Shown here one piece after another: positions 1 through 64,000 of a stretch of 64,000 nucleotides of DNA. The stretch comes from an uncultured Deferribacteres bacterium (lineage in GTDB: Bacteria; Zhuqueibacterota; JdFR-76; DREG01), in contig CAJVYQ010000002.1 of assembly GCA_913009825.1 (NCBI GenBank), positions 1 through 64,000 of the forward strand, read 5' to 3'. A model generated the notes under the pieces. It saw only the letters and a list, made by a program, of their open reading frames with translations, was not told the DNA's origin and made no database searches. Both the position numbers and the translations under genes were made by a program. Within the stretch, counting starts at the first letter, position 1; every line of letters begins with the position of its first letter.

Positions 1-107
1 TTGTCTCCGGTTTTTTTCTCTATTTCTTCTGCAATTAAAATTGAATCAATAGTACCAAACAACAGAATACAGATGAGAAAATGGACCAATAAATTTCTTT
101 TAAACAT
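1..107 (-). CDS. N-terminus of an exported protein, cut by the window edge
   Basis: The first 35 codons of a minus-strand gene are visible, starting with ATG at 107 and running off the left edge. A strong ribosome binding site (GGGAGGA at 117-111) sits 3 bases upstream, which fixes the start. The peptide has a short basic N-terminus (MFKRN), a hydrophobic core (LLVHFLICILLFGTI) and a plausible signal peptidase site before EEIEKK, so the product is probably secreted or periplasmic. Nothing of the mature domain is visible, so no function can be given. Confidence 0.7.
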   Translation of the reverse strand, partial: MFKRNLLVHFLICILLFGTIDSILIAEEIEKKTGD

Positions 108-194
108 GTTTCCTCCCATTAATATTAATGAATTTGTGGATTTACCACAAAAAAACTGCCAAGGTTTTTGTTAAATTCTGTAAAATGTATTTAT

Positions 195-314
195 GTCGAA
201 CTCGTAAAAAATCTAAAATATTTGTTATGTCTCCACATTATGGTAGATAGTGAAATATTTTCAATGCTATATATTGATCTTATATGCCATTTCTTAACTT
301 TTTACGAGTTCGAC
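195..314. mobile_element. MITE, 120 bp, with target site duplication
   Basis: Perfect 16-bp terminal inverted repeats GTCGAACTCGTAAAAA (195-210) and its reverse complement (299-314) bound a 120-bp AT-rich core. The element is flanked on both sides by the direct repeat ATTTAT (189-194 and 315-320), the expected signature of a transposition target duplication. The core is far too short for a transposase. The 76-codon frame that overlaps the element resembles nothing I know and is probably chance. This is a non-autonomous element that would need a transposase encoded elsewhere; its parent IS family cannot be named from this window. Confidence 0.75.
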
Positions 315-320
315 ATTTAT

Positions 321-1228
321 CACTTTCAAAACATACAATGTGTTGACAAATATTTCCAGAAAAACTTTTGCGTTTTAGTTAATCAAATGCAGGCTTAAAT
401 TTACCTGTCGTCCCTGATGGAACTACGATATCTTTGGTGTGCATTTTTTCTATAAACATCTCGTCTCTAACGAGACTTTTGCCGGGTGAGTATTTTTAAT
501 AATTTTGTTAACGATGCTTGGTTGCCTGATATTTGTTAAATATGAACCCGCAGCAGGGAGAGGATAGGGGCAATGTTGTTGACTTAAGGAAGTGTGAAAT
601 CTATTTCATTAGCAATTATCAATTAATCATTCACAATTCACCGTTTAAACAATTGCCAATTGTTAATGATTTTAAGAGAACATTTCTTATGTCAACAACT
701 TTGTAGTCAGGGGAGGTTGTGTCCTCCTAATTAGAGGCTGAGCGAAAAGTATCTAAATTGTATATCAAACATCTTGTTTGAATTATAATCTTACTCAAGT
801 TTCGCAGTTAGTTAACCGGCATAAAAAAAGTAGCATACAAACTCACAACTTAATAAGTTATAATATGTTAATACATAATTCCAAAACGGAGGTTATATGC
901 TGTATATTAACAGGGTGACTATTCAGGTATGTTCTATAATCAGACGATCCCCCTGAGAAATATACACTTAGGGGAATAGAAACAGCAAAAACAAAATACA
1001 GAGCGCAACAATAAAATATGATAACACATTAAATAATAATCAATTATACAATTATGGATGTAAAGTATGCAGTAGGCTGGATTGACGGACATCTACATGT
1101 CATGTGAAAAAAATAAATCAAATTAAAATATTTACTATAAATCTTGTTTGTCAATATTTTCCTGATTATATTTTAGAAAATTATGCCGAATTATAAAAAA
1201 GATTTGACGTTTAATATAGGTTAAAAAA
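321..1228. other. gene-poor AT-rich stretch
   Basis: No convincing protein-coding gene is visible between the MITE and the small gene at 1229. The stretch holds a weak hairpin GTCTC-TAAC-GAGAC followed by TTTT at 463-480 and an imperfect inverted repeat at 575-699. It also holds a 19-codon frame at 897-956 that has a GGAGG-like site but no other support. Base composition is clearly more AT-rich than the genes to the right, which suggests acquired or decaying DNA. Confidence 0.5.
575..699. repeat. imperfect inverted repeat, about 125 bp
   Basis: The left end GTTGTTGACTTAAGGA (575-590) matches the reverse complement of the right end (about 684-699, ending GTCAACAAC) with two mismatches. The interior contains a second complementary pair, AATCATT near 625 and AATGATT near 666, so the whole segment could fold into a long imperfect hairpin. 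It has the size of a MITE like the one at 195-314 but different ends, and I see no clear target duplication. Confidence 0.4.
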
Positions 1229-1477
1229 ATGTCAGAAAAACCCAAAATTATTTTTAACTATCATTTTTCGGAGAATTATAATCCTGGCTATGTTAATGGG
1301 GTATATAATGATCTTGGCCCAAAGGGTGAATTAATTATTAATTTTTACTTAGAACGTCAAGGGATACCAAAATCTTATATTCATGAAATAAATAAAAATG
1401 GATCGCTTAGCTCTGATCCGGAAAACAATCCGGAAGATCCATTGTCAAATGTTATACGGTACCGCACAAAAAAATGA
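1229..1477 (+). CDS. small protein of unknown function
   Basis: This 82-residue soluble protein has no signal peptide or membrane segment. I do not recognise the family with certainty. The segment NPGYVNGVYNDLGPKGELII followed by NFYLE has a beta-strand pattern slightly reminiscent of the small DUF3467-type proteins, but that is only an impression. The C-terminal third (SSDPENNPEDP) looks disordered. The ribosome binding site is weak. The gene lies in the AT-rich left end and is itself AT-rich, unlike the transketolase gene 124 bp downstream, which suggests a different origin. Confidence 0.55.
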   Translation: MSEKPKIIFNYHFSENYNPGYVNGVYNDLGPKGELIINFYLERQGIPKSYIHEINKNGSLSSDPENNPEDPLSNVIRYRTKK

Positions 1478-1601
1478 TACTTCTTTTGATTTTCAGATGG
1501 AATTTTGTTCAACTTTCTTGCAAGTAAAACAGTTCAGCTTCTGATTTCTTATCGGGTTAAGCCAAAAATCGTTGTATGAACATCCTAAATTGGAGAAGAA
1601 C

Positions 1602-3947
1602 ATGACGAATGACAACGCTGTGGTAAAAAGCAAATATGATGAATGTGCACAACATTTTGACAAATGGGAAACGGTTAAAGATTTAACGGATCAGATGATC
1701 GATCTGATGTTGAATCTGCGGCAGAGCGGTCATCCAGGCGGTTCCAGATCGAAAGCCCATGCCATGGTAGTCACTTTGCTGAGCGGCGGGATGAAATGGG
1801 ATATCCGTCATCCGGAAAAACCTTTTTCGGACCGGTTCATTCTTTCTGCCGGCCACACGATCCCGTTGGTTTACGCGGTGATGTCGGTGTTAAGCGACGC
1901 GATGAGAACGAAGTACAATCAGACGGGAGAGAAGAAGTACTACATTCCGGAAAACCGGATTGTTCTCCCGGAAGATCTGCTGACTCTGCGCCACAGAGGC
2001 GGATTACCGGGACATGCAGAAATGGCCGGAAAAACACTTTTCCTGAAATTTAACACAGGCCCTTCCGGACACGGTATGCCTGCATCCGCCGGGGCTGCCT
2101 TAGCATTGAAAATGGCCCGGGCCAATGGCGTAAAAGTGGTGGCCTTTGAAGGAGAAGCCGGCCTTTCTCCCGGAGCCGGGCATGAAACCATGAATTCCGC
2201 CTGGGGACTTGGGTTGGACAACCTGTATTTTGTCATAGATTGGAACGATTTCGGGATCGACAATCACCGGGTCTCGGATGTTATCTATGGCACCCCGACA
2301 GACTGGTTTGGTTCCCACGGCTGGCGGGTTGTTTCTTCGGAAAACGGCAGTGAATGGCCGCAACTCACCCGCATGATGATGGAACTGTTCTACGGTAACA
2401 ACCCGAAAAAGGCGCCCAATATCGGCTGGATGAAAACACGGAAAGGGCGTGGCTACTACGTGTACGATAACAAATCCCATGGTACGCCTCACAAGATGAA
2501 TTCCGAACTTTTCTGGAAAACCAAAAAGGATTTCGCCGACAAATATAGTGTCGAATTTGATGGCTTCGGTGAACCGGCGCCGGCTTCTGCGGATTTGCAA
2601 AAGGAACAGACACTAACGAACATCAATCTCGCTTTGGATGTGATGCGCAATAATCACGAGCTATTGGATTATGTCACCGACACTTTGGTAGCGCTTGGTG
2701 ATTCCGTTCCGGACGAAATACCGGAAGTGGTTTTGACCGATGAAAACAATCCTCTAAAAGATAAGAAGCTATTTGATTTTAAGAATTATCCCGCTGAGCT
2801 TTTCGCCAAACCGGGTGAAAAAGTTCCCAACCGCGCGGGATTTTCAAAATTCGGCGCTTTCATCAATACCTATTGTAAAAAACATTTTGGACGTCCCCTG
2901 TTTGTGGTTTCCTCCGCAGATTTGGCCGATTCCACAAACATTTCCGGTTTTGCCAAGGATTGGGGCGACATAAAAGGATGGGGTTGGTACAACCGGGACA
3001 CCAATCTGTTGGGTGCATTGCTGCCCCAGGAGATCACAGAATTTGCTAATTCCGGAATCGCCGTTGGCATGGCAACGGTTAACTTTGCCAAGGATCCGTT
3101 TAAAGAATTCAACGGATTTTTTACCGCATCTTCAACCTACGGTTCATTTTCCTATCTTAAATACGGCATGATGCGCTTGTTCAGCCAATTGGCACAGGAC
3201 ACCGAATTTAAAATTGGCAAAGTTGTTTGGGTTGCCGGCCACTCCGGTCCGGAAACAGCCGATGATTCCCGCACCCATTTCGGTATTTTTTCTCCGGGCG
3301 TCACCAAACTTTTTCCCAAAGGACAAATCATCAATCTCTTTCCCTGGGAGCACAACGAAGTAGCGGTGACGCTGGCAGCTGCCTTGCAAACGGAAGTTCC
3401 TATTATTGCACTTCACCTAACCAGACCGCCGGTGGAAATACCCGACCGGGAAAAAATTGGCATGGCCTCTTTTTATAATGCAGCCAAAGGTGCCTATCTG
3501 ATCAGAGATTACAAAACGGATCAGAAAAAAATGGGCGTTGTTTTTGTTCAGGGCACCACGTCCACAGCAAATATTATAAAAATACTGCCGGAACTGGATG
3601 CAAGAAAAATCAATGTGAAAATCGTAGCCGCAATCAGCAGAGAATTGTTCGACCGTCAGGACGCCCAATATCAAGACAAACTAGTCTCGCGAACGGAGTG
3701 GTTCGATTCTATGGCTGTCACCAACGGTTCAAAAGAGGTGGTTTCACCCTGGATTACAAATATAGTTTCTGAACAATATTCCCTTTCCTCAGACTGGGAC
3801 AACCGGTGGCGCTCCGGCGGCACGATTGAAGAAGTAAGCGAAGAAGCGCATATTTCTCCCGATTGGCTGTTAAAAGGGATCGGGAAATTTGCCACTGAGA
3901 AGGATAAAAGAAGGGAAGCATTAAAACGGCTCTTGCCGCAATTGTGA
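1602..3947 (+). CDS. large transketolase-family enzyme, divergent
   Basis: Thiamine-diphosphate enzyme of the transketolase family, 781 residues against about 650 for ordinary transketolases. The start at 1602 is chosen because GGAG lies 6 bases upstream; an in-frame ATG at 1572 has no such site. Visible landmarks are GHPGG (about residue 43), the loop TGPSGHGMP (about 152), the cofactor-binding region FEGEAG...DWND (about 182-216), and a central pyrimidine-binding domain with QEITEFANSGIAVGMA. The usual GDG metal motif reads EGE here, with Glu in place of the metal-ligand Asp, and two residues are inserted after it. It probably moves C2 ketol units between sugar phosphates, but the substrate cannot be predicted. 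Phosphoketolase was considered because of the length, but the N-terminal motifs are transketolase-like. Confidence 0.8.
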   Translation: MTNDNAVVKSKYDECAQHFDKWETVKDLTDQMIDLMLNLRQSGHPGGSRSKAHAMVVTLLSGGMKWDIRHPEKPFSDRFILSAGHTIPLVYAVMSVLSDAMRTKYNQTGEKKYYIPENRIVLPEDLLTLRHRGGLPGHAEMAGKTLFLKFNTGPSGHGMPASAGAALALKMARANGVKVVAFEGEAGLSPGAGHETMNSAWGLGLDNLYFVIDWNDFGIDNHRVSDVIYGTPTDWFGSHGWRVVSSENGSEWPQLTRMMMELFYGNNPKKAPNIGWMKTRKGRGYYVYDNKSHGTPHKMNSELFWKTKKDFADKYSVEFDGFGEPAPASADLQKEQTLTNINLALDVMRNNHELLDYVTDTLVALGDSVPDEIPEVVLTDENNPLKDKKLFDFKNYPAELFAKPGEKVPNRAGFSKFGAFINTYCKKHFGRPLFVVSSADLADSTNISGFAKDWGDIKGWGWYNRDTNLLGALLPQEITEFANSGIAVGMATVNFAKDPFKEFNGFFTASSTYGSFSYLKYGMMRLFSQLAQDTEFKIGKVVWVAGHSGPETADDSRTHFGIFSPGVTKLFPKGQIINLFPWEHNEVAVTLAAALQTEVPIIALHLTRPPVEIPDREKIGMASFYNAAKGAYLIRDYKTDQKKMGVVFVQGTTSTANIIKILPELDARKINVKIVAAISRELFDRQDAQYQDKLVSRTEWFDSMAVTNGSKEVVSPWITNIVSEQYSLSSDWDNRWRSGGTIEEVSEEAHISPDWLLKGIGKFATEKDKRREALKRLLPQL

Positions 3948-3962
3948 TTTGGGAACGAAAAT

Positions 3963-3997
3963 AAAAAGCCCGGTTATTGAAATACCGGGCTTTTTTG
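3963..3997. terminator. bidirectional Rho-independent terminator
   Basis: The perfect 9-bp stem AAGCCCGGT (3966-3974) / ACCGGGCTT (3984-3992) is flanked by A and T runs on both sides. It lies between the convergent transketolase-like gene and the minus-strand gene ending at 4047, so it probably serves both. Confidence 0.9.
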
Positions 3998-4046
3998 TTC
4001 TGTTTATTCCATTGGAGGAGGAGAAAATTTAAATTGTTGAAATCCA

Positions 4047-4439
4047 TCAGCCAACTTCAGTTTGTACAGATTGGAGAACATCCTGATGAATTTTGTTGAT
4101 GATTTCAATGATCTCGCGGACAAATTGCCCTTCACAGGGTTGCTTACAATTACGCATTTCCGTTCTTCGCAGGCAGTACAAGGGACAGTCATCATCGGCC
4201 ATTTTATTTATTTTATAGTGGGGACCGTCGTAAATATCTTCTAAATCCTTCACTGGAATTGTAAAGGTTGACTTACAGTCGGATTGATTGTGGTTAAAAT
4301 AGAAAAGACCCCTGTTAAAATCCAAAAAGTGGATTTGATAACCAAGAAGAGATACGGTGGGATCGTACAACATTTCATCGCATGTAACCCATACATGATG
4401 ACAACCGGGACATACTTTGAAACCACCTTGCCAAAACAT
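4047..4439 (-). CDS. conserved hypothetical protein with CxxC-type zinc motifs
   Basis: A 130-residue cytosolic protein. The start at 4439 (ATG) follows AGGAGG by 8 bases; a TTG two codons further upstream would also be in frame but is less well placed. The N-terminus carries CPGCHHVW, a probable zinc knuckle, and the C-terminal half carries further cysteines (DDCPLYCLRRTEMRNCKQPCEG), so a metal or iron-sulfur site is possible. The middle (FLDFNRGLFYFNHNQSDC) looks like a beta-sheet domain. I do not recognise a named family. It is a single gene between a terminator and the DUF72 gene. Confidence 0.7.
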   Translation of the reverse strand: MFWQGGFKVCPGCHHVWVTCDEMLYDPTVSLLGYQIHFLDFNRGLFYFNHNQSDCKSTFTIPVKDLEDIYDGPHYKINKMADDDCPLYCLRRTEMRNCKQPCEGQFVREIIEIINKIHQDVLQSVQTEVG

Positions 4440-4595
4440 GCTCAAATCCTCCTGCTTAAACCCGGCTATTTTATTCGCAATAATAATGCCATTTATTTTC
4501 AGGGAGAAAAAAAGAGGGTACCATAAGGAAAGGCGGCAAAATATGCCGGGTTGTCGTGAAAAGCAGGAAAAGAAGAGCTGCCCTATCTCTCTAAG

Positions 4596-5351
4596 TCAGC
4601 TTTGAATTTTGCTCAGAAGGGTTTTGACAGTTGTCGGCGCATGTCCCTGATAGCGATTATTTGAATAAGCGTAAATCGTCAATCCCTCGTTCAGCATGGC
4701 TAAAATTCGACCGGCCCAGTCATTTAAAGCCTCTTCCCTGTCCACGCGGACATGAGAAAAATCATCAGGAATCTGTTTCCAGTTGCCAAGCAAGCGGATA
4801 TAAGAAAATGGCGCCGTGATGCGAAAAAATTTCGGCATATAATAAAGATCCTGCAATACCAGTGCACATTTATGTTTTTCCAGCAGATCAAAAAAATTTT
4901 TCTGTTTGAACCATGCCCGATTCCTGATCTCAATTGCGAACAATTTATCCGGAGGAAGTTGCGGCAGAAAATCGCTTAATTGCGGTAAATAGTCCGGGGT
5001 AAACCGGTAATCAAATTGCAAAATTAGCGGGCCTAATTTCTCCCCAAGTAGAGAAATGTTGTTTAAAAATCCATCCAATTCACTTCGACAATGAGTTAAT
5101 CGTTTCTCATGGGTGATAATCTGTGGAAATTTTGGTGAAAATAAAAAATTATCCGGTGTTTTTTGATACCATCCCGTCACTATTTTTCGCGTGGGAATAC
5201 GGTAAAAAGTAGAATCAATTTCAACTGTACTGAAATGGGAGGCGTAATAAGAAAGATACTCGCCGGCAGGCAATTTTTTGGGGTAAAACGGCCCAAGCCA
5301 ATCTTTATAATACCACCCTGATGTTCCGATAAAAAGATTTTTAGTCGGCAT
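4596..5351 (-). CDS. DUF72 (YecE-type) family protein
   Basis: A full-length 251-residue member of the DUF72 family, a TIM-barrel fold related to sugar isomerases and nucleases. Family signatures are FIGTSGWYYKDWLGPFYP at the N-terminus, EIDSTFYRIP, FLFSPKFP, LGPLILQFD and the C-terminal YAYSNNRYQGHAPTT. The biochemical role of the family is not established. The start ATG at 5351 has GGAG 6 bases upstream. The gene overlaps the upstream flavin reductase gene by 11 bases, so the two are translationally coupled in one operon. Confidence 0.9.
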   Translation of the reverse strand: MPTKNLFIGTSGWYYKDWLGPFYPKKLPAGEYLSYYASHFSTVEIDSTFYRIPTRKIVTGWYQKTPDNFLFSPKFPQIITHEKRLTHCRSELDGFLNNISLLGEKLGPLILQFDYRFTPDYLPQLSDFLPQLPPDKLFAIEIRNRAWFKQKNFFDLLEKHKCALVLQDLYYMPKFFRITAPFSYIRLLGNWKQIPDDFSHVRVDREEALNDWAGRILAMLNEGLTIYAYSNNRYQGHAPTTVKTLLSKIQS

Positions 5352-6024
5352 GTAAATCTCCTGCCCAGGTTGTACCCAATTCGTAAGCTTGTTGTAACAA
5401 GGTACGATTAAATTTGTAATCCGCTGCAGCCATTTTAGGCGGGAGTGCTAATTTTTTATACAAATTTTCCAACCTGTTTTGCGAAAGCGAAACTTGTTTT
5501 CTGATTGCCAAACCTCTGCCAATAAGAACAGTAATATCTTCATCCTCCGCGCCAAAAAGTTTTGCGATGAAAGAGAGAATTTTAATGGCTGGTCCGGCAT
5601 CGTGGTCACTTCTATCTCCAAGTGTAAAAATGAACGCATACTGTTTTTTCATTACCCAGCGTGGAATATGGATCAATCCGGTTTCCGTCATTTTTATCTG
5701 TATTTGCGAACGAAACCGGTCTAACAATATCTTAAATCCCCCCGGCAGATAATGAAAATAGATCGGAGAAGCGATCACAATGTGTGAGGCCTTTTTGTAC
5801 CGGGACAGAAAATCTTCCCATCTATCATGCCGACTCTCACACTTCCCGGTTTTGTTGCATTTCAAACATCCGGTACACGGTAAAATGTTTAACTCAACTA
5901 CACGAACTGTGCCGGCCATTGTTTCTCCTGAACTTAAAAAACCTTTTTCAAGTTCCCGGGCAATAAGTGTGCTGTTGCCATTTACCCGCAGCGAAGCCAA
6001 TATGATCAGTAAATTCTTCTTCAT
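5341..6024 (-). CDS. NADPH-dependent FMN reductase / flavodoxin-family protein
   Basis: A 227-residue flavodoxin-fold protein of the FMN_red type. The N-terminal phosphate-binding loop is ILASLRVNGNSTLIA, and the middle carries LPCTGCLKCNKTGKC, the cysteine motif typical of iron-sulfur-flavoprotein-like members, followed by ASPIYFHYLPGGFKILLDR. It probably binds FMN and reduces flavin or small electron acceptors in the cytosol; the natural substrate is unknown. It is first in a two-gene unit with the DUF72 gene and is transcribed away from the S4 gene. Confidence 0.85.
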   Translation of the reverse strand: MKKNLLIILASLRVNGNSTLIARELEKGFLSSGETMAGTVRVVELNILPCTGCLKCNKTGKCESRHDRWEDFLSRYKKASHIVIASPIYFHYLPGGFKILLDRFRSQIQIKMTETGLIHIPRWVMKKQYAFIFTLGDRSDHDAGPAIKILSFIAKLFGAEDEDITVLIGRGLAIRKQVSLSQNRLENLYKKLALPPKMAAADYKFNRTLLQQAYELGTTWAGDLHAD

Positions 6025-6354
6025 TTTTATAATTGATACAGCTCCGGTAGTATCAGCAAATCTGTTTGCCTGGTACAGGCCGCATCTATTTTTTTTAGAT
6101 TGGCCGACACATTACCAAATTCGGGGTCAAATTGAAAATAGGCTGTTTTCATTTATTTTCACATTTTTTTCAGCAGATTCGTTTTTCAACTGTCTCTTTG
6201 TGATCTTTTAGTTTACCGGCAAAAACCCTGTCAAATTTTTAATGTAATAGAATTGTTCCTCTTTTCAAATGAATCTTTTTGCGTATGCCAACTTAAAACA
6301 CTATATTGAAAATGACAGGCAGATTTATAAATCGACAATAGCCGGAAAACGATC
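6025..6354. other. divergent intergenic region
   Basis: This 330-bp AT-rich spacer lies between the flavin reductase gene (minus) and the S4 gene (plus). I see no coding signal or repeat in it; the only recognisable element is the plus-strand promoter candidate at 6279-6307. Confidence 0.5.
6279..6307 (+). promoter_or_regulatory. candidate sigma70-type promoter for the S4 gene
   Basis: TTGCGT (6279-6284) and TATATT (6302-6307) are separated by exactly 17 bases and lie 47 bases upstream of the ATG at 6355. The -10 box matches 5 of 6 consensus positions, the -35 only the first three. Confidence 0.4.
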
Positions 6355-6780
6355 ATGGCAAAAGGAAAGAAAAAAGAACCGGATTCTGAAACAGGCCGCA
6401 TGCGTCTGGATAAGTGGTTGAAAATTGCCCGGATATTTAAAACACGTTCCAAAGCCGTGGATTCCTGTCAATCCCGGCACGTAAAAGTGAATGGCAAAAC
6501 CGCAAAACCGTCCCATCCAATCAAAATCAGTGATACCATTTCCATTCAATATACCGGCAGAAACCGGACATTGGATGTTGCCGGATTAGCGGAACGTTCT
6601 CTGCCCGCGACTTCGGCCAGAGAGCTTTATCTTGAACATTTGCCGCAGATATCGGAAGAATCCTCCGAACTGTACGATTTATATATGAAAGAGGAAAGAA
6701 AAAGACAGCGCGAGACGAAGGGAAAAGGCCGGCCGACCAAAAAAGCGCGGCGCCAAATTATAAAATTGCGGGGAAAATAG
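6355..6780 (+). CDS. S4-domain RNA-binding protein (Hsp15-like)
   Basis: A 141-residue basic protein with an S4 RNA-binding domain at about residues 18-65 (MRLDKWLKIARIFKTRSKA...VKVNGKTAKPSHPIKISD) and a lysine/arginine-rich C-terminal tail. This architecture matches Hsp15/HslR, which binds free 50S ribosomal subunits carrying nascent chains and helps recycle stalled ribosomes. The tail (KARRQIIKLRGK) fits RNA contact. It is a single plus-strand gene and its stop is 2 bases from the stop of the convergent endonuclease gene. Confidence 0.85.
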   Translation: MAKGKKKEPDSETGRMRLDKWLKIARIFKTRSKAVDSCQSRHVKVNGKTAKPSHPIKISDTISIQYTGRNRTLDVAGLAERSLPATSARELYLEHLPQISEESSELYDLYMKEERKRQRETKGKGRPTKKARRQIIKLRGK

Positions 6781-6782
6781 AT

Positions 6783-7631
6783 CTAATTCAAAAAACTTTT
6801 TAATAGTGCCAAATTTTTCATAAACTCTTCTTCTCCCCCGGGCGTCTCCAGAATTTTGGGCACTTTGACTAAACGAGGGTCATTGACAATCATTCTGAAC
6901 GGCTCGATCCCTATGAATCCGCCGCCGATATTATTGTGTCGATCCACCCGGCTGCCCAACTCCTTTTTGGAATCATTTAGGTGAATGCAGAAGAGATTGT
7001 CCAACCCCAAAACAGAATCGAATTGTGCCATAGTGTTTTGATAAGTTTCCGTAGTTCGGATATCATATCCGGCGGCAAATATATGGGCCGTATCAAGACA
7101 AATACCCATGCGCTTCTTATTTTCAACCTGTTCAATTATTGACGACAATTGTTCAAAACGATAGCCTAGATTGGTTCCTTGTCCGGCCGTCACTTCCAGG
7201 AGCAGCCGGACTTTATAATCCGGTGTTTGGTTAATTATCAGGTTCAAGCTTTCGGCAATTTTTTGTAACCCGGTTTCCTCGCCCGAATTAAGATGGGATC
7301 CGGGATGAAAAACCAGGTAGCCGATTCCTAATTTTTCCGCCCGTGCAATTTCATCAAGGAAAGTGACCCGGGATTTTTGTAATGTTTCTTCTTTGGGGCT
7401 GCCCAGATTGATCAAATATGAATCATGGATCACTACTTCTTTTATTGTAGAATTCTGCCAGGCTGTTTTAAATTTTTCAGCATCTTCATCGGACAGTGGT
7501 TTAGCAACCCAACGGGTTTGATTTTTGGAAAAAATCTGGATGGCAGCGGCCCCTATTTTCTCACCGTTTGCGATTGCGTTGTAAACTCCCCCGGAGATAG
7601 AAACATGCGCTCCCAATAATTGTTCGGTCAT
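6783..7631 (-). CDS. nfo: endonuclease IV (apurinic/apyrimidinic endonuclease)
   Basis: A 282-residue endonuclease IV, the usual length for the family. It incises DNA 5' of abasic sites in base excision repair and uses three zinc ions. Signatures are LLGAHVSISGG at the N-terminus, QIFSKNQTRW, VFHPGSHL, LLLEVTAGQGTNLG, MGICLDTAHIFAAGYDI and HLNDSKKELGSRVDRHNNIGGG, with ILETPG near the C-terminus. The start at 7631 (ATG) is preferred over an in-frame one at 7733 because AGGA lies upstream and the protein then begins at the conserved domain. The gene is 25 bases downstream of the diiron protein gene, suggesting co-transcription in a stress-response unit. Confidence 0.95.
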   Translation of the reverse strand: MTEQLLGAHVSISGGVYNAIANGEKIGAAAIQIFSKNQTRWVAKPLSDEDAEKFKTAWQNSTIKEVVIHDSYLINLGSPKEETLQKSRVTFLDEIARAEKLGIGYLVFHPGSHLNSGEETGLQKIAESLNLIINQTPDYKVRLLLEVTAGQGTNLGYRFEQLSSIIEQVENKKRMGICLDTAHIFAAGYDIRTTETYQNTMAQFDSVLGLDNLFCIHLNDSKKELGSRVDRHNNIGGGFIGIEPFRMIVNDPRLVKVPKILETPGGEEEFMKNLALLKSFLN

Positions 7632-7656
7632 ATTTATTCCTGACCGGAAACTTTTA

Positions 7657-8112
7657 TCAAACGCTAACACTTGATTTTTCACGCACATTATATTCAGCCT
7701 GAAGAAGTTGAAAATGCCGTATTTCGTCCTCAATCAATTTGTCGAAGATGGCTTTTCCACCTGCATCCATGGTTCGTTGAATCGCTTTTTCATAAAACTC
7801 TTTTGCCTCCTTTTCCTGGTCCATTGCCGTTTGCAATATTTCCAGTTCCGTTGCATCAGACAAAAGCGGTTTGGTAAAACGTCTTCTTTTGGGCAGGTTG
7901 ATGTACAATAATCTTTTTCCTGATAAAGCGGAATATTGATCCTCGAGCTGTTTTTTATGTTTTAATTCTTCATTAGCCAATGTTGCCAGTAGATCTTTGG
8001 TGTCTTTTCCCTCAAAAATTTTGACAGCTTCTTTGTAGTAATTATGAGCATCAATTTCAGCTTGAATGGCAATCCGAAGCGCTTCCAGATCATCAATACG
8101 CTCCCAAAACAT
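7657..8112 (-). CDS. ferritin-like diiron protein (rubrerythrin-type, no rubredoxin domain)
   Basis: A 151-residue four-helix protein with two half-site motifs: E19 with E49xxH52, and E100 with E130xxH133, the full ligand set for a ferritin-like diiron centre. The C-terminal rubredoxin domain of classical rubrerythrin is absent. The likely role is peroxide reduction or iron handling in an anaerobe or microaerophile; this is inferred from the family. GGAGG lies just upstream of the ATG at 8112. It is followed by endonuclease IV on the same strand, a plausible oxidative-damage pairing. Confidence 0.8.
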   Translation of the reverse strand: MFWERIDDLEALRIAIQAEIDAHNYYKEAVKIFEGKDTKDLLATLANEELKHKKQLEDQYSALSGKRLLYINLPKRRRFTKPLLSDATELEILQTAMDQEKEAKEFYEKAIQRTMDAGGKAIFDKLIEDEIRHFQLLQAEYNVREKSSVSV

Positions 8113-8305
8113 TTTTACCTCCGAATGATTTCGATTTAGTTAGAACAACCCTTTGTTTTTCTGTACAAAATAAAAAAGGAACAAGATGAAAATAGATTGT
8201 TAAAGATAGAAAGAAGATTTTCACATTCAATCTGCTACTATATGTTGTTTTGATAACTTTTACTTATACAATTTAATAGTCTTTAGCACGATAAGCAAGG
8301 GTTTA

Positions 8306-8650
8306 TTAAAATTTTTTTATGGGGATAAGGCAGAAAAATTTAAACATTCTTTTTCCGGTATTTTTGAATTGATGTTCCTCATTTGGTACAACCAACACCA
8401 CATCTCCTGCATGCAAAGGAAATTGTTTATCTTTTCCCCGTAATTCACCATCCCCCTCTAAAATAATAACTTCATGTTCATAATCATGGGTGTGATAAGG
8501 GGAGAAACCATCCGGTTCCACCTCAAATAACCGCATTTTGAAATTGAGCGCTTCATCAGCTTCAGAGAGCAAAAGCCGCTTTCTCACTTTTTCGGCGCCT
8601 TCCATATCCACCGGGTTTGCCGGAACATTATTTATCTTTTTAACAAGCAT
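8306..8650 (-). CDS. cupin-domain protein
   Basis: A 114-residue single-domain cupin. Motif 1 gives metal ligands H53, H55 and E60 ([10 protein letters not shown]) and motif 2 gives H93 (PNEEHQF), so a metal site is intact. The start at 8650 is chosen because GGAGG lies 5 bases upstream; an in-frame start 36 bases earlier lacks this. The first 19 bases overlap the end of the Na+/H+ antiporter gene, so expression is coupled to the transporter. The substrate cannot be predicted; small cupins of this kind often bind small metabolites or act as sensors. Confidence 0.8.
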
Positions 8651-9891
8651 AGTACCTCCTGTTTTATTATTTTTTTCACCAAACATTTTATTGTCAATCC
8701 CTGTACCAGGATGGCAAACACGACCACTGTATAAGTCATCATAAGAATAACATCTCTGATTTCTCCTGCCGGAAGAGACAAAGCAAGTGCTACTGAAATG
8801 CCACCACGCAAACCTCCCCAGGTCATAATCGGCAAAACTTCCGGGTCAATTTTTCTTAAAAACTTTAACAAACTTAAAGGGATACCAATGCTTAAAAAGC
8901 GGGCAATTAAAACAATGGGAATGGCGATGAGACCCGCCAACAAATATTGTCCTGCCACGGTAAGCGCCAAAATCTCCAGGCCAATTAATACAAACAACAG
9001 AGCATTCAAAATAACATCGATCAATTCCCAGAAATCATCCAGATGATTCCGCGTTTTGTGCGACATGGCAAAACGGCGTCCATGATTACCGATTAACAAA
9101 CCGGCAACCACAATGGCAATGGGTCCGGAAAAATGAAACCGGGCGGCGAACGCATATCCTCCGGTTACCAACGCCAGAGTTAGCAAAATTTCCACCTGGT
9201 AATTATCCACACTTTTAAGCAGTTGATAGGTTATCCAACCGGCAATTAAACCAAAGATAGCGCCGCCAAAAACCTCTGTAAAAAACAGGGAAAAAATATT
9301 CCCTATATTTAAACCGTGACCGCTGAAAGCCATTTCAAATATTGTAATGAATACAACCACTCCAATGCCGTCATTGAACAGCGATTCTCCAGTGATGATG
9401 GTTTCCAATCTTCTGGGCGTTTTTACGGTTTTTAGGATCCCCAGTACGGCGATCGGATCCGTGGGAGAAATTAAAGCGCCGAATAGAAGACAATAGATGT
9501 ACGCTAACTTTATACTCAATGCGAGGGAAACAGCGTAAATAATTGAACCGACAATAAAAGTTGAGAAGAGAACCCCTAATGTGGCAAAAATACCAATTTC
9601 CCATTTTTGTTCGGACAGATTGTTCAGGTTTACATGCAAGGCACCGGCAAAGAGAAGAAAACTGAGCATCCCCTGTAAAAGCGTTTTATTAAAATCGATA
9701 CTTGCAACCAGTTCCCGCGCGTTGTCTTCTATGGTGAAACCCAATTGTCCCAGGACAATTAAGCATAAGGACATGACCAGAGAGAACAGCATCAAGCCGA
9801 TGGTTGACGGCAATTTTATATAACGGTAATTTATGTAACTGAAAACAGCAGAAAGGGTAATCAAAACAGCAATAATATCAAAAATATTCAT
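8632..9891 (-). CDS. CPA1-family Na+/H+ antiporter (NhaP type)
   Basis: A 419-residue inner-membrane protein with about 12 hydrophobic segments and no long cytoplasmic tail. Signatures of the CPA1 family are [17 protein letters not shown] (ion-binding ND/PD motif region), [14 protein letters not shown] and [19 protein letters not shown] near the C-terminus. It exchanges Na+ or K+ for protons and controls internal pH and salt. It is first in a unit with the overlapping cupin gene. Confidence 0.9.
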
Positions 9892-9980
9892 TTTAAATGG
9901 TAAGTAAATATAGAGGAAAAATCAAGCAAGAATTTAAATGAAAAGATGATCTCATTTAGCCTGCATTATTCATAAATTTT

Positions 9981-10160
9981 TGCCACAAAGGCACAAAGTC
10001 ACTAAAAATATATAAATTGTGACAATTTAGTAATTTAAACTCAATTTGTTTTGCGAATTGTTTTATTTAAGTACAATTTCATATAAGGTCTTGCTTATAA
10101 ACCCTTTGTGCCTTTCCTTCCCTATCCAGGCGGGGTACTTTTGTGGTGAATGAATTTTTC
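9981..10160. repeat. eroded intergenic inverted repeat (CACAAAG family)
   Basis: AAAGGCACAAAG (9987-9998) is perfectly complementary to CTTTGTGCCTTT (10104-10115). The outer parts GCCACAAAG near 9982 and CTTTTGTGGTG near 10137-10148 are also complementary. A related sequence occurs at 45626-45660. This looks like one of the dispersed non-coding repeats common in environmental genomes. Confidence 0.5.
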
Positions 10161-10186
10161 AGGTTAAGGGTGGTTTCCAAAAAAAA

Positions 10187-10235
10187 TCCCACAGAAAGAA
10201 GGGGAAGCGCCCTGTTTTTGTCTCTTTCTGTGGGA
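10187..10235 (-). terminator. terminator-like hairpin downstream of the phosphatase fusion gene
   Basis: A perfect 13-bp stem, TCCCACAGAAAGA (10187-10199) with TCTTTCTGTGGGA (10223-10235), encloses a 23-base loop. On the minus strand it is followed by a run of Ts, complementary to the A run at 10180-10186. It lies about 54 bases beyond the stop of the gene ending at 10289. Confidence 0.75.
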
Positions 10236-10288
10236 AATAATTACTCATTTTTTACAATGATTTTGTAAAAAAAAGGAATCCTGTTACT

Positions 10289-11350
10289 CTACTCGGAATC
10301 TTTTTTCCCCTCCGTCTCCGGCGAACTTTCCTCTATTTTTTCTTCTGCGGCAGCGGTCGATTCTTCCTCTTTCTTACCAACTTCTTCCATCTCTTTCTCT
10401 TTTCCCTTCAACTCTTTGCCAAACGAAGAAATTTCTTCTATCACTTTTTTAACGTCTTCATCGGCATCAAGGACTAAACCTTCTTCTTTCTCCAGTTTGT
10501 CATAAACGATTCGTCCCAATTCGTTATACTTTTTTTCAGTTTTTCGCTTTATTCCGGCAATATCCATTTTCAAACGACCAATTGCAGTAAGCTCCTCGGT
10601 TTTTTCGGTGACATACGTTACCGTATCTTTCACCCCTTTTTTTACATCCTGCCATAATTTATCTGCTTTGTCTGACATGCTTACCTCCGTATTTTTTTCG
10701 GTTAAATTTAACTTCAGCCAATTCAATATATTGGAAAAATTTTCAAATGCCAAATATTTAATCTTCTCCCGGTCGCAATACGCCGCCAAAGAATCTTTGG
10801 CAAAAATTAAATCCACTTCTTTAATACCGCACAAATCGGAATATCCATCACCAACAAAAATGATGAAATCATCATTTTCCCGTAGTCTTCGTATCTGATA
10901 GCCCTTACAGTTGGCACAACGGCCGCACGTGTGTTCAAAATAAGGGAAATTGATCTCCAGTTTTTGCTCGCCGTTCCAGTGCAATTCGTTGCAATATACG
11001 TTCAAAGCCGGTAAATAGTTTCGCTCTAAGATCGGTTTAATATATAAATCCATGCCATCGCTGAGGATCGAAACCGGAATATCATTGGCCGCGCAGAAAT
11101 CGACAAAGGGTACAAATGTGGTATCTAACGATCTTGCATTAATAAAATCGTTCAATTGGTTTTTTGAAACATTGAGATATTGCATACCTCTCAGATACAT
11201 TTCACGCGAATCAATTTTTCCACTTTCCCATAATTGAATGGCCGGAAGCGCTTTCCCCTGAGTGAAAGTTGTAAAAAACAGATCACCCACATCTTCCGTG
11301 GCAATGGTGCCGTCAAAATCACAAAAAATTTTTATTCTTTTTCCAGTCAA
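10289..11350 (-). CDS. HAD phosphatase (MtnX-like) fused in frame to a charged coiled-coil protein
   Basis: A 353-residue continuous frame with two parts. Residues 1-224 are a complete HAD-family phosphatase of the MtnX/phosphoserine-phosphatase type: nucleophile motif DFDGT with D11 and D13, SILSDGMD as motif II, and VGDGYSDLCGI as motif III/IV, plus a cysteine pair CGRCANC. Residues 225-353 (from MSDKADKLWQDVKKGVKD) are a highly charged, helical, coiled-coil-like protein ending in a Glu/Lys/Ser-rich tail. A perfect GGAGG lies 5 bases before that internal ATG, so the second part is probably also made as a separate 129-residue protein. The substrate of the phosphatase is unknown. Confidence 0.8.
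   Translation of the reverse strand: MTGKRIKIFCDFDGTIATEDVGDLFFTTFTQGKALPAIQLWESGKIDSREMYLRGMQYLNVSKNQLNDFINARSLDTTFVPFVDFCAANDIPVSILSDGMDLYIKPILERNYLPALNVYCNELHWNGEQKLEINFPYFEHTCGRCANCKGYQIRRLRENDDFIIFVGDGYSDLCGIKEVDLIFAKDSLAAYCDREKIKYLAFENFSNILNWLKLNLTEKNTEVSMSDKADKLWQDVKKGVKDTVTYVTEKTEELTAIGRLKMDIAGIKRKTEKKYNELGRIVYDKLEKEEGLVLDADEDVKKVIEEISSFGKELKGKEKEMEEVGKKEEESTAAAEEKIEESSPETEGKKDSE
10676..10688 (-). promoter_or_regulatory. strong internal ribosome binding site and start inside the phosphatase frame
   Basis: GGAGG (10688-10684) followed by TAAGC and ATG (10678-10676) forms a near-ideal translation start in the same frame as the surrounding gene. It marks the exact junction between the HAD domain and the coiled-coil part. 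The simplest reading is that two originally separate coding sequences became fused by loss of a stop codon, with the downstream start retained. Confidence 0.7.
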
Positions 11351-11493
11351 AATGCTCCCTGTTTTGTAACTTTCAAGAAACTTAAAATTCAGACCCTATG
11401 GGTTTTAATTCGCAGCGCTTTGAAATTTCTCGTACTACAGTGAAACCATCAGGGTCCCGGTCACTATTCAGGCCGTCTTCATTTTTTAGCAAA

Positions 11494-11539
11494 AAAAGCT
11501 CCACGAGAGCATAAACCATGCCGCTGCCGTGAAGCTTTT
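11494..11539 (-). terminator. Rho-independent terminator after ppdK
   Basis: AAAAGCTCCACG (11494-11505) pairs with CGTGAAGCTTTT (11528-11539) with one mismatch, and the minus strand continues with seven Ts. It lies 22 bases beyond the ppdK stop codon. Confidence 0.85.
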
Positions 11540-11561
11540 AAATGTTGAAAAGGAATGTGTT

Positions 11562-14276
11562 CTATTTTTCCCGCAAAACAGCCTGTGCCGCTGCCAAACG
11601 GGCAATGGGCACACGATACGGAGAACAACTGACATAATTCATGCCTGCCCGGTGGCAAAATTCCACGGATTTCGGTTCGCCCCCGTGTTCGCCACAGATA
11701 CCGATTTTCAGATTCGGCCGGGTTGTGCGGCCCTTTTTCACGGCAATTTCCACCAATTGACCCACACCTTCCTGATCCAACACCTGAAATGGGTCTTCCG
11801 GCAAAATTTTCTTTTCTATATATTCCGTTAGAAATTTACCGGCATCATCCCTGCTGTAACCGAAAGTCATCTGAGTCAGGTCGTTTGTACCAAAAGAGAA
11901 GAACTCCGCAACCTCCGCAACTTTATCCGCGGTAAGAGCGGCGCGTGGAATTTCGATCATGGTTCCAACCATGTACTTTACTTTGATGCCATATTCCCGG
12001 ATCACCTCTTCGGCAACTTTTATTGTTATCTCTCTCTGATTGGCTAATTCCGCTTTTGTACCGATCAACGGAATCATGATTTCCGGGTAAACTTTTACGC
12101 CTTCCCGGGTTAATTCACAGGCTGCTTCCAAAATAGCCCGCACCTGCATCTCGGTTATTTCCGGATACGTAATTCCCAGACGGCAGCCGCGATGACCTAA
12201 CATAGGATTAAATTCATGCAGACTGTCAACTTTTGCTTTCACTTCTGCCAAAGAAATTCCCATTTCTTCGGCCATTTCTTTTTGCTGATCTTCCTCATGG
12301 GGAACAAATTCATGAAGCGGCGGATCCAAAGTACGGATGGTCACCGGCAAATCGTGCATGGCTTTTAGAATGCCGTAAAAATCGCTTTTCTGCATGGGAA
12401 GAAGTTTGGTCAGCGCTTTTCGGCGGCCGGCTTCGTCTTCCGCCAAAATCATTTCCCGGACGGCTTTGATTCTATCTCCTTCAAAAAACATGTGCTCGGT
12501 GCGGCAAAGTCCGATTCCTTCGGCGCCAAAATTTCTGGCTACCTGAGAATCGTTGGGCGTATCCGCATTTGTACGCACGTTTAATTTACGGATATTATCC
12601 GCCCAACTCATCAACTTGCCGAAATTGCCGGATAATTCGGGATCGATGGTTGCCACTTCACCCAACATCACTTCACCGGTTGAACCGTTCAACGAGATGT
12701 AATCACCTTCTTTGATAGTCAAATCAGCCACTTTTATCTCTTTTTTAGCATAGCTGATATTCAAAGCGCCGCAACCGGCAACACAGCATTTACCCATTCC
12801 TCTTGCCACAACTGCCGCGTGAGAAGTCATGCCGCCGCGGGCCGTGAGAATTCCGTTGGCCACATTCATACCGCCAATATCTTCCGGAGATGTTTCGATG
12901 CGCACCAGCATAACTTTCTCGCCGCGGGCAGCCCATTCTTCGGCGTCATCTGCATGAAAAACAACGCGGCCGGAAGCAGCTCCGGGTGAAGCGGGTAAGC
13001 CGCGGGCAACAACCTTTTTTTCCGCTTTGGGATCAAACTGGGGATGAAGCAACTGATCCAGTTGATTCGGTTCAACCCGCATCACGGCTGTATCTTTGGA
13101 AATTAAGCCTTCTGCTGCCATCTCTACAGCAATGCGCACTGCTGCTTCCGCGGTTCGTTTACCTGTGCGGGTTTGCAGCATCCACAATTTTTCCTTCTGA
13201 ATAGTAAATTCAATATCCTGCATATCTTTGTAATGATTTTCCAGAATCGTGTAAATCTTCACTAAATCCCGGTAAACTTCCGGCATATATTCTTCTAGAG
13301 AAGGATATTTTGTCCGACGTTCTTCCCCTGAAATTCTGTTTTGTTCTGCCCATTTCACAGAACGTTTTTTAGTGATGGATTGGGGCGTACGAATACCGGC
13401 TACAACATCTTCGCCCTGCGCATTGATCAGAAATTCACCATAAAATTCATTTTCTCCGGTAGCCGGATCACGGGTAAACGCCACACCGGTTGCACAGTCA
13501 TCGCCCATGTTGCCAAAAACCATGGCCTGCACATTTACTGCCGTTCCCCAATCATCCGGAATACCGTTTATTTTTCTGTAGGTAATTGCCCGGGGAACCA
13601 TCCAGGAACCGAACACCGCATTAATTCCGCCCCAAAGTTGTTCCCACGGATCGGTGGGAAAATCCACGCTAAGCCGGTCTTTCACCATTTTTTTGAACCG
13701 TTTTGCCAACTCTTTCAAGGCATCCACATCCAACTCAGTATCAAGTTGTACACCTTTTTCTTTTTTTACCTGATCTATGATCACTTCAAACGGGTCTTCT
13801 TCCTCTTTGGATTCCGGCTTCAGCCCCATTACAACGTCACCGTACATCTGAATAAAACGCCGGTACGAATCCCAGCCGAAACGTTCGTTGTTGGATTTTT
13901 TGATCAAACCCCGGATAGTTTCTTCGTTCAAACCAAGATTTAAAACCGTGTCCATCATACCGGGCATGGAAACCCGGGCCCCGGAGCGCACGGAGATCAG
14001 CAGCGGATTATCGGGATCGCCAAATTTAGTCCCCATTATTTTTTCGATTTGCGCCATTGCACTATTCACATGGTCGGTAAGCTCCGGCGGGTATTGTCGG
14101 TTCTGTTCGTAGTAAACAGTACACATTTCTGTTGTAATAGTAAATCCGGCCGGAACCGGGATGCCCAGATTACTCATTTCAGCCAAATTGGCTCCCTTGC
14201 CACCCAGCAGGTTTTTCATGTCGGCGCGACCCTCTGCTTTTCCATCACCAAACGTATACAAATATTTTGTTGCCAT
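11562..14276 (-). CDS. ppdK: pyruvate, phosphate dikinase
   Basis: A 904-residue PPDK that interconverts pyruvate, ATP and phosphate with PEP, AMP and pyrophosphate. Domains are in the normal order. The N-terminal ATP-grasp region has [10 protein letters not shown] and [10 protein letters not shown]. The central phosphohistidine domain has [16 protein letters not shown], whose His carries the phosphate. The C-terminal PEP/pyruvate-binding barrel has [39 protein letters not shown] and GICGEHGG. The start at 14276 is chosen over an in-frame one 24 bases upstream because AAGGAG lies 7-8 bases before it and the family motif follows at once. A terminator lies downstream and another upstream, so it is a single-gene unit. 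With pyrophosphate-linked metabolism it may work in glycolysis or gluconeogenesis. Confidence 0.97.
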
Positions 14277-14319
14277 AGAATTTCTCCTTGATTTTATCAT
14301 TTAATCGTATGCTGTTTTC

Positions 14320-14338
14320 AAAAAATTGCGAAGCGCAA
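14320..14338 (-). terminator. short terminator-like hairpin after the TauE gene
   Basis: On the minus strand TTGCG-CTT-CGCAA is followed directly by TTTTTT (14325-14320). It lies 17 bases beyond the stop of the gene ending at 14355 and separates the long upstream operon from ppdK. The stem is only 5 bp, so it may be weak. Confidence 0.55.
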
Positions 14339-14354
14339 AAGTAAGAAATATTTC

Positions 14355-15176
14355 TTAAAAAAACAATAGTTTTAAACTTACAACAAGTAGAAAAAGCGCG
14401 AAGCCAACCTGGAGTTTTTTCTTGGAAATAATATTATTTGCCTGAGCTCCAAATTGGGAAGAGATAACGGCGCTAATCATAAGAGGTACCGCCGCCGTTA
14501 AATAAACATATCCGACAGCTCCGGACGGAAGCGAAGGGTTTCGCCAACCCTGTATCACATATCCGATAGTCGCCGCGGTAGTTGTAAAGATCATTACCGA
14601 GCTGGATGTGCCGGCCACAATTTTAATAGGATATTTTAACAAATTAATCAGCAGAGGCACTGTTACAAGACCCCCGCCCAAACCGGTGATGCCCGAAATC
14701 AATCCTGCTGTCAGGCCGGTTATTGCCTGAAACAACCTTTTATCTCCCTTTCCTGATCCGTTTCGCTTATGATTACCGGTTTTTTCCTTCTTATCTAGCA
14801 AAAGCTGGAATCCGGTAAAAATCAGTAATGCAATAAAAATATATTTCAGGACAACACCGGAGAGAAAATTTACTACGCCCGCACCCAAAAATGCGCCTAA
14901 AATGCTAAAAATGGCAATGAAGGGAACCGCATGCCAAAATACGTTTTTGTTTCGGGTATGCCGATAGCTGGCAAGAGCGGCCGTGAAAATTATAACGAAC
15001 AAATTAGTGCCGAATGCCAAATGGACAAAATAGTCCCCACCAATACTTTTTAATTCAAAAACCCACAACAAAATGGGAATCGTGATGATCCCTCCCCCTA
15101 TACCGAAAAATCCCGCCGCGAATCCGGAAAAGATGCCAACAATGAAAAATAAAACAAAAAGGTGCCAATCCATCAT
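14355..15176 (-). CDS. TauE/SafE-family membrane permease
   Basis: A 273-residue inner-membrane protein with about eight hydrophobic segments and the glycine-rich inverted repeats typical of TauE/SafE (GFFGIGGGIITIPILLWVF near residue 22 and GITGLGGGLVTVPLLINLL near 170). The family exports sulfonates, sulfite or related organic anions; the substrate here is not predictable. The start overlaps the S41 protease stop by 4 bases (ATGA), so it is the last gene of that operon. Confidence 0.85.
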   Translation of the reverse strand: MMDWHLFVLFFIVGIFSGFAAGFFGIGGGIITIPILLWVFELKSIGGDYFVHLAFGTNLFVIIFTAALASYRHTRNKNVFWHAVPFIAIFSILGAFLGAGVVNFLSGVVLKYIFIALLIFTGFQLLLDKKEKTGNHKRNGSGKGDKRLFQAITGLTAGLISGITGLGGGLVTVPLLINLLKYPIKIVAGTSSSVMIFTTTAATIGYVIQGWRNPSLPSGAVGYVYLTAAVPLMISAVISSQFGAQANNIISKKKLQVGFALFLLVVSLKLLFF

Positions 15177-16864
15177 TTCCCTAACTTCATGGCATATTCT
15201 CTGGGATTTGTCATAACTTCCATCGCCGTCTGCAACACGCGATCATTATTGAAGGTTGTTTCAATCTGTCCTTTAAAACCGTATAATTTCGCAGCAATTT
15301 CTTTCTTCAATGTCTTACGGATAAACTCTTTATCTTCATCAAATTTTCTTTTTTTAATTTTCTCAACTGAATCCGATAAATTTTTCAGATTCTGCGAAAA
15401 ATAGGCATTATATTTATTATCTTTCGCATATTTTTGCAACTGTCTAATTTCTTCTTCACCATCCATTCGATAAGTGAATTTTTTTTCTTTTAGATATTTG
15501 CGAAAATTTGCCAAAATCTCATCGGTTATTTTAATATCTTTCGCCTTATTTTTTAATTTGGGCGCATACGAAACAGCAAAATTAAAAAACATAGATTGGC
15601 GAATTAAGGCAATTTCGTAACCGGTTAATGTTGGCATTTTAACTTCAATGTCCGGCTTGATACCGCCGCCACCATAAACAATTCTGCCGTTTTTAGTATG
15701 ATATTCCTTTTTAGCGCCTTGTTTGGTTGAATCGGCCGTTAATTCGGTATCTACATGCAATAAAACACGGTTATCTCTTTTCAAATGGGCTAAATTCTGG
15801 ATCAACCGGCCGCTGGGAACATAATATTTGGCCGTAGTTATGCGCAATCCGGTTGTGCTTGAAAAAGGAATCAATGTCTGAACCAGCCCTTTGCCAAAGG
15901 TTCTGTTGCCAATAATCAGCCCGCGGTCTAAATCCTGAATTGCACCGGCTACAATTTCCGACGCTGAAGCGGAAGCGCCATTGACCAAAACAGTAAGTTT
16001 TAATTCTTCCAGAAGCGGATCTTTGGAAGAATAATATTTTCGGTTGGAATTTGCAGTTCTCCCCTTTGTATAAACAATCAATTCTCCCCGGGGCAGAATC
16101 AGATCAGAAATTTCTACGGCGGCATCCAATAAACCGCCCGGGTTGGAACGCAAGTCCAGAATCAGGCCTTTCATCCCTTTCTTTTTTAAGTCCGTAATGG
16201 CTTTGCGAAACTGTTTGGCTGAGTTTTTGGAAAACCGTGTCAGGCGGACATAACCGATATTATCTTTAATAAAATCTGCATATTGAATATCCTGTACCAC
16301 GATGATATCCCGAATGAGTCGAAAATCCAACCGTTTTTTCTCATCCGCCCGCTTAATTTTTATTTTAACCGCCGTACCTTTTTTGCCGCGCAGCCTTTCG
16401 GCAATTTTGGACAGTGATTCATCTTTGGTTTCTTTTCCTGCTACCTCAACAATTTTGTCTCCTTCCCGAATTCCGGCTCTTCCTGCGGGCGTATTTTCGA
16501 AAGGGGGTTCAACGACCGTTGGATAATCTCCTCTTTTGCTAATGCTCATGCCAACCCCGCCATACTTTCCTTTAGTCAGAACCGCTAAATTTTCATTTTC
16601 TTCCTTCTCGATATAACCGGTATATGGATCAAGCTTCTGCGTCATCCCTTCGATGCCGGCTTTGATAAATGCATAAGGGTCAACTTCATCCACATATTGA
16701 AAAGTGATTTCCTGGTAAATTTTTTGGAACAATTCGAAATTTTTCTTGATAGAAAGATAAATATCCGGGTTGGCCACCCCGGCAGAATTAGCCAGCCAGC
16801 CGCCAAACGACACCGAGGCTAAAATAAGAATCACAACCAAAAAATATTGCTGTTTACGAGACAT
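15173..16864 (-). CDS. S41-family C-terminal processing protease
   Basis: A 563-residue periplasmic serine protease of the CtpA/Prc family. An N-terminal signal or anchor segment (residues 6-25) is followed by a helical region. A PDZ domain lies at about 95-180 (YGGVGMSISKRG, AGIREGDKIVEVAG). The peptidase core follows, with LRSNPGGLL, NGASASASEIVAGAIQD (catalytic Ser) and GKGLVQT (catalytic Lys). The long C-terminal part of about 150 residues is helical and charged. It trims envelope proteins from the C-terminus. GGAGG-like sequence precedes the ATG. The gene is coupled to the permease downstream. Confidence 0.92.
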   Translation of the reverse strand: MSRKQQYFLVVILILASVSFGGWLANSAGVANPDIYLSIKKNFELFQKIYQEITFQYVDEVDPYAFIKAGIEGMTQKLDPYTGYIEKEENENLAVLTKGKYGGVGMSISKRGDYPTVVEPPFENTPAGRAGIREGDKIVEVAGKETKDESLSKIAERLRGKKGTAVKIKIKRADEKKRLDFRLIRDIIVVQDIQYADFIKDNIGYVRLTRFSKNSAKQFRKAITDLKKKGMKGLILDLRSNPGGLLDAAVEISDLILPRGELIVYTKGRTANSNRKYYSSKDPLLEELKLTVLVNGASASASEIVAGAIQDLDRGLIIGNRTFGKGLVQTLIPFSSTTGLRITTAKYYVPSGRLIQNLAHLKRDNRVLLHVDTELTADSTKQGAKKEYHTKNGRIVYGGGGIKPDIEVKMPTLTGYEIALIRQSMFFNFAVSYAPKLKNKAKDIKITDEILANFRKYLKEKKFTYRMDGEEEIRQLQKYAKDNKYNAYFSQNLKNLSDSVEKIKKRKFDEDKEFIRKTLKKEIAAKLYGFKGQIETTFNNDRVLQTAMEVMTNPREYAMKLGK

Positions 16865-16943
16865 GTTACCTCCGATTCTATGTTAAATTCATCTTGATAC
16901 AACGTTTCCCGTTATAAAATATTTTTTGACTTTCCGGTTCTGT

Positions 16944-17591
16944 TCAATTGGCCAGGTGCTTTATTTGTACAATTTTCCATATCTGATCGGATATGGCATT
17001 TGCGGAACCATCTCCCCGGATAACCGAAATACGGTGTGGTTCCTCCCGGGCAATTGCCAAAAATCCATTTCTTACCTTTGAATGAAATTCATCGTCTTCC
17101 AGTTCCATTCGATCCCGCGCCCGCCCGGTTTTTTCCTGCCTTATGAGCGCAATTTGAGGATCGAGATCGATTACAAAAGTTCTGTCCGGAATCACGCCAT
17201 GTACGGCAATTTCATGTGCATTGCGGATTACATCCAAAGGAATCCCCCGGCCATAGCCCTGGTATGCCGTTGTGGAATCAAAAAACCGGTCACAAATTAC
17301 GATGCGATTCTTTTGCAACGCAGGCAAAATAACCTCCGCAATCAATTGGGAGCGGGCCGCTTCATAAAGTAACATTTCAGTAATTGCATTCATCATGTGC
17401 AGCGATTTATCCAACAAAATGGCGCGGATCCTTTCGGATATCTCCGAACCTCCCGGCTCCCGAAGCAGAAGTACTTTTGCCGGGTCATGATTAAAATACG
17501 CAATCAACCGATGATACAACAACCTGGCCTGAACAGATTTCCCACAAAAATCGATGCCTTCAAATGTGATTAACAGCCCCTTCATTGCCAC
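16944..17591 (-). CDS. tmk: thymidylate kinase
   Basis: A 215-residue TMP kinase that phosphorylates dTMP to dTDP. The P-loop is FEGIDFCGKSVQ, a variant of the usual GxDGxGKTTQ: Phe replaces the second Gly and Val the second Thr, although the GxxxxGKS core is kept. DRFFDSTTAYQGYGRG is the DR(Y/F) motif that positions the substrate, and RTGRARDRME-like sequence (KTGRARDRMELEDD) forms the lid. The start is GTG at 17591 with GGGG 7 bases upstream. The gene lies 15 bases after the MATE gene in the same operon. Confidence 0.92.
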   Translation of the reverse strand: MAMKGLLITFEGIDFCGKSVQARLLYHRLIAYFNHDPAKVLLLREPGGSEISERIRAILLDKSLHMMNAITEMLLYEAARSQLIAEVILPALQKNRIVICDRFFDSTTAYQGYGRGIPLDVIRNAHEIAVHGVIPDRTFVIDLDPQIALIRQEKTGRARDRMELEDDEFHSKVRNGFLAIAREEPHRISVIRGDGSANAISDQIWKIVQIKHLAN

Positions 17592-17606
17592 AGAATGTCC
17601 CCTGTT

Positions 17607-18944
17607 TTAAACATCAATCACTTTCCATTTTCCACCATGAAAGCGAAAATAATTTAGAAAGGTACGTACCGTCTCATCTAAACCCATTACCAGCCAAATC
17701 CCCCACAGGGAAAGATTGAGAGGAAAGACAGCAATCCAGGTCAGGCCGGTTTCCGAGATGAAAAGGGAAACAATGGCCAGGTACATCAGCCAATTTAAAT
17801 CGCCTGCACCGCGCAAATTGCCGCTTAATACTGCATTCAAAGCTTTGGGAATCTGGATAACGGCAAACAAACGCAGAATATTAGACCCGGCATCGATTAC
17901 CGCTTTCTCACTAGTGAACAGGGCGATGAGCGGTTCGGAAAACAGAAAAATGAGTGCAACAATTATCAGGACAAATACAAGGACGACATAACCGGCCATT
18001 CTTCCCGTTTGTTCCGCTCGTTTATGTTCCTTTGCACCCAGATTCTGCCCAACCAGCGTCATGGTTCCCAGGCTAAACCCCATAAAAAACATGGAAATCA
18101 CCGCCTGAATCCGCATGAACACCTGGTGTGCCGCCAAAAAAACCAAACCTAAAATAGCGGCATAACCGGTGATGATCATCTGCCCCATTGCCCAGCACAA
18201 CTGTTCCACGGTTGTCGGCAATCCTGTTTTGAACAACCTTTTAAAACTCCGGTAGTTTGGGGTTGTCAATTCCCTGAAAGACAAGAACATGCGTGATTTT
18301 CTCGTTCTCAAAACAAAAAGAGTAGCAAAAAACCCCACCGAATGGGCGATTCCGACAGCATACGCAGCCCCACTTACTTCCATTCTTGGAAAGCCGAACA
18401 AGCCAAATATCAAAATTGGCGCTAAAACCAAATTGAGCAGATTGATAGTTAAATTGAGATACATAGAAACTTTTGTATCTCCTGCACCGCGGATAATACC
18501 AACGGCAATAAAATTGGTTATGATCAATGGCGTAAAAACCGCGATGATCCGGAGATACTGCGCTCCGGCTTGTTTGGCAATCGGTTCATTCTCACGGATC
18601 AATTTAAAAATTTCAGTACTGCCAAAATACCAGGTAAGACCGATAAAAAATGAGATCACGATGCCAATCATGAGAGCCTGCCCCAGAATATGATTTGCCT
18701 CCCAGTAATCCCTGGCACCAAGATATCTGTTTATAATAACCGAGCTGCCGACAACAAATGTAAGAATGACAGTAAAAAAAAGGATGATGATCTGAATAGC
18801 CATTCCCACACCCGCAAAGGCGGCGGCGCTTATTTTACCTATCAAAATGGCTTCGATAGTCCACATAATGGTTTGCGAAGACAAATCGACTACGGCAGGC
18901 AGTGAAGTTTTTAAAATATCTTTTAACGGCGATCCGGAAGACAT
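17607..18944 (-). CDS. MATE-family efflux protein
   Basis: A 445-residue inner-membrane protein with about 12 hydrophobic segments and the two-fold repeat of MatE domains (residues about 12-170 and 235-395). Both halves carry typical residues such as GAGDTKVSMYLNLTINLLNL and GAGDLNWLMYLAIVSLFI. It would export cationic drugs or metabolites using a Na+ or H+ gradient; the substrate is unknown. It lies between the inositol phosphate synthase gene, separated by a structured 135-bp gap, and tmk, 15 bases downstream. Confidence 0.9.
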   Translation of the reverse strand: MSSGSPLKDILKTSLPAVVDLSSQTIMWTIEAILIGKISAAAFAGVGMAIQIIILFFTVILTFVVGSSVIINRYLGARDYWEANHILGQALMIGIVISFFIGLTWYFGSTEIFKLIRENEPIAKQAGAQYLRIIAVFTPLIITNFIAVGIIRGAGDTKVSMYLNLTINLLNLVLAPILIFGLFGFPRMEVSGAAYAVGIAHSVGFFATLFVLRTRKSRMFLSFRELTTPNYRSFKRLFKTGLPTTVEQLCWAMGQMIITGYAAILGLVFLAAHQVFMRIQAVISMFFMGFSLGTMTLVGQNLGAKEHKRAEQTGRMAGYVVLVFVLIIVALIFLFSEPLIALFTSEKAVIDAGSNILRLFAVIQIPKALNAVLSGNLRGAGDLNWLMYLAIVSLFISETGLTWIAVFPLNLSLWGIWLVMGLDETVRTFLNYFRFHGGKWKVIDV

Positions 18945-18965
18945 TTAAGCGAAATCCTTTTAATA

Positions 18966-19063
18966 AATCACCCCCCTGATAAACTGAATTCCAACCATCG
19001 ATTGTGCCGCCTGAAAAAAATCAGGCGGAACGTGTCAAAATCAGGCTTTTCAAGGGGGTGATT
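18966..19063. repeat. nested hairpin element between the inositol synthase and MATE genes
   Basis: Three nested complementary pairs occupy 98 bp. They are an outer 10-bp stem AATCACCCCC (18966-18975) / GGGGGTGATT (19054-19063), a middle stem CCTGAT (18975-18980) / ATCAGG (19040-19045), and a compact hairpin CCGCCTGA-(A)6-TCAGGCGG (19007-19028). No U-run follows on either strand, so it is not a simple terminator. It may stabilise or process the operon mRNA, or be a small repeat element. Confidence 0.6.
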
Positions 19064-19079
19064 GTTTATTCCCTGTTTT

Positions 19080-20396
19080 TTATTGGTAATACTCTAAGCC
19101 AAGATGTGTGATCGGCTCCTCACCCATTAAAAAACGCAACGTATTTTTCAATTTAGTTAACTGAATGAAAATGTCATGTTCGGGGTACAATTCCGGTGCA
19201 CACATTGGACTCTTAAAATAAAAAGAGAGCCACTCCTGAACGCCCTTCATACCGGCGCGCATGGCTAAATCTGTAAATAATACCAGGTCCAGAACAATAG
19301 GGGCGGCCAGAATACTGTCCCGGCACAAAAAGTCTATTTTGATTTGCATCGGGTAACCCAGCCAGCCGAAAATATCTATATTGTCCCAGCCTTCTTTATT
19401 ATCACCACGCGGAGGATAATAATTAATCCGAACCTTGTGATAAAAATCGCTGTACAGATCAGGATATTTCTCCGGCTGAAGAATATATTCCAGAACAGAT
19501 AATTTGCTCTCTTCTTTCGTCTTGAATGATTCGGGATCGTCCAACACCTCACCGTCTCTGTTGCCTAAAATATTAGTGGAAAACCAACCGTTCAGACCGA
19601 GTAGCCTTGCTTTAAGTCCCGGCGCAATTATTGTTTTCATCAAAGTCTGACCGGTTTTAAAATCTTTGCCGCCAATGGGCAAAGTCATGTGGTCGGCCAG
19701 TTCCCTCATGGCTGGAATGTCTACGGTGAGATTCGGTGCTCCGTTTATGAAGGGCACACCGCTTTTCAAAGCGGCATAGGCATAAATCATGCTCGGTGCA
19801 ATTCCCGGATCGTTCTTTTCCAGTCCTTCTTCAAAGGAGGCCGGCGTATCATGGACCGGTTGAGATTTCAGAAAAATTTCCGTGCTGGCACACCAGATCA
19901 CAACAACACGATCCAGCTTGTTCCGCTGCTTAAAGTTCTCAATATCCTCCATCAATTGCTTCGCCAATTCTTTTTTGTTTTTACCTTTTTTAACATTGGT
20001 GCCGGATAATCGCTTCACATAATTTTGATCAAAAACAGCAGGCATCGGTTTTAGGGTGGAAAGTTCGTCTTTTACCTGTTCCAAAAATGTTTTTTCCAAC
20101 ACACCCGCGTTTAACGCTGCTTCATACGCGCTATCTTCAAAAATATCCCATGCTGCAAAAACCAAATCATTTATACCGGCAAGGGGAACAAAATCTTTGA
20201 CAAACGGAGAACGTTCTTCTGTCCTTTTTCCCAATCGAATCGTCCCCATTTGTGTGAGTGAACCGATCGGTTTGGCAATTTCTTTTTTCACGGCTTCAAC
20301 GCCGGCAACAAATGTAGTACTAACAGCCCCTAAACCTACCATCATCACACCCAATTTCCCTTCGGCAGGTTTAATTTCCATTTTCCTTTCTGACAT
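19080..20396 (-). CDS. ino1: inositol-3-phosphate synthase
   Basis: A 438-residue enzyme of the myo-inositol-1-phosphate synthase family, which converts glucose 6-phosphate to inositol 3-phosphate using NAD. Visible signatures are the dinucleotide-binding start GVMMVGLGAVSTTF, the segment INGAPNLTVDIPAM, GGKDFKTGQTLMKT, and LGLNGWFSTNILGNRDGEVL. The length fits the prokaryotic form. GGAGG lies just upstream of the ATG. The CDP-alcohol phosphatidyltransferase gene lies 24 bases upstream in the same operon, which points to inositol phospholipid synthesis. Confidence 0.93.
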   Translation of the reverse strand: MSERKMEIKPAEGKLGVMMVGLGAVSTTFVAGVEAVKKEIAKPIGSLTQMGTIRLGKRTEERSPFVKDFVPLAGINDLVFAAWDIFEDSAYEAALNAGVLEKTFLEQVKDELSTLKPMPAVFDQNYVKRLSGTNVKKGKNKKELAKQLMEDIENFKQRNKLDRVVVIWCASTEIFLKSQPVHDTPASFEEGLEKNDPGIAPSMIYAYAALKSGVPFINGAPNLTVDIPAMRELADHMTLPIGGKDFKTGQTLMKTIIAPGLKARLLGLNGWFSTNILGNRDGEVLDDPESFKTKEESKLSVLEYILQPEKYPDLYSDFYHKVRINYYPPRGDNKEGWDNIDIFGWLGYPMQIKIDFLCRDSILAAPIVLDLVLFTDLAMRAGMKGVQEWLSFYFKSPMCAPELYPEHDIFIQLTKLKNTLRFLMGEEPITHLGLEYYQ

Positions 20397-20420
20397 CGGT
20401 AACCTCCGATTTTTAATTAA

Positions 20421-21074
20421 CTAATCTCTTTTATCAAATTCAGTTACAATTTCATTCTTTTCACCATTTTGCTGAATCCAGATATAGCGGATTCTCTGAA
20501 TTGCCGTGTAATGTGTCATGACAGCCAGAACAAACAGACCGGCAATTAACACATATTCATGAATCAAAGCGGAAATGCCCAGCGTTACAATACGCTCGGG
20601 GCGTTGCATAATTCCCACTTTACAGGAAAAACCAAGGCCTTCTGCTCTTGCCCGCACATAACTTACCATCAGGGATCCCGCCAGAACAATAATGCTGATC
20701 AATGAGGTAAGAAATTTATTCTCACCAATAAAATAATAGGCAAGTCCTATGAAAATAATGATTTCGGCATAGCGATCCAGGGTGGAATCATAAAGGGCGC
20801 CAAAACGGGTTACCTGATTTGTTCCCCGGGCAATTCTTCCATCCATAATATCAAAAATACCGGAGAGCAGAACCAAACCGGCGCCAATCCGCAGGGCGCC
20901 AATGGCAAAAAAATAACCGGCAAAAATACTGACACCAAATCCCATGGTCGTCAATGAATTTGGATTGATCTCCATCCGGATCAGGAAAGAGATGAACGGG
21001 TCAATCAGATTAACAAAACCTGTTTTAATACTTTCCCAAACATTTTTCAAAAATAACGGAAATGTCCTTTCCAC
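20421..21074 (-). CDS. CDP-alcohol phosphatidyltransferase, probably phosphatidylinositol (phosphate) synthase
   Basis: A 217-residue membrane protein with about five to six hydrophobic segments. The family motif D-G-x2-A-R-x8-G-x3-D-x3-D is complete in DIMDGRIARGTNQVTRFGALYDSTLDRY. The enzyme joins a CDP-diacylglycerol to an alcohol head group. Because the next gene makes inositol 3-phosphate, the likely product is phosphatidylinositol phosphate or phosphatidylinositol; that is inference from context, and phosphatidylglycerophosphate synthase cannot be excluded. The start is GTG at 21074 with GAGG 6 bases upstream. Confidence 0.88.
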   Translation of the reverse strand: MERTFPLFLKNVWESIKTGFVNLIDPFISFLIRMEINPNSLTTMGFGVSIFAGYFFAIGALRIGAGLVLLSGIFDIMDGRIARGTNQVTRFGALYDSTLDRYAEIIIFIGLAYYFIGENKFLTSLISIIVLAGSLMVSYVRARAEGLGFSCKVGIMQRPERIVTLGISALIHEYVLIAGLFVLAVMTHYTAIQRIRYIWIQQNGEKNEIVTEFDKRD

Positions 21075-21091
21075 AATAAACCTCTTTTATT

Positions 21092-21781
21092 TCACTTTCC
21101 TTGAATAATGAGTACAAATTCTCCTTTAATGCTGTTTCGATTTTGAAAAACCTCAATCGCTTTTTCAACCGGGAGACGCAACACTTCCTCAAATTTTTTT
21201 GTTAATTCCCGGGCAACAACAAGATTCCGGTTTCCTAAAAAGTTGAAGATATCTTTCAATGTGCGCAGCAACCGGTGCGGCGACTCATACAAAATGATGG
21301 TTCTTTCTTCCTCATTTAATTTTTGCAACCTGGTTTTTCTTCCTTTTTTCACCGGCAAAAACCCCTCGAAGACAAAGCGATTTGTGGGAATTCCGGACAC
21401 CACCAGCGCAGTTAACAGTGCGGATGCACCCGGTACGGCCACAATTCCGATATTTTCCTGAATTGCCCGGCTCACCAAATAAAAAGCCGGATCGGAGATC
21501 CCCGGCGTCCCGGCATCAGAAATGACGGCAACATCATCCCCCTGCTTAAGCCGCTTTAAAATAGACGACGTTTTTTTCTTTTGATTGTAAGAAAAAAAAC
21601 TGGTGAGCGGTGTTTTTATTTTATAACGATTCAATAAAATCCTGCTTTTCCGTGTATCCTCCGCGGCAATTAATTGAACCCGGGTGAGGACATCAACAGC
21701 ACGAAATGAAACATCCCCCAAATTCCCGATAGGGGTGCTGACAATAAATAATGTCCCCGTTTCCGGTTCAAAATCAGCCAA
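21092..21781 (-). CDS. rsmI: 16S rRNA (cytidine-2'-O)-methyltransferase
   Basis: A 229-residue SAM-dependent methyltransferase that modifies C1402 of 16S rRNA. Signatures are GTLFIVSTPIGNLGDVSFRA, AAEDTRKSRILLNRY, AVISDAGTPGISDP, VPGASALLTALVVSGI and ILYESPHRLLRTL. It covers the tetrapyrrole-methylase core but lacks the extra C-terminal domain of the 286-residue E. coli protein. The start is a TTG at 21781 overlapping the end of the lysine aminotransferase gene by 8 bases, so translation is coupled. Confidence 0.93.
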   Translation of the reverse strand: MADFEPETGTLFIVSTPIGNLGDVSFRAVDVLTRVQLIAAEDTRKSRILLNRYKIKTPLTSFFSYNQKKKTSSILKRLKQGDDVAVISDAGTPGISDPAFYLVSRAIQENIGIVAVPGASALLTALVVSGIPTNRFVFEGFLPVKKGRKTRLQKLNEEERTIILYESPHRLLRTLKDIFNFLGNRNLVVARELTKKFEEVLRLPVEKAIEVFQNRNSIKGEFVLIIQGK

Positions 21782-23099
21782 TCTTCTGAATCACCTTTTT
21801 TAAAATCTTTACGGCTTGATCAATGTCCTCCCTGGTGGTAATGAGGGAGGGACGAAAACGCACGGATTGAATGCCGCTGGGCAGAACAATCATTTTTTGG
21901 GCAAGTGCTTCTTGGATGATCTCTCCTCTTTTTTCCACCGGGTTCACATCAAAGGCAACAAAAAACCCTCTCCCGCGAACATTAGCGAGAAGCCGGGTAT
22001 TTTCAGCCGCTAATTCCTGCAATTGAGTACGCAGGTACTTACCTGTTTCTGCGGCGTTTTTAATCAATTGATCATCGTCAATTACTTCAAAATACCGGGT
22101 TGCCCGCACCATATCGACTAAATTACCACCCCAGGTTGAATTAATCCGGCTGGATTCCTTAAAGACGTGGTTCTCAACTTCTTCCACCCGATCCGTTACT
22201 AAAATGCCGCAAACCTGGGTTTTTTTACCGAAACACAAAATATCCGGTACCACAGCAAAATGCTCAAAGGCCCACCATTTTCCTGTAATGCCAACCCCGG
22301 TCTGAACTTCGTCAAAAATCAACAGAATGTCGGACTCATCACAAATCTGCCGCAAACTTTGAAAGAATTCTTTGCGGAAATGATTGTCGCCGCCTTCTCC
22401 CTGAATCGGTTCGATGATGATGGCAGCAATGTCATCGGGATTATCCCGAATAGCCGTTTTAATCTGATTCAGGCTTTCCTGTTCGGCCTGTTGTACTTTT
22501 TGCAGGTTTTCTTCCGTTTCAGGAAAAGTGAGTTTTGGGTTCAAAACTCTGGGCCAGTCAAACTTGGGAAAATATTTTGTTTTGCGCGGATCGGCTGTAT
22601 TAGTCAGGGAAAGGGTGTATCCGGTTCTGCCGTGGAATGCCTGTTGAAAATGAAGAATCTGTTTTCCTTTTTCTTCTTTATGCTCTTGAGTAAAATTTTT
22701 CCGCACCTTCCAGTCAAAGGCTGTTTTTAACGCATTTTCCACGGCCAGAGCCCCGCCTTCAATCATAAAAATATATTTGAAGGTATTTTCCGGCACCATC
22801 TTTTCAAAAAACGTCGCAACAAATTCCGCCATCCCCACAGTATAGAAATCAGAATTGGATGGCTTTTGCGTCGCAGCAAGCAATAATCGTTCTTTAAATT
22901 CCCCGGTCATCATTTTAGGATGATTATACCCCAACGGATTACTGGCGAAAAAACTAAAGAAATCCAGATATTCATCACCGTTTCGTTCGTCGATAAGGAT
23001 ATTCCCTTTGCTGTTTTTAAGATCAAAAACCAGGTCGTACCCATCGACCAACATATTTTTTTTCAATACATCCAGCACATTTTTAGGCTGTATTTTCAT
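21774..23099 (-). CDS. lat: L-lysine 6-aminotransferase
   Basis: A 441-residue class III PLP aminotransferase of the lysine-epsilon type. It moves the epsilon amino group of lysine to 2-oxoglutarate, giving allysine, which cyclises to piperideine-6-carboxylate. IFDEVQTGVGITGKWWAFEH holds the PLP-ring Asp, and FGKKTQVCG (K292/K293) contains the Schiff-base lysine; this FGKKTQVCG segment is characteristic of Lat. GGAGG precedes the ATG. The aldehyde dehydrogenase 59 bases upstream in the operon would oxidise the product to 2-aminoadipate, giving a complete lysine-to-aminoadipate step. Confidence 0.9.
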   Translation of the reverse strand: MKIQPKNVLDVLKKNMLVDGYDLVFDLKNSKGNILIDERNGDEYLDFFSFFASNPLGYNHPKMMTGEFKERLLLAATQKPSNSDFYTVGMAEFVATFFEKMVPENTFKYIFMIEGGALAVENALKTAFDWKVRKNFTQEHKEEKGKQILHFQQAFHGRTGYTLSLTNTADPRKTKYFPKFDWPRVLNPKLTFPETEENLQKVQQAEQESLNQIKTAIRDNPDDIAAIIIEPIQGEGGDNHFRKEFFQSLRQICDESDILLIFDEVQTGVGITGKWWAFEHFAVVPDILCFGKKTQVCGILVTDRVEEVENHVFKESSRINSTWGGNLVDMVRATRYFEVIDDDQLIKNAAETGKYLRTQLQELAAENTRLLANVRGRGFFVAFDVNPVEKRGEIIQEALAQKMIVLPSGIQSVRFRPSLITTREDIDQAVKILKKVIQKIG

Positions 23100-23158
23100 A
23101 TTCGGGCCTCCAGATCATTCAATATTTTTAGCCATATTTTTAATCTAACGCCAAATTT

Positions 23159-24646
23159 TTACCGGTTATCTATCTGGGCTTTTTGCAGCTTTCCGCTGTA
23201 ATCAACATAAACGGTTTTGGTTTCAGAGAAAAAGTCGTAAACCGCCCATCCACCTTCTCTGTGACCGTTGCCGGTTTCTTTTACGCCACCGAACGGCATG
23301 TGACATTCCGCCCCAATAGTAGGCCCGTTGATGTAAGTGATTCCAGCTTGAATATCCCTCATAGCACGAAAAGCATTATTCACGTCGCGGGTGTAAATTG
23401 ACGAGGACAGGCCATAGTCCGTATCATTCAAAACATCGATAGCTTCATCAAAAGAGGCCACTTTAATTACAGAAAGTACCGGGCCGAATATCTCTTCCCG
23501 GGCAATTCTCATATTCCGGTTCACATCTACAAAAATAGTGGGTTTGTAAAAAAAGCCTTTTTTCAAATCGCCCGTTTCATCCGGTTCTCCGCCGCAAAGT
23601 AACGTTGCGCCTTCCTGTTTCCCTATTTCCACGTAGCTGTGTACGGTTTCCAGTTGACCGCGATTGACCACCGGGCCCACATCCACACTTTCATCAAGAC
23701 CGTTGCCAAGTTTTAACTTTTGGGTACTCTCCAAAAGAAGGTCAACAAACTTTTTATAAATTTTTTCGTGGACTATCAATCTGCTGGTTGCAGTACATCT
23801 TTGTCCGGTTGTGCCAAAAGCGCCCCATAATGCACCCTCCAGTGCCAGATGCAAATCGGCATCATCCATAATAATTTCGGCGTTTTTGCCTCCTAATTCC
23901 AAAGACACACGCTTCAGACTTTTGCCTGCTTTTTCGTTGATGATTTTGCCAACCTGTGAGGAACCTGTGAAGGAGATCAGATCGATGTCCGGATGCTCAA
24001 CAATAGGGATACCTACAGCGGTACCGGTACCGTGAACAATATTGATCGCAAGAGGCGGTACTCCCGCTTCGAGCAAGACCTCTATAAATAATGTGGCCGT
24101 AGCCGGCGTATCGCTGGCTGGTTTAAAAACAACTGTGTTACCGCAGGTAAGTGCGGGAAAAATTTTCCAGGTGGGAATAGCCATGGGAAAATTCCAAGGC
24201 GAAATCAAACCCGCAACACCAATTGGAATATGTGTTGTCATATTAAATTTGTTGGGCAATTCAGACGGAACAGTTTGGCCGAACATTCGACGACCTTCGC
24301 CAAATGCATAATAAGCGGTATCGATTCCTTCCTGTGTGTCTCCGCGGGTTTCGGCGATAACCTTCCCCATTTCTCTTGTCATCACCCGGGAAATTTTTTC
24401 TTTTCTTTGAACCATAATATCGCCGGCTTTTTTCATGATTTCGCCTCGTTCCGGTGACGGCACCAGACGCCATTCCTTAAATGCATGACGCGCACCTGCA
24501 ACAGCTTTGTCCACGTCTTCTTTATTTGATTTTGGAAAAACACCAACCACCTCATCCCAATTGGCTGGATTCCTGTTTTCAAACGTCTCTCCGGTAACGG
24601 AATCTACCCACTCGCCATTGATAAAATTTTTGTACTCTTTACTCAT
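23159..24646 (-). CDS. aldehyde dehydrogenase, probably aminoadipate-semialdehyde dehydrogenase
   Basis: A 495-residue NAD(P)-dependent aldehyde dehydrogenase. Visible motifs are ISPWNFPMAIPTWKIFPAL (cofactor site), FTGSSQVGK, the catalytic Glu in LELGGKNAEI and the catalytic Cys in GTTGQRCTAT, with EIFGPVLSV and PFGGVKETGNGHREGG near the C-terminus. As the first gene of an operon with lysine 6-aminotransferase, the likely substrate is 2-aminoadipate 6-semialdehyde or its cyclic imine; this is inferred from context. A promoter candidate lies 88 bases upstream, and GGAG lies 8 bases before the start. Confidence 0.88.
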   Translation of the reverse strand: MSKEYKNFINGEWVDSVTGETFENRNPANWDEVVGVFPKSNKEDVDKAVAGARHAFKEWRLVPSPERGEIMKKAGDIMVQRKEKISRVMTREMGKVIAETRGDTQEGIDTAYYAFGEGRRMFGQTVPSELPNKFNMTTHIPIGVAGLISPWNFPMAIPTWKIFPALTCGNTVVFKPASDTPATATLFIEVLLEAGVPPLAINIVHGTGTAVGIPIVEHPDIDLISFTGSSQVGKIINEKAGKSLKRVSLELGGKNAEIIMDDADLHLALEGALWGAFGTTGQRCTATSRLIVHEKIYKKFVDLLLESTQKLKLGNGLDESVDVGPVVNRGQLETVHSYVEIGKQEGATLLCGGEPDETGDLKKGFFYKPTIFVDVNRNMRIAREEIFGPVLSVIKVASFDEAIDVLNDTDYGLSSSIYTRDVNNAFRAMRDIQAGITYINGPTIGAECHMPFGGVKETGNGHREGGWAVYDFFSETKTVYVDYSGKLQKAQIDNR

Positions 24647-24733
24647 TTTACTAACTCCTATCTTTTATGTGTTTTAATCCACAAACTTTCTCAGCCGTTT
24701 CTAGCTTGCTTTTTGCCACACAACAAACTAAAA

Positions 24734-24762
24734 AGAATAATAAAATTTATCTACAAAGTCAA
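24734..24762 (-). promoter_or_regulatory. promoter of the lysine-degradation operon
   Basis: On the minus strand TTGACT (24762-24757), a 17-base spacer and TATTCT (24739-24734) give a near-consensus sigma70-type promoter. It leaves an 80-base leader before the ATG at 24646, and this is the only clear promoter ahead of the operon running down to 14355. Confidence 0.65.
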
Positions 24763-25275
24763 GGCAATTCAAAGGTTTTAAAAGGTTTAAGGATGAGGAT
24801 GATTCTTTTAGATTGAACAACGGTGGAATATTTAAAGGAGGAAAAAGGAAAAAATAGAAAAAGGAAAATCAGACCGGTTTGAGAACGTTCTGTGCCTGAA
24901 ATCCAGCTCTCCGGCCTTTTGATAAAACAGAAAAAAAAGGAAATCCCCCTGAAATTCCCCTGATATTTAAAACTGCTCCGGCGTTTTTGTGTGGGTGGTA
25001 GGTGGGTTGCCATCACAGTATGAAGGCGGCTTTGGGAAGCGCCCATGATCGGTAACTCAATTTATCCCAATTATTGAGACCCAACCTATTTCACAGGCAT
25101 CTATCGCAACCACTGTACCACCTTTTTTAAAAACAAATGTGAGGCTTCTCTATCTTTTATTTTTTCAGACAATTATCCACGAAATATTTTTTTCACTGGT
25201 GATTTTTACTACATTTTACACCATAAAAATGTAGTCTTTTTTCAACATGGGTGTGGCAAAAACGCCGCACATTTT
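24763..25275. other. non-coding stretch with a plus-strand terminator
   Basis: No supported protein gene is visible; a 95-codon minus-strand frame at 24759-25046 has low-complexity sequence and no family resemblance. A small hairpin CTCAAT...ATTGAG lies at 25056-25078. The only strong element is the terminator at 25208-25242, which points away from both neighbouring genes. Confidence 0.5.
25208..25242 (+). terminator. plus-strand Rho-independent terminator without an assigned gene
   Basis: A perfect 10-bp stem ACTACATTTT (25208-25217) / AAAATGTAGT (25226-25235) with an 8-base loop is followed by CTTTTTT. On the minus strand the stem is followed by A residues, so it works only for plus-strand transcription, although no plus-strand gene is seen upstream. 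Confidence 0.65.
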
Positions 25276-26670
25276 TCATTTCAACCGAACAAACTCTATC
25301 CTTCTGTTTGCCGCCCGCCCCGATTTTGTTGCATTGGTAGCAATTGGGTTTTCCTCCCCATAACCTGCTGCCCGTATCCGATCAACTTTAATTCCCCGGT
25401 TTACCAAATAAAGCTTCACAGAATCCGCTCTTTTCTGCGAAAGTTTTAAATTGTAATTATAATCTCCCACACTGTCAGTATAGCCCCTTATTTCCACCGA
25501 CACCTCCGGGTTTCTTTCCAGGGATTTATAGACTGTGTCTAAAACAGTATACGAGGATGGTACTAAATTAGCGCTGCCCGTTTTAAAATTGACACCGCGG
25601 AGAACAATTCTCTCACCTTTTTTTATTTCCGGGGGTTTTTCGTCCGGACAGCCATCGTTGTCCTCGAAACCGTTCAGCGTTTCCGCCTGATTGGGGCACT
25701 TGTCCCGGTCATCCGGAATGCCGTCCCGGTCATTATCCAAATCGGGGCAACCATCTTCATCTTCAAAACCGTCGAAGTCCTCTGCTTTATTAGGACATTT
25801 ATCTTTAATGTCGGGGATGCCATCATTATCGTTATCCAGATCGGGACAACCATCTTCATCTTCAAAACCATCGATATCCTCCGGAATATCGGGACATTTA
25901 TCCTTGACATCGGGGACACCGTCATTGTCATTATCCAAATCAGGACAGCCGTCTTCATCTTTAAACCCGTCATAATCCTCCGGTTCGGTCGGACACAGAT
26001 CCCAACGATCCGGGATCCCATCTTCATCCGTATCCTTATTGGATATTCCCCATAATTTAAACTCGATACCGAATTCCGCTACTGCACGATTATCATCACC
26101 GGTGCCAATTGTATCTTCATTGCCCTTCAAAATCTGGAGCCATCTGAAAAACAGATTTACTCCCAAACGATCCGAAATGATCTGCTGCAAACCAAAACCG
26201 ATCATCAAAGATGCATTGACGGTACTACCGTTTAAACTTTTTCCCCTGTCGAGTACAGATGTTGTTCCTTTCATATCCCGGATATCCCATTGCAACAAAC
26301 CGCCTCCGAAAGTAAAATAAGGCCGGAAAGAACGTTCGGATAAGGTTAAATATTTTGTGCTGAAATATAACGGCATCAACAGGGTCTTCAAGCCGGCTCC
26401 GGCAGGCGTAAATTGCGAACCGTTCGGATCCCGGGGATAGACCCATCCGTATGCGCCATTCAACGAAAGAAGCCAATTGTTGGTCAATCCATACGAAAGA
26501 GACAGACCTGCCCATTGATCTACCGTACTTCGATCGGAGCTCCCTAAAACCATTTTTACCGTTGAGCCAGACAAACCGACACCAAAACGATTCTCCAATT
26601 CCTGTGCTGTCCCGGTACTACCAAATAAAAACAGTGTAAACACAACAAACAACAATCCTTTGCATCTCAT
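25276..26670 (-). CDS. OmpA-family outer-membrane protein with thrombospondin type 3 repeats
   Basis: A 464-residue cell-envelope protein. A signal peptide (residues 1-22) is followed by an eight-stranded barrel-like domain (about 23-210). Four calcium-binding thrombospondin type 3 repeats of the form DxDxDGxPDxxDxCP follow (about 213-345). A C-terminal OmpA peptidoglycan-binding domain ends the protein (about 355-464, with VEIRGYTDSVGDYNYN, LKLSQKRADSVKLYL and ANRRIEFV). It anchors the outer membrane to the cell wall. The repeats are nearly identical at DNA level (25636-26034) and may vary in number. It is transcribed divergently from the barrel-TPR gene. Confidence 0.93.
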   Translation of the reverse strand: MRCKGLLFVVFTLFLFGSTGTAQELENRFGVGLSGSTVKMVLGSSDRSTVDQWAGLSLSYGLTNNWLLSLNGAYGWVYPRDPNGSQFTPAGAGLKTLLMPLYFSTKYLTLSERSFRPYFTFGGGLLQWDIRDMKGTTSVLDRGKSLNGSTVNASLMIGFGLQQIISDRLGVNLFFRWLQILKGNEDTIGTGDDNRAVAEFGIEFKLWGISNKDTDEDGIPDRWDLCPTEPEDYDGFKDEDGCPDLDNDNDGVPDVKDKCPDIPEDIDGFEDEDGCPDLDNDNDGIPDIKDKCPNKAEDFDGFEDEDGCPDLDNDRDGIPDDRDKCPNQAETLNGFEDNDGCPDEKPPEIKKGERIVLRGVNFKTGSANLVPSSYTVLDTVYKSLERNPEVSVEIRGYTDSVGDYNYNLKLSQKRADSVKLYLVNRGIKVDRIRAAGYGEENPIATNATKSGRAANRRIEFVRLK

Positions 26671-26937
26671 TTTTTGCCTCCTCTAACAAAAATGAATTAC
26701 AACTGCTTCTCTCCGTGAAACAGTGTGCAATCATGTTACACAATATATTCAGAATAGAGCTTTAAAAAAATTGCAACTCTGATTAATATTCAAAGGGATA
26801 CATCTTTTTTCAATGGGATAATAAAAAAATGGTACATTTTTTGTCATATAAAAAGCAATTATAATATTTAAATGTAAAAATATTTATTTAACCGGTCAAT
26901 AATTTTTACATAATAGTCCATTTAAAGGAGAAAATCC

Positions 26938-28239
26938 ATGAAAAAACTTACTTTTATTCTACTGGCTGTTTTCATTTTAACCAATATTGCCTTCACCCAA
27001 ATTTCTAAAAAATTAGAACTGGGCGGTAATTTGGGCACAAATTACCTGATTGGTGATTCTCCTATCAAAGCTTCCCAAATCTTCTCCCCCAATATCGGCG
27101 TCTTTTCTATTTATCGGTTCTCTCCTAAATTTTCTTTAAAAACTCAAGTGGGATGGGGTCAGTTTAATGTTGACTTCAATGGTTTTAATATGCAAACATC
27201 TATGATTCCGGTGGAACTTGTCGGCATGTATTCTTTGAACAACAATGGAAAATTCAGGCCATTTATTCACGCTGGTGCGGGTATCATGAATTTTAAAATC
27301 AACAATTCGAATAGATTTAATGATGGCATTTTTATCGGCGGCATGGGATTCAAATTTTCATTATCTGAGCGTATAGATTGGTTATTAAGTGCAGATATCC
27401 GTTATACAACCGGCGATGATTTTAACGGATACAACGGTGGCCTAAAAGACGGCTACTTCGCCCTGCAATCCGGTTTTTCTTACCATTTGGCAAAACCGGA
27501 TCGGTTTAAAAGAAATCAACAACAGAAAAAACCGGAGATTCTTGCCAATTTGCCTGACCGATCCAATACCCAAACCGGCACCCAACAAAGTAATGATGCT
27601 TTATTGGATTTAGTTCAATTACGCTCCAGAGTAACAAAATTGAAAGATGAGATCGACAGCAAAGATGCACAAATAGAAGAGTTGAAGACATTGGTCAAAA
27701 TTAAATCGCAAAAAATTTCACTTTATGAAGCACAGGTGGCGGAACTGCAGAAGCAAAAAAATAGCGGCACACAGCCAAATTATCACTATGCAACCAGAGC
27801 GACAGAATCACCCACCGCCAGATCCATTTCCAACCAGAGAGAAACCCGGACATATTCGGTAAAACAAAGGTATCAAAACGCTCTTGCCAATTTTAATGCA
27901 AAAAAATTCCATGCCGCCATTTCAAAACTTACGCAATTGTCCAATGAAAATCCAAACCATCGGCTTGCAGGAAATTTTATTTATTGGATCGGTGAAAGTT
28001 ATTTTGGCCTTAGAAATTATGCCTCCGCGCTCGAAGCGTTTAAAAATGTAGCAAAATACAAAAGCTCTCCCAAATTGGACGATTCTCTTCTAATGTCCGG
28101 GCTCTGTTATCTGAAACTTGGCGATGGCGGAAAGGCAAAACAGAAATTTCAGGAATTGTTGCAAAAATACCCCAAGAGCGAATATCGTGGAAAAGCGCGA
28201 CGATATCTGCAATCCTTAACACGACAAATTATCTCCTGA
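26938..28239 (+). CDS. outer-membrane barrel, coiled-coil and TPR protein
   Basis: A 433-residue exported protein that combines three modules. After a signal peptide (1-20), residues about 24-185 form an OmpA/OMP_b-brl-like beta barrel ending at FALQSGFSYHLA. Residues about 219-275 are a coiled coil (LRSRVTKLKDEIDSKDAQIE). Residues about 308-430 are tetratricopeptide repeats resembling the C-terminal half of CpoB/YbgF, with the ending pattern AKQKFQELLQKYPKSEYRG. The last two modules look like CpoB, which works with Tol-Pal, attached to a barrel. GGAG lies upstream of the ATG. In the 267-bp divergent spacer a TATAAT lies at 26860-26865, and GGGATA recurs near 26796 and 26814. Function is not established. 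Confidence 0.85.
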   Translation: MKKLTFILLAVFILTNIAFTQISKKLELGGNLGTNYLIGDSPIKASQIFSPNIGVFSIYRFSPKFSLKTQVGWGQFNVDFNGFNMQTSMIPVELVGMYSLNNNGKFRPFIHAGAGIMNFKINNSNRFNDGIFIGGMGFKFSLSERIDWLLSADIRYTTGDDFNGYNGGLKDGYFALQSGFSYHLAKPDRFKRNQQQKKPEILANLPDRSNTQTGTQQSNDALLDLVQLRSRVTKLKDEIDSKDAQIEELKTLVKIKSQKISLYEAQVAELQKQKNSGTQPNYHYATRATESPTARSISNQRETRTYSVKQRYQNALANFNAKKFHAAISKLTQLSNENPNHRLAGNFIYWIGESYFGLRNYASALEAFKNVAKYKSSPKLDDSLLMSGLCYLKLGDGGKAKQKFQELLQKYPKSEYRGKARRYLQSLTRQIIS

Positions 28240-28253
28240 TCCATATATAAAAA

Positions 28254-28290
28254 AAGGCTTGTCTCTTTTTGCTTGACAGGCCTTTTTTTA
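28254..28290. terminator. bidirectional terminator
   Basis: AAGGCTTGTC (28254-28263) pairs with GACAGGCCTT (28275-28284) with one wobble; A and T runs flank it on both sides. It separates the convergent barrel-TPR gene and glyS. Confidence 0.88.
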
Positions 28291-28303
28291 TTCTCAAAAC
28301 AAT

Positions 28304-29635
28304 CTAACCATTTTTTGCCAACGGAACCTCTATCTTTTCATCCAGATAAGCTGACAGTTTTGTAATGGCAATTCTTTCCTGATTCATCGTATCACGCTCC
28401 CGCACCGTCACGGTTCGATCCTCCAGCGACTGGGAATCCACTGTGATACAAAAGGGCGTGCCAATTTCATCCTGCCGGCGATAGCGTCGGCCGATAGCTC
28501 CCGATTCATCATAAAACACATTGGTTTTTCGTCTCAATTCATTGACAATTTTACGCGCCAGTTCCGGCATGCCATCTCTTTTAACCAGAGGAAAAATGGC
28601 CGCTTTTATCGGCGCAATATGGGGAGAAAATTTTAAAAACACCCGTTTATCCCCTTTCACTTCTTCTTCGGAATAGGCGTCGGTTAGACAGGTTAATAAA
28701 GTTCTGTCTACACCGGCGGATGTTTCTATGATATACGGAACAAACCGTCTGTGCGTTTGCTCTTCGAAATAGGAAAGATCTTTACCCGAGTATTTGATAT
28801 GATGCTGTAAATCGAAATCGGTACGGTTATGAATCCCTTCCAACTCGTGCCAGCCGAATGGAAATTCATACTCGATGTCGAAAGCGGCCTTTGCGTAATG
28901 TGCCAATTCATCTTTGCCATGGCGATGAAAACGCAATTTCTCCTTTGTAATTCCCAAATAGCTGTACCACGCCATCCTTTTTTCTTTCCAATATTCGAAC
29001 CATTTTTCATCCTCTTCCGGTTTAACAAAATATTGCATTTCCATCTGCTCAAATTCACGTGTGCGGAAAATAAAATTGCCCGGTGTAATCTCATTACGAA
29101 ACGCTTTTCCGATTTGTGCAATCCCGAATGGAATCTTTTGTCGCGAAGGCTTCTGAACATTCAAAAAATTTACATAAATTCCCTGGGCTGTTTCCGGTCG
29201 CAGAAACACAACATTGGCATCTTCCTCAACCGGACCCATGTGCGTTTTAAACATCAGGTTAAACTGACGTGCTTCCGTCAATTCGCCACCGCAGGAGGGA
29301 CACCGGTCGCTTTTAACCATATCCGCACGAAACCGCTGTTTGCACTGTTTACAATCCACCAGCGGATCGGTGAACCCCTCGATATGACCGGATGCTTCCC
29401 AGACTTTGGGATGCATCAGAATACTGGCATCCAGGCCTTCAATATCTTCACGCCAAACAACCATGTGTTTCCACCAAAATTCTTTGATGTTCTTTTTCAA
29501 TTCCACGCCAAGAGGGCCATAATCCCAACAACTATTGATACCGCCATAAATTTCACTGGATTGAAAGATGAACCCTCTCCTCTTGCAGAGAGACACCAAC
29601 TTATCCATCAAATTATCATTTTGATTCTTTTTCAC
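28304..29635 (-). CDS. glyS: glycyl-tRNA synthetase, single-chain (alpha2) type
   Basis: A 443-residue class II synthetase of the eukaryotic/archaeal type, distinct from the bacterial alpha-beta enzyme. Motif 1 region is [11 protein letters not shown], motif 2 is [25 protein letters not shown], and motif 3 is [10 protein letters not shown] zinc-binding insertion lies at about residues 93-115 (CKQCKQRF...CPSCGG). The C-terminal anticodon-binding domain begins near 340 ([16 protein letters not shown]). The start is GTG at 29635, directly after the recO stop, with GGAG 8 bases upstream. It is last in a nine-gene operon and is followed by a terminator. Confidence 0.95.
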
Positions 29636-30424
29636 TCACAGTTCTCCTTTTTTCAACTCCCGATTCCCGTCTTCAATTCTTTTTAGAAAATCCAGCGCCT
29701 TCAACTTTTTCAGGCCTTCCGCGTAATACTGCATATACTGCCAGCTTAATTGGTGGGTTTCCGAATGAAGCCGTGCCGGTATTTTAATTTCTGCTATTTT
29801 TACCGCAGACTTGTCATAAAAATATAATAATAATTTAACGCATTTTTCTGAGATTTCCAGACCATTTTCAATTTTGCTCCGGCAGTGACAACAATAGTAG
29901 CCGCCTTCTTTAATTGAAAAAGATACCTTTTCTCCCCCCAGTGGCCGGCCACAAGATAAACAATGGCGTAATTTCGGACGAAAACCGGAATTGGCCAGCC
30001 AGTGCCAAATAAATTGATAAAATATCAATTCCGGCTGAACCGCTATTTCCAGACTGCTCAGTGAAGCAATCAGTTTTCTGAACAGTTTTGGATTAGCCAT
30101 TTTTTCCGTTTCAGCCTTGTTGATAAATTCAAGAATCGCCAAACCCAGTGACAGGCGGTGCAAATCGGTGTGCAAATGCTGAAACGAATGAATAATCTCG
30201 GCCTGACTAAGTGTTTGGAGTTCCCGTGTTTCTTTCGTGTAATATACAATGGAAACATGCTGCATCAGATCCAACGCTCCGCCAAGTCTGCTTTTTGCTC
30301 TTCGTGCTCCTTTGGCGAGCAGGGATACTTTCCCCTGGTTTAACGTGTAACAGGTTACCAACTTACTGGTTTCCAGATAATTCATTACCCGGAGAATTAC
30401 CCCTTCTGTCTTAATGATAGCCAT
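29636..30424 (-). CDS. recO: DNA repair protein RecO
   Basis: A 262-residue RecO. It loads RecA onto gaps coated with single-strand-binding protein, together with RecR. The N-terminal OB fold is TEGVILRVMNYLETSKLVTCYTLNQGKVSLLAKGARR, and the C-terminal helical domain carries a four-cysteine zinc site (CLSCGRPL...YYCCHC). GlyS begins immediately after its stop, and mgtE ends 4 bases before its start. Confidence 0.92.
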   Translation of the reverse strand: MAIIKTEGVILRVMNYLETSKLVTCYTLNQGKVSLLAKGARRAKSRLGGALDLMQHVSIVYYTKETRELQTLSQAEIIHSFQHLHTDLHRLSLGLAILEFINKAETEKMANPKLFRKLIASLSSLEIAVQPELIFYQFIWHWLANSGFRPKLRHCLSCGRPLGGEKVSFSIKEGGYYCCHCRSKIENGLEISEKCVKLLLYFYDKSAVKIAEIKIPARLHSETHQLSWQYMQYYAEGLKKLKALDFLKRIEDGNRELKKGEL

Positions 30425-30428
30425 GCAA

Positions 30429-31829
30429 TCAGTGAAATAATTTCAAAAACAAAGAGATGATGCCAAAATAGATCAGCAAACCCAGAATATCATTGCTGGT
30501 TGTTATAAACGGGCTGGTGGCCACAGCAGGATCGATTTTCAGTTTGCGCAAAATAAAAGGCAGAAATGTTCCCATCATTGCGGCGTTAATCACAACCAAA
30601 AATAACGAAACGGCAATTGCCAAACCCAAATAAAAATCTTTGAGCCAAAACCAGGAAATAGCTTGAATCCCGGCAGCCAAAATTAATCCGATGAGAAGAG
30701 CAATCCAGAGTTCATTCTTCATTCTTCTGCCGGTTTCCAGCAGACCGATCTCTCCGGTTGCCAAACCCCGGATGATAACAATCGCCGATTGATTCCCCAC
30801 ATTTCCGCCAACCGCCATAATCAGAGGGATAAAAAATACAATAGAGAGAACTTGGATCATGGAAGCTTGAAAATTTTTCATGAGAAGACCGGAAATTGTT
30901 TCCCCCAAAAAAGCAACGATCAGCCACGGCAATCTGGACCGGGTAACACGAAATGGAGAGGTTTCACTGATATCCAATTCGGTGATACCGGCAATTTTTT
31001 GCGCATCCTCACTGGCCTCTTCTTCCATTACATCAACGATGTCGTCAATGGTAATTCGTCCGATCAGTTTTTTCTCATTATCCACAACCGGTAATGAAAT
31101 TAAATCATATTTTTTAAACAGGTTGGCCACTTCTTCCTGATCCACATGCACGCCTACATAGATCACATCATCATTCATTACATGGTGCACTTTTACTCCC
31201 GGACGGGTTAAAAGCAAATCCTGCAACGGGAGAACGCCGATCAACATGTTTTCATCATCCACAACGAACACGTTATAAATTTCATCGATTTCTTCAGCCA
31301 TGTGGCGAATTATTTGAATGGCTTGATCTACAGTCAAATTCTTATTTACGGCGACAAACTCTTTGGCCATGATACCGCCGGCCGTATCTTCTTCGTGAGC
31401 CAGCAATTCCCGCACTTCGGCGGAATCCTGCGTATCGATGGAACTAAGCACCTTTTCCGCAACGTTATCCGGTAATGCGGCCACAATGTCCGCAGCATCA
31501 TCCGAATCCATCTCTTCCACAACTTCGGAAATCCGGGTGTCATCTATTTGCTCCAATATCTCCGATTGCAACGGTTGATCGATCTCAATCAACACTTCCG
31601 AAGCTATCTCGGAATCCAGTAAAGAAAACAGGTACAACCGTTCATTGCTGGAAAGATGACTGGCTATTTCTGCAATATCGGCCGGATGCAATTCTTTCAG
31701 AATATTTCGGATAAAACCGTTTGCCCGGTTTTGAATCAGAACATTTAAATCCTCAACCGTTGCTTCCAGCCAATTGTCTGTTAAATAAGCTTCTTCTTTT
31801 TTTCGAGGAACCGACATAATTTTTTCCAT
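30429..31829 (-). CDS. mgtE: MgtE-family magnesium transporter
   Basis: A 466-residue magnesium channel/transporter with the full MgtE layout. It has an N-terminal helical domain (HPADIAEIASHLSSNERLYLFSLLD) and paired CBS domains (about 150-270, including GVLPLQDLLLTRP and LIGRITIDDIVDVMEEE). The C-terminal five-helix membrane domain contains GGNVGNQSAIVIIRGLATGE. The start at 31829 overlaps the end of rsmA by 49 bases; an ATG four codons later (31817) is about equally possible. Regulation by internal Mg2+ acts through the cytosolic domains. Confidence 0.92.
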   Translation of the reverse strand: MEKIMSVPRKKEEAYLTDNWLEATVEDLNVLIQNRANGFIRNILKELHPADIAEIASHLSSNERLYLFSLLDSEIASEVLIEIDQPLQSEILEQIDDTRISEVVEEMDSDDAADIVAALPDNVAEKVLSSIDTQDSAEVRELLAHEEDTAGGIMAKEFVAVNKNLTVDQAIQIIRHMAEEIDEIYNVFVVDDENMLIGVLPLQDLLLTRPGVKVHHVMNDDVIYVGVHVDQEEVANLFKKYDLISLPVVDNEKKLIGRITIDDIVDVMEEEASEDAQKIAGITELDISETSPFRVTRSRLPWLIVAFLGETISGLLMKNFQASMIQVLSIVFFIPLIMAVGGNVGNQSAIVIIRGLATGEIGLLETGRRMKNELWIALLIGLILAAGIQAISWFWLKDFYLGLAIAVSLFLVVINAAMMGTFLPFILRKLKIDPAVATSPFITTSNDILGLLIYFGIISLFLKLFH

Positions 31830-32578
31830 TCTTCAACGGTAAGATCTTCCGCTCTTCTGCTCAAATCAAACGGCACAGATTCTATTTCTTCCCGATCAAA
31901 ATAAGAACGTAACGAATTTCTTAGTTGCTTGCGTCTTTGATTAAATGCTGTTTTTACAAGTTTCTGAAAAAAAAGCATGTCGCAATTTAACGTAACTTCC
32001 GGTCGAATATCCAATGAAATTACTGCCGAATCCACTTTCGGCTTGGGTCTGAAAACATGTTTTGAGACTTTAAAAACTAATTTTACATCATAAAAAGTTT
32101 GCATCAGTACAGACAATATTCCGTACAGTTTGCTCCCGGAAGTGGAAACAATTCTTTGAGCAACTTCAACCTGCACCATAAAAACCGCTTTTTGAACAAG
32201 AGGATGTACCGACAGCATTTTAAACAATACGGAACTGGTAATGTTGTACGGCAAATTCCCGATCCACTTCAGCCTGCGTTTTTGCAAGTTCAGAGAATTA
32301 ATATCAAAAGATAAAAAATCTCCATGCACAATTTCAATTTTAGTGCACTGCGCCAAATTTTGCCGCAGCAGGTCAACCGAGCGGGAATCAATTTCTACGA
32401 TAACAAATGAAGCGGGTTTATCACAAAAAAATTGGGTCAGAACTCCTCTTCCCGGCCCAATTTCAACAATTAAATCATCTTTTGAGACTTGAATTAAATT
32501 AACAATTTTCCCGGCAATATTTTTGTCGATTAAAAAATTTTGACCTAACGATTGTTTCGGCTTGAAATTGAGTTGCAT
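31781..32578 (-). CDS. rsmA: 16S rRNA dimethyladenosine transferase
   Basis: A 265-residue RsmA/KsgA enzyme, which dimethylates two adjacent adenosines near the 3' end of 16S rRNA. Signatures are KQSLGQNFLIDKNI, IVEIGPGRGVLTQ (SAM site), VEIDSRSVDLL, the catalytic IGNLPYNITS motif and the C-terminal domain with AFNQRRKQLRNSL. GGAAGAG precedes the ATG. It sits between tatD and mgtE, a common pairing of tatD with rsmA. Confidence 0.95.
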   Translation of the reverse strand: MQLNFKPKQSLGQNFLIDKNIAGKIVNLIQVSKDDLIVEIGPGRGVLTQFFCDKPASFVIVEIDSRSVDLLRQNLAQCTKIEIVHGDFLSFDINSLNLQKRRLKWIGNLPYNITSSVLFKMLSVHPLVQKAVFMVQVEVAQRIVSTSGSKLYGILSVLMQTFYDVKLVFKVSKHVFRPKPKVDSAVISLDIRPEVTLNCDMLFFQKLVKTAFNQRRKQLRNSLRSYFDREEIESVPFDLSRRAEDLTVEEWKKLCRFLEKKKKLI

Positions 32579-32610
32579 CGATCTCTTCCATATCGCTACC
32601 GGTAAATTAA

Positions 32611-33381
32611 TTATTTGTTGAGTTTGGGGAAAATCTGTTCCGCTAAAGCTGTTGTTACCTGCGCCGTTTTTTCAACACTTACTTCGTGGAGTTCTGCCTG
32701 TTTTCCGGCAATATATGGAATAAAAGCGGGTTCATTTTGCTTGCTTCTGTTGGGAACCGGAGCCATGAAAGGTGCATCCGTTTCCAGCAACTGTTTTTTT
32801 AGAGGAAGTAACCGCGCTACACGGGCGGAGTTAGATTTTTTAAACGTAATATTTCCGGTAAACGAAATGACAAATCCCATATCCAGAACTTCTCTGCCTC
32901 TATGTTCATCTTCGGAAAAACAGTGAAACACGCCGCGGAGATTTTTATATGATTTCTGTTTTAAAATCGAAATCAGATCGACAAACGCCTCACGGTTATG
33001 AAGAATTACCGGCAAAGAAACCTCGCTTGCCAGTTTTAAAAATAGCTCCAGAATTTCTTTTTGCACCGCATGCGGTGCATAATCCCGGTAATAATCCAGC
33101 CCCAATTCTCCAATTGCCACTACTTTGGGATGCTGCGCCATCCGATAAAATTCATCCAGCAGGGAAGGATTAAACTGCTGTGATTCCTGAGGATGTACCC
33201 CGATTGCCGCAAAAACCGGAGAATATTTTTCCGCCAACCTGACGGCATCCCGGCTGCTCTTCAGATCGATGGAGGGAACAATGAATTTATCCACTCCCGC
33301 CTGCAGCGCCCGGTTTATGATTCCATCCATCTCTGCCTGGAAATCCGGGAAAGTGAGATGAGTGTGTGTATCGATGAACAT
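32611..33381 (-). CDS. tatD: TatD-family metal-dependent hydrolase
   Basis: A 256-residue TIM-barrel hydrolase. Metal ligands are visible in FIDTHTHLTFPDF, the segment GELGLDYYRD, LPVILHNREA, GVFHCFSED and LLETDAPFMAP. TatD-type enzymes act as DNases in repair or processing. It lies 18 bases after metG and 32 bases before rsmA, a widely conserved bacterial gene order. Confidence 0.93.
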   Translation of the reverse strand: MFIDTHTHLTFPDFQAEMDGIINRALQAGVDKFIVPSIDLKSSRDAVRLAEKYSPVFAAIGVHPQESQQFNPSLLDEFYRMAQHPKVVAIGELGLDYYRDYAPHAVQKEILELFLKLASEVSLPVILHNREAFVDLISILKQKSYKNLRGVFHCFSEDEHRGREVLDMGFVISFTGNITFKKSNSARVARLLPLKKQLLETDAPFMAPVPNRSKQNEPAFIPYIAGKQAELHEVSVEKTAQVTTALAEQIFPKLNK

Positions 33382-33399
33382 GGAATGGATAATCCGGAT

Positions 33400-35490
33400 T
33401 TATTTAATTCCGGAACCCGGCGCCAATTCTCTGTCCAGCGTTAAGACAGAGATATTTTCACCTTGCGAAGCTGCCAGTAACATGCCGTTGGATTCCGTTC
33501 CGCGAATAACCGCCGGTTCCAAATTGGCAACCACTACAATTAATTTGCCGACCAATTCTTCCGGTTGATAAGATTCGGCAATTCCGGCAACTATCTGCCG
33601 TTCTTCCGAACCGAGATCTATCTGCAATTTTAACAACCGGTCTGCCTTTGCAACCGGTTCAGCGGCCAACACTTTAGCCACTTTTAATTCTATCTTTTTA
33701 AAATCATCAAATGAAACACGCTCCACAATGTTCTCCTCTTTTTTCTGCTCATTTTCAAAATTCTGTTTTTCTGCGCCGGACTTGTCGGGATTAGTAAATT
33801 TGTGCAATTTTTCTATTTCCTTTATGATCACATCATCTTCAATTTTAGGGAAAAGGACTTCCGCTTTGTTCAACGGATGCCCGGGTGTTAAATGAACCCG
33901 GAACACCATGTCCCAATTCCGGGTCTCTACATCGCCAGCCAAATTAAGCATCGTCCAGACACGCCGGGCGGTAAACGGGAGAAAAGGAAACATGACCACA
34001 GCAAGAGTTTTTACCAACCCGAGGCACAAATAGAGAGTTGCAGCACATTTTTCCGGTGCTGTTCTCCTAGTAACCCAGGGTTCCCGATCGTTAAAATATT
34101 TATTAGCAAACCGGGCCAGGTTCATCATGCCCCGGCAGGCCTGCCTGATCTCAAATTTCTCAATCCAGGTGCCGATCTGAGCGGGTGATTTTTTTATCTG
34201 CTGCAATACTTCCATATCCAATTCATCATATTTTCCGGGTTCGGGAACACGATTGTTAAAATATTTCTCCACAAATGTCAGTGTTCGATGAATGAAGTTA
34301 CCTAAAATATCCGCAAGTTCCGAATTACTTCTGGCCTGAAAATCCTTCCATGAAAAATCGGCATCTTTGGTTTCCGGTGCGATGGAGGTAAGGACATAGC
34401 GCAAATTATCGGCCGGAAACATCTCCAGATATTCATCCAACCAGACCGCATAATTTCTGCTGGTGGATAATTTATTACCCTCAAGATTTAAAAATTCATT
34501 GGCCGGCACATTGTCGGGCAGCACAAAATCACCGTGCGCCATCAGCATGGCAGGAAAAATCAAACAATGGAAAACAATATTATCCTTACCGATAAAATGG
34601 ACAAGTTTTGTCTTCTGATCCTGCCAATATTCTTTCCAGAGCTCCGGGTTTCCCTGTAAATCCGCCCATTCCTTGGTGGCGGAAATATAACCGATGGGGG
34701 CATCGAACCAAACATATAAAACCTTGCCGGAAACATCCGCTCCGTTGGCAACATCTTCCGGGATAGAAACTCCCCACGACATGTCCCTGGTTACTGCACG
34801 CTCTCTTAAACCGTCATTGAACCAACTTTTAACTTGCCCTAAAACATTGGTTCTCCATTCCGGATGCCCGGAAATCCAGTTTTCCAATTTTTTCTGAAAC
34901 CGGGAGAGAGGAAGGTACCAATGGGTAGTCTTTTTTAATACCGGTTTTGCATTGGTTACGGCGCTGCGCGGTTCAATTAAATCAGTCGGACTTAATGAAC
35001 TGCCGCATTTTTCGCACTGATCGCCGTAAGCTTCCTTAAAACCACATTTGGGGCAGATGCCGCGGACAAAACGGTCGGCTAAAAACATCTCCGCTTCGGG
35101 ATCATAAAGCTGCTCTTCTGTTTTAAGGACAAAAACACCTTTTTTTGCCAGAGTTCGGAAAAAATCCCGGCTGGTTTGATGATGAACTTTTGAAGAAGTC
35201 CGGCCGTAATAATCAAATTTTATGCCAAATTGAGCGAAACTTGCCTTGTTTTTTTCATGATAAAAATCAACAATTTTCTGCGGTGAAATACCTTCCTGGC
35301 GCGCGCGTAACATGATGGGAACACCGTGCTCATCCGATCCGCAGATATAAATAACATCGTTCCCTTTCAATCGATGATAACGCACATAGATATCTGCCGG
35401 CAGATAAGCGCCTGCCAGGTGGCCCAGATGGATCGGTCCGTTTGCATACGGTAATGCGCTCGTGACTAATATTTTTTCTTTTCTATTCAA
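33400..35490 (-). CDS. metG: methionyl-tRNA synthetase
   Basis: A 696-residue class I synthetase. The HIGH motif appears as PYANGPIHLGHLAGAYL. The zinc knuckle has two CxxC pairs (CPKCGFKEAYGDQCEKCG), and the KMSKS motif is varied to NKLSTS. An anticodon domain follows, and the C-terminal 100 residues are an EMAP-II-like tRNA-binding domain (FDDFKKIELKVAKVLAAEPV) used for dimerisation. The start is TTG at 35490, overlapping the stop of the ricT-like gene by 4 bases (TTGA). Confidence 0.96.
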   Translation of the reverse strand: MNRKEKILVTSALPYANGPIHLGHLAGAYLPADIYVRYHRLKGNDVIYICGSDEHGVPIMLRARQEGISPQKIVDFYHEKNKASFAQFGIKFDYYGRTSSKVHHQTSRDFFRTLAKKGVFVLKTEEQLYDPEAEMFLADRFVRGICPKCGFKEAYGDQCEKCGSSLSPTDLIEPRSAVTNAKPVLKKTTHWYLPLSRFQKKLENWISGHPEWRTNVLGQVKSWFNDGLRERAVTRDMSWGVSIPEDVANGADVSGKVLYVWFDAPIGYISATKEWADLQGNPELWKEYWQDQKTKLVHFIGKDNIVFHCLIFPAMLMAHGDFVLPDNVPANEFLNLEGNKLSTSRNYAVWLDEYLEMFPADNLRYVLTSIAPETKDADFSWKDFQARSNSELADILGNFIHRTLTFVEKYFNNRVPEPGKYDELDMEVLQQIKKSPAQIGTWIEKFEIRQACRGMMNLARFANKYFNDREPWVTRRTAPEKCAATLYLCLGLVKTLAVVMFPFLPFTARRVWTMLNLAGDVETRNWDMVFRVHLTPGHPLNKAEVLFPKIEDDVIIKEIEKLHKFTNPDKSGAEKQNFENEQKKEENIVERVSFDDFKKIELKVAKVLAAEPVAKADRLLKLQIDLGSEERQIVAGIAESYQPEELVGKLIVVVANLEPAVIRGTESNGMLLAASQGENISVLTLDRELAPGSGIK

Positions 35491-36350
35491 TGGGATGTTG
35501 TCTCTTCTCTTGAGGGGTTGGCAGTACCTTTACTATTTTTTTTTGAAGACAGCAACAGATTGCTCATTTCATCTAAACTATATTGTTCATATTTTGTATT
35601 GGAATATTTTAAAATCACTTCCTCTTTAATGAAATCAACCCTGTCTACCGTCGCTTTCCCTGTAGGGGTTACAATTGTTTGCCCTACATCCGGAAATTGT
35701 TCCAAAGCGTTTTGGTAAAAATCGATTTCATAGCGCAGACAGCATTTTAACCGGCCGCAAACGCCGGAAAGCTTGGATGGATTTAAAGGTAAATTTTGTT
35801 CCTTTGCGATTTGCGTGGTAATGGTATCAAACTCGTGCATGATAGTTGTGCAACAAAGCTGTAAGCCGCAGGGACCGTATCCCCCCATGCGCCGTGCTTC
35901 ATCACGAACCCCTATTTGGCGCAGCTCTATTCTGGTACGATATACGGCAGCAAGATCTTTCACCAGCTCACGGAAATCCACTCTTTTATCCGCTGTGAAA
36001 TAAAATGTGAGCTTATTTCTGTCAAATTGATATTCCGTGTCTACTAATTTCATATTCAGCTGATGATGGGAAATTTTATCTTTGCATACGTCGAAGGCTT
36101 CCTGTTCCAATTTCCGGTTTTCTTTCAGCTTGGACGTGTCCTGCAAAGACGGTTTCCGGATAATTTTTTTGATGCCGTTTTTACGGCTGTCTATATTAAA
36201 TTGAATACCTACCTGAAAAACCATGCCCAAATCTTCGCCGCGATCCGCCTCGACAATCACATAGTCACCACTTCTAAAAGGAAATTGCTGCGGATTAGTA
36301 TAATATTCCCGACGAAAGCCTTTAAAGCCAATTTCCACAACAGAATCCAT
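35487..36350 (-). CDS. PSP1-domain protein, RicT (YaaT)-like
   Basis: A 287-residue PSP1-family protein. The core carries GGYGPCGLQLCCTT and LSGVCGRLKCCLRYE, the paired cysteine clusters that in Bacillus RicT help hold [4Fe-4S] clusters and act with RicA and RicF in RNA processing. The final 25 residues are polar and disordered. AAGGG precedes the ATG. The neighbour order holB, PSP1, metG, tatD is common in bacteria and supports the assignment. No ricA or ricF partner is seen here. Confidence 0.9.
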   Translation of the reverse strand: MDSVVEIGFKGFRREYYTNPQQFPFRSGDYVIVEADRGEDLGMVFQVGIQFNIDSRKNGIKKIIRKPSLQDTSKLKENRKLEQEAFDVCKDKISHHQLNMKLVDTEYQFDRNKLTFYFTADKRVDFRELVKDLAAVYRTRIELRQIGVRDEARRMGGYGPCGLQLCCTTIMHEFDTITTQIAKEQNLPLNPSKLSGVCGRLKCCLRYEIDFYQNALEQFPDVGQTIVTPTGKATVDRVDFIKEEVILKYSNTKYEQYSLDEMSNLLLSSKKNSKGTANPSREETTSH

Positions 36351-36387
36351 GGTTAAACCCTTTATCTATCTTTAACAGGCAGGAAAT

Positions 36388-37557
36388 CTACCTTGGTTGT
36401 TGTGATAAGTTTATATCAAATAAATAAGTTACGTAATTAATTAAAATCAAATTAATATAAACATTTCTCTCTATTAAATCAATACTATTCTCGGTTTCAA
36501 CTATTGTTTTATCAAGATTTACTTCCGAAAGTTTATCATTCAGCCGCGCCAATTTTTCAATTTGATCCGCATTGTAAAACCCTGCATCTTCTTGTAAATC
36601 TCCCCCTCTGATGCGTAATACTTGTAAATCCCGCAGCCAGAGCAGAGCAATATGGAACAATTCTTTTATTTGACCCCTGCTTTTTCCGGCCGCTATTTTT
36701 TCAATTAATGCCAATTTTTGAAAATCGTCCCCGTTTTGCGACCCTATTAACAGCAGCCAGGCCTGCTCCCGCATCGCATTATAATCTTCCTCCAAAAGCG
36801 CGGATGCTTTTCTGAAATTGCCCATAGAAAGACGGGATACGATTTTAGCTTTTCCCGGCTCGATACCCTCTTTTTCAAGAGCGGATACTATATCCGTCTC
36901 TTTCAGTGGTGAAAATTTGATCAATTGACATCTGGAAATAATTGTTGGCAGCAATTTGTCCAGTCGGGAAGTGATTAATATTAACAGCAATTTGGGCGGG
37001 GGTTCTTCCAAAATTTTTAGCAGGGAATTTGCCGCTTCGGTGGTCATCCGATCCGCCCCGGAAATGATAAACGCTCTATATTTTCCCTTATACAGTTTGA
37101 GGCCGGCGGTCCTTTTTAGTTCCCGAACCTGATCAATCAAAATTCCTGCTGTTTCCGAATAAGCTGACGGAAGATAAGGATTGGCAGCCAATTTTTGTAT
37201 ATGTTTCACCACATCCTCAGTTTTTATCTTTGCAGGTGCGGCAAAAACAAATTTAAGATCCGGGTGAACCAACCGGCCGATCGCCCTGCAGTTATCGCAG
37301 GTTTGACAGGGAATTTGAGAGCCGGATGTGCAATTTAATGCCTTACTAAACTCAATCGCCATGGCATTCTTACCGCTCCCTTCCTGGCCGTAAAAGAGAT
37401 AGGCTGTGGGAATTCGTTCATTCAAAATCGCTTTTTCCAACAAAAATTTTGCTTTCGACTGTCCGATTACCCGGTTAAATAGAATTTTCTTTTTAGATGC
37501 CGTTATTTTTTTCGTACGAACCTTTATAGATGGCTCTTCGTTACTAAACAGATCCAT
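36388..37557 (-). CDS. holB: DNA polymerase III subunit delta'
   Basis: A 389-residue clamp-loader AAA+ protein. The Walker A region is LFYGQEGSGKNAMA, a zinc module with four cysteines follows (CQTCDNCRAIG), and ADRMTTEAANSLLKILEEPP is the sensor/box VII region. Arg-rich SRLDKLLPTIISRCQ completes the family pattern. It helps load the sliding clamp at the replication fork. GGGAG lies upstream of the ATG. It follows the EnvC-like gene by 9 bases. Confidence 0.9.
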   Translation of the reverse strand: MDLFSNEEPSIKVRTKKITASKKKILFNRVIGQSKAKFLLEKAILNERIPTAYLFYGQEGSGKNAMAIEFSKALNCTSGSQIPCQTCDNCRAIGRLVHPDLKFVFAAPAKIKTEDVVKHIQKLAANPYLPSAYSETAGILIDQVRELKRTAGLKLYKGKYRAFIISGADRMTTEAANSLLKILEEPPPKLLLILITSRLDKLLPTIISRCQLIKFSPLKETDIVSALEKEGIEPGKAKIVSRLSMGNFRKASALLEEDYNAMREQAWLLLIGSQNGDDFQKLALIEKIAAGKSRGQIKELFHIALLWLRDLQVLRIRGGDLQEDAGFYNADQIEKLARLNDKLSEVNLDKTIVETENSIDLIERNVYINLILINYVTYLFDINLSQQPR

Positions 37558-37566
37558 TTTCTCTCC

Positions 37567-38778
37567 CTATTTAGGTTTTCTCGACAACCACTTTTGCGGA
37601 TTAACCGGAGTGGTTTTCTGCCAGATTTCAAAATGAAGCATGGGCCCGGACAGGGAACCGGAATCACCAACGCGGCCGATGATGGTTCCATCAGTAACCT
37701 CTTCACCCATAATCACCTCGATGGCAGACAGATGAGTAAAAACCGTATAATAGCCCCCGTAATGATTCACAATTACAATATTGCCAAAACTTCGCTGCCA
37801 GGTAATTGCCGTGACAACGCCGTAACACGTTGCTTTAACCGCCTGCCCCATGACCGCTTTGATATCAATACCCGGATTAAAATAGAGCCGTTTCGTTTTG
37901 GGATGTTTCACATTGCCAAATTTTCTGATTATCTTCCCTCTGGTGGGCCAGGCCATTTTTCCTTTTAATTGGGGAAACCGCGTAGGTTTAGCCAGATCGA
38001 TGGGCGAGCTTGTGCGTGATTTTTCACTTTCCCTGATGAATCTTCTGATTGCGGCCGCATCTCTTTCCCGCTGTTGAAGCTTTTGGTCTATAAATTTTAG
38101 ATCGTTTCTGTACTTTTCAAAGATTAATTTTTTTTCCCGGCGGCGCTTTTTCAGGTTTTTTTCCTCTTTCCCTTTCTCAGCCAAAAATTTCCCTTTTTGC
38201 TCCAGACTTACCCTTAAGTTCTGATTGGTTTTTTCAATTTCATGTTTTGTCTCCAAAAGATTCTTTAAACGCCGGCGATCGGCATCGGCAATTCTTTTGC
38301 TGTACTTTAACCAGACCAGTGCCTGATTCAATGATCTTGAAGCCAATAAAATCTCGATATCGCCCAGATTTCTGTGTTTGTAAAAATGAACCAATCGTTC
38401 GGCAAAAATTTGCTTTTGTTTGTCGTATTCGTCCAATAGTTTTATTAGCTTTGAGTTGGTTTGAAAAATGTTCTTCCTTAATCGATTTTCCTGAATTTTG
38501 AGTTGTCTGATTAAATCACGCAGCAGGTCACTCTCTTTATCGATTTGTGCCAACTGATCCAGACTGGAATCCTTCCTGTTTTTCAGTTGTTGCTTTTTTT
38601 TACGGAGTTCTAAAATTTCCGCCTGAATATTTTGAAGCCTCTTTTGTTGATTCGTAAGTTTATTTTTTGACGTTTGGGGATAAGCCGGGTAAAAAACAGG
38701 ATAAAAGAAAAGGGTTAAAAGGAAAACAAAAAGTAGAAAACCTGCTCTATATTTTTTACAACGATCAATCAATATCAT
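37567..38778 (-). CDS. EnvC-like degenerate LytM-domain protein
   Basis: A 403-residue exported protein: a hydrophobic N-terminal signal segment, a long coiled coil (about 35-255, rich in Lys, Gln, Glu), then a LytM/M23 domain (about 290-400). The catalytic features look degenerate: the usual HxGxD reads NPGID and the usual HLHFE reads MLHFE, so two metal or catalytic histidines are missing. This matches EnvC, which activates cell-wall amidases instead of cutting peptidoglycan itself. The start at 38778 (ATG) gives a normal signal peptide; an upstream in-frame GTG at 38808 is also possible. It is first in the nine-gene operon. Confidence 0.85.
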   Translation of the reverse strand: MILIDRCKKYRAGFLLFVFLLTLFFYPVFYPAYPQTSKNKLTNQQKRLQNIQAEILELRKKKQQLKNRKDSSLDQLAQIDKESDLLRDLIRQLKIQENRLRKNIFQTNSKLIKLLDEYDKQKQIFAERLVHFYKHRNLGDIEILLASRSLNQALVWLKYSKRIADADRRRLKNLLETKHEIEKTNQNLRVSLEQKGKFLAEKGKEEKNLKKRRREKKLIFEKYRNDLKFIDQKLQQRERDAAAIRRFIRESEKSRTSSPIDLAKPTRFPQLKGKMAWPTRGKIIRKFGNVKHPKTKRLYFNPGIDIKAVMGQAVKATCYGVVTAITWQRSFGNIVIVNHYGGYYTVFTHLSAIEVIMGEEVTDGTIIGRVGDSGSLSGPMLHFEIWQKTTPVNPQKWLSRKPK

Positions 38779-38887
38779 CTCAATAAAATACAAAATTAAC
38801 GTGACCACAATTCTATGATTGGATAAAAATATGTCTTTTAATAAACAAAATCAACTGAAAAGAACGACAAAATAAATCACAAAGATG

Positions 38888-38916
38888 TTGCAAAACCTCT
38901 ACGTACTGCGTATATT
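38888..38916 (+). promoter_or_regulatory. candidate promoter for the cyclic-nucleotide-binding gene
   Basis: TTGCAA (38888-38893), 17 bases, TATATT (38911-38916), located 28 bases before the ATG at 38944. It lies in the divergent spacer shared with the EnvC-like gene. Confidence 0.5.
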
Positions 38917-38943
38917 TGATAAAATAAATAATGAGGATTCTCA

Positions 38944-39468
38944 ATGAATTTTATCTGGTCGAATATTTTCAGGGACAAAAAGGACGCCGAAGATAACACG
39001 TTGGAACTCCTGCGAAAAGTACCTATTTTTGCAGAATTAAAAAAGCGCGAGTTGTCGGAATTTCAGCGTATTTCACATAGCAGATCTTACGAAAAAAGCG
39101 AAACTATTTTCTGGGAAGGCGAACCCGGAGTAGGCATGTACATCATCCAAAGCGGTCGCGTTCAAATCACCCAAAAATGTGATGAACATTCTACCGGTAA
39201 TATTCTTGCCGAACTAAAAAACGGCGATTTCTTTGGTGAATTAGCCCTGTTGGATGATTCACCCCGGTCTGCTTGCGCCATTGCGGCAGAGCCGACAAAA
39301 GTTATCGGCATCTTTCGTCCCGATCTGTTGTCCCTTTTTGATAGAAAACCACATCTTGCTATCAGTGTTCTGTTCAAACTGGCCGACATGATCGGTAACC
39401 GCCTGAAAGCAACTAATCAGGAACTTAAAAAATTGCAGGAAAAATTAAACACAGGTAAAACATCTTGA
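38944..39468 (+). CDS. cyclic-nucleotide-binding domain protein
   Basis: A 174-residue protein with one cyclic-nucleotide-binding domain at about residues 27-145. The phosphate-binding cassette FFGELALLDDSPRSACA has the conserved Glu and Arg needed to bind cAMP or cGMP. There is no HTH domain, so it is not a Crp-type regulator; the C-terminal 30 residues are helical and may mediate contacts. It overlaps the downstream AI-2E permease gene by 4 bases (TTGA), so it may sense a nucleotide signal for that transporter. GAGG lies upstream of the start. Confidence 0.85.
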   Translation: MNFIWSNIFRDKKDAEDNTLELLRKVPIFAELKKRELSEFQRISHSRSYEKSETIFWEGEPGVGMYIIQSGRVQITQKCDEHSTGNILAELKNGDFFGELALLDDSPRSACAIAAEPTKVIGIFRPDLLSLFDRKPHLAISVLFKLADMIGNRLKATNQELKKLQEKLNTGKTS

Positions 39469-40547
39469 ACGAAGAAAACTATCCATTTTTCAATCTGGCG
39501 ATAGATCGCAGAAGTATACAAAAAGCGATCAAAATATTTATAATCTTTTTCACTTTTGTTCTGCTTTTAACCGCTTCCTGGATTGCCCTTACCGAATTTA
39601 AGGACGTTTCTTTGATCTTTCTTTTTTCCGTCCTGCTTGCCTTTTTACTTGATCCTCCTGTAGGGCGCCTGGAAAGCCGGGGGTTATCCAGAACAAACGC
39701 CACATTCATCGTTTTTCTGGTAATTTTACTGATTATTGCCGGAGGAATCTATCTTCTCTTTCCCATTTTATCGCATCAAATCAAATCCATTCAGGCACAG
39801 TTGCAGGGAGATTTTATTAAACAACGAATCACCCTGGTAATCCAGGGATTTCAAGACAAATTTACTTTTCTCCAGGGAAGCGATTTGACCGGCAAAATGA
39901 GCAGCGTCCTGGCAACGATCCAGGAGAATCTACTTAATTTTGCCCTGGGACTGTTTTCCGCCCTGTCAAATCTCGTTATTATTCCTTTTATCACCTTTTT
40001 TCTTTTAAAAGACGGTCCCAGGCTGAAAAAAGGAATTATTGCCCGCACCCCTAACCGGTATTTCGAAATGATGTTAAACCTGCTCTATAAAACGGAATTA
40101 CAATTAGGCGGGTACATCAGGGGTCAATTACTGGATGCTTTTTGGGTGGGACTTCTGTCTGTTTTCGCACTGAAGATCATTGGTGTGGATTATTATTTTT
40201 TCATCGGCGCTATCGCCGGTCTGGCAAATATGATCCCGTACCTCGGGCCGGTTGTAGGCGCTGTTCCGGCAATAATGGTTTCGCTGATGCAAACCACTTC
40301 CTTCTCGCCGATTCTCTGGATTGTTATTGCATTTGCCGTTATCCAATTAATTGACAATGTCGTTATTTCGCCACTTGTGGTTGCTAAAAGTGTGGATATT
40401 CATCCTCTGGTGATTATCATAGTGATTTTTATCGGAGAGCAGTTGTTAGGTGTGTTGGGAATGTTGATCGCCGTACCGGTTACAGGTATTCTTAAAGTTT
40501 TAGTCAAAGAAACCATTTGGAGTTTTAAAAACTACCGTCTGTTGTAA
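39465..40547 (+). CDS. AI-2E family (PerM-type) membrane protein
   Basis: A 360-residue inner-membrane protein with about eight hydrophobic segments and a central soluble helical region (about 90-145). The C-terminal signature GLANMIPYLGPVVGAVPAI...IQLIDNVVISPLVVAKSVDIHP is typical of the family. Members include the quorum-signal exporter TqsA and Na+/H+ antiporters, so the substrate is open. The start is a TTG overlapping the previous stop, showing tight coupling with the cyclic-nucleotide-binding gene. Confidence 0.85.
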   Translation: MNEENYPFFNLAIDRRSIQKAIKIFIIFFTFVLLLTASWIALTEFKDVSLIFLFSVLLAFLLDPPVGRLESRGLSRTNATFIVFLVILLIIAGGIYLLFPILSHQIKSIQAQLQGDFIKQRITLVIQGFQDKFTFLQGSDLTGKMSSVLATIQENLLNFALGLFSALSNLVIIPFITFFLLKDGPRLKKGIIARTPNRYFEMMLNLLYKTELQLGGYIRGQLLDAFWVGLLSVFALKIIGVDYYFFIGAIAGLANMIPYLGPVVGAVPAIMVSLMQTTSFSPILWIVIAFAVIQLIDNVVISPLVVAKSVDIHPLVIIIVIFIGEQLLGVLGMLIAVPVTGILKVLVKETIWSFKNYRLL

Positions 40548-40634
40548 AAAATTTTAATCATGTTAATTTGTTCAGAAAAATTACAAAACGTAAATGCGAA
40601 TCATTCTGTAATCAAATAAGAAAGGGAAAAAAAC

Positions 40635-41444
40635 ATGAGAATTATTATTCACAAAAATTACGATGAATTAAGTAAATGGAACGCCTATTATATTGCCGGT
40701 AAAATCAATGCGGCAAAACCCACACGGGAAAACCCTTATGTTTTGGGTCTACCTACCGGATCTTCTCCCATCGGCACCTATCAAAATCTGGTGAAACTGA
40801 ATAAAGAGGGGAAGGTTTCTTTCAAAAATGTAGTTACCTTCAATATGGACGAATATGTGAATCTGCCCGAAGATCACCCGGAAAGTTATCATTATTTTAT
40901 GTGGGACAATCTGTTCAGCCACATCGATATTCCCAAAGAAAATATCAATATCCTCAATGGAAATGCCGCCGATCTGGAAAAGGAGTGTTTCGAATATGAA
41001 GAAAAAATTAAAAAGGCCGGCGGTATCGACCTGTTTTTAGGCGGCATCGGTCCGGATGGTCACATTGCCTTCAATGAACCCGGCTCTTCATTGTCATCCA
41101 GAACCAGAGTAAAAACACTTACTTACGATACTATTCTTGCCAATTCCCGTTTCTTCGACAAAGATATTAACAAAGTACCAAAAGTTGCTTTGACGGTTGG
41201 TGTTGGTACTGTGATGGACGCCCGGGAAGTGCTTATCATCATCAACGGCTACAAAAAAGCCCGCGCCCTGCAGAAAGTGGTGGAAGAGGGTGTGAACCAC
41301 ATGTGGACCGTTTCCAGTTTACAGCTTCATCCCCACGGCATCATTGTTTGTGATGACGAAGCAACCATGGAAATGAAAGTGGGTACCGTTAAATATTTCA
41401 AAGATATCGAAAGAGACGCCATCAATAATCTGCTAACTTTATAA
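40635..41444 (+). CDS. nagB: glucosamine-6-phosphate deaminase
   Basis: A 269-residue NagB. It converts glucosamine 6-phosphate to fructose 6-phosphate and ammonia. Active-site motifs are [17 protein letters not shown] (catalytic Asp) and [17 protein letters not shown] (Asp, His, Glu). The length equals the usual hexameric enzyme. AAAGGG lies upstream of the ATG. The DUF4954 gene follows after 14 bases, and the convergent anmK and kinase genes beyond it complete an amino-sugar recycling block. Confidence 0.95.
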
Positions 41445-41458
41445 AAAAGGGTAGTAGT

Positions 41459-43441
41459 ATGGAATATCGAAAATTAGCCGATGAAGAATTACAATCGCTG
41501 CAAAACCAGGGTTGTTCTGCCGATGACTGGAATTCAGTATTGGCAGCGGAGAATTTCTCCACCGGAACAATTAAAAATGTGCATTTCTCCGGTCAGGTTA
41601 AAATCGGACAACTCAATGGCACCATTGAAATACGGGATGGAATTACTAAAAGCTGTGGTTTGAAAAATTCTTACATCAAAGACTGCACCATTGGCGACAA
41701 TGTTTACATTGCCGATGTGAAAAATCTGGTGAATTATCAAATTGAGAAGGATGTTGTGCTGGAAAACATCGGACTGTTGGTGAAGACAGGCGAAACCACT
41801 TTTGGCAACGGCGCCGAAATTGAAATACTCAACGAAGGCGGCGGCAGAGAGTTGCCGATTTTTGATCAACTATCTTCCCAAATCGCCTACCTGATAGTGG
41901 TTTACCGCCACGATCCCGCTTTTACACAGAAACTGACGGAAATGATCCGAAATTATGCCCAAACGAAAAAGAGTGAAAAAGGGATCATCGGGCAGGGTGC
42001 CAGAATTACCAATTGCAGCGAAATTAAAAATGTGGCGATTGGTGTACAAACAACCATCGCCGGTGCACAACTGCTGAAAGAAGGTACCATCGCCGGCAAC
42101 GAAAACGATCCCGTTTTCATCGGCGAAGGCGTTATTGCCAAATCTTTCATTGTTCAATCCGGTTCCCGGGTTGACAGTTCCGCCCTGCTGGACAACTGCT
42201 TTGTCGGACAGGGTGTCAGAATTGGTAAGCAGTACTCGGCGGAGAATTCCGCTTTTTTCGCCAATTGCGAAGGATTTCATGGCGAGGCCTGTAGTCTTTT
42301 TGCCGGACCTTATACGGTGACGCATCATAAATCCACGTTGTTGATTGCCGGATTGTTCTCCTTCTACAACGCGGGTAGCGGTTCAAACCAGAGTAACCAC
42401 ATGTACAAATTGGGTGCCATTCATCAGGGAATTTTGGACCGGGGCGCCAAAACCGGCTCATTTTCTTACATGATGTGGCCCAGCCGTGTCGGCGCTTTTT
42501 CCGGAGTTATCGGCAAACATTACGCGAATTTTGATGTCTCCACATTCCCTTTCTCCTACATTTTAGAGTCCAAAGGAAAAAGTCTTCTGATGCCGGCCAT
42601 GAATCTGTTCACTGTAGGAACCCGCCGGGACAGCGCAAAATGGCCTGATCGTGACCGGCGGAAAGATCCGGTAAAATATGATCTCATCCATTTCAATCTG
42701 TTCAATCCATACATCGTTGGAAAAATCATTGCCGGTGAAAAGATCCTTCTTGATTTGGATGAAAACACTCCCGATGATCAGGAATACGTTGATTTTAACA
42801 ACGTCACCATAAAGCGCGCCAAACTGAAAGCGGGAATAGAAAGCTACCGCACCGCCATCGATCTTTACATCGGCACGGAACTGGTGCGGCGCCTGGAAAA
42901 AGCGGCAGACGCCGATTCTTTCGATTCCATGAAAAAGGCCCTGCAGACTCAGGTGGAATCCGTCGATCAAAATTGGTTCGATCTGTCCGGTATGTTTACA
43001 CCTGAAAGTGAAGTGGAAAAAATTCACACCGCCGTTAACAACGGAGACCTGAATAGTATTTCTTCACTTACTTCCGCATTAACCGTAGTATACGAAAATT
43101 ACGATGATTTTAACTGGGCCTGGTGTGTAAATCTGATCCGGAAGAAACTCGGAATTGACATGAACAACCCGGACAAAGAAGAGCTTACCGGCATAATTGA
43201 GACCTGGAGAAAGAGCCAGATTCACTTTAATCAGCGAGTGCTCAAAGATGCGGAGAAAGAATTCAATAAAAAGAGCCGGATTGGTTATGGCGTCGATGTG
43301 GATGAAGAAGCACAAAAGAAAGACTTCGCGGCTGTGCGCGGTTCGTTCGAAGAAAACAAGTTTGTAAAACAGTTGAAAGAGGAATCGAAAGCGGTTCAGG
43401 AAAAAGCGGAAAAATTGATTACTTTTTTAAACCGGATCTGA
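41459..43441 (+). CDS. DUF4954-family protein
   Basis: A 660-residue cytosolic protein. The N-terminal half has repeated hexapeptide-like turns (GDNVYIADVKNL, GQGARITNCSEI, GQGVRIGKQYS), indicating a left-handed beta helix as in sugar-nucleotide acyltransferases. The middle carries FANCEGFHGEACSLFAGPYTVTHHKS and MWPSRVGAFSGVIGKHY, and the C-terminal 200 residues are helical. The family is found next to nagB in other FCB bacteria and is uncharacterised; an amino-sugar-linked enzyme or regulator is plausible. AAGGG precedes the ATG. Its stop lies one base from the stop of the convergent anmK. Confidence 0.88.
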   Translation: MEYRKLADEELQSLQNQGCSADDWNSVLAAENFSTGTIKNVHFSGQVKIGQLNGTIEIRDGITKSCGLKNSYIKDCTIGDNVYIADVKNLVNYQIEKDVVLENIGLLVKTGETTFGNGAEIEILNEGGGRELPIFDQLSSQIAYLIVVYRHDPAFTQKLTEMIRNYAQTKKSEKGIIGQGARITNCSEIKNVAIGVQTTIAGAQLLKEGTIAGNENDPVFIGEGVIAKSFIVQSGSRVDSSALLDNCFVGQGVRIGKQYSAENSAFFANCEGFHGEACSLFAGPYTVTHHKSTLLIAGLFSFYNAGSGSNQSNHMYKLGAIHQGILDRGAKTGSFSYMMWPSRVGAFSGVIGKHYANFDVSTFPFSYILESKGKSLLMPAMNLFTVGTRRDSAKWPDRDRRKDPVKYDLIHFNLFNPYIVGKIIAGEKILLDLDENTPDDQEYVDFNNVTIKRAKLKAGIESYRTAIDLYIGTELVRRLEKAADADSFDSMKKALQTQVESVDQNWFDLSGMFTPESEVEKIHTAVNNGDLNSISSLTSALTVVYENYDDFNWAWCVNLIRKKLGIDMNNPDKEELTGIIETWRKSQIHFNQRVLKDAEKEFNKKSRIGYGVDVDEEAQKKDFAAVRGSFEENKFVKQLKEESKAVQEKAEKLITFLNRI

Positions 43442-43442
43442 G

Positions 43443-44633
43443 TTAACCCGGGAGGCAGATTTTCCCCAGAATGGTCTGTCTGCTTGCTCCCGTTACCGAA
43501 GGAAGATTGGCTGGTCTGCCGAGCAGCGTTTGGCAGGCCATCATGGCAAAACAGGTTGCTTCTTTCGCCTCGCTCAAAAGCCCCAGCTCATCGGAACGAA
43601 CATTTTTAACCGGTGAAAAATATTTTGCCAGTGCAGTCATCAACACCGGATTTTCCACTCCGCCTCCACTTATAATCAATTCATCGATTTTTTCGCTGTG
43701 ATGCAGCAAATTTACGCAAGCGTCGTAAATGGTCCGCGCCGTTAGTTCTGTGGCCGTGGCGATCAAATCTGCCGGAGCAATTTTTTCATTTTCAATAAAG
43801 GAATAAATTTGCTGCAAAAACGGACCGGCAAACTTTTCCCTGCCCGTGGATTTGGGCGGTTCTTTTGAAAAATAACCATCCTGCAGTAAAACCGTTAGCA
43901 ACTCCCGGTGAACAGAACCGCTCTTCGCAATCTCGCCGTCTTTATCAAAAGGTTGTTTGAAATATCTTCTTGCCAGAGAATCGATGATCACATTTCCCGG
44001 TCCGGTATCAAAAGCCACAACCTCTTCAAATGAAAGTTTCGCCGGTACGTATGTGATGTTGGCGATGCCGCCGATATTTAAAACAATCCTGTTTCTTTGC
44101 GGGTGATGAAAATACAAAGCATCGAAGAAGGGGACGAGGGGAGCACCCTGGCCGCCCAAAGCCATATCGGCAATCCGGAAATCGCCGACAGTTAGAATTC
44201 CGGTTTGATTGGCAATGACCGACGGATCGGCCACCTGCAGTGTGGAAGCATAGAAAATTCCGTTCTCCTCTATTTTCTCCGGCAGATGGCAGATAGTTTG
44301 TCCGTGCGAACCGATAAAATCAATTTCACCGGCAGAAATATTTTTCTCCTGCAAATAATCCAGAATCAACCCGGAAAACAGATGGCCCAGGAAGAAATTC
44401 AGCCGGCAAACATCTTCCACGCTGCCGCCGTCCGGCGCTGCCACCGATAGAATTTTTTGTTTGATCTCCGCCGCATACTCCCGGATTGTAAAATCAAGCA
44501 GGGTAAATTCGGGCGCCGGATCACGCGGTTCAATTTTAACCCATGCAATATCCAGGCCGTCCGCCGATGTGCCGGACATTAAACCCAACGCGTGGTGGCT
44601 GGCGACACCGTTTATTTTTTCAAACCATTTCAT
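43443..44633 (-). CDS. anmK: anhydro-N-acetylmuramic acid kinase
   Basis: A 396-residue AnmK of the ASKHA fold. It cleaves the 1,6-anhydro ring and phosphorylates the sugar to MurNAc 6-phosphate during cell-wall recycling. Signatures are LGLMSGTSADGLDIAWVKI, GSHGQTICHLP, LQVADPSVIANQTG, DFRIADMALGGQGAPLVPF and AFDTGPGNVIID. It overlaps the upstream kinase gene by 14 bases, so both are translated together. No murQ is seen in this window. Confidence 0.94.
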   Translation of the reverse strand: MKWFEKINGVASHHALGLMSGTSADGLDIAWVKIEPRDPAPEFTLLDFTIREYAAEIKQKILSVAAPDGGSVEDVCRLNFFLGHLFSGLILDYLQEKNISAGEIDFIGSHGQTICHLPEKIEENGIFYASTLQVADPSVIANQTGILTVGDFRIADMALGGQGAPLVPFFDALYFHHPQRNRIVLNIGGIANITYVPAKLSFEEVVAFDTGPGNVIIDSLARRYFKQPFDKDGEIAKSGSVHRELLTVLLQDGYFSKEPPKSTGREKFAGPFLQQIYSFIENEKIAPADLIATATELTARTIYDACVNLLHHSEKIDELIISGGGVENPVLMTALAKYFSPVKNVRSDELGLLSEAKEATCFAMMACQTLLGRPANLPSVTGASRQTILGKICLPG

Positions 44634-45597
44634 ATTTCTGACTCAAATTGGCCAACACTTCATCCGACAGTGATAGCCCGTTTTGTCTGAAAGCCCAGAT
44701 CACCGCCCCTATTGCCGGTTCGAACCTGGGCTCATCTATCGTAATACCGGAAAATTTCTGCGTCAGGTGATCGATGATTTGCGGAAGCAGAACATCTTTC
44801 TGTTTGAAAACCGAACCGATATGAGCTACATCGAGCCTGTTTCCTTCCCGACCCATTTTTTTGCCAACTGCGGCAATCATCTTGGCAATTTCTTCCGCTG
44901 TTTTTGCCACAATTTTTTTTGCCGCGGTGTCGCCGTCTTTTGCACATCTGAAAACCAGCGGCGCCAGCCCGGCAATATCCTCTTTTTGCACTTTGCTTTC
45001 AATGTACATCTTCCGCACAATCTGATCGATTGAAGACAAATGCAGCGCAGTCTCAACCTCATGTTTCAGGGCGGTGGGTTCCCCCCGGCTATCGTGATCC
45101 TTGAGCGCGGCCAGAATGGCCTGATGGCCGATGAAAAAACCGCTGCCTTCATCTCCCAAAAGATACCCCCATCCGCCGGAACGGTGCAGCGCTCCCTTCT
45201 CGTCCAGGCCAAAGCAGATAGAACCGGTGCCGGCGATGACAATGACGCCGGCGTTCCCGGCAAAAGCGCCCATCAAAGCGATGTAGGCATCACTTTGCAC
45301 CGAAACCCTGTCTTCAAATCCCAACGAGATAACCGCCTGGCGAACGGCATTCTGATCTTCCTCTCTGCCCGCGCCGGCCAGGCCTAAGGCCCAATGATCT
45401 ATCTCCTGCCGTGATATTTTCATCTTCCCGCGCAACTGCGACAGAATCTCCTCCGCTACCGTCCGAACCCCGGCTACACCAACGCGCTGGAAATTGGACG
45501 CCCCCGCCTGAATGCCGCAAATAATTTCCCCGTTTTCTTTTGTGACAACGGCATTTGTTTTGCTGCCGCCACCATCGATTCCAATCAGATAATTCAT
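44620..45597 (-). CDS. BadF/BadG-type kinase, probably N-acetylglucosamine kinase
   Basis: A 325-residue ASKHA-fold ATPase. The phosphate-1 motif is IGIDGGGSKTNAVV, the adenosine region VIVIAGTGSICFG, and GGWGYLLGDEGSGFFIGHQA is the typical N-acetylglucosamine-kinase-like segment. Together with anmK and nagB, the likely reaction is phosphorylation of GlcNAc or another amino sugar released from peptidoglycan; this is inference from context. AAAAGGAAA lies upstream of the ATG. Confidence 0.85.
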   Translation of the reverse strand: MNYLIGIDGGGSKTNAVVTKENGEIICGIQAGASNFQRVGVAGVRTVAEEILSQLRGKMKISRQEIDHWALGLAGAGREEDQNAVRQAVISLGFEDRVSVQSDAYIALMGAFAGNAGVIVIAGTGSICFGLDEKGALHRSGGWGYLLGDEGSGFFIGHQAILAALKDHDSRGEPTALKHEVETALHLSSIDQIVRKMYIESKVQKEDIAGLAPLVFRCAKDGDTAAKKIVAKTAEEIAKMIAAVGKKMGREGNRLDVAHIGSVFKQKDVLLPQIIDHLTQKFSGITIDEPRFEPAIGAVIWAFRQNGLSLSDEVLANLSQKYEMV

Positions 45598-45625
45598 CTC
45601 GTTTTCCTTTTTCTACTATTTAAAA

Positions 45626-45660
45626 GCCGCAAAGACACCAAGCCACGAAGTTTCACCAAA
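45626..45660. repeat. eroded intergenic repeat (CGCAAAG / CACGAAG family)
   Basis: The segment GCCGCAAAGACACCAAGCC followed by ACGAAGTTTCACC resembles the CACAAAGGCACAAAG repeat at 9981-10000. It lies in the 278-bp spacer between the kinase gene and trpB2, which otherwise holds only the terminator at 45836. Confidence 0.4.
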
Positions 45661-45835
45661 ATTGAGCGATTCCTATCATTGGGAAATCTTTTAATAAATC
45701 TGTTAAAGCTTTCTAAACTTAAAAAACACAAGTAGAAAAGTCAACACAAAAGGAAAAATAAGGCGGGCGGATACTGCGATATTTATAAAAAAATGTCATT
45801 TTTATGATGGTGCTATTCTTGAATACCATTAAATT

Positions 45836-45869
45836 TGCCGGGCGATAAAACCTGTCGCCCGGCATTTTT
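45836..45869. terminator. terminator hairpin downstream of trpB2
   Basis: A perfect 10-bp GC-rich stem TGCCGGGCGA (45836-45845) / TCGCCCGGCA (45855-45864) has T-rich sequence beyond it on the plus strand and a short T run on the minus strand. It lies 12 bases beyond the trpB2 stop. Confidence 0.75.
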
Positions 45870-45875
45870 CATTCA

Positions 45876-47231
45876 TCAGTCGATTTTGGGTAATTGCGCC
45901 ATTGCCGCATCGATCAATTCTTTGGGGTATTGGTAATTTGACAATCTTCCGGCCAGATAATCGTCGTAGGCGGAAAGATCAAAATGGCCGTGACCGCTAA
46001 AGTTGAATAGAATTGTTTTTTCGGTTCCGGTTTCTTTGCATTTTTTTGCCTGACGTATTACTTCTGCAATCGCGTGTGTGGTTTCGGGAGCCGGCACAAT
46101 GCCCTGGGTTCTGGCAAAGAGAAGCCCGGATTCAAACGTTTCCAATTGCTGAATTGCATTTACGTTAATTAATTTCTGTTTTGCCATCGCGCTTACTAAC
46201 GGCGCCATTCCGTGATAGCGCAGTCCGCCGGCGTGAATTTTGGGAGGTATAAAACCATGCCCCAGTGTATACATTTTCAGTAACGGCGTCAAACCGGAAA
46301 GATCGCCAAAATCGTAGGAGTAAAGTCCTTTTGTAATGGATGGCGATGCAGCGGGTTCGATGGCAATAATATCGATATCTTTGCCGTTAATTTTATCTTT
46401 GGCAAAAGGGAAAGCGAGTCCGGCAAAATTGCTGCCGCCGCCGATACAGCCGATGATCACATCAGGATATTCGCCAACAGATTTCATCTGTTCTTTCGCT
46501 TCCAAACCGATAACCGTTTGATGCATCAGGACGTGGTTCAGCACACTGCCCAAAGCATATTTTGTCCCCGGATGGCTGATGGTTTCTTCCAACGCTTCGC
46601 TGATCGCCATTCCCAGGCTTCCCGGTGAATCGGGATCTTCCGCTAAAATTTTTCTGCCGGTCTCTGTCTGTTCCGACGGACTGGCGTAAATTTTACCATT
46701 CCAGACTTCGATTAACGAACGGCGATACGGTTTTTGCTGATAGCTCACCTTCACCATGTAAACAATACACTCGATATCAAAAAGATTGCAGGCAAAGGAA
46801 AGCGCGCTGCCCCACTGGCCGGCGCCGGTTTCCGTGGCAATTCTGTTGAACCCTTCTTTTTTATTGAAATAGGCCTGCGCTACCGCAGTGTTTGGTTTGT
46901 GACTGCCCGGAGGACTGACGCTTTCATTTTTAAAATAGATCCTTGCGGGTGTTGCCAACGCCTCTTCCAATCGATATGCCCGCACTAAAGGAGTTGGGCG
47001 CCACAGCCGGTAGATATCTAAAATATCTTCCGGGATGGCTACAAATCTCTCCATAGTAACTTCCTGTTTGATCAATTCCATGGGAAAAATGGGGGCAAGA
47101 TCGTCAGGGCCAATCGGTTTTTTAGTTGCCGGATGCAAAGGCGGATCCGGAAGTTTTTTTAAATCCGCTTGAATGTTGTACCATTGCTGCGGTATTTTGT
47201 CTTGTGACAGAGTAATAATAGATTGCACCAT
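45876..47231 (-). CDS. trpB2: tryptophan synthase beta chain, TrpB2 type
   Basis: A 451-residue PLP enzyme of the TrpB2 branch, about 50 residues longer than ordinary TrpB. The cofactor lysine is K112 in [11 protein letters not shown], the phosphate loop is GCIGGGSN, and [14 protein letters not shown] binds substrate. The enzyme joins indole with serine to make tryptophan. No trpA or other trp gene is in the window, consistent with TrpB2 often standing alone. A trp-type attenuator with a Trp-rich leader peptide lies directly upstream (47265-47477), which argues that the physiological product is tryptophan. AGGAGG lies 6 bases before the ATG. Confidence 0.94.
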
Positions 47232-47264
47232 GTTGTTCCTCCTGTTTAGTTTATGATGAATGAG

Positions 47265-47301
47265 TAAAAAAAAAGCCCGTTTTCTAAATTAAAAACGGGC
47301 T
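47265..47301 (-). terminator. attenuator terminator before trpB2
   Basis: On the minus strand AGCCCGTTTT... pairs with AAAACGGGCT (plus-strand arms 47292-47301 and 47274-47283) with an 8-base loop, followed by nine Ts (47273-47265). It lies between the leader peptide stop (47322) and the trpB2 start (47231). A competing antiterminator can form between 47344-47358 and 47283-47295. Confidence 0.9.
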
Positions 47302-47321
47302 CATTGCAAAAAATCTTTAGA

Positions 47322-47420
47322 TCAAAAACGCAAATTCGGTTCCTTTTTCAATTTAGATACAAACCACCACCAGCCCCACCAAAATCGCCAATCTAAATTA
47401 AAAAACATTGTCTTCTGCAT
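47322..47420 (-). CDS. trpL: tryptophan-rich leader peptide (trp attenuator)
   Basis: A 32-residue peptide starting at ATG 47420 with AGGG 6 bases upstream. Its centre reads DWRFWWGWWWF, with Trp at positions 11, 14, 15, 17, 18 and 19: six Trp codons in nine. It ends at TGA just before the attenuator terminator. The RNA holds three related segments. Region 1 (47391-47399, just before the Trp codons) can pair with region 2 (47344-47358, just after them). Region 2 can also pair with region 3 (47283-47295), which overlaps the terminator stem and loop. A ribosome stalled at Trp codons would cover region 1, let region 2 pair with region 3 and prevent termination. The encoded peptide probably has no other role. 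Confidence 0.88.
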   Translation of the reverse strand: MQKTMFFNLDWRFWWGWWWFVSKLKKEPNLRF

Positions 47421-47448
47421 TTTTTTCCCTGTAAAAATAATTGTATGA

Positions 47449-47477
47449 AATGTAATGATATCTTTTGTGTTTGTCAA
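47449..47477 (-). promoter_or_regulatory. promoter of the trpL-trpB2 unit
   Basis: On the minus strand a perfect -35 TTGACA (47477-47472), a 17-base spacer and TACATT (47454-47449) form a good promoter. The -35 box overlaps the stop codon of bioY. Transcription would start near 47442, about 22 bases before the leader peptide. Confidence 0.7.
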
Positions 47478-48043
47478 CCATAAATAAAAATTTTAATTTG
47501 ATCCTTTAACTTCACAGCGATCACCGCGGCCAAAACCGATTTAATAAGCAAACCGGGAATAAAAATAACAAACCCAAAAAAAATTGCTTTAAATATGGGA
47601 AAACTTCCCCCAGTGTAAAAATTTTTCAACACCCACAGATAGGCTATGCCCGGCACGAAAATAAGCAGGGAGGCGATGACCATATTCAGCCAAATTGAGA
47701 ATGTTTTGTGGGGAGATTTTTCCCGGATTCTACCGATTCCCGCCTCTTTGCCGGTCCAATAGGCGGCAATTGGAAATGCAATCAAATAACCGAATCCCGG
47801 AGTCAGAACAATTCCCGGGCCGCTGCCGCCGGCAAAAACAGGAAGTCCGATAATTCCCAACAGCAGATATATCCCCATGCTCACAGCACCCCAGGTTGGC
47901 CCCAGAAAGCAGCCGGAAAGCAGAACAAAAAATGTCTGTAAAGTAAACGGAACCGGCAACATGGGAATCCTGATTACAGCGCCGATACCCGTTAATGTGG
48001 CCATCAAACCGGCAAGCAGGAGCATTTTAAGTTGTGTTTGCAC
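47474..48043 (-). CDS. bioY: biotin transporter BioY
   Basis: A 189-residue membrane protein with about six hydrophobic segments, the substrate-binding (S) component of an ECF-type biotin transporter. Family features are IRIPMLPVPFTLQTFFVLLSGCFLGPTWGAVSMGIYLLLG, here spanning about residues 25-64, and GSGPGIVLTPGFGYLIAFPIAAY. No BioM/BioN energy components are nearby; BioY can work alone or with a shared ECF module. The start is GTG at 48043 with AGGA about 11 bases upstream; ATG at 48025 is an alternative. Confidence 0.92.
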   Translation of the reverse strand: MQTQLKMLLLAGLMATLTGIGAVIRIPMLPVPFTLQTFFVLLSGCFLGPTWGAVSMGIYLLLGIIGLPVFAGGSGPGIVLTPGFGYLIAFPIAAYWTGKEAGIGRIREKSPHKTFSIWLNMVIASLLIFVPGIAYLWVLKNFYTGGSFPIFKAIFFGFVIFIPGLLIKSVLAAVIAVKLKDQIKIFIYG

Positions 48044-48078
48044 TGTTTTTTGTTTCCTGTGAAATTTGTTTTATCATC

Positions 48079-48141
48079 CCGCAGAGAGTGCTTGCAAACC
48101 AAAAAACGAAACAATCCCGGTATTCTTCCCGTTCTCTGCGG
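48079..48141. repeat. inverted repeat in the bioY leader
   Basis: CCGCAGAGA (48079-48087) and TCTCTGCGG (48133-48141) form a perfect 9-bp stem around 45 bases. ACCGCAGAGAACG resembles a widespread class of intergenic repeats, and the other non-coding repeats in this window (9981, 45626) look related. The rest of the 224-bp spacer shows nothing else clear. Confidence 0.45.
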
Positions 48142-48267
48142 TATAACCATAAAAATTTTTACCTTGCTACAAATAAAGAATTCCTACGCTTCTTTTCAAT
48201 ATAAAAATTATTTGATTTTACATTTTCCATTCCATATACTTTTGATTAACCAAAGAAAGGATCTTTT

Positions 48268-50914
48268 GTGAAAAAATTATTCGCCGGATTTCTGATCCTA
48301 TTACAGATCTGTTTTTTCATAGAAAGCGGCCTCGTTAAAGAGAAAAAAATAAAAACATTTTTTCTCCCTCTAAACAATCTGAAAAATAAAAGCGATTTAA
48401 TTATCAACAAATATACAACCTTAAGACCAAAAATAGGATTGGCGTTGAGCGGCGGTGGAGCAAGAGGTGTGGCCCACATAGGTGTGCTGAAAGTATTCGT
48501 AGAAAATAAAATTCCCATCGATTTTATTGTGGGTACCAGTATGGGAAGTGTTGTGGGCGGTTTGTTTGCTTCAGGATTCACGCCGGATGAAATTTGGCAG
48601 TTCACTAAAAACATAAATTGGGCCGACATTATTCAGGATCAGCCGCCAAGAATGAGTCTGTTTTTATCGCAGAAAGAAGTGAGAAAACGGAATCTTCTGA
48701 GCATACGTCTTAAAAATTTTAAACCGTATATACCGCCCGCTTTTTCTCCAGGACAAAAATTATATACAGAACTAGCCAATTTAATTTTGAATGCTCCTTA
48801 TCAATCTATCCATGATTTTAACGATTTAAAAATCCCTTTCCGCGCAATTGCAACCGACCTGGTGTCCGGAAAAAAAATTGTCTTTTCCCGGGGGGATCTG
48901 GCTCAGGTTATGCTGGCCAGCTCTGCCATTCCACTTCTTTTTTCACCGGTGGCCATCGATTCGCTCCTTTTGGTTGACGGCGGCGCAACGGACAACATAC
49001 CGGTTGAAGAACTATGGAGTGAAGATGTGGATTTAAAAATCGCCGTAGACGTCACATCTCCTCTTCGTGCAAAAAATGAAATTTTGCTGCCGTGGCAGCT
49101 TGCAGATCAGGTAACTACCATCATGCAGGAGGACCAGAAGAAATATGCAAAACAACTGGCAGATATTGTAATTACACCCAAACTGGGGGATCGAACCAAT
49201 ACCGATTTTGACAGTCTTGAAAGCGCCTATTTTGCCGGTGTTCGTGCCGCCGAAGAAAAATTAACAACCATTCGCTCTTTCATGAAAAAATCAGAACTGG
49301 CGTTAAAGCAAACGAAAAACAAAATTTGGCATTTCTCATCCGTTGAAGTTAATAAAACTGAAGAACCACTGCCTTTTCAACCTATACCTGCCGGCAAAAA
49401 AAATTGGACTGAATTTAATATTCTGAGCACACTGAAAAACATCTACGCTACCGGATATGTTAACAATTCACACGCCGATATTTTTATGAAACCGGATTCC
49501 ACTTTCTTGCTCCGCTTTTCCATTGAACTTTACCCCGTTTTAAAAAAAATATCTTTTCATCACAATCATCTTCTTTCAGATAGTTTGATTTTTTCTCAGA
49601 TGAAAAGCAAGACCGGTGAACGGTTCAATGTAAAAAAATGGCAACGGGAGCGGGAACGGATCATTCGTCTTTTCAGAAAAGAAGGGTTTGCCAAGGCAAA
49701 GATCAAGAATGAAAAAATCGACCGGAACAGCGGTGTTTTGTCTGTAACCATCGATGAAGGCAAAATCAATTCTATCGAACTGGTCGGCAATAAAAAAACC
49801 AAATCTTTTGTTATCCTGCGGGAATACCCACTGAAAAAGGGAGATTATTTCAAAAAAGACCTTGCGCAAATCGGCATCAAAAATATTTACAGCTCCGATT
49901 TTTTCTACCGGGTTCAGCCTGAATATATTTGGCATGAGGACAAGCTGGATATTAAAGTGAATGTTGTGGAAAAGCCTTCCATTCTGTTCAATTTTAGTTA
50001 TAATTACACCAGAGACGACCGGCTGCAAACAAATTTCCAATGGATCGAAAATAATATTTTCGGCTTGGGAAACCGGCTGATTATCTCCAACATAATTGGT
50101 AAAAGAAGGATTCTGGGTCAAATCCGATTGCAATCGGATCGTATTTTTAAGTCTTACCTTTCTTCCACTTTGGACTTGTTCTATTTCAAACGAAAACATT
50201 ACGTTTTCAGGCAGGGGAATATTTTCGGTGAATTTCATGAGAGGCGGAGCGGCTTTCACGTATCCATCGGACAACAATTGCGGAGAATCGGCTTGATTTC
50301 CCTACAGCTTCGCCTGGAGCAGATAGCTTTGAACCCGGTTTTCGGTTACGGCTACCCTGTCACTCTCATCAATCAAACAAGCATTCGACTGCAATCTATT
50401 GTCGATTCTTTAGACAAATTGCCTTTCCCCACTCATGGGCGGCTGCATCATTTTTATTATGAAATGAGCAGCGAACTGCTGGGCAACAAAACACCCTTCT
50501 TCAAAATTTATTCTTCGATGGAATCATATTTCACCTTTTTCCGCCGTTTTACTATTCATCCAAAATTGGTTTGGGCTACCGCCGATTTAACCACACCTTT
50601 TCAGGAAATGTATATTTTGGGCGGTGAAAACTCTTTTTACGGATATCGCATGGACGAGAAAAGAGGACGGCGTCTGTTTCAAACGGATTTAGAACTGCGA
50701 TATTTTTTGCCGGGTAGATTACCCATCGAAACATATTTCAGTTTAAGGTACGACTTCGGCACAATTTGGCAAAACAGCCTGGCGGAGATCAATCTGAGAG
50801 ATTTTGTGCACGGATATGGCGGCAGTCTCGCTTTCAACTCCCTTTTAGGAGTGTTTTCGGCGAGTTACGGCAGAAACAGTGACGGCCGGAAAGATTATTA
50901 TTTTACTTTCGGAT

Positions 50915-50925
<11 letters not shown>
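48268..50925 (+). CDS. patatin-like phospholipase with POTRA and outer-membrane barrel (PlpD-like)
   Basis: An 885-residue protein with the layout of a type Vd autotransporter. A signal-like N-terminus is followed by a patatin domain (about 55-330) with oxyanion loop SGGGARG (61-67), nucleophile S91 in GTSMG and D237 in DGGATDN. POTRA-like segments (about 425-560) and a C-terminal BamA/Omp85-type barrel ending in FGFNF follow. The catalytic dyad is complete, so it should be an active lipase that is surface-exposed or released. The start is GTG at 48268 with AGGA 6 bases upstream. It is a single gene, and its end overlaps the convergent gene by 11 bases. Confidence 0.92.
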
Positions 50926-51546
<621 letters not shown>

Positions 51547-51654
51547 TTATAACAGCTTCATTCTTTGAAAAAATATTATCCTCTTCTTCCGATTTTCCCA
51601 AAATAAAGAACTCCTCAGGGCGCTGCAGAACAAAACATTTTTATACTCACTTCC

Positions 51655-52056
51655 TCAATCCTCCTTCTGCACGGAAAACCAAACCCGCCGCGATCTGGGT
51701 CCGTCAAATTCGCAGAAATAGAGTGATTGCCAGGTGCCGAACATGGGACGGCCGTTTTTGACCAGGATAGTCTCCGAAACACCGAACAAACTGGATTTGA
51801 TATGCGCCGCAGAATTTCCTTCCATGTGCGTGTAATGATCGTGAAACGGTACAATCTTTTCCATTTCCGTGTTGATGTCGCGCACAACATTGGGATCGGC
51901 ATTTTCGTTGATGGTAACGGCGGCGGTTGTGTGCGGCACAAACACATGGATCACACCATTTTCAATGCCGCTTTCGTCAATCGCTTTTTGCAGTAAATGA
52001 TCAATTATAACAAAATGTGTCCGGCGTTCTGTTTTGACTGAGTATTCCAATTGCAT
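51655..52056 (-). CDS. yjbQ: YjbQ-family protein (UPF0047)
   Basis: A 133-residue protein of the YjbQ family, some members of which show thiamin phosphate synthase activity. Conserved features are VFVPHTTAAVTINENADPNV, HMEGNSAAHIKSSLFG and GTWQSLYFCEFDGPRSR, which include the conserved His and Glu residues of the family. The length is typical. It stands between the DUF433 cassette and the envelope cluster; the spacer at 52057-52183 contains a stem that may end the cluster transcript. Confidence 0.92.
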   Translation of the reverse strand: MQLEYSVKTERRTHFVIIDHLLQKAIDESGIENGVIHVFVPHTTAAVTINENADPNVVRDINTEMEKIVPFHDHYTHMEGNSAAHIKSSLFGVSETILVKNGRPMFGTWQSLYFCEFDGPRSRRVWFSVQKED

Positions 52057-52096
52057 TTTTGTTCCTCTGAATAAAAAAGTTATTTACACCAAAATT

Positions 52097-52185
52097 AAAA
52101 ATTCTCCCACAGGCCCTTCCAGATAAAAAAGGGGACTATTCTGGTTCAAACAAAGAACGAGATGAAAACCTGCAGGAGAATTTTT
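52097..52185 (-). terminator. possible long-loop terminator after the envelope cluster
   Basis: AAAAATTCTCC (52097-52107) and GGAGAATTTTT (52175-52185) are perfect 11-base complements with a 67-base loop; the right arm overlaps the stop codon of the gene ending at 52184. After the stem the minus strand is AT-rich. The long loop makes it uncertain as a terminator. Confidence 0.4.
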
Positions 52186-53443
52186 ACGTTTTCCGTTTCT
52201 TCTTCTTTGCCGCCGGGAACAGAACATTGTTCAAAATGAGCCGGTAGCCGGGTGAATTTCTGTGCAGGGAAAGTTGTGTGGGCGGATCACCGACGGCATG
52301 CTGGTAATCTTCCGGATCGTGACCACCGAGAAAGGTGAAAGTTCCACGTCCTATATTACCGTGAATATATTTCACACTTTCCGTGCCGGGGATTTCGCCC
52401 ATCAGGACCACCGTATCTTTTATTTTTGAGCGACGAAAAGCCGTCGTCTGTCCCATAAAACCTTTGATTACATTTACATGGTTCTGTGTCAACATAGTAG
52501 GCACCGGATCGTATTTTGCCGAAAATTCAAACAGGGTGAAAGCATCCGCATCTGCGCCGCGCAATGGCGCGGCGTAACTGGGCGGAATATCAATATCAGA
52601 ATATTCGTAAATGAACGGATTCATATTCAATACAAAATTTTTGAAAGCAAATGTCTGTGAAAAATCAAGCTTCGCCTGGTAATTTGCATCTGGAGGATCC
52701 CCATCAAAAACCGCCGGCACAATATCGGTTTTCAGTGCGGCGAGGGCAATATCGTACGTATCCGTTGCCGAGCACATGGCAAACAGAAAACCGCCGCGCA
52801 GCACATATTCCCGGATTATCGATACTACCGCCTTTTTCATCCCGCTTACTTTCTTAAAACCCAATTCCGCCGCCATCGCCTCGTTCATTTTCACTTCTTC
52901 GATGTACCACGGCGCGTTACGGAAACTTGCATAAAATTTCCCGAATTGCCCGGTGAAATCTTCATGATGCAGGTGCAGCCAATCATATTTATCCAGATCG
53001 CCGCGCAGCACTTCTTTATCCCAGATTTTTTCGTAAGGGATTTCTGCATAAGTCAGGGCAAGGGTTACGGCATCATCCCAGGGTAATTTGTTTTGGGGGG
53101 TATAAACGGCGATGCTCGGCGCTTTTTCCAGCAACACCACTTCCATGTTTTCTTCTTCGATAGTGGCGTAAATTTGCGCCGCCTGACTACCGGTGATGAC
53201 GGAAGATGCCACGCCGCGCAGACGCAGTTCCCGTTCAAGCTCCCGATTTTCGTCCATCACAAATGAACCGCCCCGATAGTTAAGCAGCCACTCCACATTC
53301 AATCCCTTTTCCAACGCCCAATAAGCCACACCATAAGCTTTAAGATGATCCGTTTGCTGCAGATCCATATAAATAAGAATTTTTTGCCCCAACGTCAGGT
53401 TCGGCAGTAAAATCAACAGCAGGAAAAAGACAATTTTTTTCAC
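52184..53443 (-). CDS. exported protein of unknown function, Rossmann-like
   Basis: A 419-residue protein with a signal peptide (1-19). The mature start KILIYMDLQQTDHLKAYGVAYWAL and the long alpha/beta pattern suggest a glutamine-amidotransferase-like or Rossmann fold. HLHHEDFTGQFGKFY and FLGGHDPEDYQH are conspicuous His-rich segments that may bind a metal or a ligand. Related proteins are, as I recall, labelled asparagine synthetase B in some databases, but there is no N-terminal Cys nucleophile or SGGxDS loop here, so that label looks wrong. It is last in the cluster and overlaps the TPR gene by 4 bases (ATGA). Confidence 0.8.
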   Translation of the reverse strand: MKKIVFFLLLILLPNLTLGQKILIYMDLQQTDHLKAYGVAYWALEKGLNVEWLLNYRGGSFVMDENRELERELRLRGVASSVITGSQAAQIYATIEEENMEVVLLEKAPSIAVYTPQNKLPWDDAVTLALTYAEIPYEKIWDKEVLRGDLDKYDWLHLHHEDFTGQFGKFYASFRNAPWYIEEVKMNEAMAAELGFKKVSGMKKAVVSIIREYVLRGGFLFAMCSATDTYDIALAALKTDIVPAVFDGDPPDANYQAKLDFSQTFAFKNFVLNMNPFIYEYSDIDIPPSYAAPLRGADADAFTLFEFSAKYDPVPTMLTQNHVNVIKGFMGQTTAFRRSKIKDTVVLMGEIPGTESVKYIHGNIGRGTFTFLGGHDPEDYQHAVGDPPTQLSLHRNSPGYRLILNNVLFPAAKKKKRKT

Positions 53444-55272
53444 GATTTTCCCTCCAACTCCCGGATTCTTTTTCTTGCTTTATCGGTGAGGATGCTGTCC
53501 GGGTATTTGTACAAAATCTGCTCGTAATTTTCGATGGCCTTGCTTACATCCCGGATCTTGTTTTCATAAAGTTGACCCATATTCCAGAGAGAGAGATCAC
53601 ACAAGGAATTTTCCGGGTATCTTGCCAAAATTTTTTGGTAGACCATCACGGCGCTCAGATAATCTCCCAAATCCTCTTTTAACTGTGCGCTTTTAAGCAA
53701 AGATTTCGGCGTCAACGGTGCATCCGGATCTGTTTGCAAAATAGATTCAAATTCATGAGCGGCTCTTTTTAATTGTTTTTGTCGCAGCAACAGCAAAGCA
53801 TCCGCATATCTGCCCAGCGCATCGTGATATTGTGCCGCGTTTTCATCGATCAGCAAAAGCAGTTCCAGCGCATCATTGATGAACACATTGCTCAAATTTC
53901 TCCGGTTGTTTTGCAGAATGGCATTCAAATATTTTTGGGCCTGATCAAAATTTTTCTTGAAAAAGGCTACCTCGGCCAACTTTAAATTACATTTTATTCT
54001 CAGTTCCGTTTTTAATCCGGTATTTCGAACCGTTACATGCAAAGCCTGGTTGTAATAATTTTCCGCAGCCGTTAAATTCTGACGCACAACTTCAACATCC
54101 CCCAGGGCGATAAGCGCAAGCGTACGTTTGTCATTTTTAGGAAAAAGGCGCAGAATCTTTTTGAATACTCCGGCCGCACTGTCCGGCATGAAAAGCTGAT
54201 GCAGAAAGATGTCGCCGCGAGTTAACTGCGCTTCCAGAGACCAGTTGGATTTTGGAAATTTGCGGGAAACCAGATCAAATTGCTGCAGGGCTTGTTTGAA
54301 TTTTTTCTGTAAATAAACACTGCGCGCCAATTCGTATTCAACCTGGCTCCGGTTGACAAAAGAAGCATATTTTTCAAGAACCAGGGTGAATGATTTTTCC
54401 GCCAATGAGTACTGTTTTTCCGCATCCATTGTTTTTCCGAAACGAAACAGTTCCGCTCCCGGTTTTTCCTTTGCTTTCTGTTCTTGCCGGAGGCGTTCTA
54501 TCTGTTCAACCTGGCTGAAAGCATCTGAATAATTGGCAAAACTGATGAGAAAATCAGCAAATAATTTCCGGTAGGAGATTACTTCCGGTTCCCGTTTGAT
54601 CCAGCGCTGTAAAACAGAAGTTACTTGTTCATAAGTCTGAAAATCTCCTTTAAAAGACGCAAAGCGTGCTGAAACATAGGAAAGCCGGTTCGGATTTTGA
54701 CGCACAAATTTTAGATATTCTTCGGCAGCAAGATCATAATTGAGTTGGTAAGTGTGAAGCTGTGCCAATTCCAGAGCAAACAGAGAATCTTTTCCGAGCT
54801 CCCTCCGGCCCCTGTTATAAATTTCCACGCCTTTGTCAAATTTGCGATTCATCATCCAGGCTTGAGCAATCATCCGGTAGAGAGAACTGTTTTTGCGATT
54901 CCTGGCTAACAATTCGTTCCAGTACTGCTCCGCATTTTTTTCTTCGCCTTTCTGTAACAAGGCAGTGCCAAATTTCACACGATATTGTAAATTTTGCGGG
55001 TTTTGATCAATTTGCTGCTGGATAAACGACAATAGCTGATCAAATTTTTTTAAATTAGCCAGACAACGGGTAACCGCATCAAAGTAAGTATAATTTCGAG
55101 GGTTTCTTTTGTGCAGAGCAAGGTATATTTCCAGCGCATTCCGGTAATCTCCCACATATTCGTAACGCTGGCCGATCTGAAACTGCATTATATTGCGCGT
55201 TACATCCTGTGCTCCGGCCGGAAAAGTAAAAAAAAAGGAAAGAATGATTACATGCAAAAACAGCTTTTTCAT
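53440..55272 (-). CDS. exported tetratricopeptide-repeat protein
   Basis: A 610-residue periplasmic protein with a signal peptide (1-21, ending AGA before QDV). At least ten TPR-like helical pairs follow, for example YRNALEIYLALHKRNPRNY near residue 40 and SKAIENYEQILYKYPDSILTDKARKRI at the C-terminus. TPR arrays hold proteins together, so it probably scaffolds an envelope complex with its neighbours. The ATG directly follows the DUF4175 stop with no gap, and the end overlaps the next gene by 4 bases, so the three are strictly coupled. Confidence 0.88.
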   Translation of the reverse strand: MKKLFLHVIILSFFFTFPAGAQDVTRNIMQFQIGQRYEYVGDYRNALEIYLALHKRNPRNYTYFDAVTRCLANLKKFDQLLSFIQQQIDQNPQNLQYRVKFGTALLQKGEEKNAEQYWNELLARNRKNSSLYRMIAQAWMMNRKFDKGVEIYNRGRRELGKDSLFALELAQLHTYQLNYDLAAEEYLKFVRQNPNRLSYVSARFASFKGDFQTYEQVTSVLQRWIKREPEVISYRKLFADFLISFANYSDAFSQVEQIERLRQEQKAKEKPGAELFRFGKTMDAEKQYSLAEKSFTLVLEKYASFVNRSQVEYELARSVYLQKKFKQALQQFDLVSRKFPKSNWSLEAQLTRGDIFLHQLFMPDSAAGVFKKILRLFPKNDKRTLALIALGDVEVVRQNLTAAENYYNQALHVTVRNTGLKTELRIKCNLKLAEVAFFKKNFDQAQKYLNAILQNNRRNLSNVFINDALELLLLIDENAAQYHDALGRYADALLLLRQKQLKRAAHEFESILQTDPDAPLTPKSLLKSAQLKEDLGDYLSAVMVYQKILARYPENSLCDLSLWNMGQLYENKIRDVSKAIENYEQILYKYPDSILTDKARKRIRELEGKS

Positions 55273-58200
55273 CTACTTCTCTTTGGTTTGCTCGGAAAGC
55301 GCTTGAAAATAGTTGCGAATTAATTCCAGATAATCGGAATTGAAGCCGATTTTACGCGCCCGGATTAAATCGTCTAAAAAACGCTCTTTCTGTTTTCTCA
55401 CCTGCTCATCAATCTGTTTGGGACTGCGCACAAAATAAGTTTTACCCGGCCTGGATTCCCTCTGCTTACTGAAGTCCCGCTTATTCATCGAACGCTGTGC
55501 ATCCAGTAAGCGGGAAAGAATTCTTTTTTGCCGGTTGATGGTGGTGGGATTCACCTTTTTCCTTTCCAAATCCTTTACTACTTTTTCCATCTCTTTGGTA
55601 ATCCCTTCCATCCGGCCGGTAATATCGGACCGGTTGCCAAATTCTTTGCGCAACTGTTCCATGGATTTGTGCAATGCTTCCTGCTCTGCGGCCAATCTGG
55701 CTATTGCCGCCTGTTGCTGCAACGTCATCTGTCCCTGTTTCATGCCCAGTTGCAGGGTTTTTTGATTAATCCCCTGTTGTTTGCCGGCCATCTGTTCCAT
55801 GCGCTTCATAAACTCCTCAAAACCCACAGCCGAGGAAGATCCCTGCATGTTTTGCATCGCTTGTTGCACCTGCATGATGGTTTCATTAAGGCCCCCCAGC
55901 GCCCGCGCCTGCTGACCTGTGGCCGCCCGGCTGTTCCGTTGTTCCAACTGCTGCAGAGCGCGCTGCATCGAGTTCATTGTTTTACCCAGGACCTGCCCGA
56001 TTTCCGGCGTGACAAAAAATGTTTTCTGCGACAATTGATACAATTGATCGGCAATTCTCCCCAATTGCTGTTTCTGTTGCTGCTGACTTTCGGCCGCCTG
56101 TCCCATTTGCGGGCTGGAAGACGACATGTTTTGGGTTTGCCGCATCAGTTTTTCCTGTTCCTGGGAAAGGCGAAGCAAATCACCGGACGCCCGGTTAAAC
56201 TCTTTGGTAAATTCCTGTTTTTGTTTTTGGCTAAACTCTTTTTTCAACTGTTGTAGCTGTTGCAGCATATTACGTAAATCCTGTTCGCTCATCTTCCCGG
56301 ATTTTGATGCCTGCTGTTTTTTGCCTTGCTGTAAATTTTGCCTGGTTTGCTGCATTTTACCCATGGCTTTTTTGATCTCCTGCAACAAAGAATCCATTGT
56401 CGGTGAATTAAATTGAACTTCTTTCTGCAAGGACAGATCCAGATTTGACAGCAGGTCTTTCAGACTTTTGGCGTCATCTTCTACTTTTTGTTGTTGGCGT
56501 AAAAGATTGGCAAGTTCATTTTTGTCTGCATTTTTCAACTCTTTATTCAGCATCTCCTGGCGCCGGGCAAGATTTTCCGTCATTTTTGCCGCCTGATCAA
56601 TTTTCTGCTCCAATTGCAGCCGCTTAAAAAGATTAATGGTTCTTTCCAGGTTTTTTAAAAGATTATCCTGAGAAAATTGCAATTGCCGCAGCGCTTGTTT
56701 CATTTGATTTTGATCCAATTTCTCAGCGGCTTTTTGCAATTTTTCCAAAGCTTTTTGTAATTCCGGCGTCATAATTTCATGAAACAGATTTTGCAGCTCC
56801 TGAAATTTTTTCAGTGTTTCCATGCTGAGCATCCGGTTTTTTTCCAGACGTTCAACCATCTGTTCCAATTCCTGCCTGACTTCATCCACGGACTTTTGCA
56901 GGTCCCGTTGCTTTTGGGCAATATCTTCAATGTCCTGTTTTTTCAGCCAGTCAACTTTTTGTTGCTGTAGAAGTTCTCTGGAAATTTCGTCCAGTTTCTC
57001 TTTCAAACCTTTGCTTTCGTCCAGTACCTCTTTTAGTTTATCGATATTTTCATCATCAGACTGGGCCGTTTCCCGGTAAATTTCATATACCGACGGAAAC
57101 CGGGCTGTGTAAACCCGGGAAATACTTCGCTTGGGGCCGCTGACAGCATCATTATCCCAAGCTTCGACAAAATAGTAGACCAAATCTTCCGGCATCATGG
57201 ATAAGCCGCTCAGGCTCCAGAGATACTCCACTAGTAGTTTTGTCTCCCGGTTATTTTCAAATTTCAACGGAATGTAATGGTAGGTAGTGTCCGCCTGACC
57301 GGCATAAGCCATGTTGGACTCAACCCGGTATCCTAATCTCAACCGGGTGAAACCAAAATCATCTTCCGCTTCGATGGTTAAGGGCAGCTTCATCTCTTCC
57401 GTTAAATCAACATCTTTGCCCGGTGTGGCAATGTCCACAATTGGAAATTGATCTTCAAGTGCTTTAATCTCATACCGGATGGGTTCCAGATTGGTGTAGC
57501 CAAACAGATCGGTGAGCTCCAGTCGATAGCTGCCGTCATGGCGAATTGTAAAACCGCCGCTTACCCGGTCACCGGAAATTTTTAGGATTCGTTTTGCACC
57601 GTTGCCAAAGATGAGATTCCCTTTGGCCAATTTTTTATTGCTGTTTAGTTTTAACGTTACCCGCGTACCGACTAATGCAGTAACATCCCCAATGTTATCC
57701 TCAAGGTATCGAAACGGCAGGCCGGTATATCCCGGATAATCGAGGCGGATTTTCAGTTTTTTCGCAAACGGCCGTTTTTCTACCTGAATAGTGTAGGCTG
57801 CGCTGGTTTTTTTACCCGCCTGGATAAAATATTTCAACGAAGTGCGCAAATTTCGAACCGTGTATCTGTAAACTTTGTCCGAACCCGGCAGCACCTGTTT
57901 TTCATCCGCAACATCCCGGGATTCCTGTTGCAATGCCAAAACCACCGGACCATTGTACGTTCCAATAATTTGCGCTGTGATCCGGCAACTGTCGCCCTCA
58001 ATTTTTGTGACATCTCCCGGTTTAAGAATGATTTCCTCCACCGGCGTAGGTTTAAATTGAACCGTCGGATGGAAAAGATGGTTCAGACTTTTCTGGAATT
58101 GGGCGGGAAAAACACCTAATACCAGCACGGAAACGAGCACAGGAGAAAGAAGAAAACGAAACGCCTTTTTTGCTGCCCGAACCGGATACAACCGGGACAA

Positions 58201-58647
58201 TTGAACATTTTTGAGAATCCGCAGAACCGATTTCAATGCGTGGCCGGTTAATTCCAGAGAATATTTTTCATTGTTTTTCTGCACCGTGCCGTAAACCTGA
58301 ACGGCATTTAACAGATCATCATGTAACTCATTGATGTGGCCGCCGATTTCTCCGGCTATGATTTCAACAGAATAATTCCCCGTTTTACGCCAAAAATCAA
58401 AAGCCGGTTTGACAACAAAGTTCAAAAAAAATCCTGCCGTAATTAAAATAATCCCATATACAAAAAAAATGCGAATCTCCGGATCAAACCGGAAAAAGGT
58501 ATCGAACAGCGCGGCAATGAGGCCGCTCAACATGAAAATACCGGTTGTCAGGCAAAAGCCCTTAATAAGTTGCAGAAAGAATTTTCTTTTGCCCTGCCGG
58601 GAAATAATTTGTGAAATTTCCCGGTAATTTCTTTCAAATGCGGTCAT
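55273..58647 (-). CDS. DUF4175-family membrane protein
   Basis: A 1124-residue protein. Two hydrophobic segments near the N-terminus (about 35-80) and one near 165-185 anchor it in the inner membrane. Beta-rich, Ig-like domains follow (about 200-500). The long C-terminal region (about 520-1100) is extremely rich in Gln, Lys, Glu and Leu and forms coiled coils (for example LQQLQQLKKEFSQKQKQEF). This is the normal DUF4175 architecture. The role is unknown but always envelope-linked. The downstream genes begin immediately after its stop. Confidence 0.88.
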   Translation of the reverse strand: MTAFERNYREISQIISRQGKRKFFLQLIKGFCLTTGIFMLSGLIAALFDTFFRFDPEIRIFFVYGIILITAGFFLNFVVKPAFDFWRKTGNYSVEIIAGEIGGHINELHDDLLNAVQVYGTVQKNNEKYSLELTGHALKSVLRILKNVQLSRLYPVRAAKKAFRFLLSPVLVSVLVLGVFPAQFQKSLNHLFHPTVQFKPTPVEEIILKPGDVTKIEGDSCRITAQIIGTYNGPVVLALQQESRDVADEKQVLPGSDKVYRYTVRNLRTSLKYFIQAGKKTSAAYTIQVEKRPFAKKLKIRLDYPGYTGLPFRYLEDNIGDVTALVGTRVTLKLNSNKKLAKGNLIFGNGAKRILKISGDRVSGGFTIRHDGSYRLELTDLFGYTNLEPIRYEIKALEDQFPIVDIATPGKDVDLTEEMKLPLTIEAEDDFGFTRLRLGYRVESNMAYAGQADTTYHYIPLKFENNRETKLLVEYLWSLSGLSMMPEDLVYYFVEAWDNDAVSGPKRSISRVYTARFPSVYEIYRETAQSDDENIDKLKEVLDESKGLKEKLDEISRELLQQQKVDWLKKQDIEDIAQKQRDLQKSVDEVRQELEQMVERLEKNRMLSMETLKKFQELQNLFHEIMTPELQKALEKLQKAAEKLDQNQMKQALRQLQFSQDNLLKNLERTINLFKRLQLEQKIDQAAKMTENLARRQEMLNKELKNADKNELANLLRQQQKVEDDAKSLKDLLSNLDLSLQKEVQFNSPTMDSLLQEIKKAMGKMQQTRQNLQQGKKQQASKSGKMSEQDLRNMLQQLQQLKKEFSQKQKQEFTKEFNRASGDLLRLSQEQEKLMRQTQNMSSSSPQMGQAAESQQQQKQQLGRIADQLYQLSQKTFFVTPEIGQVLGKTMNSMQRALQQLEQRNSRAATGQQARALGGLNETIMQVQQAMQNMQGSSSAVGFEEFMKRMEQMAGKQQGINQKTLQLGMKQGQMTLQQQAAIARLAAEQEALHKSMEQLRKEFGNRSDITGRMEGITKEMEKVVKDLERKKVNPTTINRQKRILSRLLDAQRSMNKRDFSKQRESRPGKTYFVRSPKQIDEQVRKQKERFLDDLIRARKIGFNSDYLELIRNYFQALSEQTKEK

Positions 58648-58651
58648 AAAA

Positions 58652-59311
58652 TCAATTCATCAAATTCCAAAGCATAATGTTGGCACCCATTTTAAAAGCC
58701 TCTTCACGGATTTTAGGCGGATCGTTGTGTGTTGCTACCCAGCCATCCGAGATATTTGTATCAAATGTGTAATAAACAACCATGCGGCCGTTGAGAAAAA
58801 GACCGTAGGCACGTGCTGGCCCGCCGTCATGTTCATGAATTTTGGGCGGGCCGCCGGGAAAATCAAAATGAATATGGTAAATTGGGTGGGAAAAGGGCAG
58901 CTCGATAAATTTGGCTTTGGGCAGCACTTTTTTCATCACCGCGTGAAAATACTTGTCCATGCCGTAATCATCATCCGCATACAAAAAGCCGCCGTAGTTC
59001 AAAAATTCCCGCAGCCGTTTCACTTCTATTTCATTGAAACGAATCCTGCCATGACCGGTCAGAAAAAGGATGGGATACGAGAATAGTTTTTCGTCGGTGA
59101 GGGCTACTTTCTTCTCGGTAGTTGCCACCGGAATTCCCGTTTCCCGGTTGATAAAATCGAGCAAATTGGGAATTGCCGCCGGATCATTGTACCAATCACC
59201 GCCGCCGCTGTATTTCACACGGGCAATGATTAATTTATCCTGGGCAGTCACCGAACCGGCGGCCGAGATCAAAAGGATCAAAATAAAAAATATTGTTTTA
59301 CGCAAAATCAT
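58652..59311 (-). CDS. DUF4159-domain exported protein
   Basis: A 219-residue protein with an N-terminal signal peptide ending near SVTAQ. The DUF4159 domain follows with YSGGGDWYNDPAAIPNLLDF, FLTGHGRIRFNEIEVKRLREFLNYGGFLYADDD and a His-rich end (HPIYHIHFDFPGGPPKIHEHDGG). The domain resembles glutamine-amidotransferase-like folds. It is usually found beside DUF4175 or Bat/MoxR envelope genes. The start is ATG at 59311, two bases after the DUF456 stop; an overlapping GTG at 59320 is possible. Confidence 0.88.
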   Translation of the reverse strand: MILRKTIFFILILLISAAGSVTAQDKLIIARVKYSGGGDWYNDPAAIPNLLDFINRETGIPVATTEKKVALTDEKLFSYPILFLTGHGRIRFNEIEVKRLREFLNYGGFLYADDDYGMDKYFHAVMKKVLPKAKFIELPFSHPIYHIHFDFPGGPPKIHEHDGGPARAYGLFLNGRMVVYYTFDTNISDGWVATHNDPPKIREEAFKMGANIMLWNLMN

Positions 59312-59313
59312 CG

Positions 59314-59817
59314 CTACCACACACGAAAAGCAATCATAATCACCATAGCAATGGCTACAATTATTTTTAAAAACCTGCCGCTAACGGCGCCCAGGAAAGC
59401 ACCCCAACCGGAACGCAGCGCCTGACCGGCATCGGAAAAACGGATAAATTCCAGCACAAACGCGCCGATGAAAGCGCCAAGAAAAGCCCCCAAAATCGTG
59501 CCTAACACCGGCGAAAACGGCGTCGCCAAAATCGCACCGAAAAAACCACCTGAAACAGCTCCCCACATTCCCCATTTGGAGGAGCCGTACTTCTTTGCTG
59601 CCGCCGCGCCGAGGAAAAATTCCACCAACTCAATTAGCACGGAAAGCCCCAATAAAACCGCCAGAAAATTCCATGTGACTGTCTTAAAACCGGTCAGCAG
59701 GGCAAAAACGAAGGCATCTGCAACAATCAAAAACGTTCCGGGCAGACCAAAAGGGATAACGGCAAGGCCGATCAGCCAACCTAAAACAAAAAAGAACCAA
59801 CCGATAATGGCCAACAC
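59314..59817 (-). CDS. DUF456-family membrane protein
   Basis: A 167-residue inner-membrane protein with about four hydrophobic, glycine-rich segments, matching DUF456: GLPGTFLIVADAFVFALLTGF, spanning about 24-44, then ELVEFFLGAAAAKKYGSSKW and a repeated GAFLGAFIGAFVLEF stretch. Its function is unknown. The start is GTG at 59817 with GAGG and AAGGA upstream, 4 bases after the end of the nucleotidase gene. Confidence 0.85.
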   Translation of the reverse strand: MLAIIGWFFFVLGWLIGLAVIPFGLPGTFLIVADAFVFALLTGFKTVTWNFLAVLLGLSVLIELVEFFLGAAAAKKYGSSKWGMWGAVSGGFFGAILATPFSPVLGTILGAFLGAFIGAFVLEFIRFSDAGQALRSGWGAFLGAVSGRFLKIIVAIAMVIMIAFRVW

Positions 59818-59821
59818 AGCC

Positions 59822-61342
59822 TCAATCCTTTACTTTTTTATAGCGATGTTCGATCCTGGAAAACAGTATCTTCTGCTTCTGCGCCATTTCAATCAGCACA
59901 TCGCGGTCTAATTTGTTAAATTTTTTCACCGGCCTGTTTTCGGGAATCAGGCGATAATTTTTTACAAATTTATCGAAGACAAAATTCAACGTGGCAACCG
60001 AGTATTCCTTTTTCGTATTAACCGTCTTGCCGTCGACTAACAGTTTTGTCACTTTGTGGTTCTCCGGCGCATTGGGATTGTAAAAAACTTTCATTCCCGA
60101 AATTTGCTGCATGCCGTGTTTACCGGAAACGCTGTTTTCAATAATGGCAAGAAGCTCTTCTCCTGTTGCCTTAAATGTTAGAATGGTATTACTGAACGGC
60201 GTAACTTCCCAAAAATCCCGTTTTGTTACCGGGCCTTTGTATAGATTCTTCCGGATACCGCCGCTGTTCTGGAACGCCACATCTGCTCCCGTATATTCCC
60301 GAAATGCGTCGGCGATCCAATTGCCAATATTGCTTTCCCCGTTGCGACGGCGGATCCAATTCGTTTTCAATTCTGCAATCTTCCGGTCCAGATTTTTACC
60401 AACGATTAATTCCAAAGAATCAACCGCTGCCTGTACTTTTTTATCCGGGGTGAAATTACGTGAGGTCAGGGACATAAGTTTGCCACGGTAACGCACAATG
60501 GTATCCCGCTGCGTATCCACCCAAATATCTAACTTGCCTAAAAATCTGCCGTAAGAACCTGCCTGAAAAATGAGAACACCGTTTACCACTTCCGGTTTTT
60601 TCATAACCGTATGTGAATGCCCGCCAATGATCACATCGATGGCGTTATTTGCCGCGGCTAACTTTCGGTCGTACTCAATGCCCATGTGGCTAACGACCAC
60701 AAACAGGTCTACCGAATCCGCCAGCAAATAAACATATTTTTCAACCGTGCGCTTTTCATCTAAAACTTTGATGTTTTTGATATTCTTACTCAACACAACG
60801 CCCGGCAGATCCGGAAGCATGAGGCCGATAAAACCGATTTTTACACCGCCAATCTGTAATATTTGATACGGTTTAGCAAACAGTTTCCCGGTATCCGTAT
60901 TATAAAGATTTGCGCTGATGACGTTAAAATGTGCCCGGTGGAGCAGGGAATCCAGGCGGTAACTGCCGTAATCGAATTCGTGGTTGCCAATAGTAAAAAC
61001 ATCCGGATGAACAAGATTCAGCAACCGAATTTGTGAAGCGCCCCTGGAGATTGTGCTGATCGGCGTTCCCTGAAAATCATCCCCGGCATTAACTTTGACG
61101 ATGGGAATGGAATCCTGTTGAAAATGCAGAATAGCGCCTTCCAACAGCGCGGCTCCGCCGCTGGAATAGGAACCTTTTTTATCCTTTTTCCGGATGGCCA
61201 TATTCTTGGCGTGAAAATCATTCCAATTAAGAATACGAATATGTTTTTGTGCCCAACCGGATGACACAAAAGAAAAACTCAGGATAAAAAGAAATATTCC
61301 TGCTTTTCTTAAAAAATTGGCACTCTGGTTTGGCTTTCCCAT
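59822..61342 (-). CDS. periplasmic 5'-nucleotidase (UshA family)
   Basis: A 506-residue exported metallophosphoesterase. A signal peptide (about 1-32, ending SGWAQ) precedes the two-metal catalytic domain with LNWNDFHAKN, KVNAGDDFQGTP, TIGNHEFDYG, VVSHMGIEYD and GGHSHTVM. The C-terminal 5'-nucleotidase domain (about 325-470) carries NIGNWIADAFREYTGADVAFQNSGGIR. It removes phosphate from nucleotides in the periplasm. The start at 61342 is chosen because GAGG lies 6 bases upstream; an in-frame start 21 bases earlier is less likely. It is first in the envelope cluster. Confidence 0.92.
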   Translation of the reverse strand: MGKPNQSANFLRKAGIFLFILSFSFVSSGWAQKHIRILNWNDFHAKNMAIRKKDKKGSYSSGGAALLEGAILHFQQDSIPIVKVNAGDDFQGTPISTISRGASQIRLLNLVHPDVFTIGNHEFDYGSYRLDSLLHRAHFNVISANLYNTDTGKLFAKPYQILQIGGVKIGFIGLMLPDLPGVVLSKNIKNIKVLDEKRTVEKYVYLLADSVDLFVVVSHMGIEYDRKLAAANNAIDVIIGGHSHTVMKKPEVVNGVLIFQAGSYGRFLGKLDIWVDTQRDTIVRYRGKLMSLTSRNFTPDKKVQAAVDSLELIVGKNLDRKIAELKTNWIRRRNGESNIGNWIADAFREYTGADVAFQNSGGIRKNLYKGPVTKRDFWEVTPFSNTILTFKATGEELLAIIENSVSGKHGMQQISGMKVFYNPNAPENHKVTKLLVDGKTVNTKKEYSVATLNFVFDKFVKNYRLIPENRPVKKFNKLDRDVLIEMAQKQKILFSRIEHRYKKVKD

Positions 61343-61464
61343 CGAGACCTCTGATTTAAACACAATCGAGCAATAACGCCGAAGAATAGATCGGTTTAAA
61401 AGATCATAAATTTTTAGTTAACCCGCAATAAAAAATAGGGGGTATTCTTTTTAACGGTTCGCAA

Positions 61465-61494
61465 AGTAAAAAAGCCCACAAAATGCGGGCTTTT
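61465..61494. terminator. bidirectional-looking terminator after the surA-like gene
   Basis: AAAAGCCC (61470-61477) pairs with GGGCTTTT (61487-61494) and is followed by Ts on the minus strand (complement of the A run at 61468-61473). It lies 20 bases beyond the stop at 61515, in the spacer before the nucleotidase gene, which also starts a new transcription unit. Confidence 0.8.
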
Positions 61495-61514
61495 AATCAT
61501 CGTTTCAGCAACAA

Positions 61515-62795
61515 TTATTCTTTGATTTCCACATAGACATTTTTACGCAATTTGTCGATCCATGCTTGCATTTCCTTGCCCTGTTTTTGGGTCAGAGCCA
61601 TCTGTTCAATTTGATGCCAGTCTTTTTCTAACGTCAGTTTCCCTTTTTCCCGTTTATCCGCCAGCAAAAGGATATGGTAGCCAAAATTCGTGCGGAAAGG
61701 TTTGCTAATATCGCCAACCCGCATATTTTTTAAAGTGGTTTTAAATTCCTTAACTTGCAGTTGGTTGGTTTCAAACCAGCCCAGGTCACCTCCATTCTCC
61801 GCTGTAGTGGCGTCGTCCGAATATTTTCGCGCCATTTCGCCAAAATCAGCGCCCAAAATAATGCTGTCACGAACAACCGACAGAAATTCCCGAGTGCGCT
61901 CGGCATCCTGTGTGGTGGGTTGTAAGCGAATCAAAATATGTCTTACGTTGATACGCTCTCCTCTTCTTTCAAGCAGTTCAATAATATGAAAGCCTAATTT
62001 CGTTTCTACAATATCCGATATTTTCCCCTTCTTCAGGTTAAAAGCGGCTTCTTCAAATTCTTTGACAAAATCTCCACGTTTGATTAAGCCCAATTCACCA
62101 CCCCGTTTGGCAGAACCGGGATCTTCCGAATATTGCTTTGCCATCTCGGCAAAATCAGCGCCATCCAATAATTTTTGGCGAATTTCTTTTGCTTTTTTTA
62201 GCGCTTTTTCCCGTCCGCTGCCTCCGGCACGAATTTCCCGCAAAATGTGTTTGATGTGGACCATGTCCCGCATTTCCGGCAAACTGTCTTTCATCGAACG
62301 GTAAAACTGCTCCACCTCTGGCCGTGTAATGGTTATTTTGCGAACATATTGCCCCTGGAGCGTTTCTACCATCAAACGGTTTTTTACTTCGTCACGAAAT
62401 TGCCGTTTAATTTTTGAAATAGGCATACCGAAGTATTCTTCAATTTTTTTTTCTGAACCCAACTGCCGCACCCATTGCTTGATCTGACCGTCCAACATAT
62501 CTTCCACACGGACATCATCAACAGTAATAGTATCTTCTATCGCTTTGGCCAGTAATATTTTCTGAACAATTAAGTTTTCTCTGGCCTTTTTTTTCAACTC
62601 TTCAAATTTTTGGGGCTCTTTTTGCAAATCAATTTTATTTTGAATGGCCAACTGCGCCGCGAATTGATTCAATTCGGAATATAGAATAATTTCATCGCCA
62701 ACAATAGCGGCAATTCCATCCAATTTTTCCTGTGCTAAAAGTATACCGGGTAACAATAATAATAACAATATGTTAACAGTTTTTCTTGCAAACAT
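61515..62795 (-). CDS. surA: SurA-like periplasmic peptidyl-prolyl isomerase with two parvulin domains
   Basis: A 426-residue chaperone and foldase for outer-membrane proteins. A signal peptide (1-21, LLAQ) precedes the SurA N-terminal helical domain (IAAIVGDEIILYSELNQFAAQL). Two parvulin domains follow, at about 185-280 (MVHIKHILREIR...SEDPGSAKRGGELG) and 290-385 (INVRHILIRLQP...SDDATTAENGGDLGWF), then the C-terminal helix. The start at 62795 has GAGGA upstream; an in-frame one 39 bases earlier is unlikely. It is third in a row of parvulin-type genes and overlaps none of them, with a 13-base gap. Confidence 0.92.
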   Translation of the reverse strand: MFARKTVNILLLLLLPGILLAQEKLDGIAAIVGDEIILYSELNQFAAQLAIQNKIDLQKEPQKFEELKKKARENLIVQKILLAKAIEDTITVDDVRVEDMLDGQIKQWVRQLGSEKKIEEYFGMPISKIKRQFRDEVKNRLMVETLQGQYVRKITITRPEVEQFYRSMKDSLPEMRDMVHIKHILREIRAGGSGREKALKKAKEIRQKLLDGADFAEMAKQYSEDPGSAKRGGELGLIKRGDFVKEFEEAAFNLKKGKISDIVETKLGFHIIELLERRGERINVRHILIRLQPTTQDAERTREFLSVVRDSIILGADFGEMARKYSDDATTAENGGDLGWFETNQLQVKEFKTTLKNMRVGDISKPFRTNFGYHILLLADKREKGKLTLEKDWHQIEQMALTQKQGKEMQAWIDKLRKNVYVEIKE

Positions 62796-62808
62796 TTTAT
62801 CCTCTGTT

Positions 62809-63666
62809 TTATTGTTTAGCTGAATCCGGTTCAACTAATCTATGTACATTCTGCATATTTATTTCAATGTTCTTCGTATCTTTAAGTGAAACTAAGAGCT
62901 CCTGATAATGTTCCGAATACCAGTCTTCCTGCAGACGCTGTTTAATGATATCTTTTACCAATTGAAAATCCTGTACCGTTCCGGGAGCCGCTTTTTTCTC
63001 CAATTTAAAAACGATGTACCCGCTGGAAGAAGTTACCGGACCGTAAACCCTGCCCGGTTTTAATTGAACGAGAATCTTTTTAATTTCCGGGATCACTTTT
63101 TCAATGGGAAGGTAACCACTGTCCCATTTTTTGTTTAAAACGATGGCCGGATGATTTTTTTCAACAATCTCTGCAAAACCCTTCCCTTTTCGGATTTCCC
63201 GTAAGAATGCCAACGCAGACTTTCTTTTGTTACAAATCAAATAAGAATATTTGTATTCTGTTTCAGACCACGCGAAATCATCCATATTTTCATTATAATA
63301 TTCCAACAGCCGTTGCTCCGAAATTTCCGGAATGTTTTTCATTTCTTCATCAAGGTAATAATTTATGATGATTGATCTTCTGATCTTTTTCATCTCTTCC
63401 TGTATTTCAGGTTTGCCGGCAAACCCCTTGCTAATTGCCGTCTGAAATAAAATTTCTTCATCAATCCAACGATGAATCAAATTTTCCAACTCCGCTTCGT
63501 TTTCCAGTTTGTCCGGGGTAATGCCAAAAACAGTGGCAAAATCCTCAGTTTTTAATATACTGTTTCCTACTTTGGCAATAACGGAGTTTTCAGTTTGTGG
63601 AGAATGACATGAAAAAACAAACAGCGAAATGAAAAGCAAAAAAAGAGTTTTTTGATTAATCTGCAA
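62809..63666 (-). CDS. parvulin-type peptidyl-prolyl isomerase lipoprotein
   Basis: A 285-residue exported protein with a lipoprotein-like signal: FLLFISLFVFSC gives a lipobox with the acceptor Cys. A SurA-N-like helical part follows, then a parvulin domain (about 150-245) with YKYSYLICNKRKSALAFLRE and PGRVYGPVTSSSGYIVFKLE. It probably folds outer-membrane proteins with SurA downstream. The start is uncertain: TTG at 63666 has AAGGGA upstream and gives a normal signal, while TTG at 63720 gives 18 more residues without a good site. Confidence 0.85.
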   Translation of the reverse strand: MQINQKTLFLLFISLFVFSCHSPQTENSVIAKVGNSILKTEDFATVFGITPDKLENEAELENLIHRWIDEEILFQTAISKGFAGKPEIQEEMKKIRRSIIINYYLDEEMKNIPEISEQRLLEYYNENMDDFAWSETEYKYSYLICNKRKSALAFLREIRKGKGFAEIVEKNHPAIVLNKKWDSGYLPIEKVIPEIKKILVQLKPGRVYGPVTSSSGYIVFKLEKKAAPGTVQDFQLVKDIIKQRLQEDWYSEHYQELLVSLKDTKNIEINMQNVHRLVEPDSAKQ

Positions 63667-63713
63667 CTTTATTTTTCCCTTTCCTTCATAAACAACTGTT
63701 TCAAAATAAAAAA

Positions 63714-64000
63714 TTACCAATCAATCCCGTGTAATGCTGTTTCCAGGGCTTTGGGGTACGTTTGTACCGGAATTTGTTTTCGCAAGCGAGCCATCCATTC
63801 TTTGTTGAGTTTATCCAGGTTTTCTTTACGATACCGGCCCATAACTGCCGATTTCGCCTCTTTAAATGTTTTAACCTTTTCTTCTTCCCTGCTGAGGACT
63901 TTTATGATAGAATAGTTCCCGCCGGATTTAATGGGACCACGAATTTCCCCAACTTTCATTTCCAGCGCATTTTTTCCCAACGCACCGTAACTTTTAGCAT
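63714..64000 (-). CDS. C-terminal part of another parvulin-type foldase, cut by the window edge
   Basis: The last 94 codons of a minus-strand gene that continues beyond the right edge. ALEMKVGEIRGPIKSGGNYSIIKVLSREEE is a parvulin C-terminal half, followed by a charged helix RYRKENLDKLNKEWMARLRKQ. It precedes two other parvulin-type genes on the same strand and overlaps the region upstream of the next one, so the three form one operon. Confidence 0.85.
   Translation of the reverse strand, partial: AKSYGALGKNALEMKVGEIRGPIKSGGNYSIIKVLSREEEKVKTFKEAKSAVMGRYRKENLDKLNKEWMARLRKQIPVQTYPKALETALHGIDW

Follow-up and report, generated by a model that had tools for sequence, protein, structure and literature searches.

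Among known systems, a close counterpart of the leader reported here is the enterobacterial trp attenuator (trpL, RF00513), in which a leader peptide carrying Trp codons is followed by RNA segments that pair in alternative ways ahead of trpE. Candidate Trp attenuators, each consisting of a Trp-codon leader and a terminator, have also been described in Actinobacteria, one of them before the trpB2A gene of C. diphtheriae (PMC1262725). What TrpB2 does in the cell has been disputed ever since the enzyme was discovered, and regulation offers independent evidence of function. TrpB2 has been described as an indole-scavenging enzyme (PMC2700814), and its role has also been called open (PMC1854888). 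Its reported dependence on O-phospho-L-serine comes from work in vitro (Busch 2014, as cited in PMC11917138). In Geobacter, trpB2 lies within a trp operon (PMC2700814).

We analyzed a 64,000-nt stretch of DNA from an uncultured Deferribacteres bacterium (hereafter the window), in which a trpB2 gene is preceded by a Trp-rich leader on the minus strand (47477-47265; Table 1). The gene product scored 652.6 bits against TIGR01415, above the curated cut-off of 518.85, and 728.6 bits against NF009057 (cut-off 366), but only 151.6 bits against the canonical TIGR00263 (cut-off 392). It was thus assigned to the TIGR01415/PRK12391 class and not to canonical TrpB. Its GSHK and ETGAGQWG motifs align with archaeal TrpB2 structures, and the catalytic motifs are kept. 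The TrpB2-class enzymes with solved structures (PDB 6hul, 4qys, and 6hte) are homologous to it at E ~1e-117 or better, and no leader attenuator was found for them in the literature searched.

The first-pass annotation of this DNA had described a promoter with a 17-nt spacer, a 32-codon peptide with six Trp codons, and a terminator with nine Ts ahead of trpB2, and all of these are present. The alternative pairing of region 2 that it proposed also stands, but region 1 is longer than it had given, with 15 bp instead of 9. The helices 1:2 (15 bp) and 2:3 (13 bp) are mutually exclusive, and regions 1 and 3 contain a common 13-mer, TTTTTAATTTAGA. The overlap claimed between region 3 and the terminator is confined to the loop and the upper part of the 5′ arm; the G-C base of the hairpin (AGCCCG/CGGGCT) is not invaded.

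Table 1. Features of the trpB2 leader and gene in the window, in the direction of transcription
Feature	Position	Strand	Basis or remark
Promoter −35, TTGACA	47472..47477	-	consensus match only; overlaps end of ORF 47474-48043
Promoter −10, TACATT	47449..47454	-	17-nt spacer to −35
Leader RBS, AGGGA	47426..47430	-	sequence reading
Leader peptide MQKTMFFNLDWRFWWGWWWFVSKLKKEPNLRF, 32 codons, stop included	47322..47420	-	ORF translation
Region 1, 15 bp with region 2	47391..47405	-	pairing computation
Control codons Trp11, 14, 15, 17, 18, 19	47364..47390	-	leader translation
Region 2, partner region 1 or region 3	47344..47358	-	pairing computation
Intrinsic terminator hairpin (3:4)	47273..47302	-	fold and scan, 12 pairs by scan
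Region 3, 13 bp with region 2 (antiterminator)	47283..47295	-	pairing computation
Nine-T tract	47266..47274	-	sequence reading
trpB2 RBS, AGGAGG	47238..47243	-	sequence reading
trpB2, 451 aa, TrpB-like PLP enzyme	45876..47231	-	profile search

Shuffling the ORF 20,000 times never gave six Trp in nine codons in any frame, and no ORF with at least four Trp in ten codons occurred in 3 Mb of simulated sequence. The 69-nt terminator-bearing segment folded at −18.8 kcal/mol (z −4.7), and none of 200 shuffles was as stable. No 23-mer among 4000 drawn at random from the window equalled the 2:3 duplex (−11.1 kcal/mol); in one shuffle test confined to the leader segment, the pairing was not significant (27/200). 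The promoter pair matches the consensus at 10 of 12 positions, and comparable sites were equally frequent in shuffles, so that it is weak on its own and not significant. Upstream lies a membrane-protein-like ORF (47474-48043) that ends at 47474. A terminator would be expected there anyway, and the hairpin might merely end transcription of this ORF, with trpB2 being constitutive. Such a coincidence would fit the promoter-like matches being just as common in shuffles, but it is extremely improbable, as the Trp density was never reached by shuffling and the design is repeated in 24 genomes, where the Ser-Gly codons of region 2 are conserved and pairs covary, as well as ahead of trpE (see below).

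Among the elements that define trpL-type attenuators, the leader has clustered codons for the regulating amino acid in a short ORF and an intrinsic terminator between this ORF and the gene. It also has an antiterminator that excludes the terminator, although in the window's copy it is the weaker of the two structures, and a 1:2 protector helix whose region 1 would lie under a stalled ribosome if the presumed footprint holds. No Rfam family matched the window at gathering scores. Against RF00513 (Trp_leader), the leader scored 21.6 bits, below the gathering score of 41, and is not a member of that family. No DNA similarity was found between the leader and plasmids.

Folding of the leader RNA gave −27.4 kcal/mol with the terminator and −22.4 kcal/mol when the antiterminator was forced. 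As the terminator of this leader is more stable by ~5 kcal/mol, the choice between them must be kinetic and made during transcription. We infer the following course of regulation in the cell. When Trp is plentiful, the ribosome would clear the Trp codons and reach the stop codon (47324-47322), which would free the 1:2 helix; with region 2 paired to region 1 (or occluded), the terminator would fold. When Trp is scarce, stalling at Trp11-15 would place the ribosome over region 1; its footprint is expected to cover roughly 47408-47377, which corresponds to region 1, when Trp11 occupies the A site. Region 2 would then pair with region 3 while region 4 has yet to be transcribed, and RNA polymerase would continue into trpB2. 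The enzyme would convert indole, either recaptured or obtained from neighbours, to tryptophan, probably taking the amino-acid portion from O-phosphoserine. We consider it very probable that a trpL-type attenuator ties trpB2 to charged tRNA-Trp in this way and that TrpB2 makes Trp from indole. Translational coupling or Rho-dependent control in place of an intrinsic terminator is very unlikely: an antiterminator weaker than the terminator in this leader would be compatible with it, but a strong hairpin with nine Ts occurs at an unvarying position across the 24 leaders compared, and ~80 nt beyond the leader stop trpB2 is provided with a separate AGGAGG site.

Of the 82 genomes of the phylum, 50 had TIGR01415 genes. 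In 24 genomes from eight families (f1, f4, f5, f8, f18, f19, f22, and f23), trpB2 was preceded by a Trp-rich leader and a terminator, which lay 13-37 nt past the leader stop in all 24. In most of these leaders, a stretch of Trp residues (WWGWWW, for example) is followed by AGUGGG (Ser-Gly codons), which forms region 2, and then by AGCCCGCU, which forms the terminator arm. In an alignment of 22 leaders (A1), the terminator was 93.2% paired, and both bases had changed in 6 of its 10 pairs. The antiterminator in the same alignment was 82.3% paired, compared with 30-62% when slid, and 4 of its 9 pairs had changed on both sides. The four-segment design that had been proposed from the window alone is thus supported both by its sequence elements and by comparison across relatives, in which Trp codons, terminator, and antiterminator pairing are conserved.

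The window's copy keeps the G-C base of the terminator and makes the 2:3 pairing in new sequence, UCUAAAUUGAAAA with UUUUUAAUUUAGA. The letters of its regions 2 and 3 differ from those of all relatives and yet pair, which indicates that the pairing has survived a change of letters. trpB2 was absent from both other genomes of the window's own family, so that no close relative (n = 2) tests this exact copy. A conserved UGGUGGGGCUGG (Trp-Trp-Gly-Trp codons) occupies columns 31-42 of A1, corresponding to 47381-47370 of the window; GGGCU of UGGUGGGGCUGG is able to pair with AGCCC in the terminator arm, as are the conserved UGGGGCUGG codons. Among the relatives L035-L099, no convincing Trp leader was seen ahead of trpB2, except in one Bacteroidales (L072/L196). 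In the latter, trpB2 stands behind a short ORF with two Trp codons and a terminator, a possible attenuator in a second phylum, and none of the other 14 Bacteroidia trpB2 genes had a convincing Trp leader.

The window's genome also contains an intact trpEGDCFBA operon, on contig 54, and trpB2 stands apart from it. With a full trp operon present, TrpB2 is not the sole source of Trp in this organism. The operon has its own Trp leader, MMHFNSSYKTKRNNWWWYYLQSGFCMFD, and a terminator (L004 3457-3603). The RNA model built from trpB2 leaders matched this leader with an E-value of 4.9e-10; many weak matches of the model (E > ~1e-7) covered the hairpin part only and were left out. Besides being found by the same model in the same genome, the two leaders have in common their Trp codons and an AGCCCG terminator arm. 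They differ in region 2, which is AGUGGG (Ser-Gly codons) in the operon leader, as in most relatives, and UCUAAAUUGAAAA in the trpB2 leader. Two tandem terminator-like hairpins after the Trp codons were observed in the trpE leaders of L120, L121, L125, L126, L127, L130, L133, L135, and L137. The third match of the model in the window's genome, on contig C73, was rejected as a Trp leader because its codons are for Cys. There, a Cys-rich leader, MINPASYHFNFCCCACSCLTSDNNGKIMCLCAT, and a terminator precede cysK-cysE (L204 1079-1240; about 17578-17739 of C73), and the leader is likely a Cys attenuator. With Trp and Cys leaders in one genome, codon-cluster attenuation looks like a general habit of the organism.

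In families f9, f14, and f20, the RNA model also matched ~1 kb upstream of trpB2, with a gene of ~300 aa lying between (e.g. L185 1620-2510 and L186 1639-2541). Profile comparison placed this gene closest, among solved proteins, to SbnI (4e-17) and to SerK, a free serine kinase (0.0097), and its best folds in Foldseek were SbnI (5uje, 3e-15) and a free serine kinase (5x0b, 2e-13). SbnI and SerK aligned over nearly the full length (238-276 columns), whereas ParB and sulfiredoxin (Srx) aligned over only ~80. Both SbnI and SerK phosphorylate free serine to O-phosphoserine (PMC12704722, PMC5120207). The gene in f9, f14, and f20 shares the fold of these L-serine kinases, and their HE and DGxxR motifs are present in it, but with 57-60 bits against the NCBIfam SbnI equivalog cut-off of 350, it is a distant homologue. 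From its sequence and fold, the SbnI/SerK-like gene likely encodes an O-phosphoserine-forming kinase.

The SbnI/SerK-like gene lies just upstream of trpB2 in 13 of the 13 genomes of f7, f9, f14, and f20 in which the contig reaches that far. Nine genomes have the order Trp leader, SbnI/SerK-like gene, trpB2, and each of the nine leaders has Trp codons and a terminator. The contig of G076 ends within the SbnI/SerK-like gene, behind a Trp leader. In f7 (L010, L011, and L014), a chorismate-mutase-like ORF, the SbnI/SerK-like gene, and trpB2 stand in a row, and no Trp leader was seen ahead of the SbnI/SerK-like gene. Three divergent homologues in f16 fall outside this context count. The presence of such a gene in an operon with trpB2 matches the reported O-phosphoserine dependence of TrpB2. 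No homologue was found in the window's genome, where O-phosphoserine would therefore presumably come from serine synthesis. A leader in L219 (about 430-590) has five His codons and one Trp codon (HVHHNIHAHGW) and a terminator; it precedes trpB2 and a kinase gene that seems to be truncated, and a switch of the sensed amino acid is possible.

In 15 of the 33 genomes with a Trp leader on trpB2 or on the kinase-trpB2 operon, all drafts in which single absences may be gaps, none of trpE, trpA, and trpB1 was detected. At least 90% completeness is reached by nine of these 15, and all five trpB2-bearing f19 genomes agree. Without detectable copies of these three genes, the 15 genomes could use TrpB2 only with indole produced elsewhere. 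Other Trp-linked controls were also seen ahead of trpB2. Five genomes of f13 and f17 (L087 2697-2954; L012, L019, L025, and L117) carry trpR immediately before it, and in a member of the Dehalococcoidales (L059 2579-2846), a T-box with UGG after GAA in its specifier loop lies ~150 nt upstream. Three different Trp-linked arrangements ahead of trpB2 argue for a role of its product in tryptophan supply. The attenuator could be real and the product of TrpB2 a different one that is needed when Trp is scarce, for example if the enzyme were a serine deaminase or catalyzed another beta-substitution. The location of trpB2 outside the window genome's trp operon and the role that has been called open would suit such a function. 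We nevertheless regard it as unlikely, because trpE of this genome is under the same kind of predicted control, trpB2 is the sole Trp gene found in 15 genomes, trpR or a Trp T-box precedes it in other lineages, and the catalytic motifs are kept.

The leader itself supports a role of TrpB2 in tryptophan supply, putatively by indole salvage. The supply of tryptophan by TrpB2, which the first-pass annotation had already claimed, is strengthened by the trpB2-only genomes, the kinase-trpB2 operons, and the trpR and Trp T-box ahead of other trpB2 genes. For the phylum as a whole, we lean towards TrpB2 being a Trp-regulated indole-salvage synthase, in part within a two-gene pathway in which an SbnI/SerK-like kinase would provide the O-phosphoserine that TrpB2 joins to indole. 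If true, this would be a dedicated O-phosphoserine-dependent tryptophan route under ribosome-mediated Trp control. Switching of trpB2 by charged tRNA-Trp is predicted in many genomes, with trpR or a Trp T-box elsewhere. Both indole salvage and the use of O-phosphoserine in the cell are now directly testable with two genes and one reporter.

A literature search that lay mostly outside subscription papers turned up neither an attenuator preceding a lone trpB2 nor a kinase-trpB2 operon, and the earlier statement that no case ahead of trpB2 had been described is uncontradicted. The nearest described case is C. diphtheriae trpB2A (PMC1262725), a trpB that adjoins trpA and is likened to the present gene by name and not by TIGR01415 class, whereas the window's trpB2 stands alone. 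As far as sequence can tell, the window's leader is a ribosome-mediated Trp attenuator with a classical mechanism and an undescribed target. It shares with the enterobacterial trp attenuator the Trp-codon peptide, the competing 1:2, 2:3, and 3:4 helices, and the intrinsic terminator; trpL controls trpE, whereas the leader described here would control trpB2.
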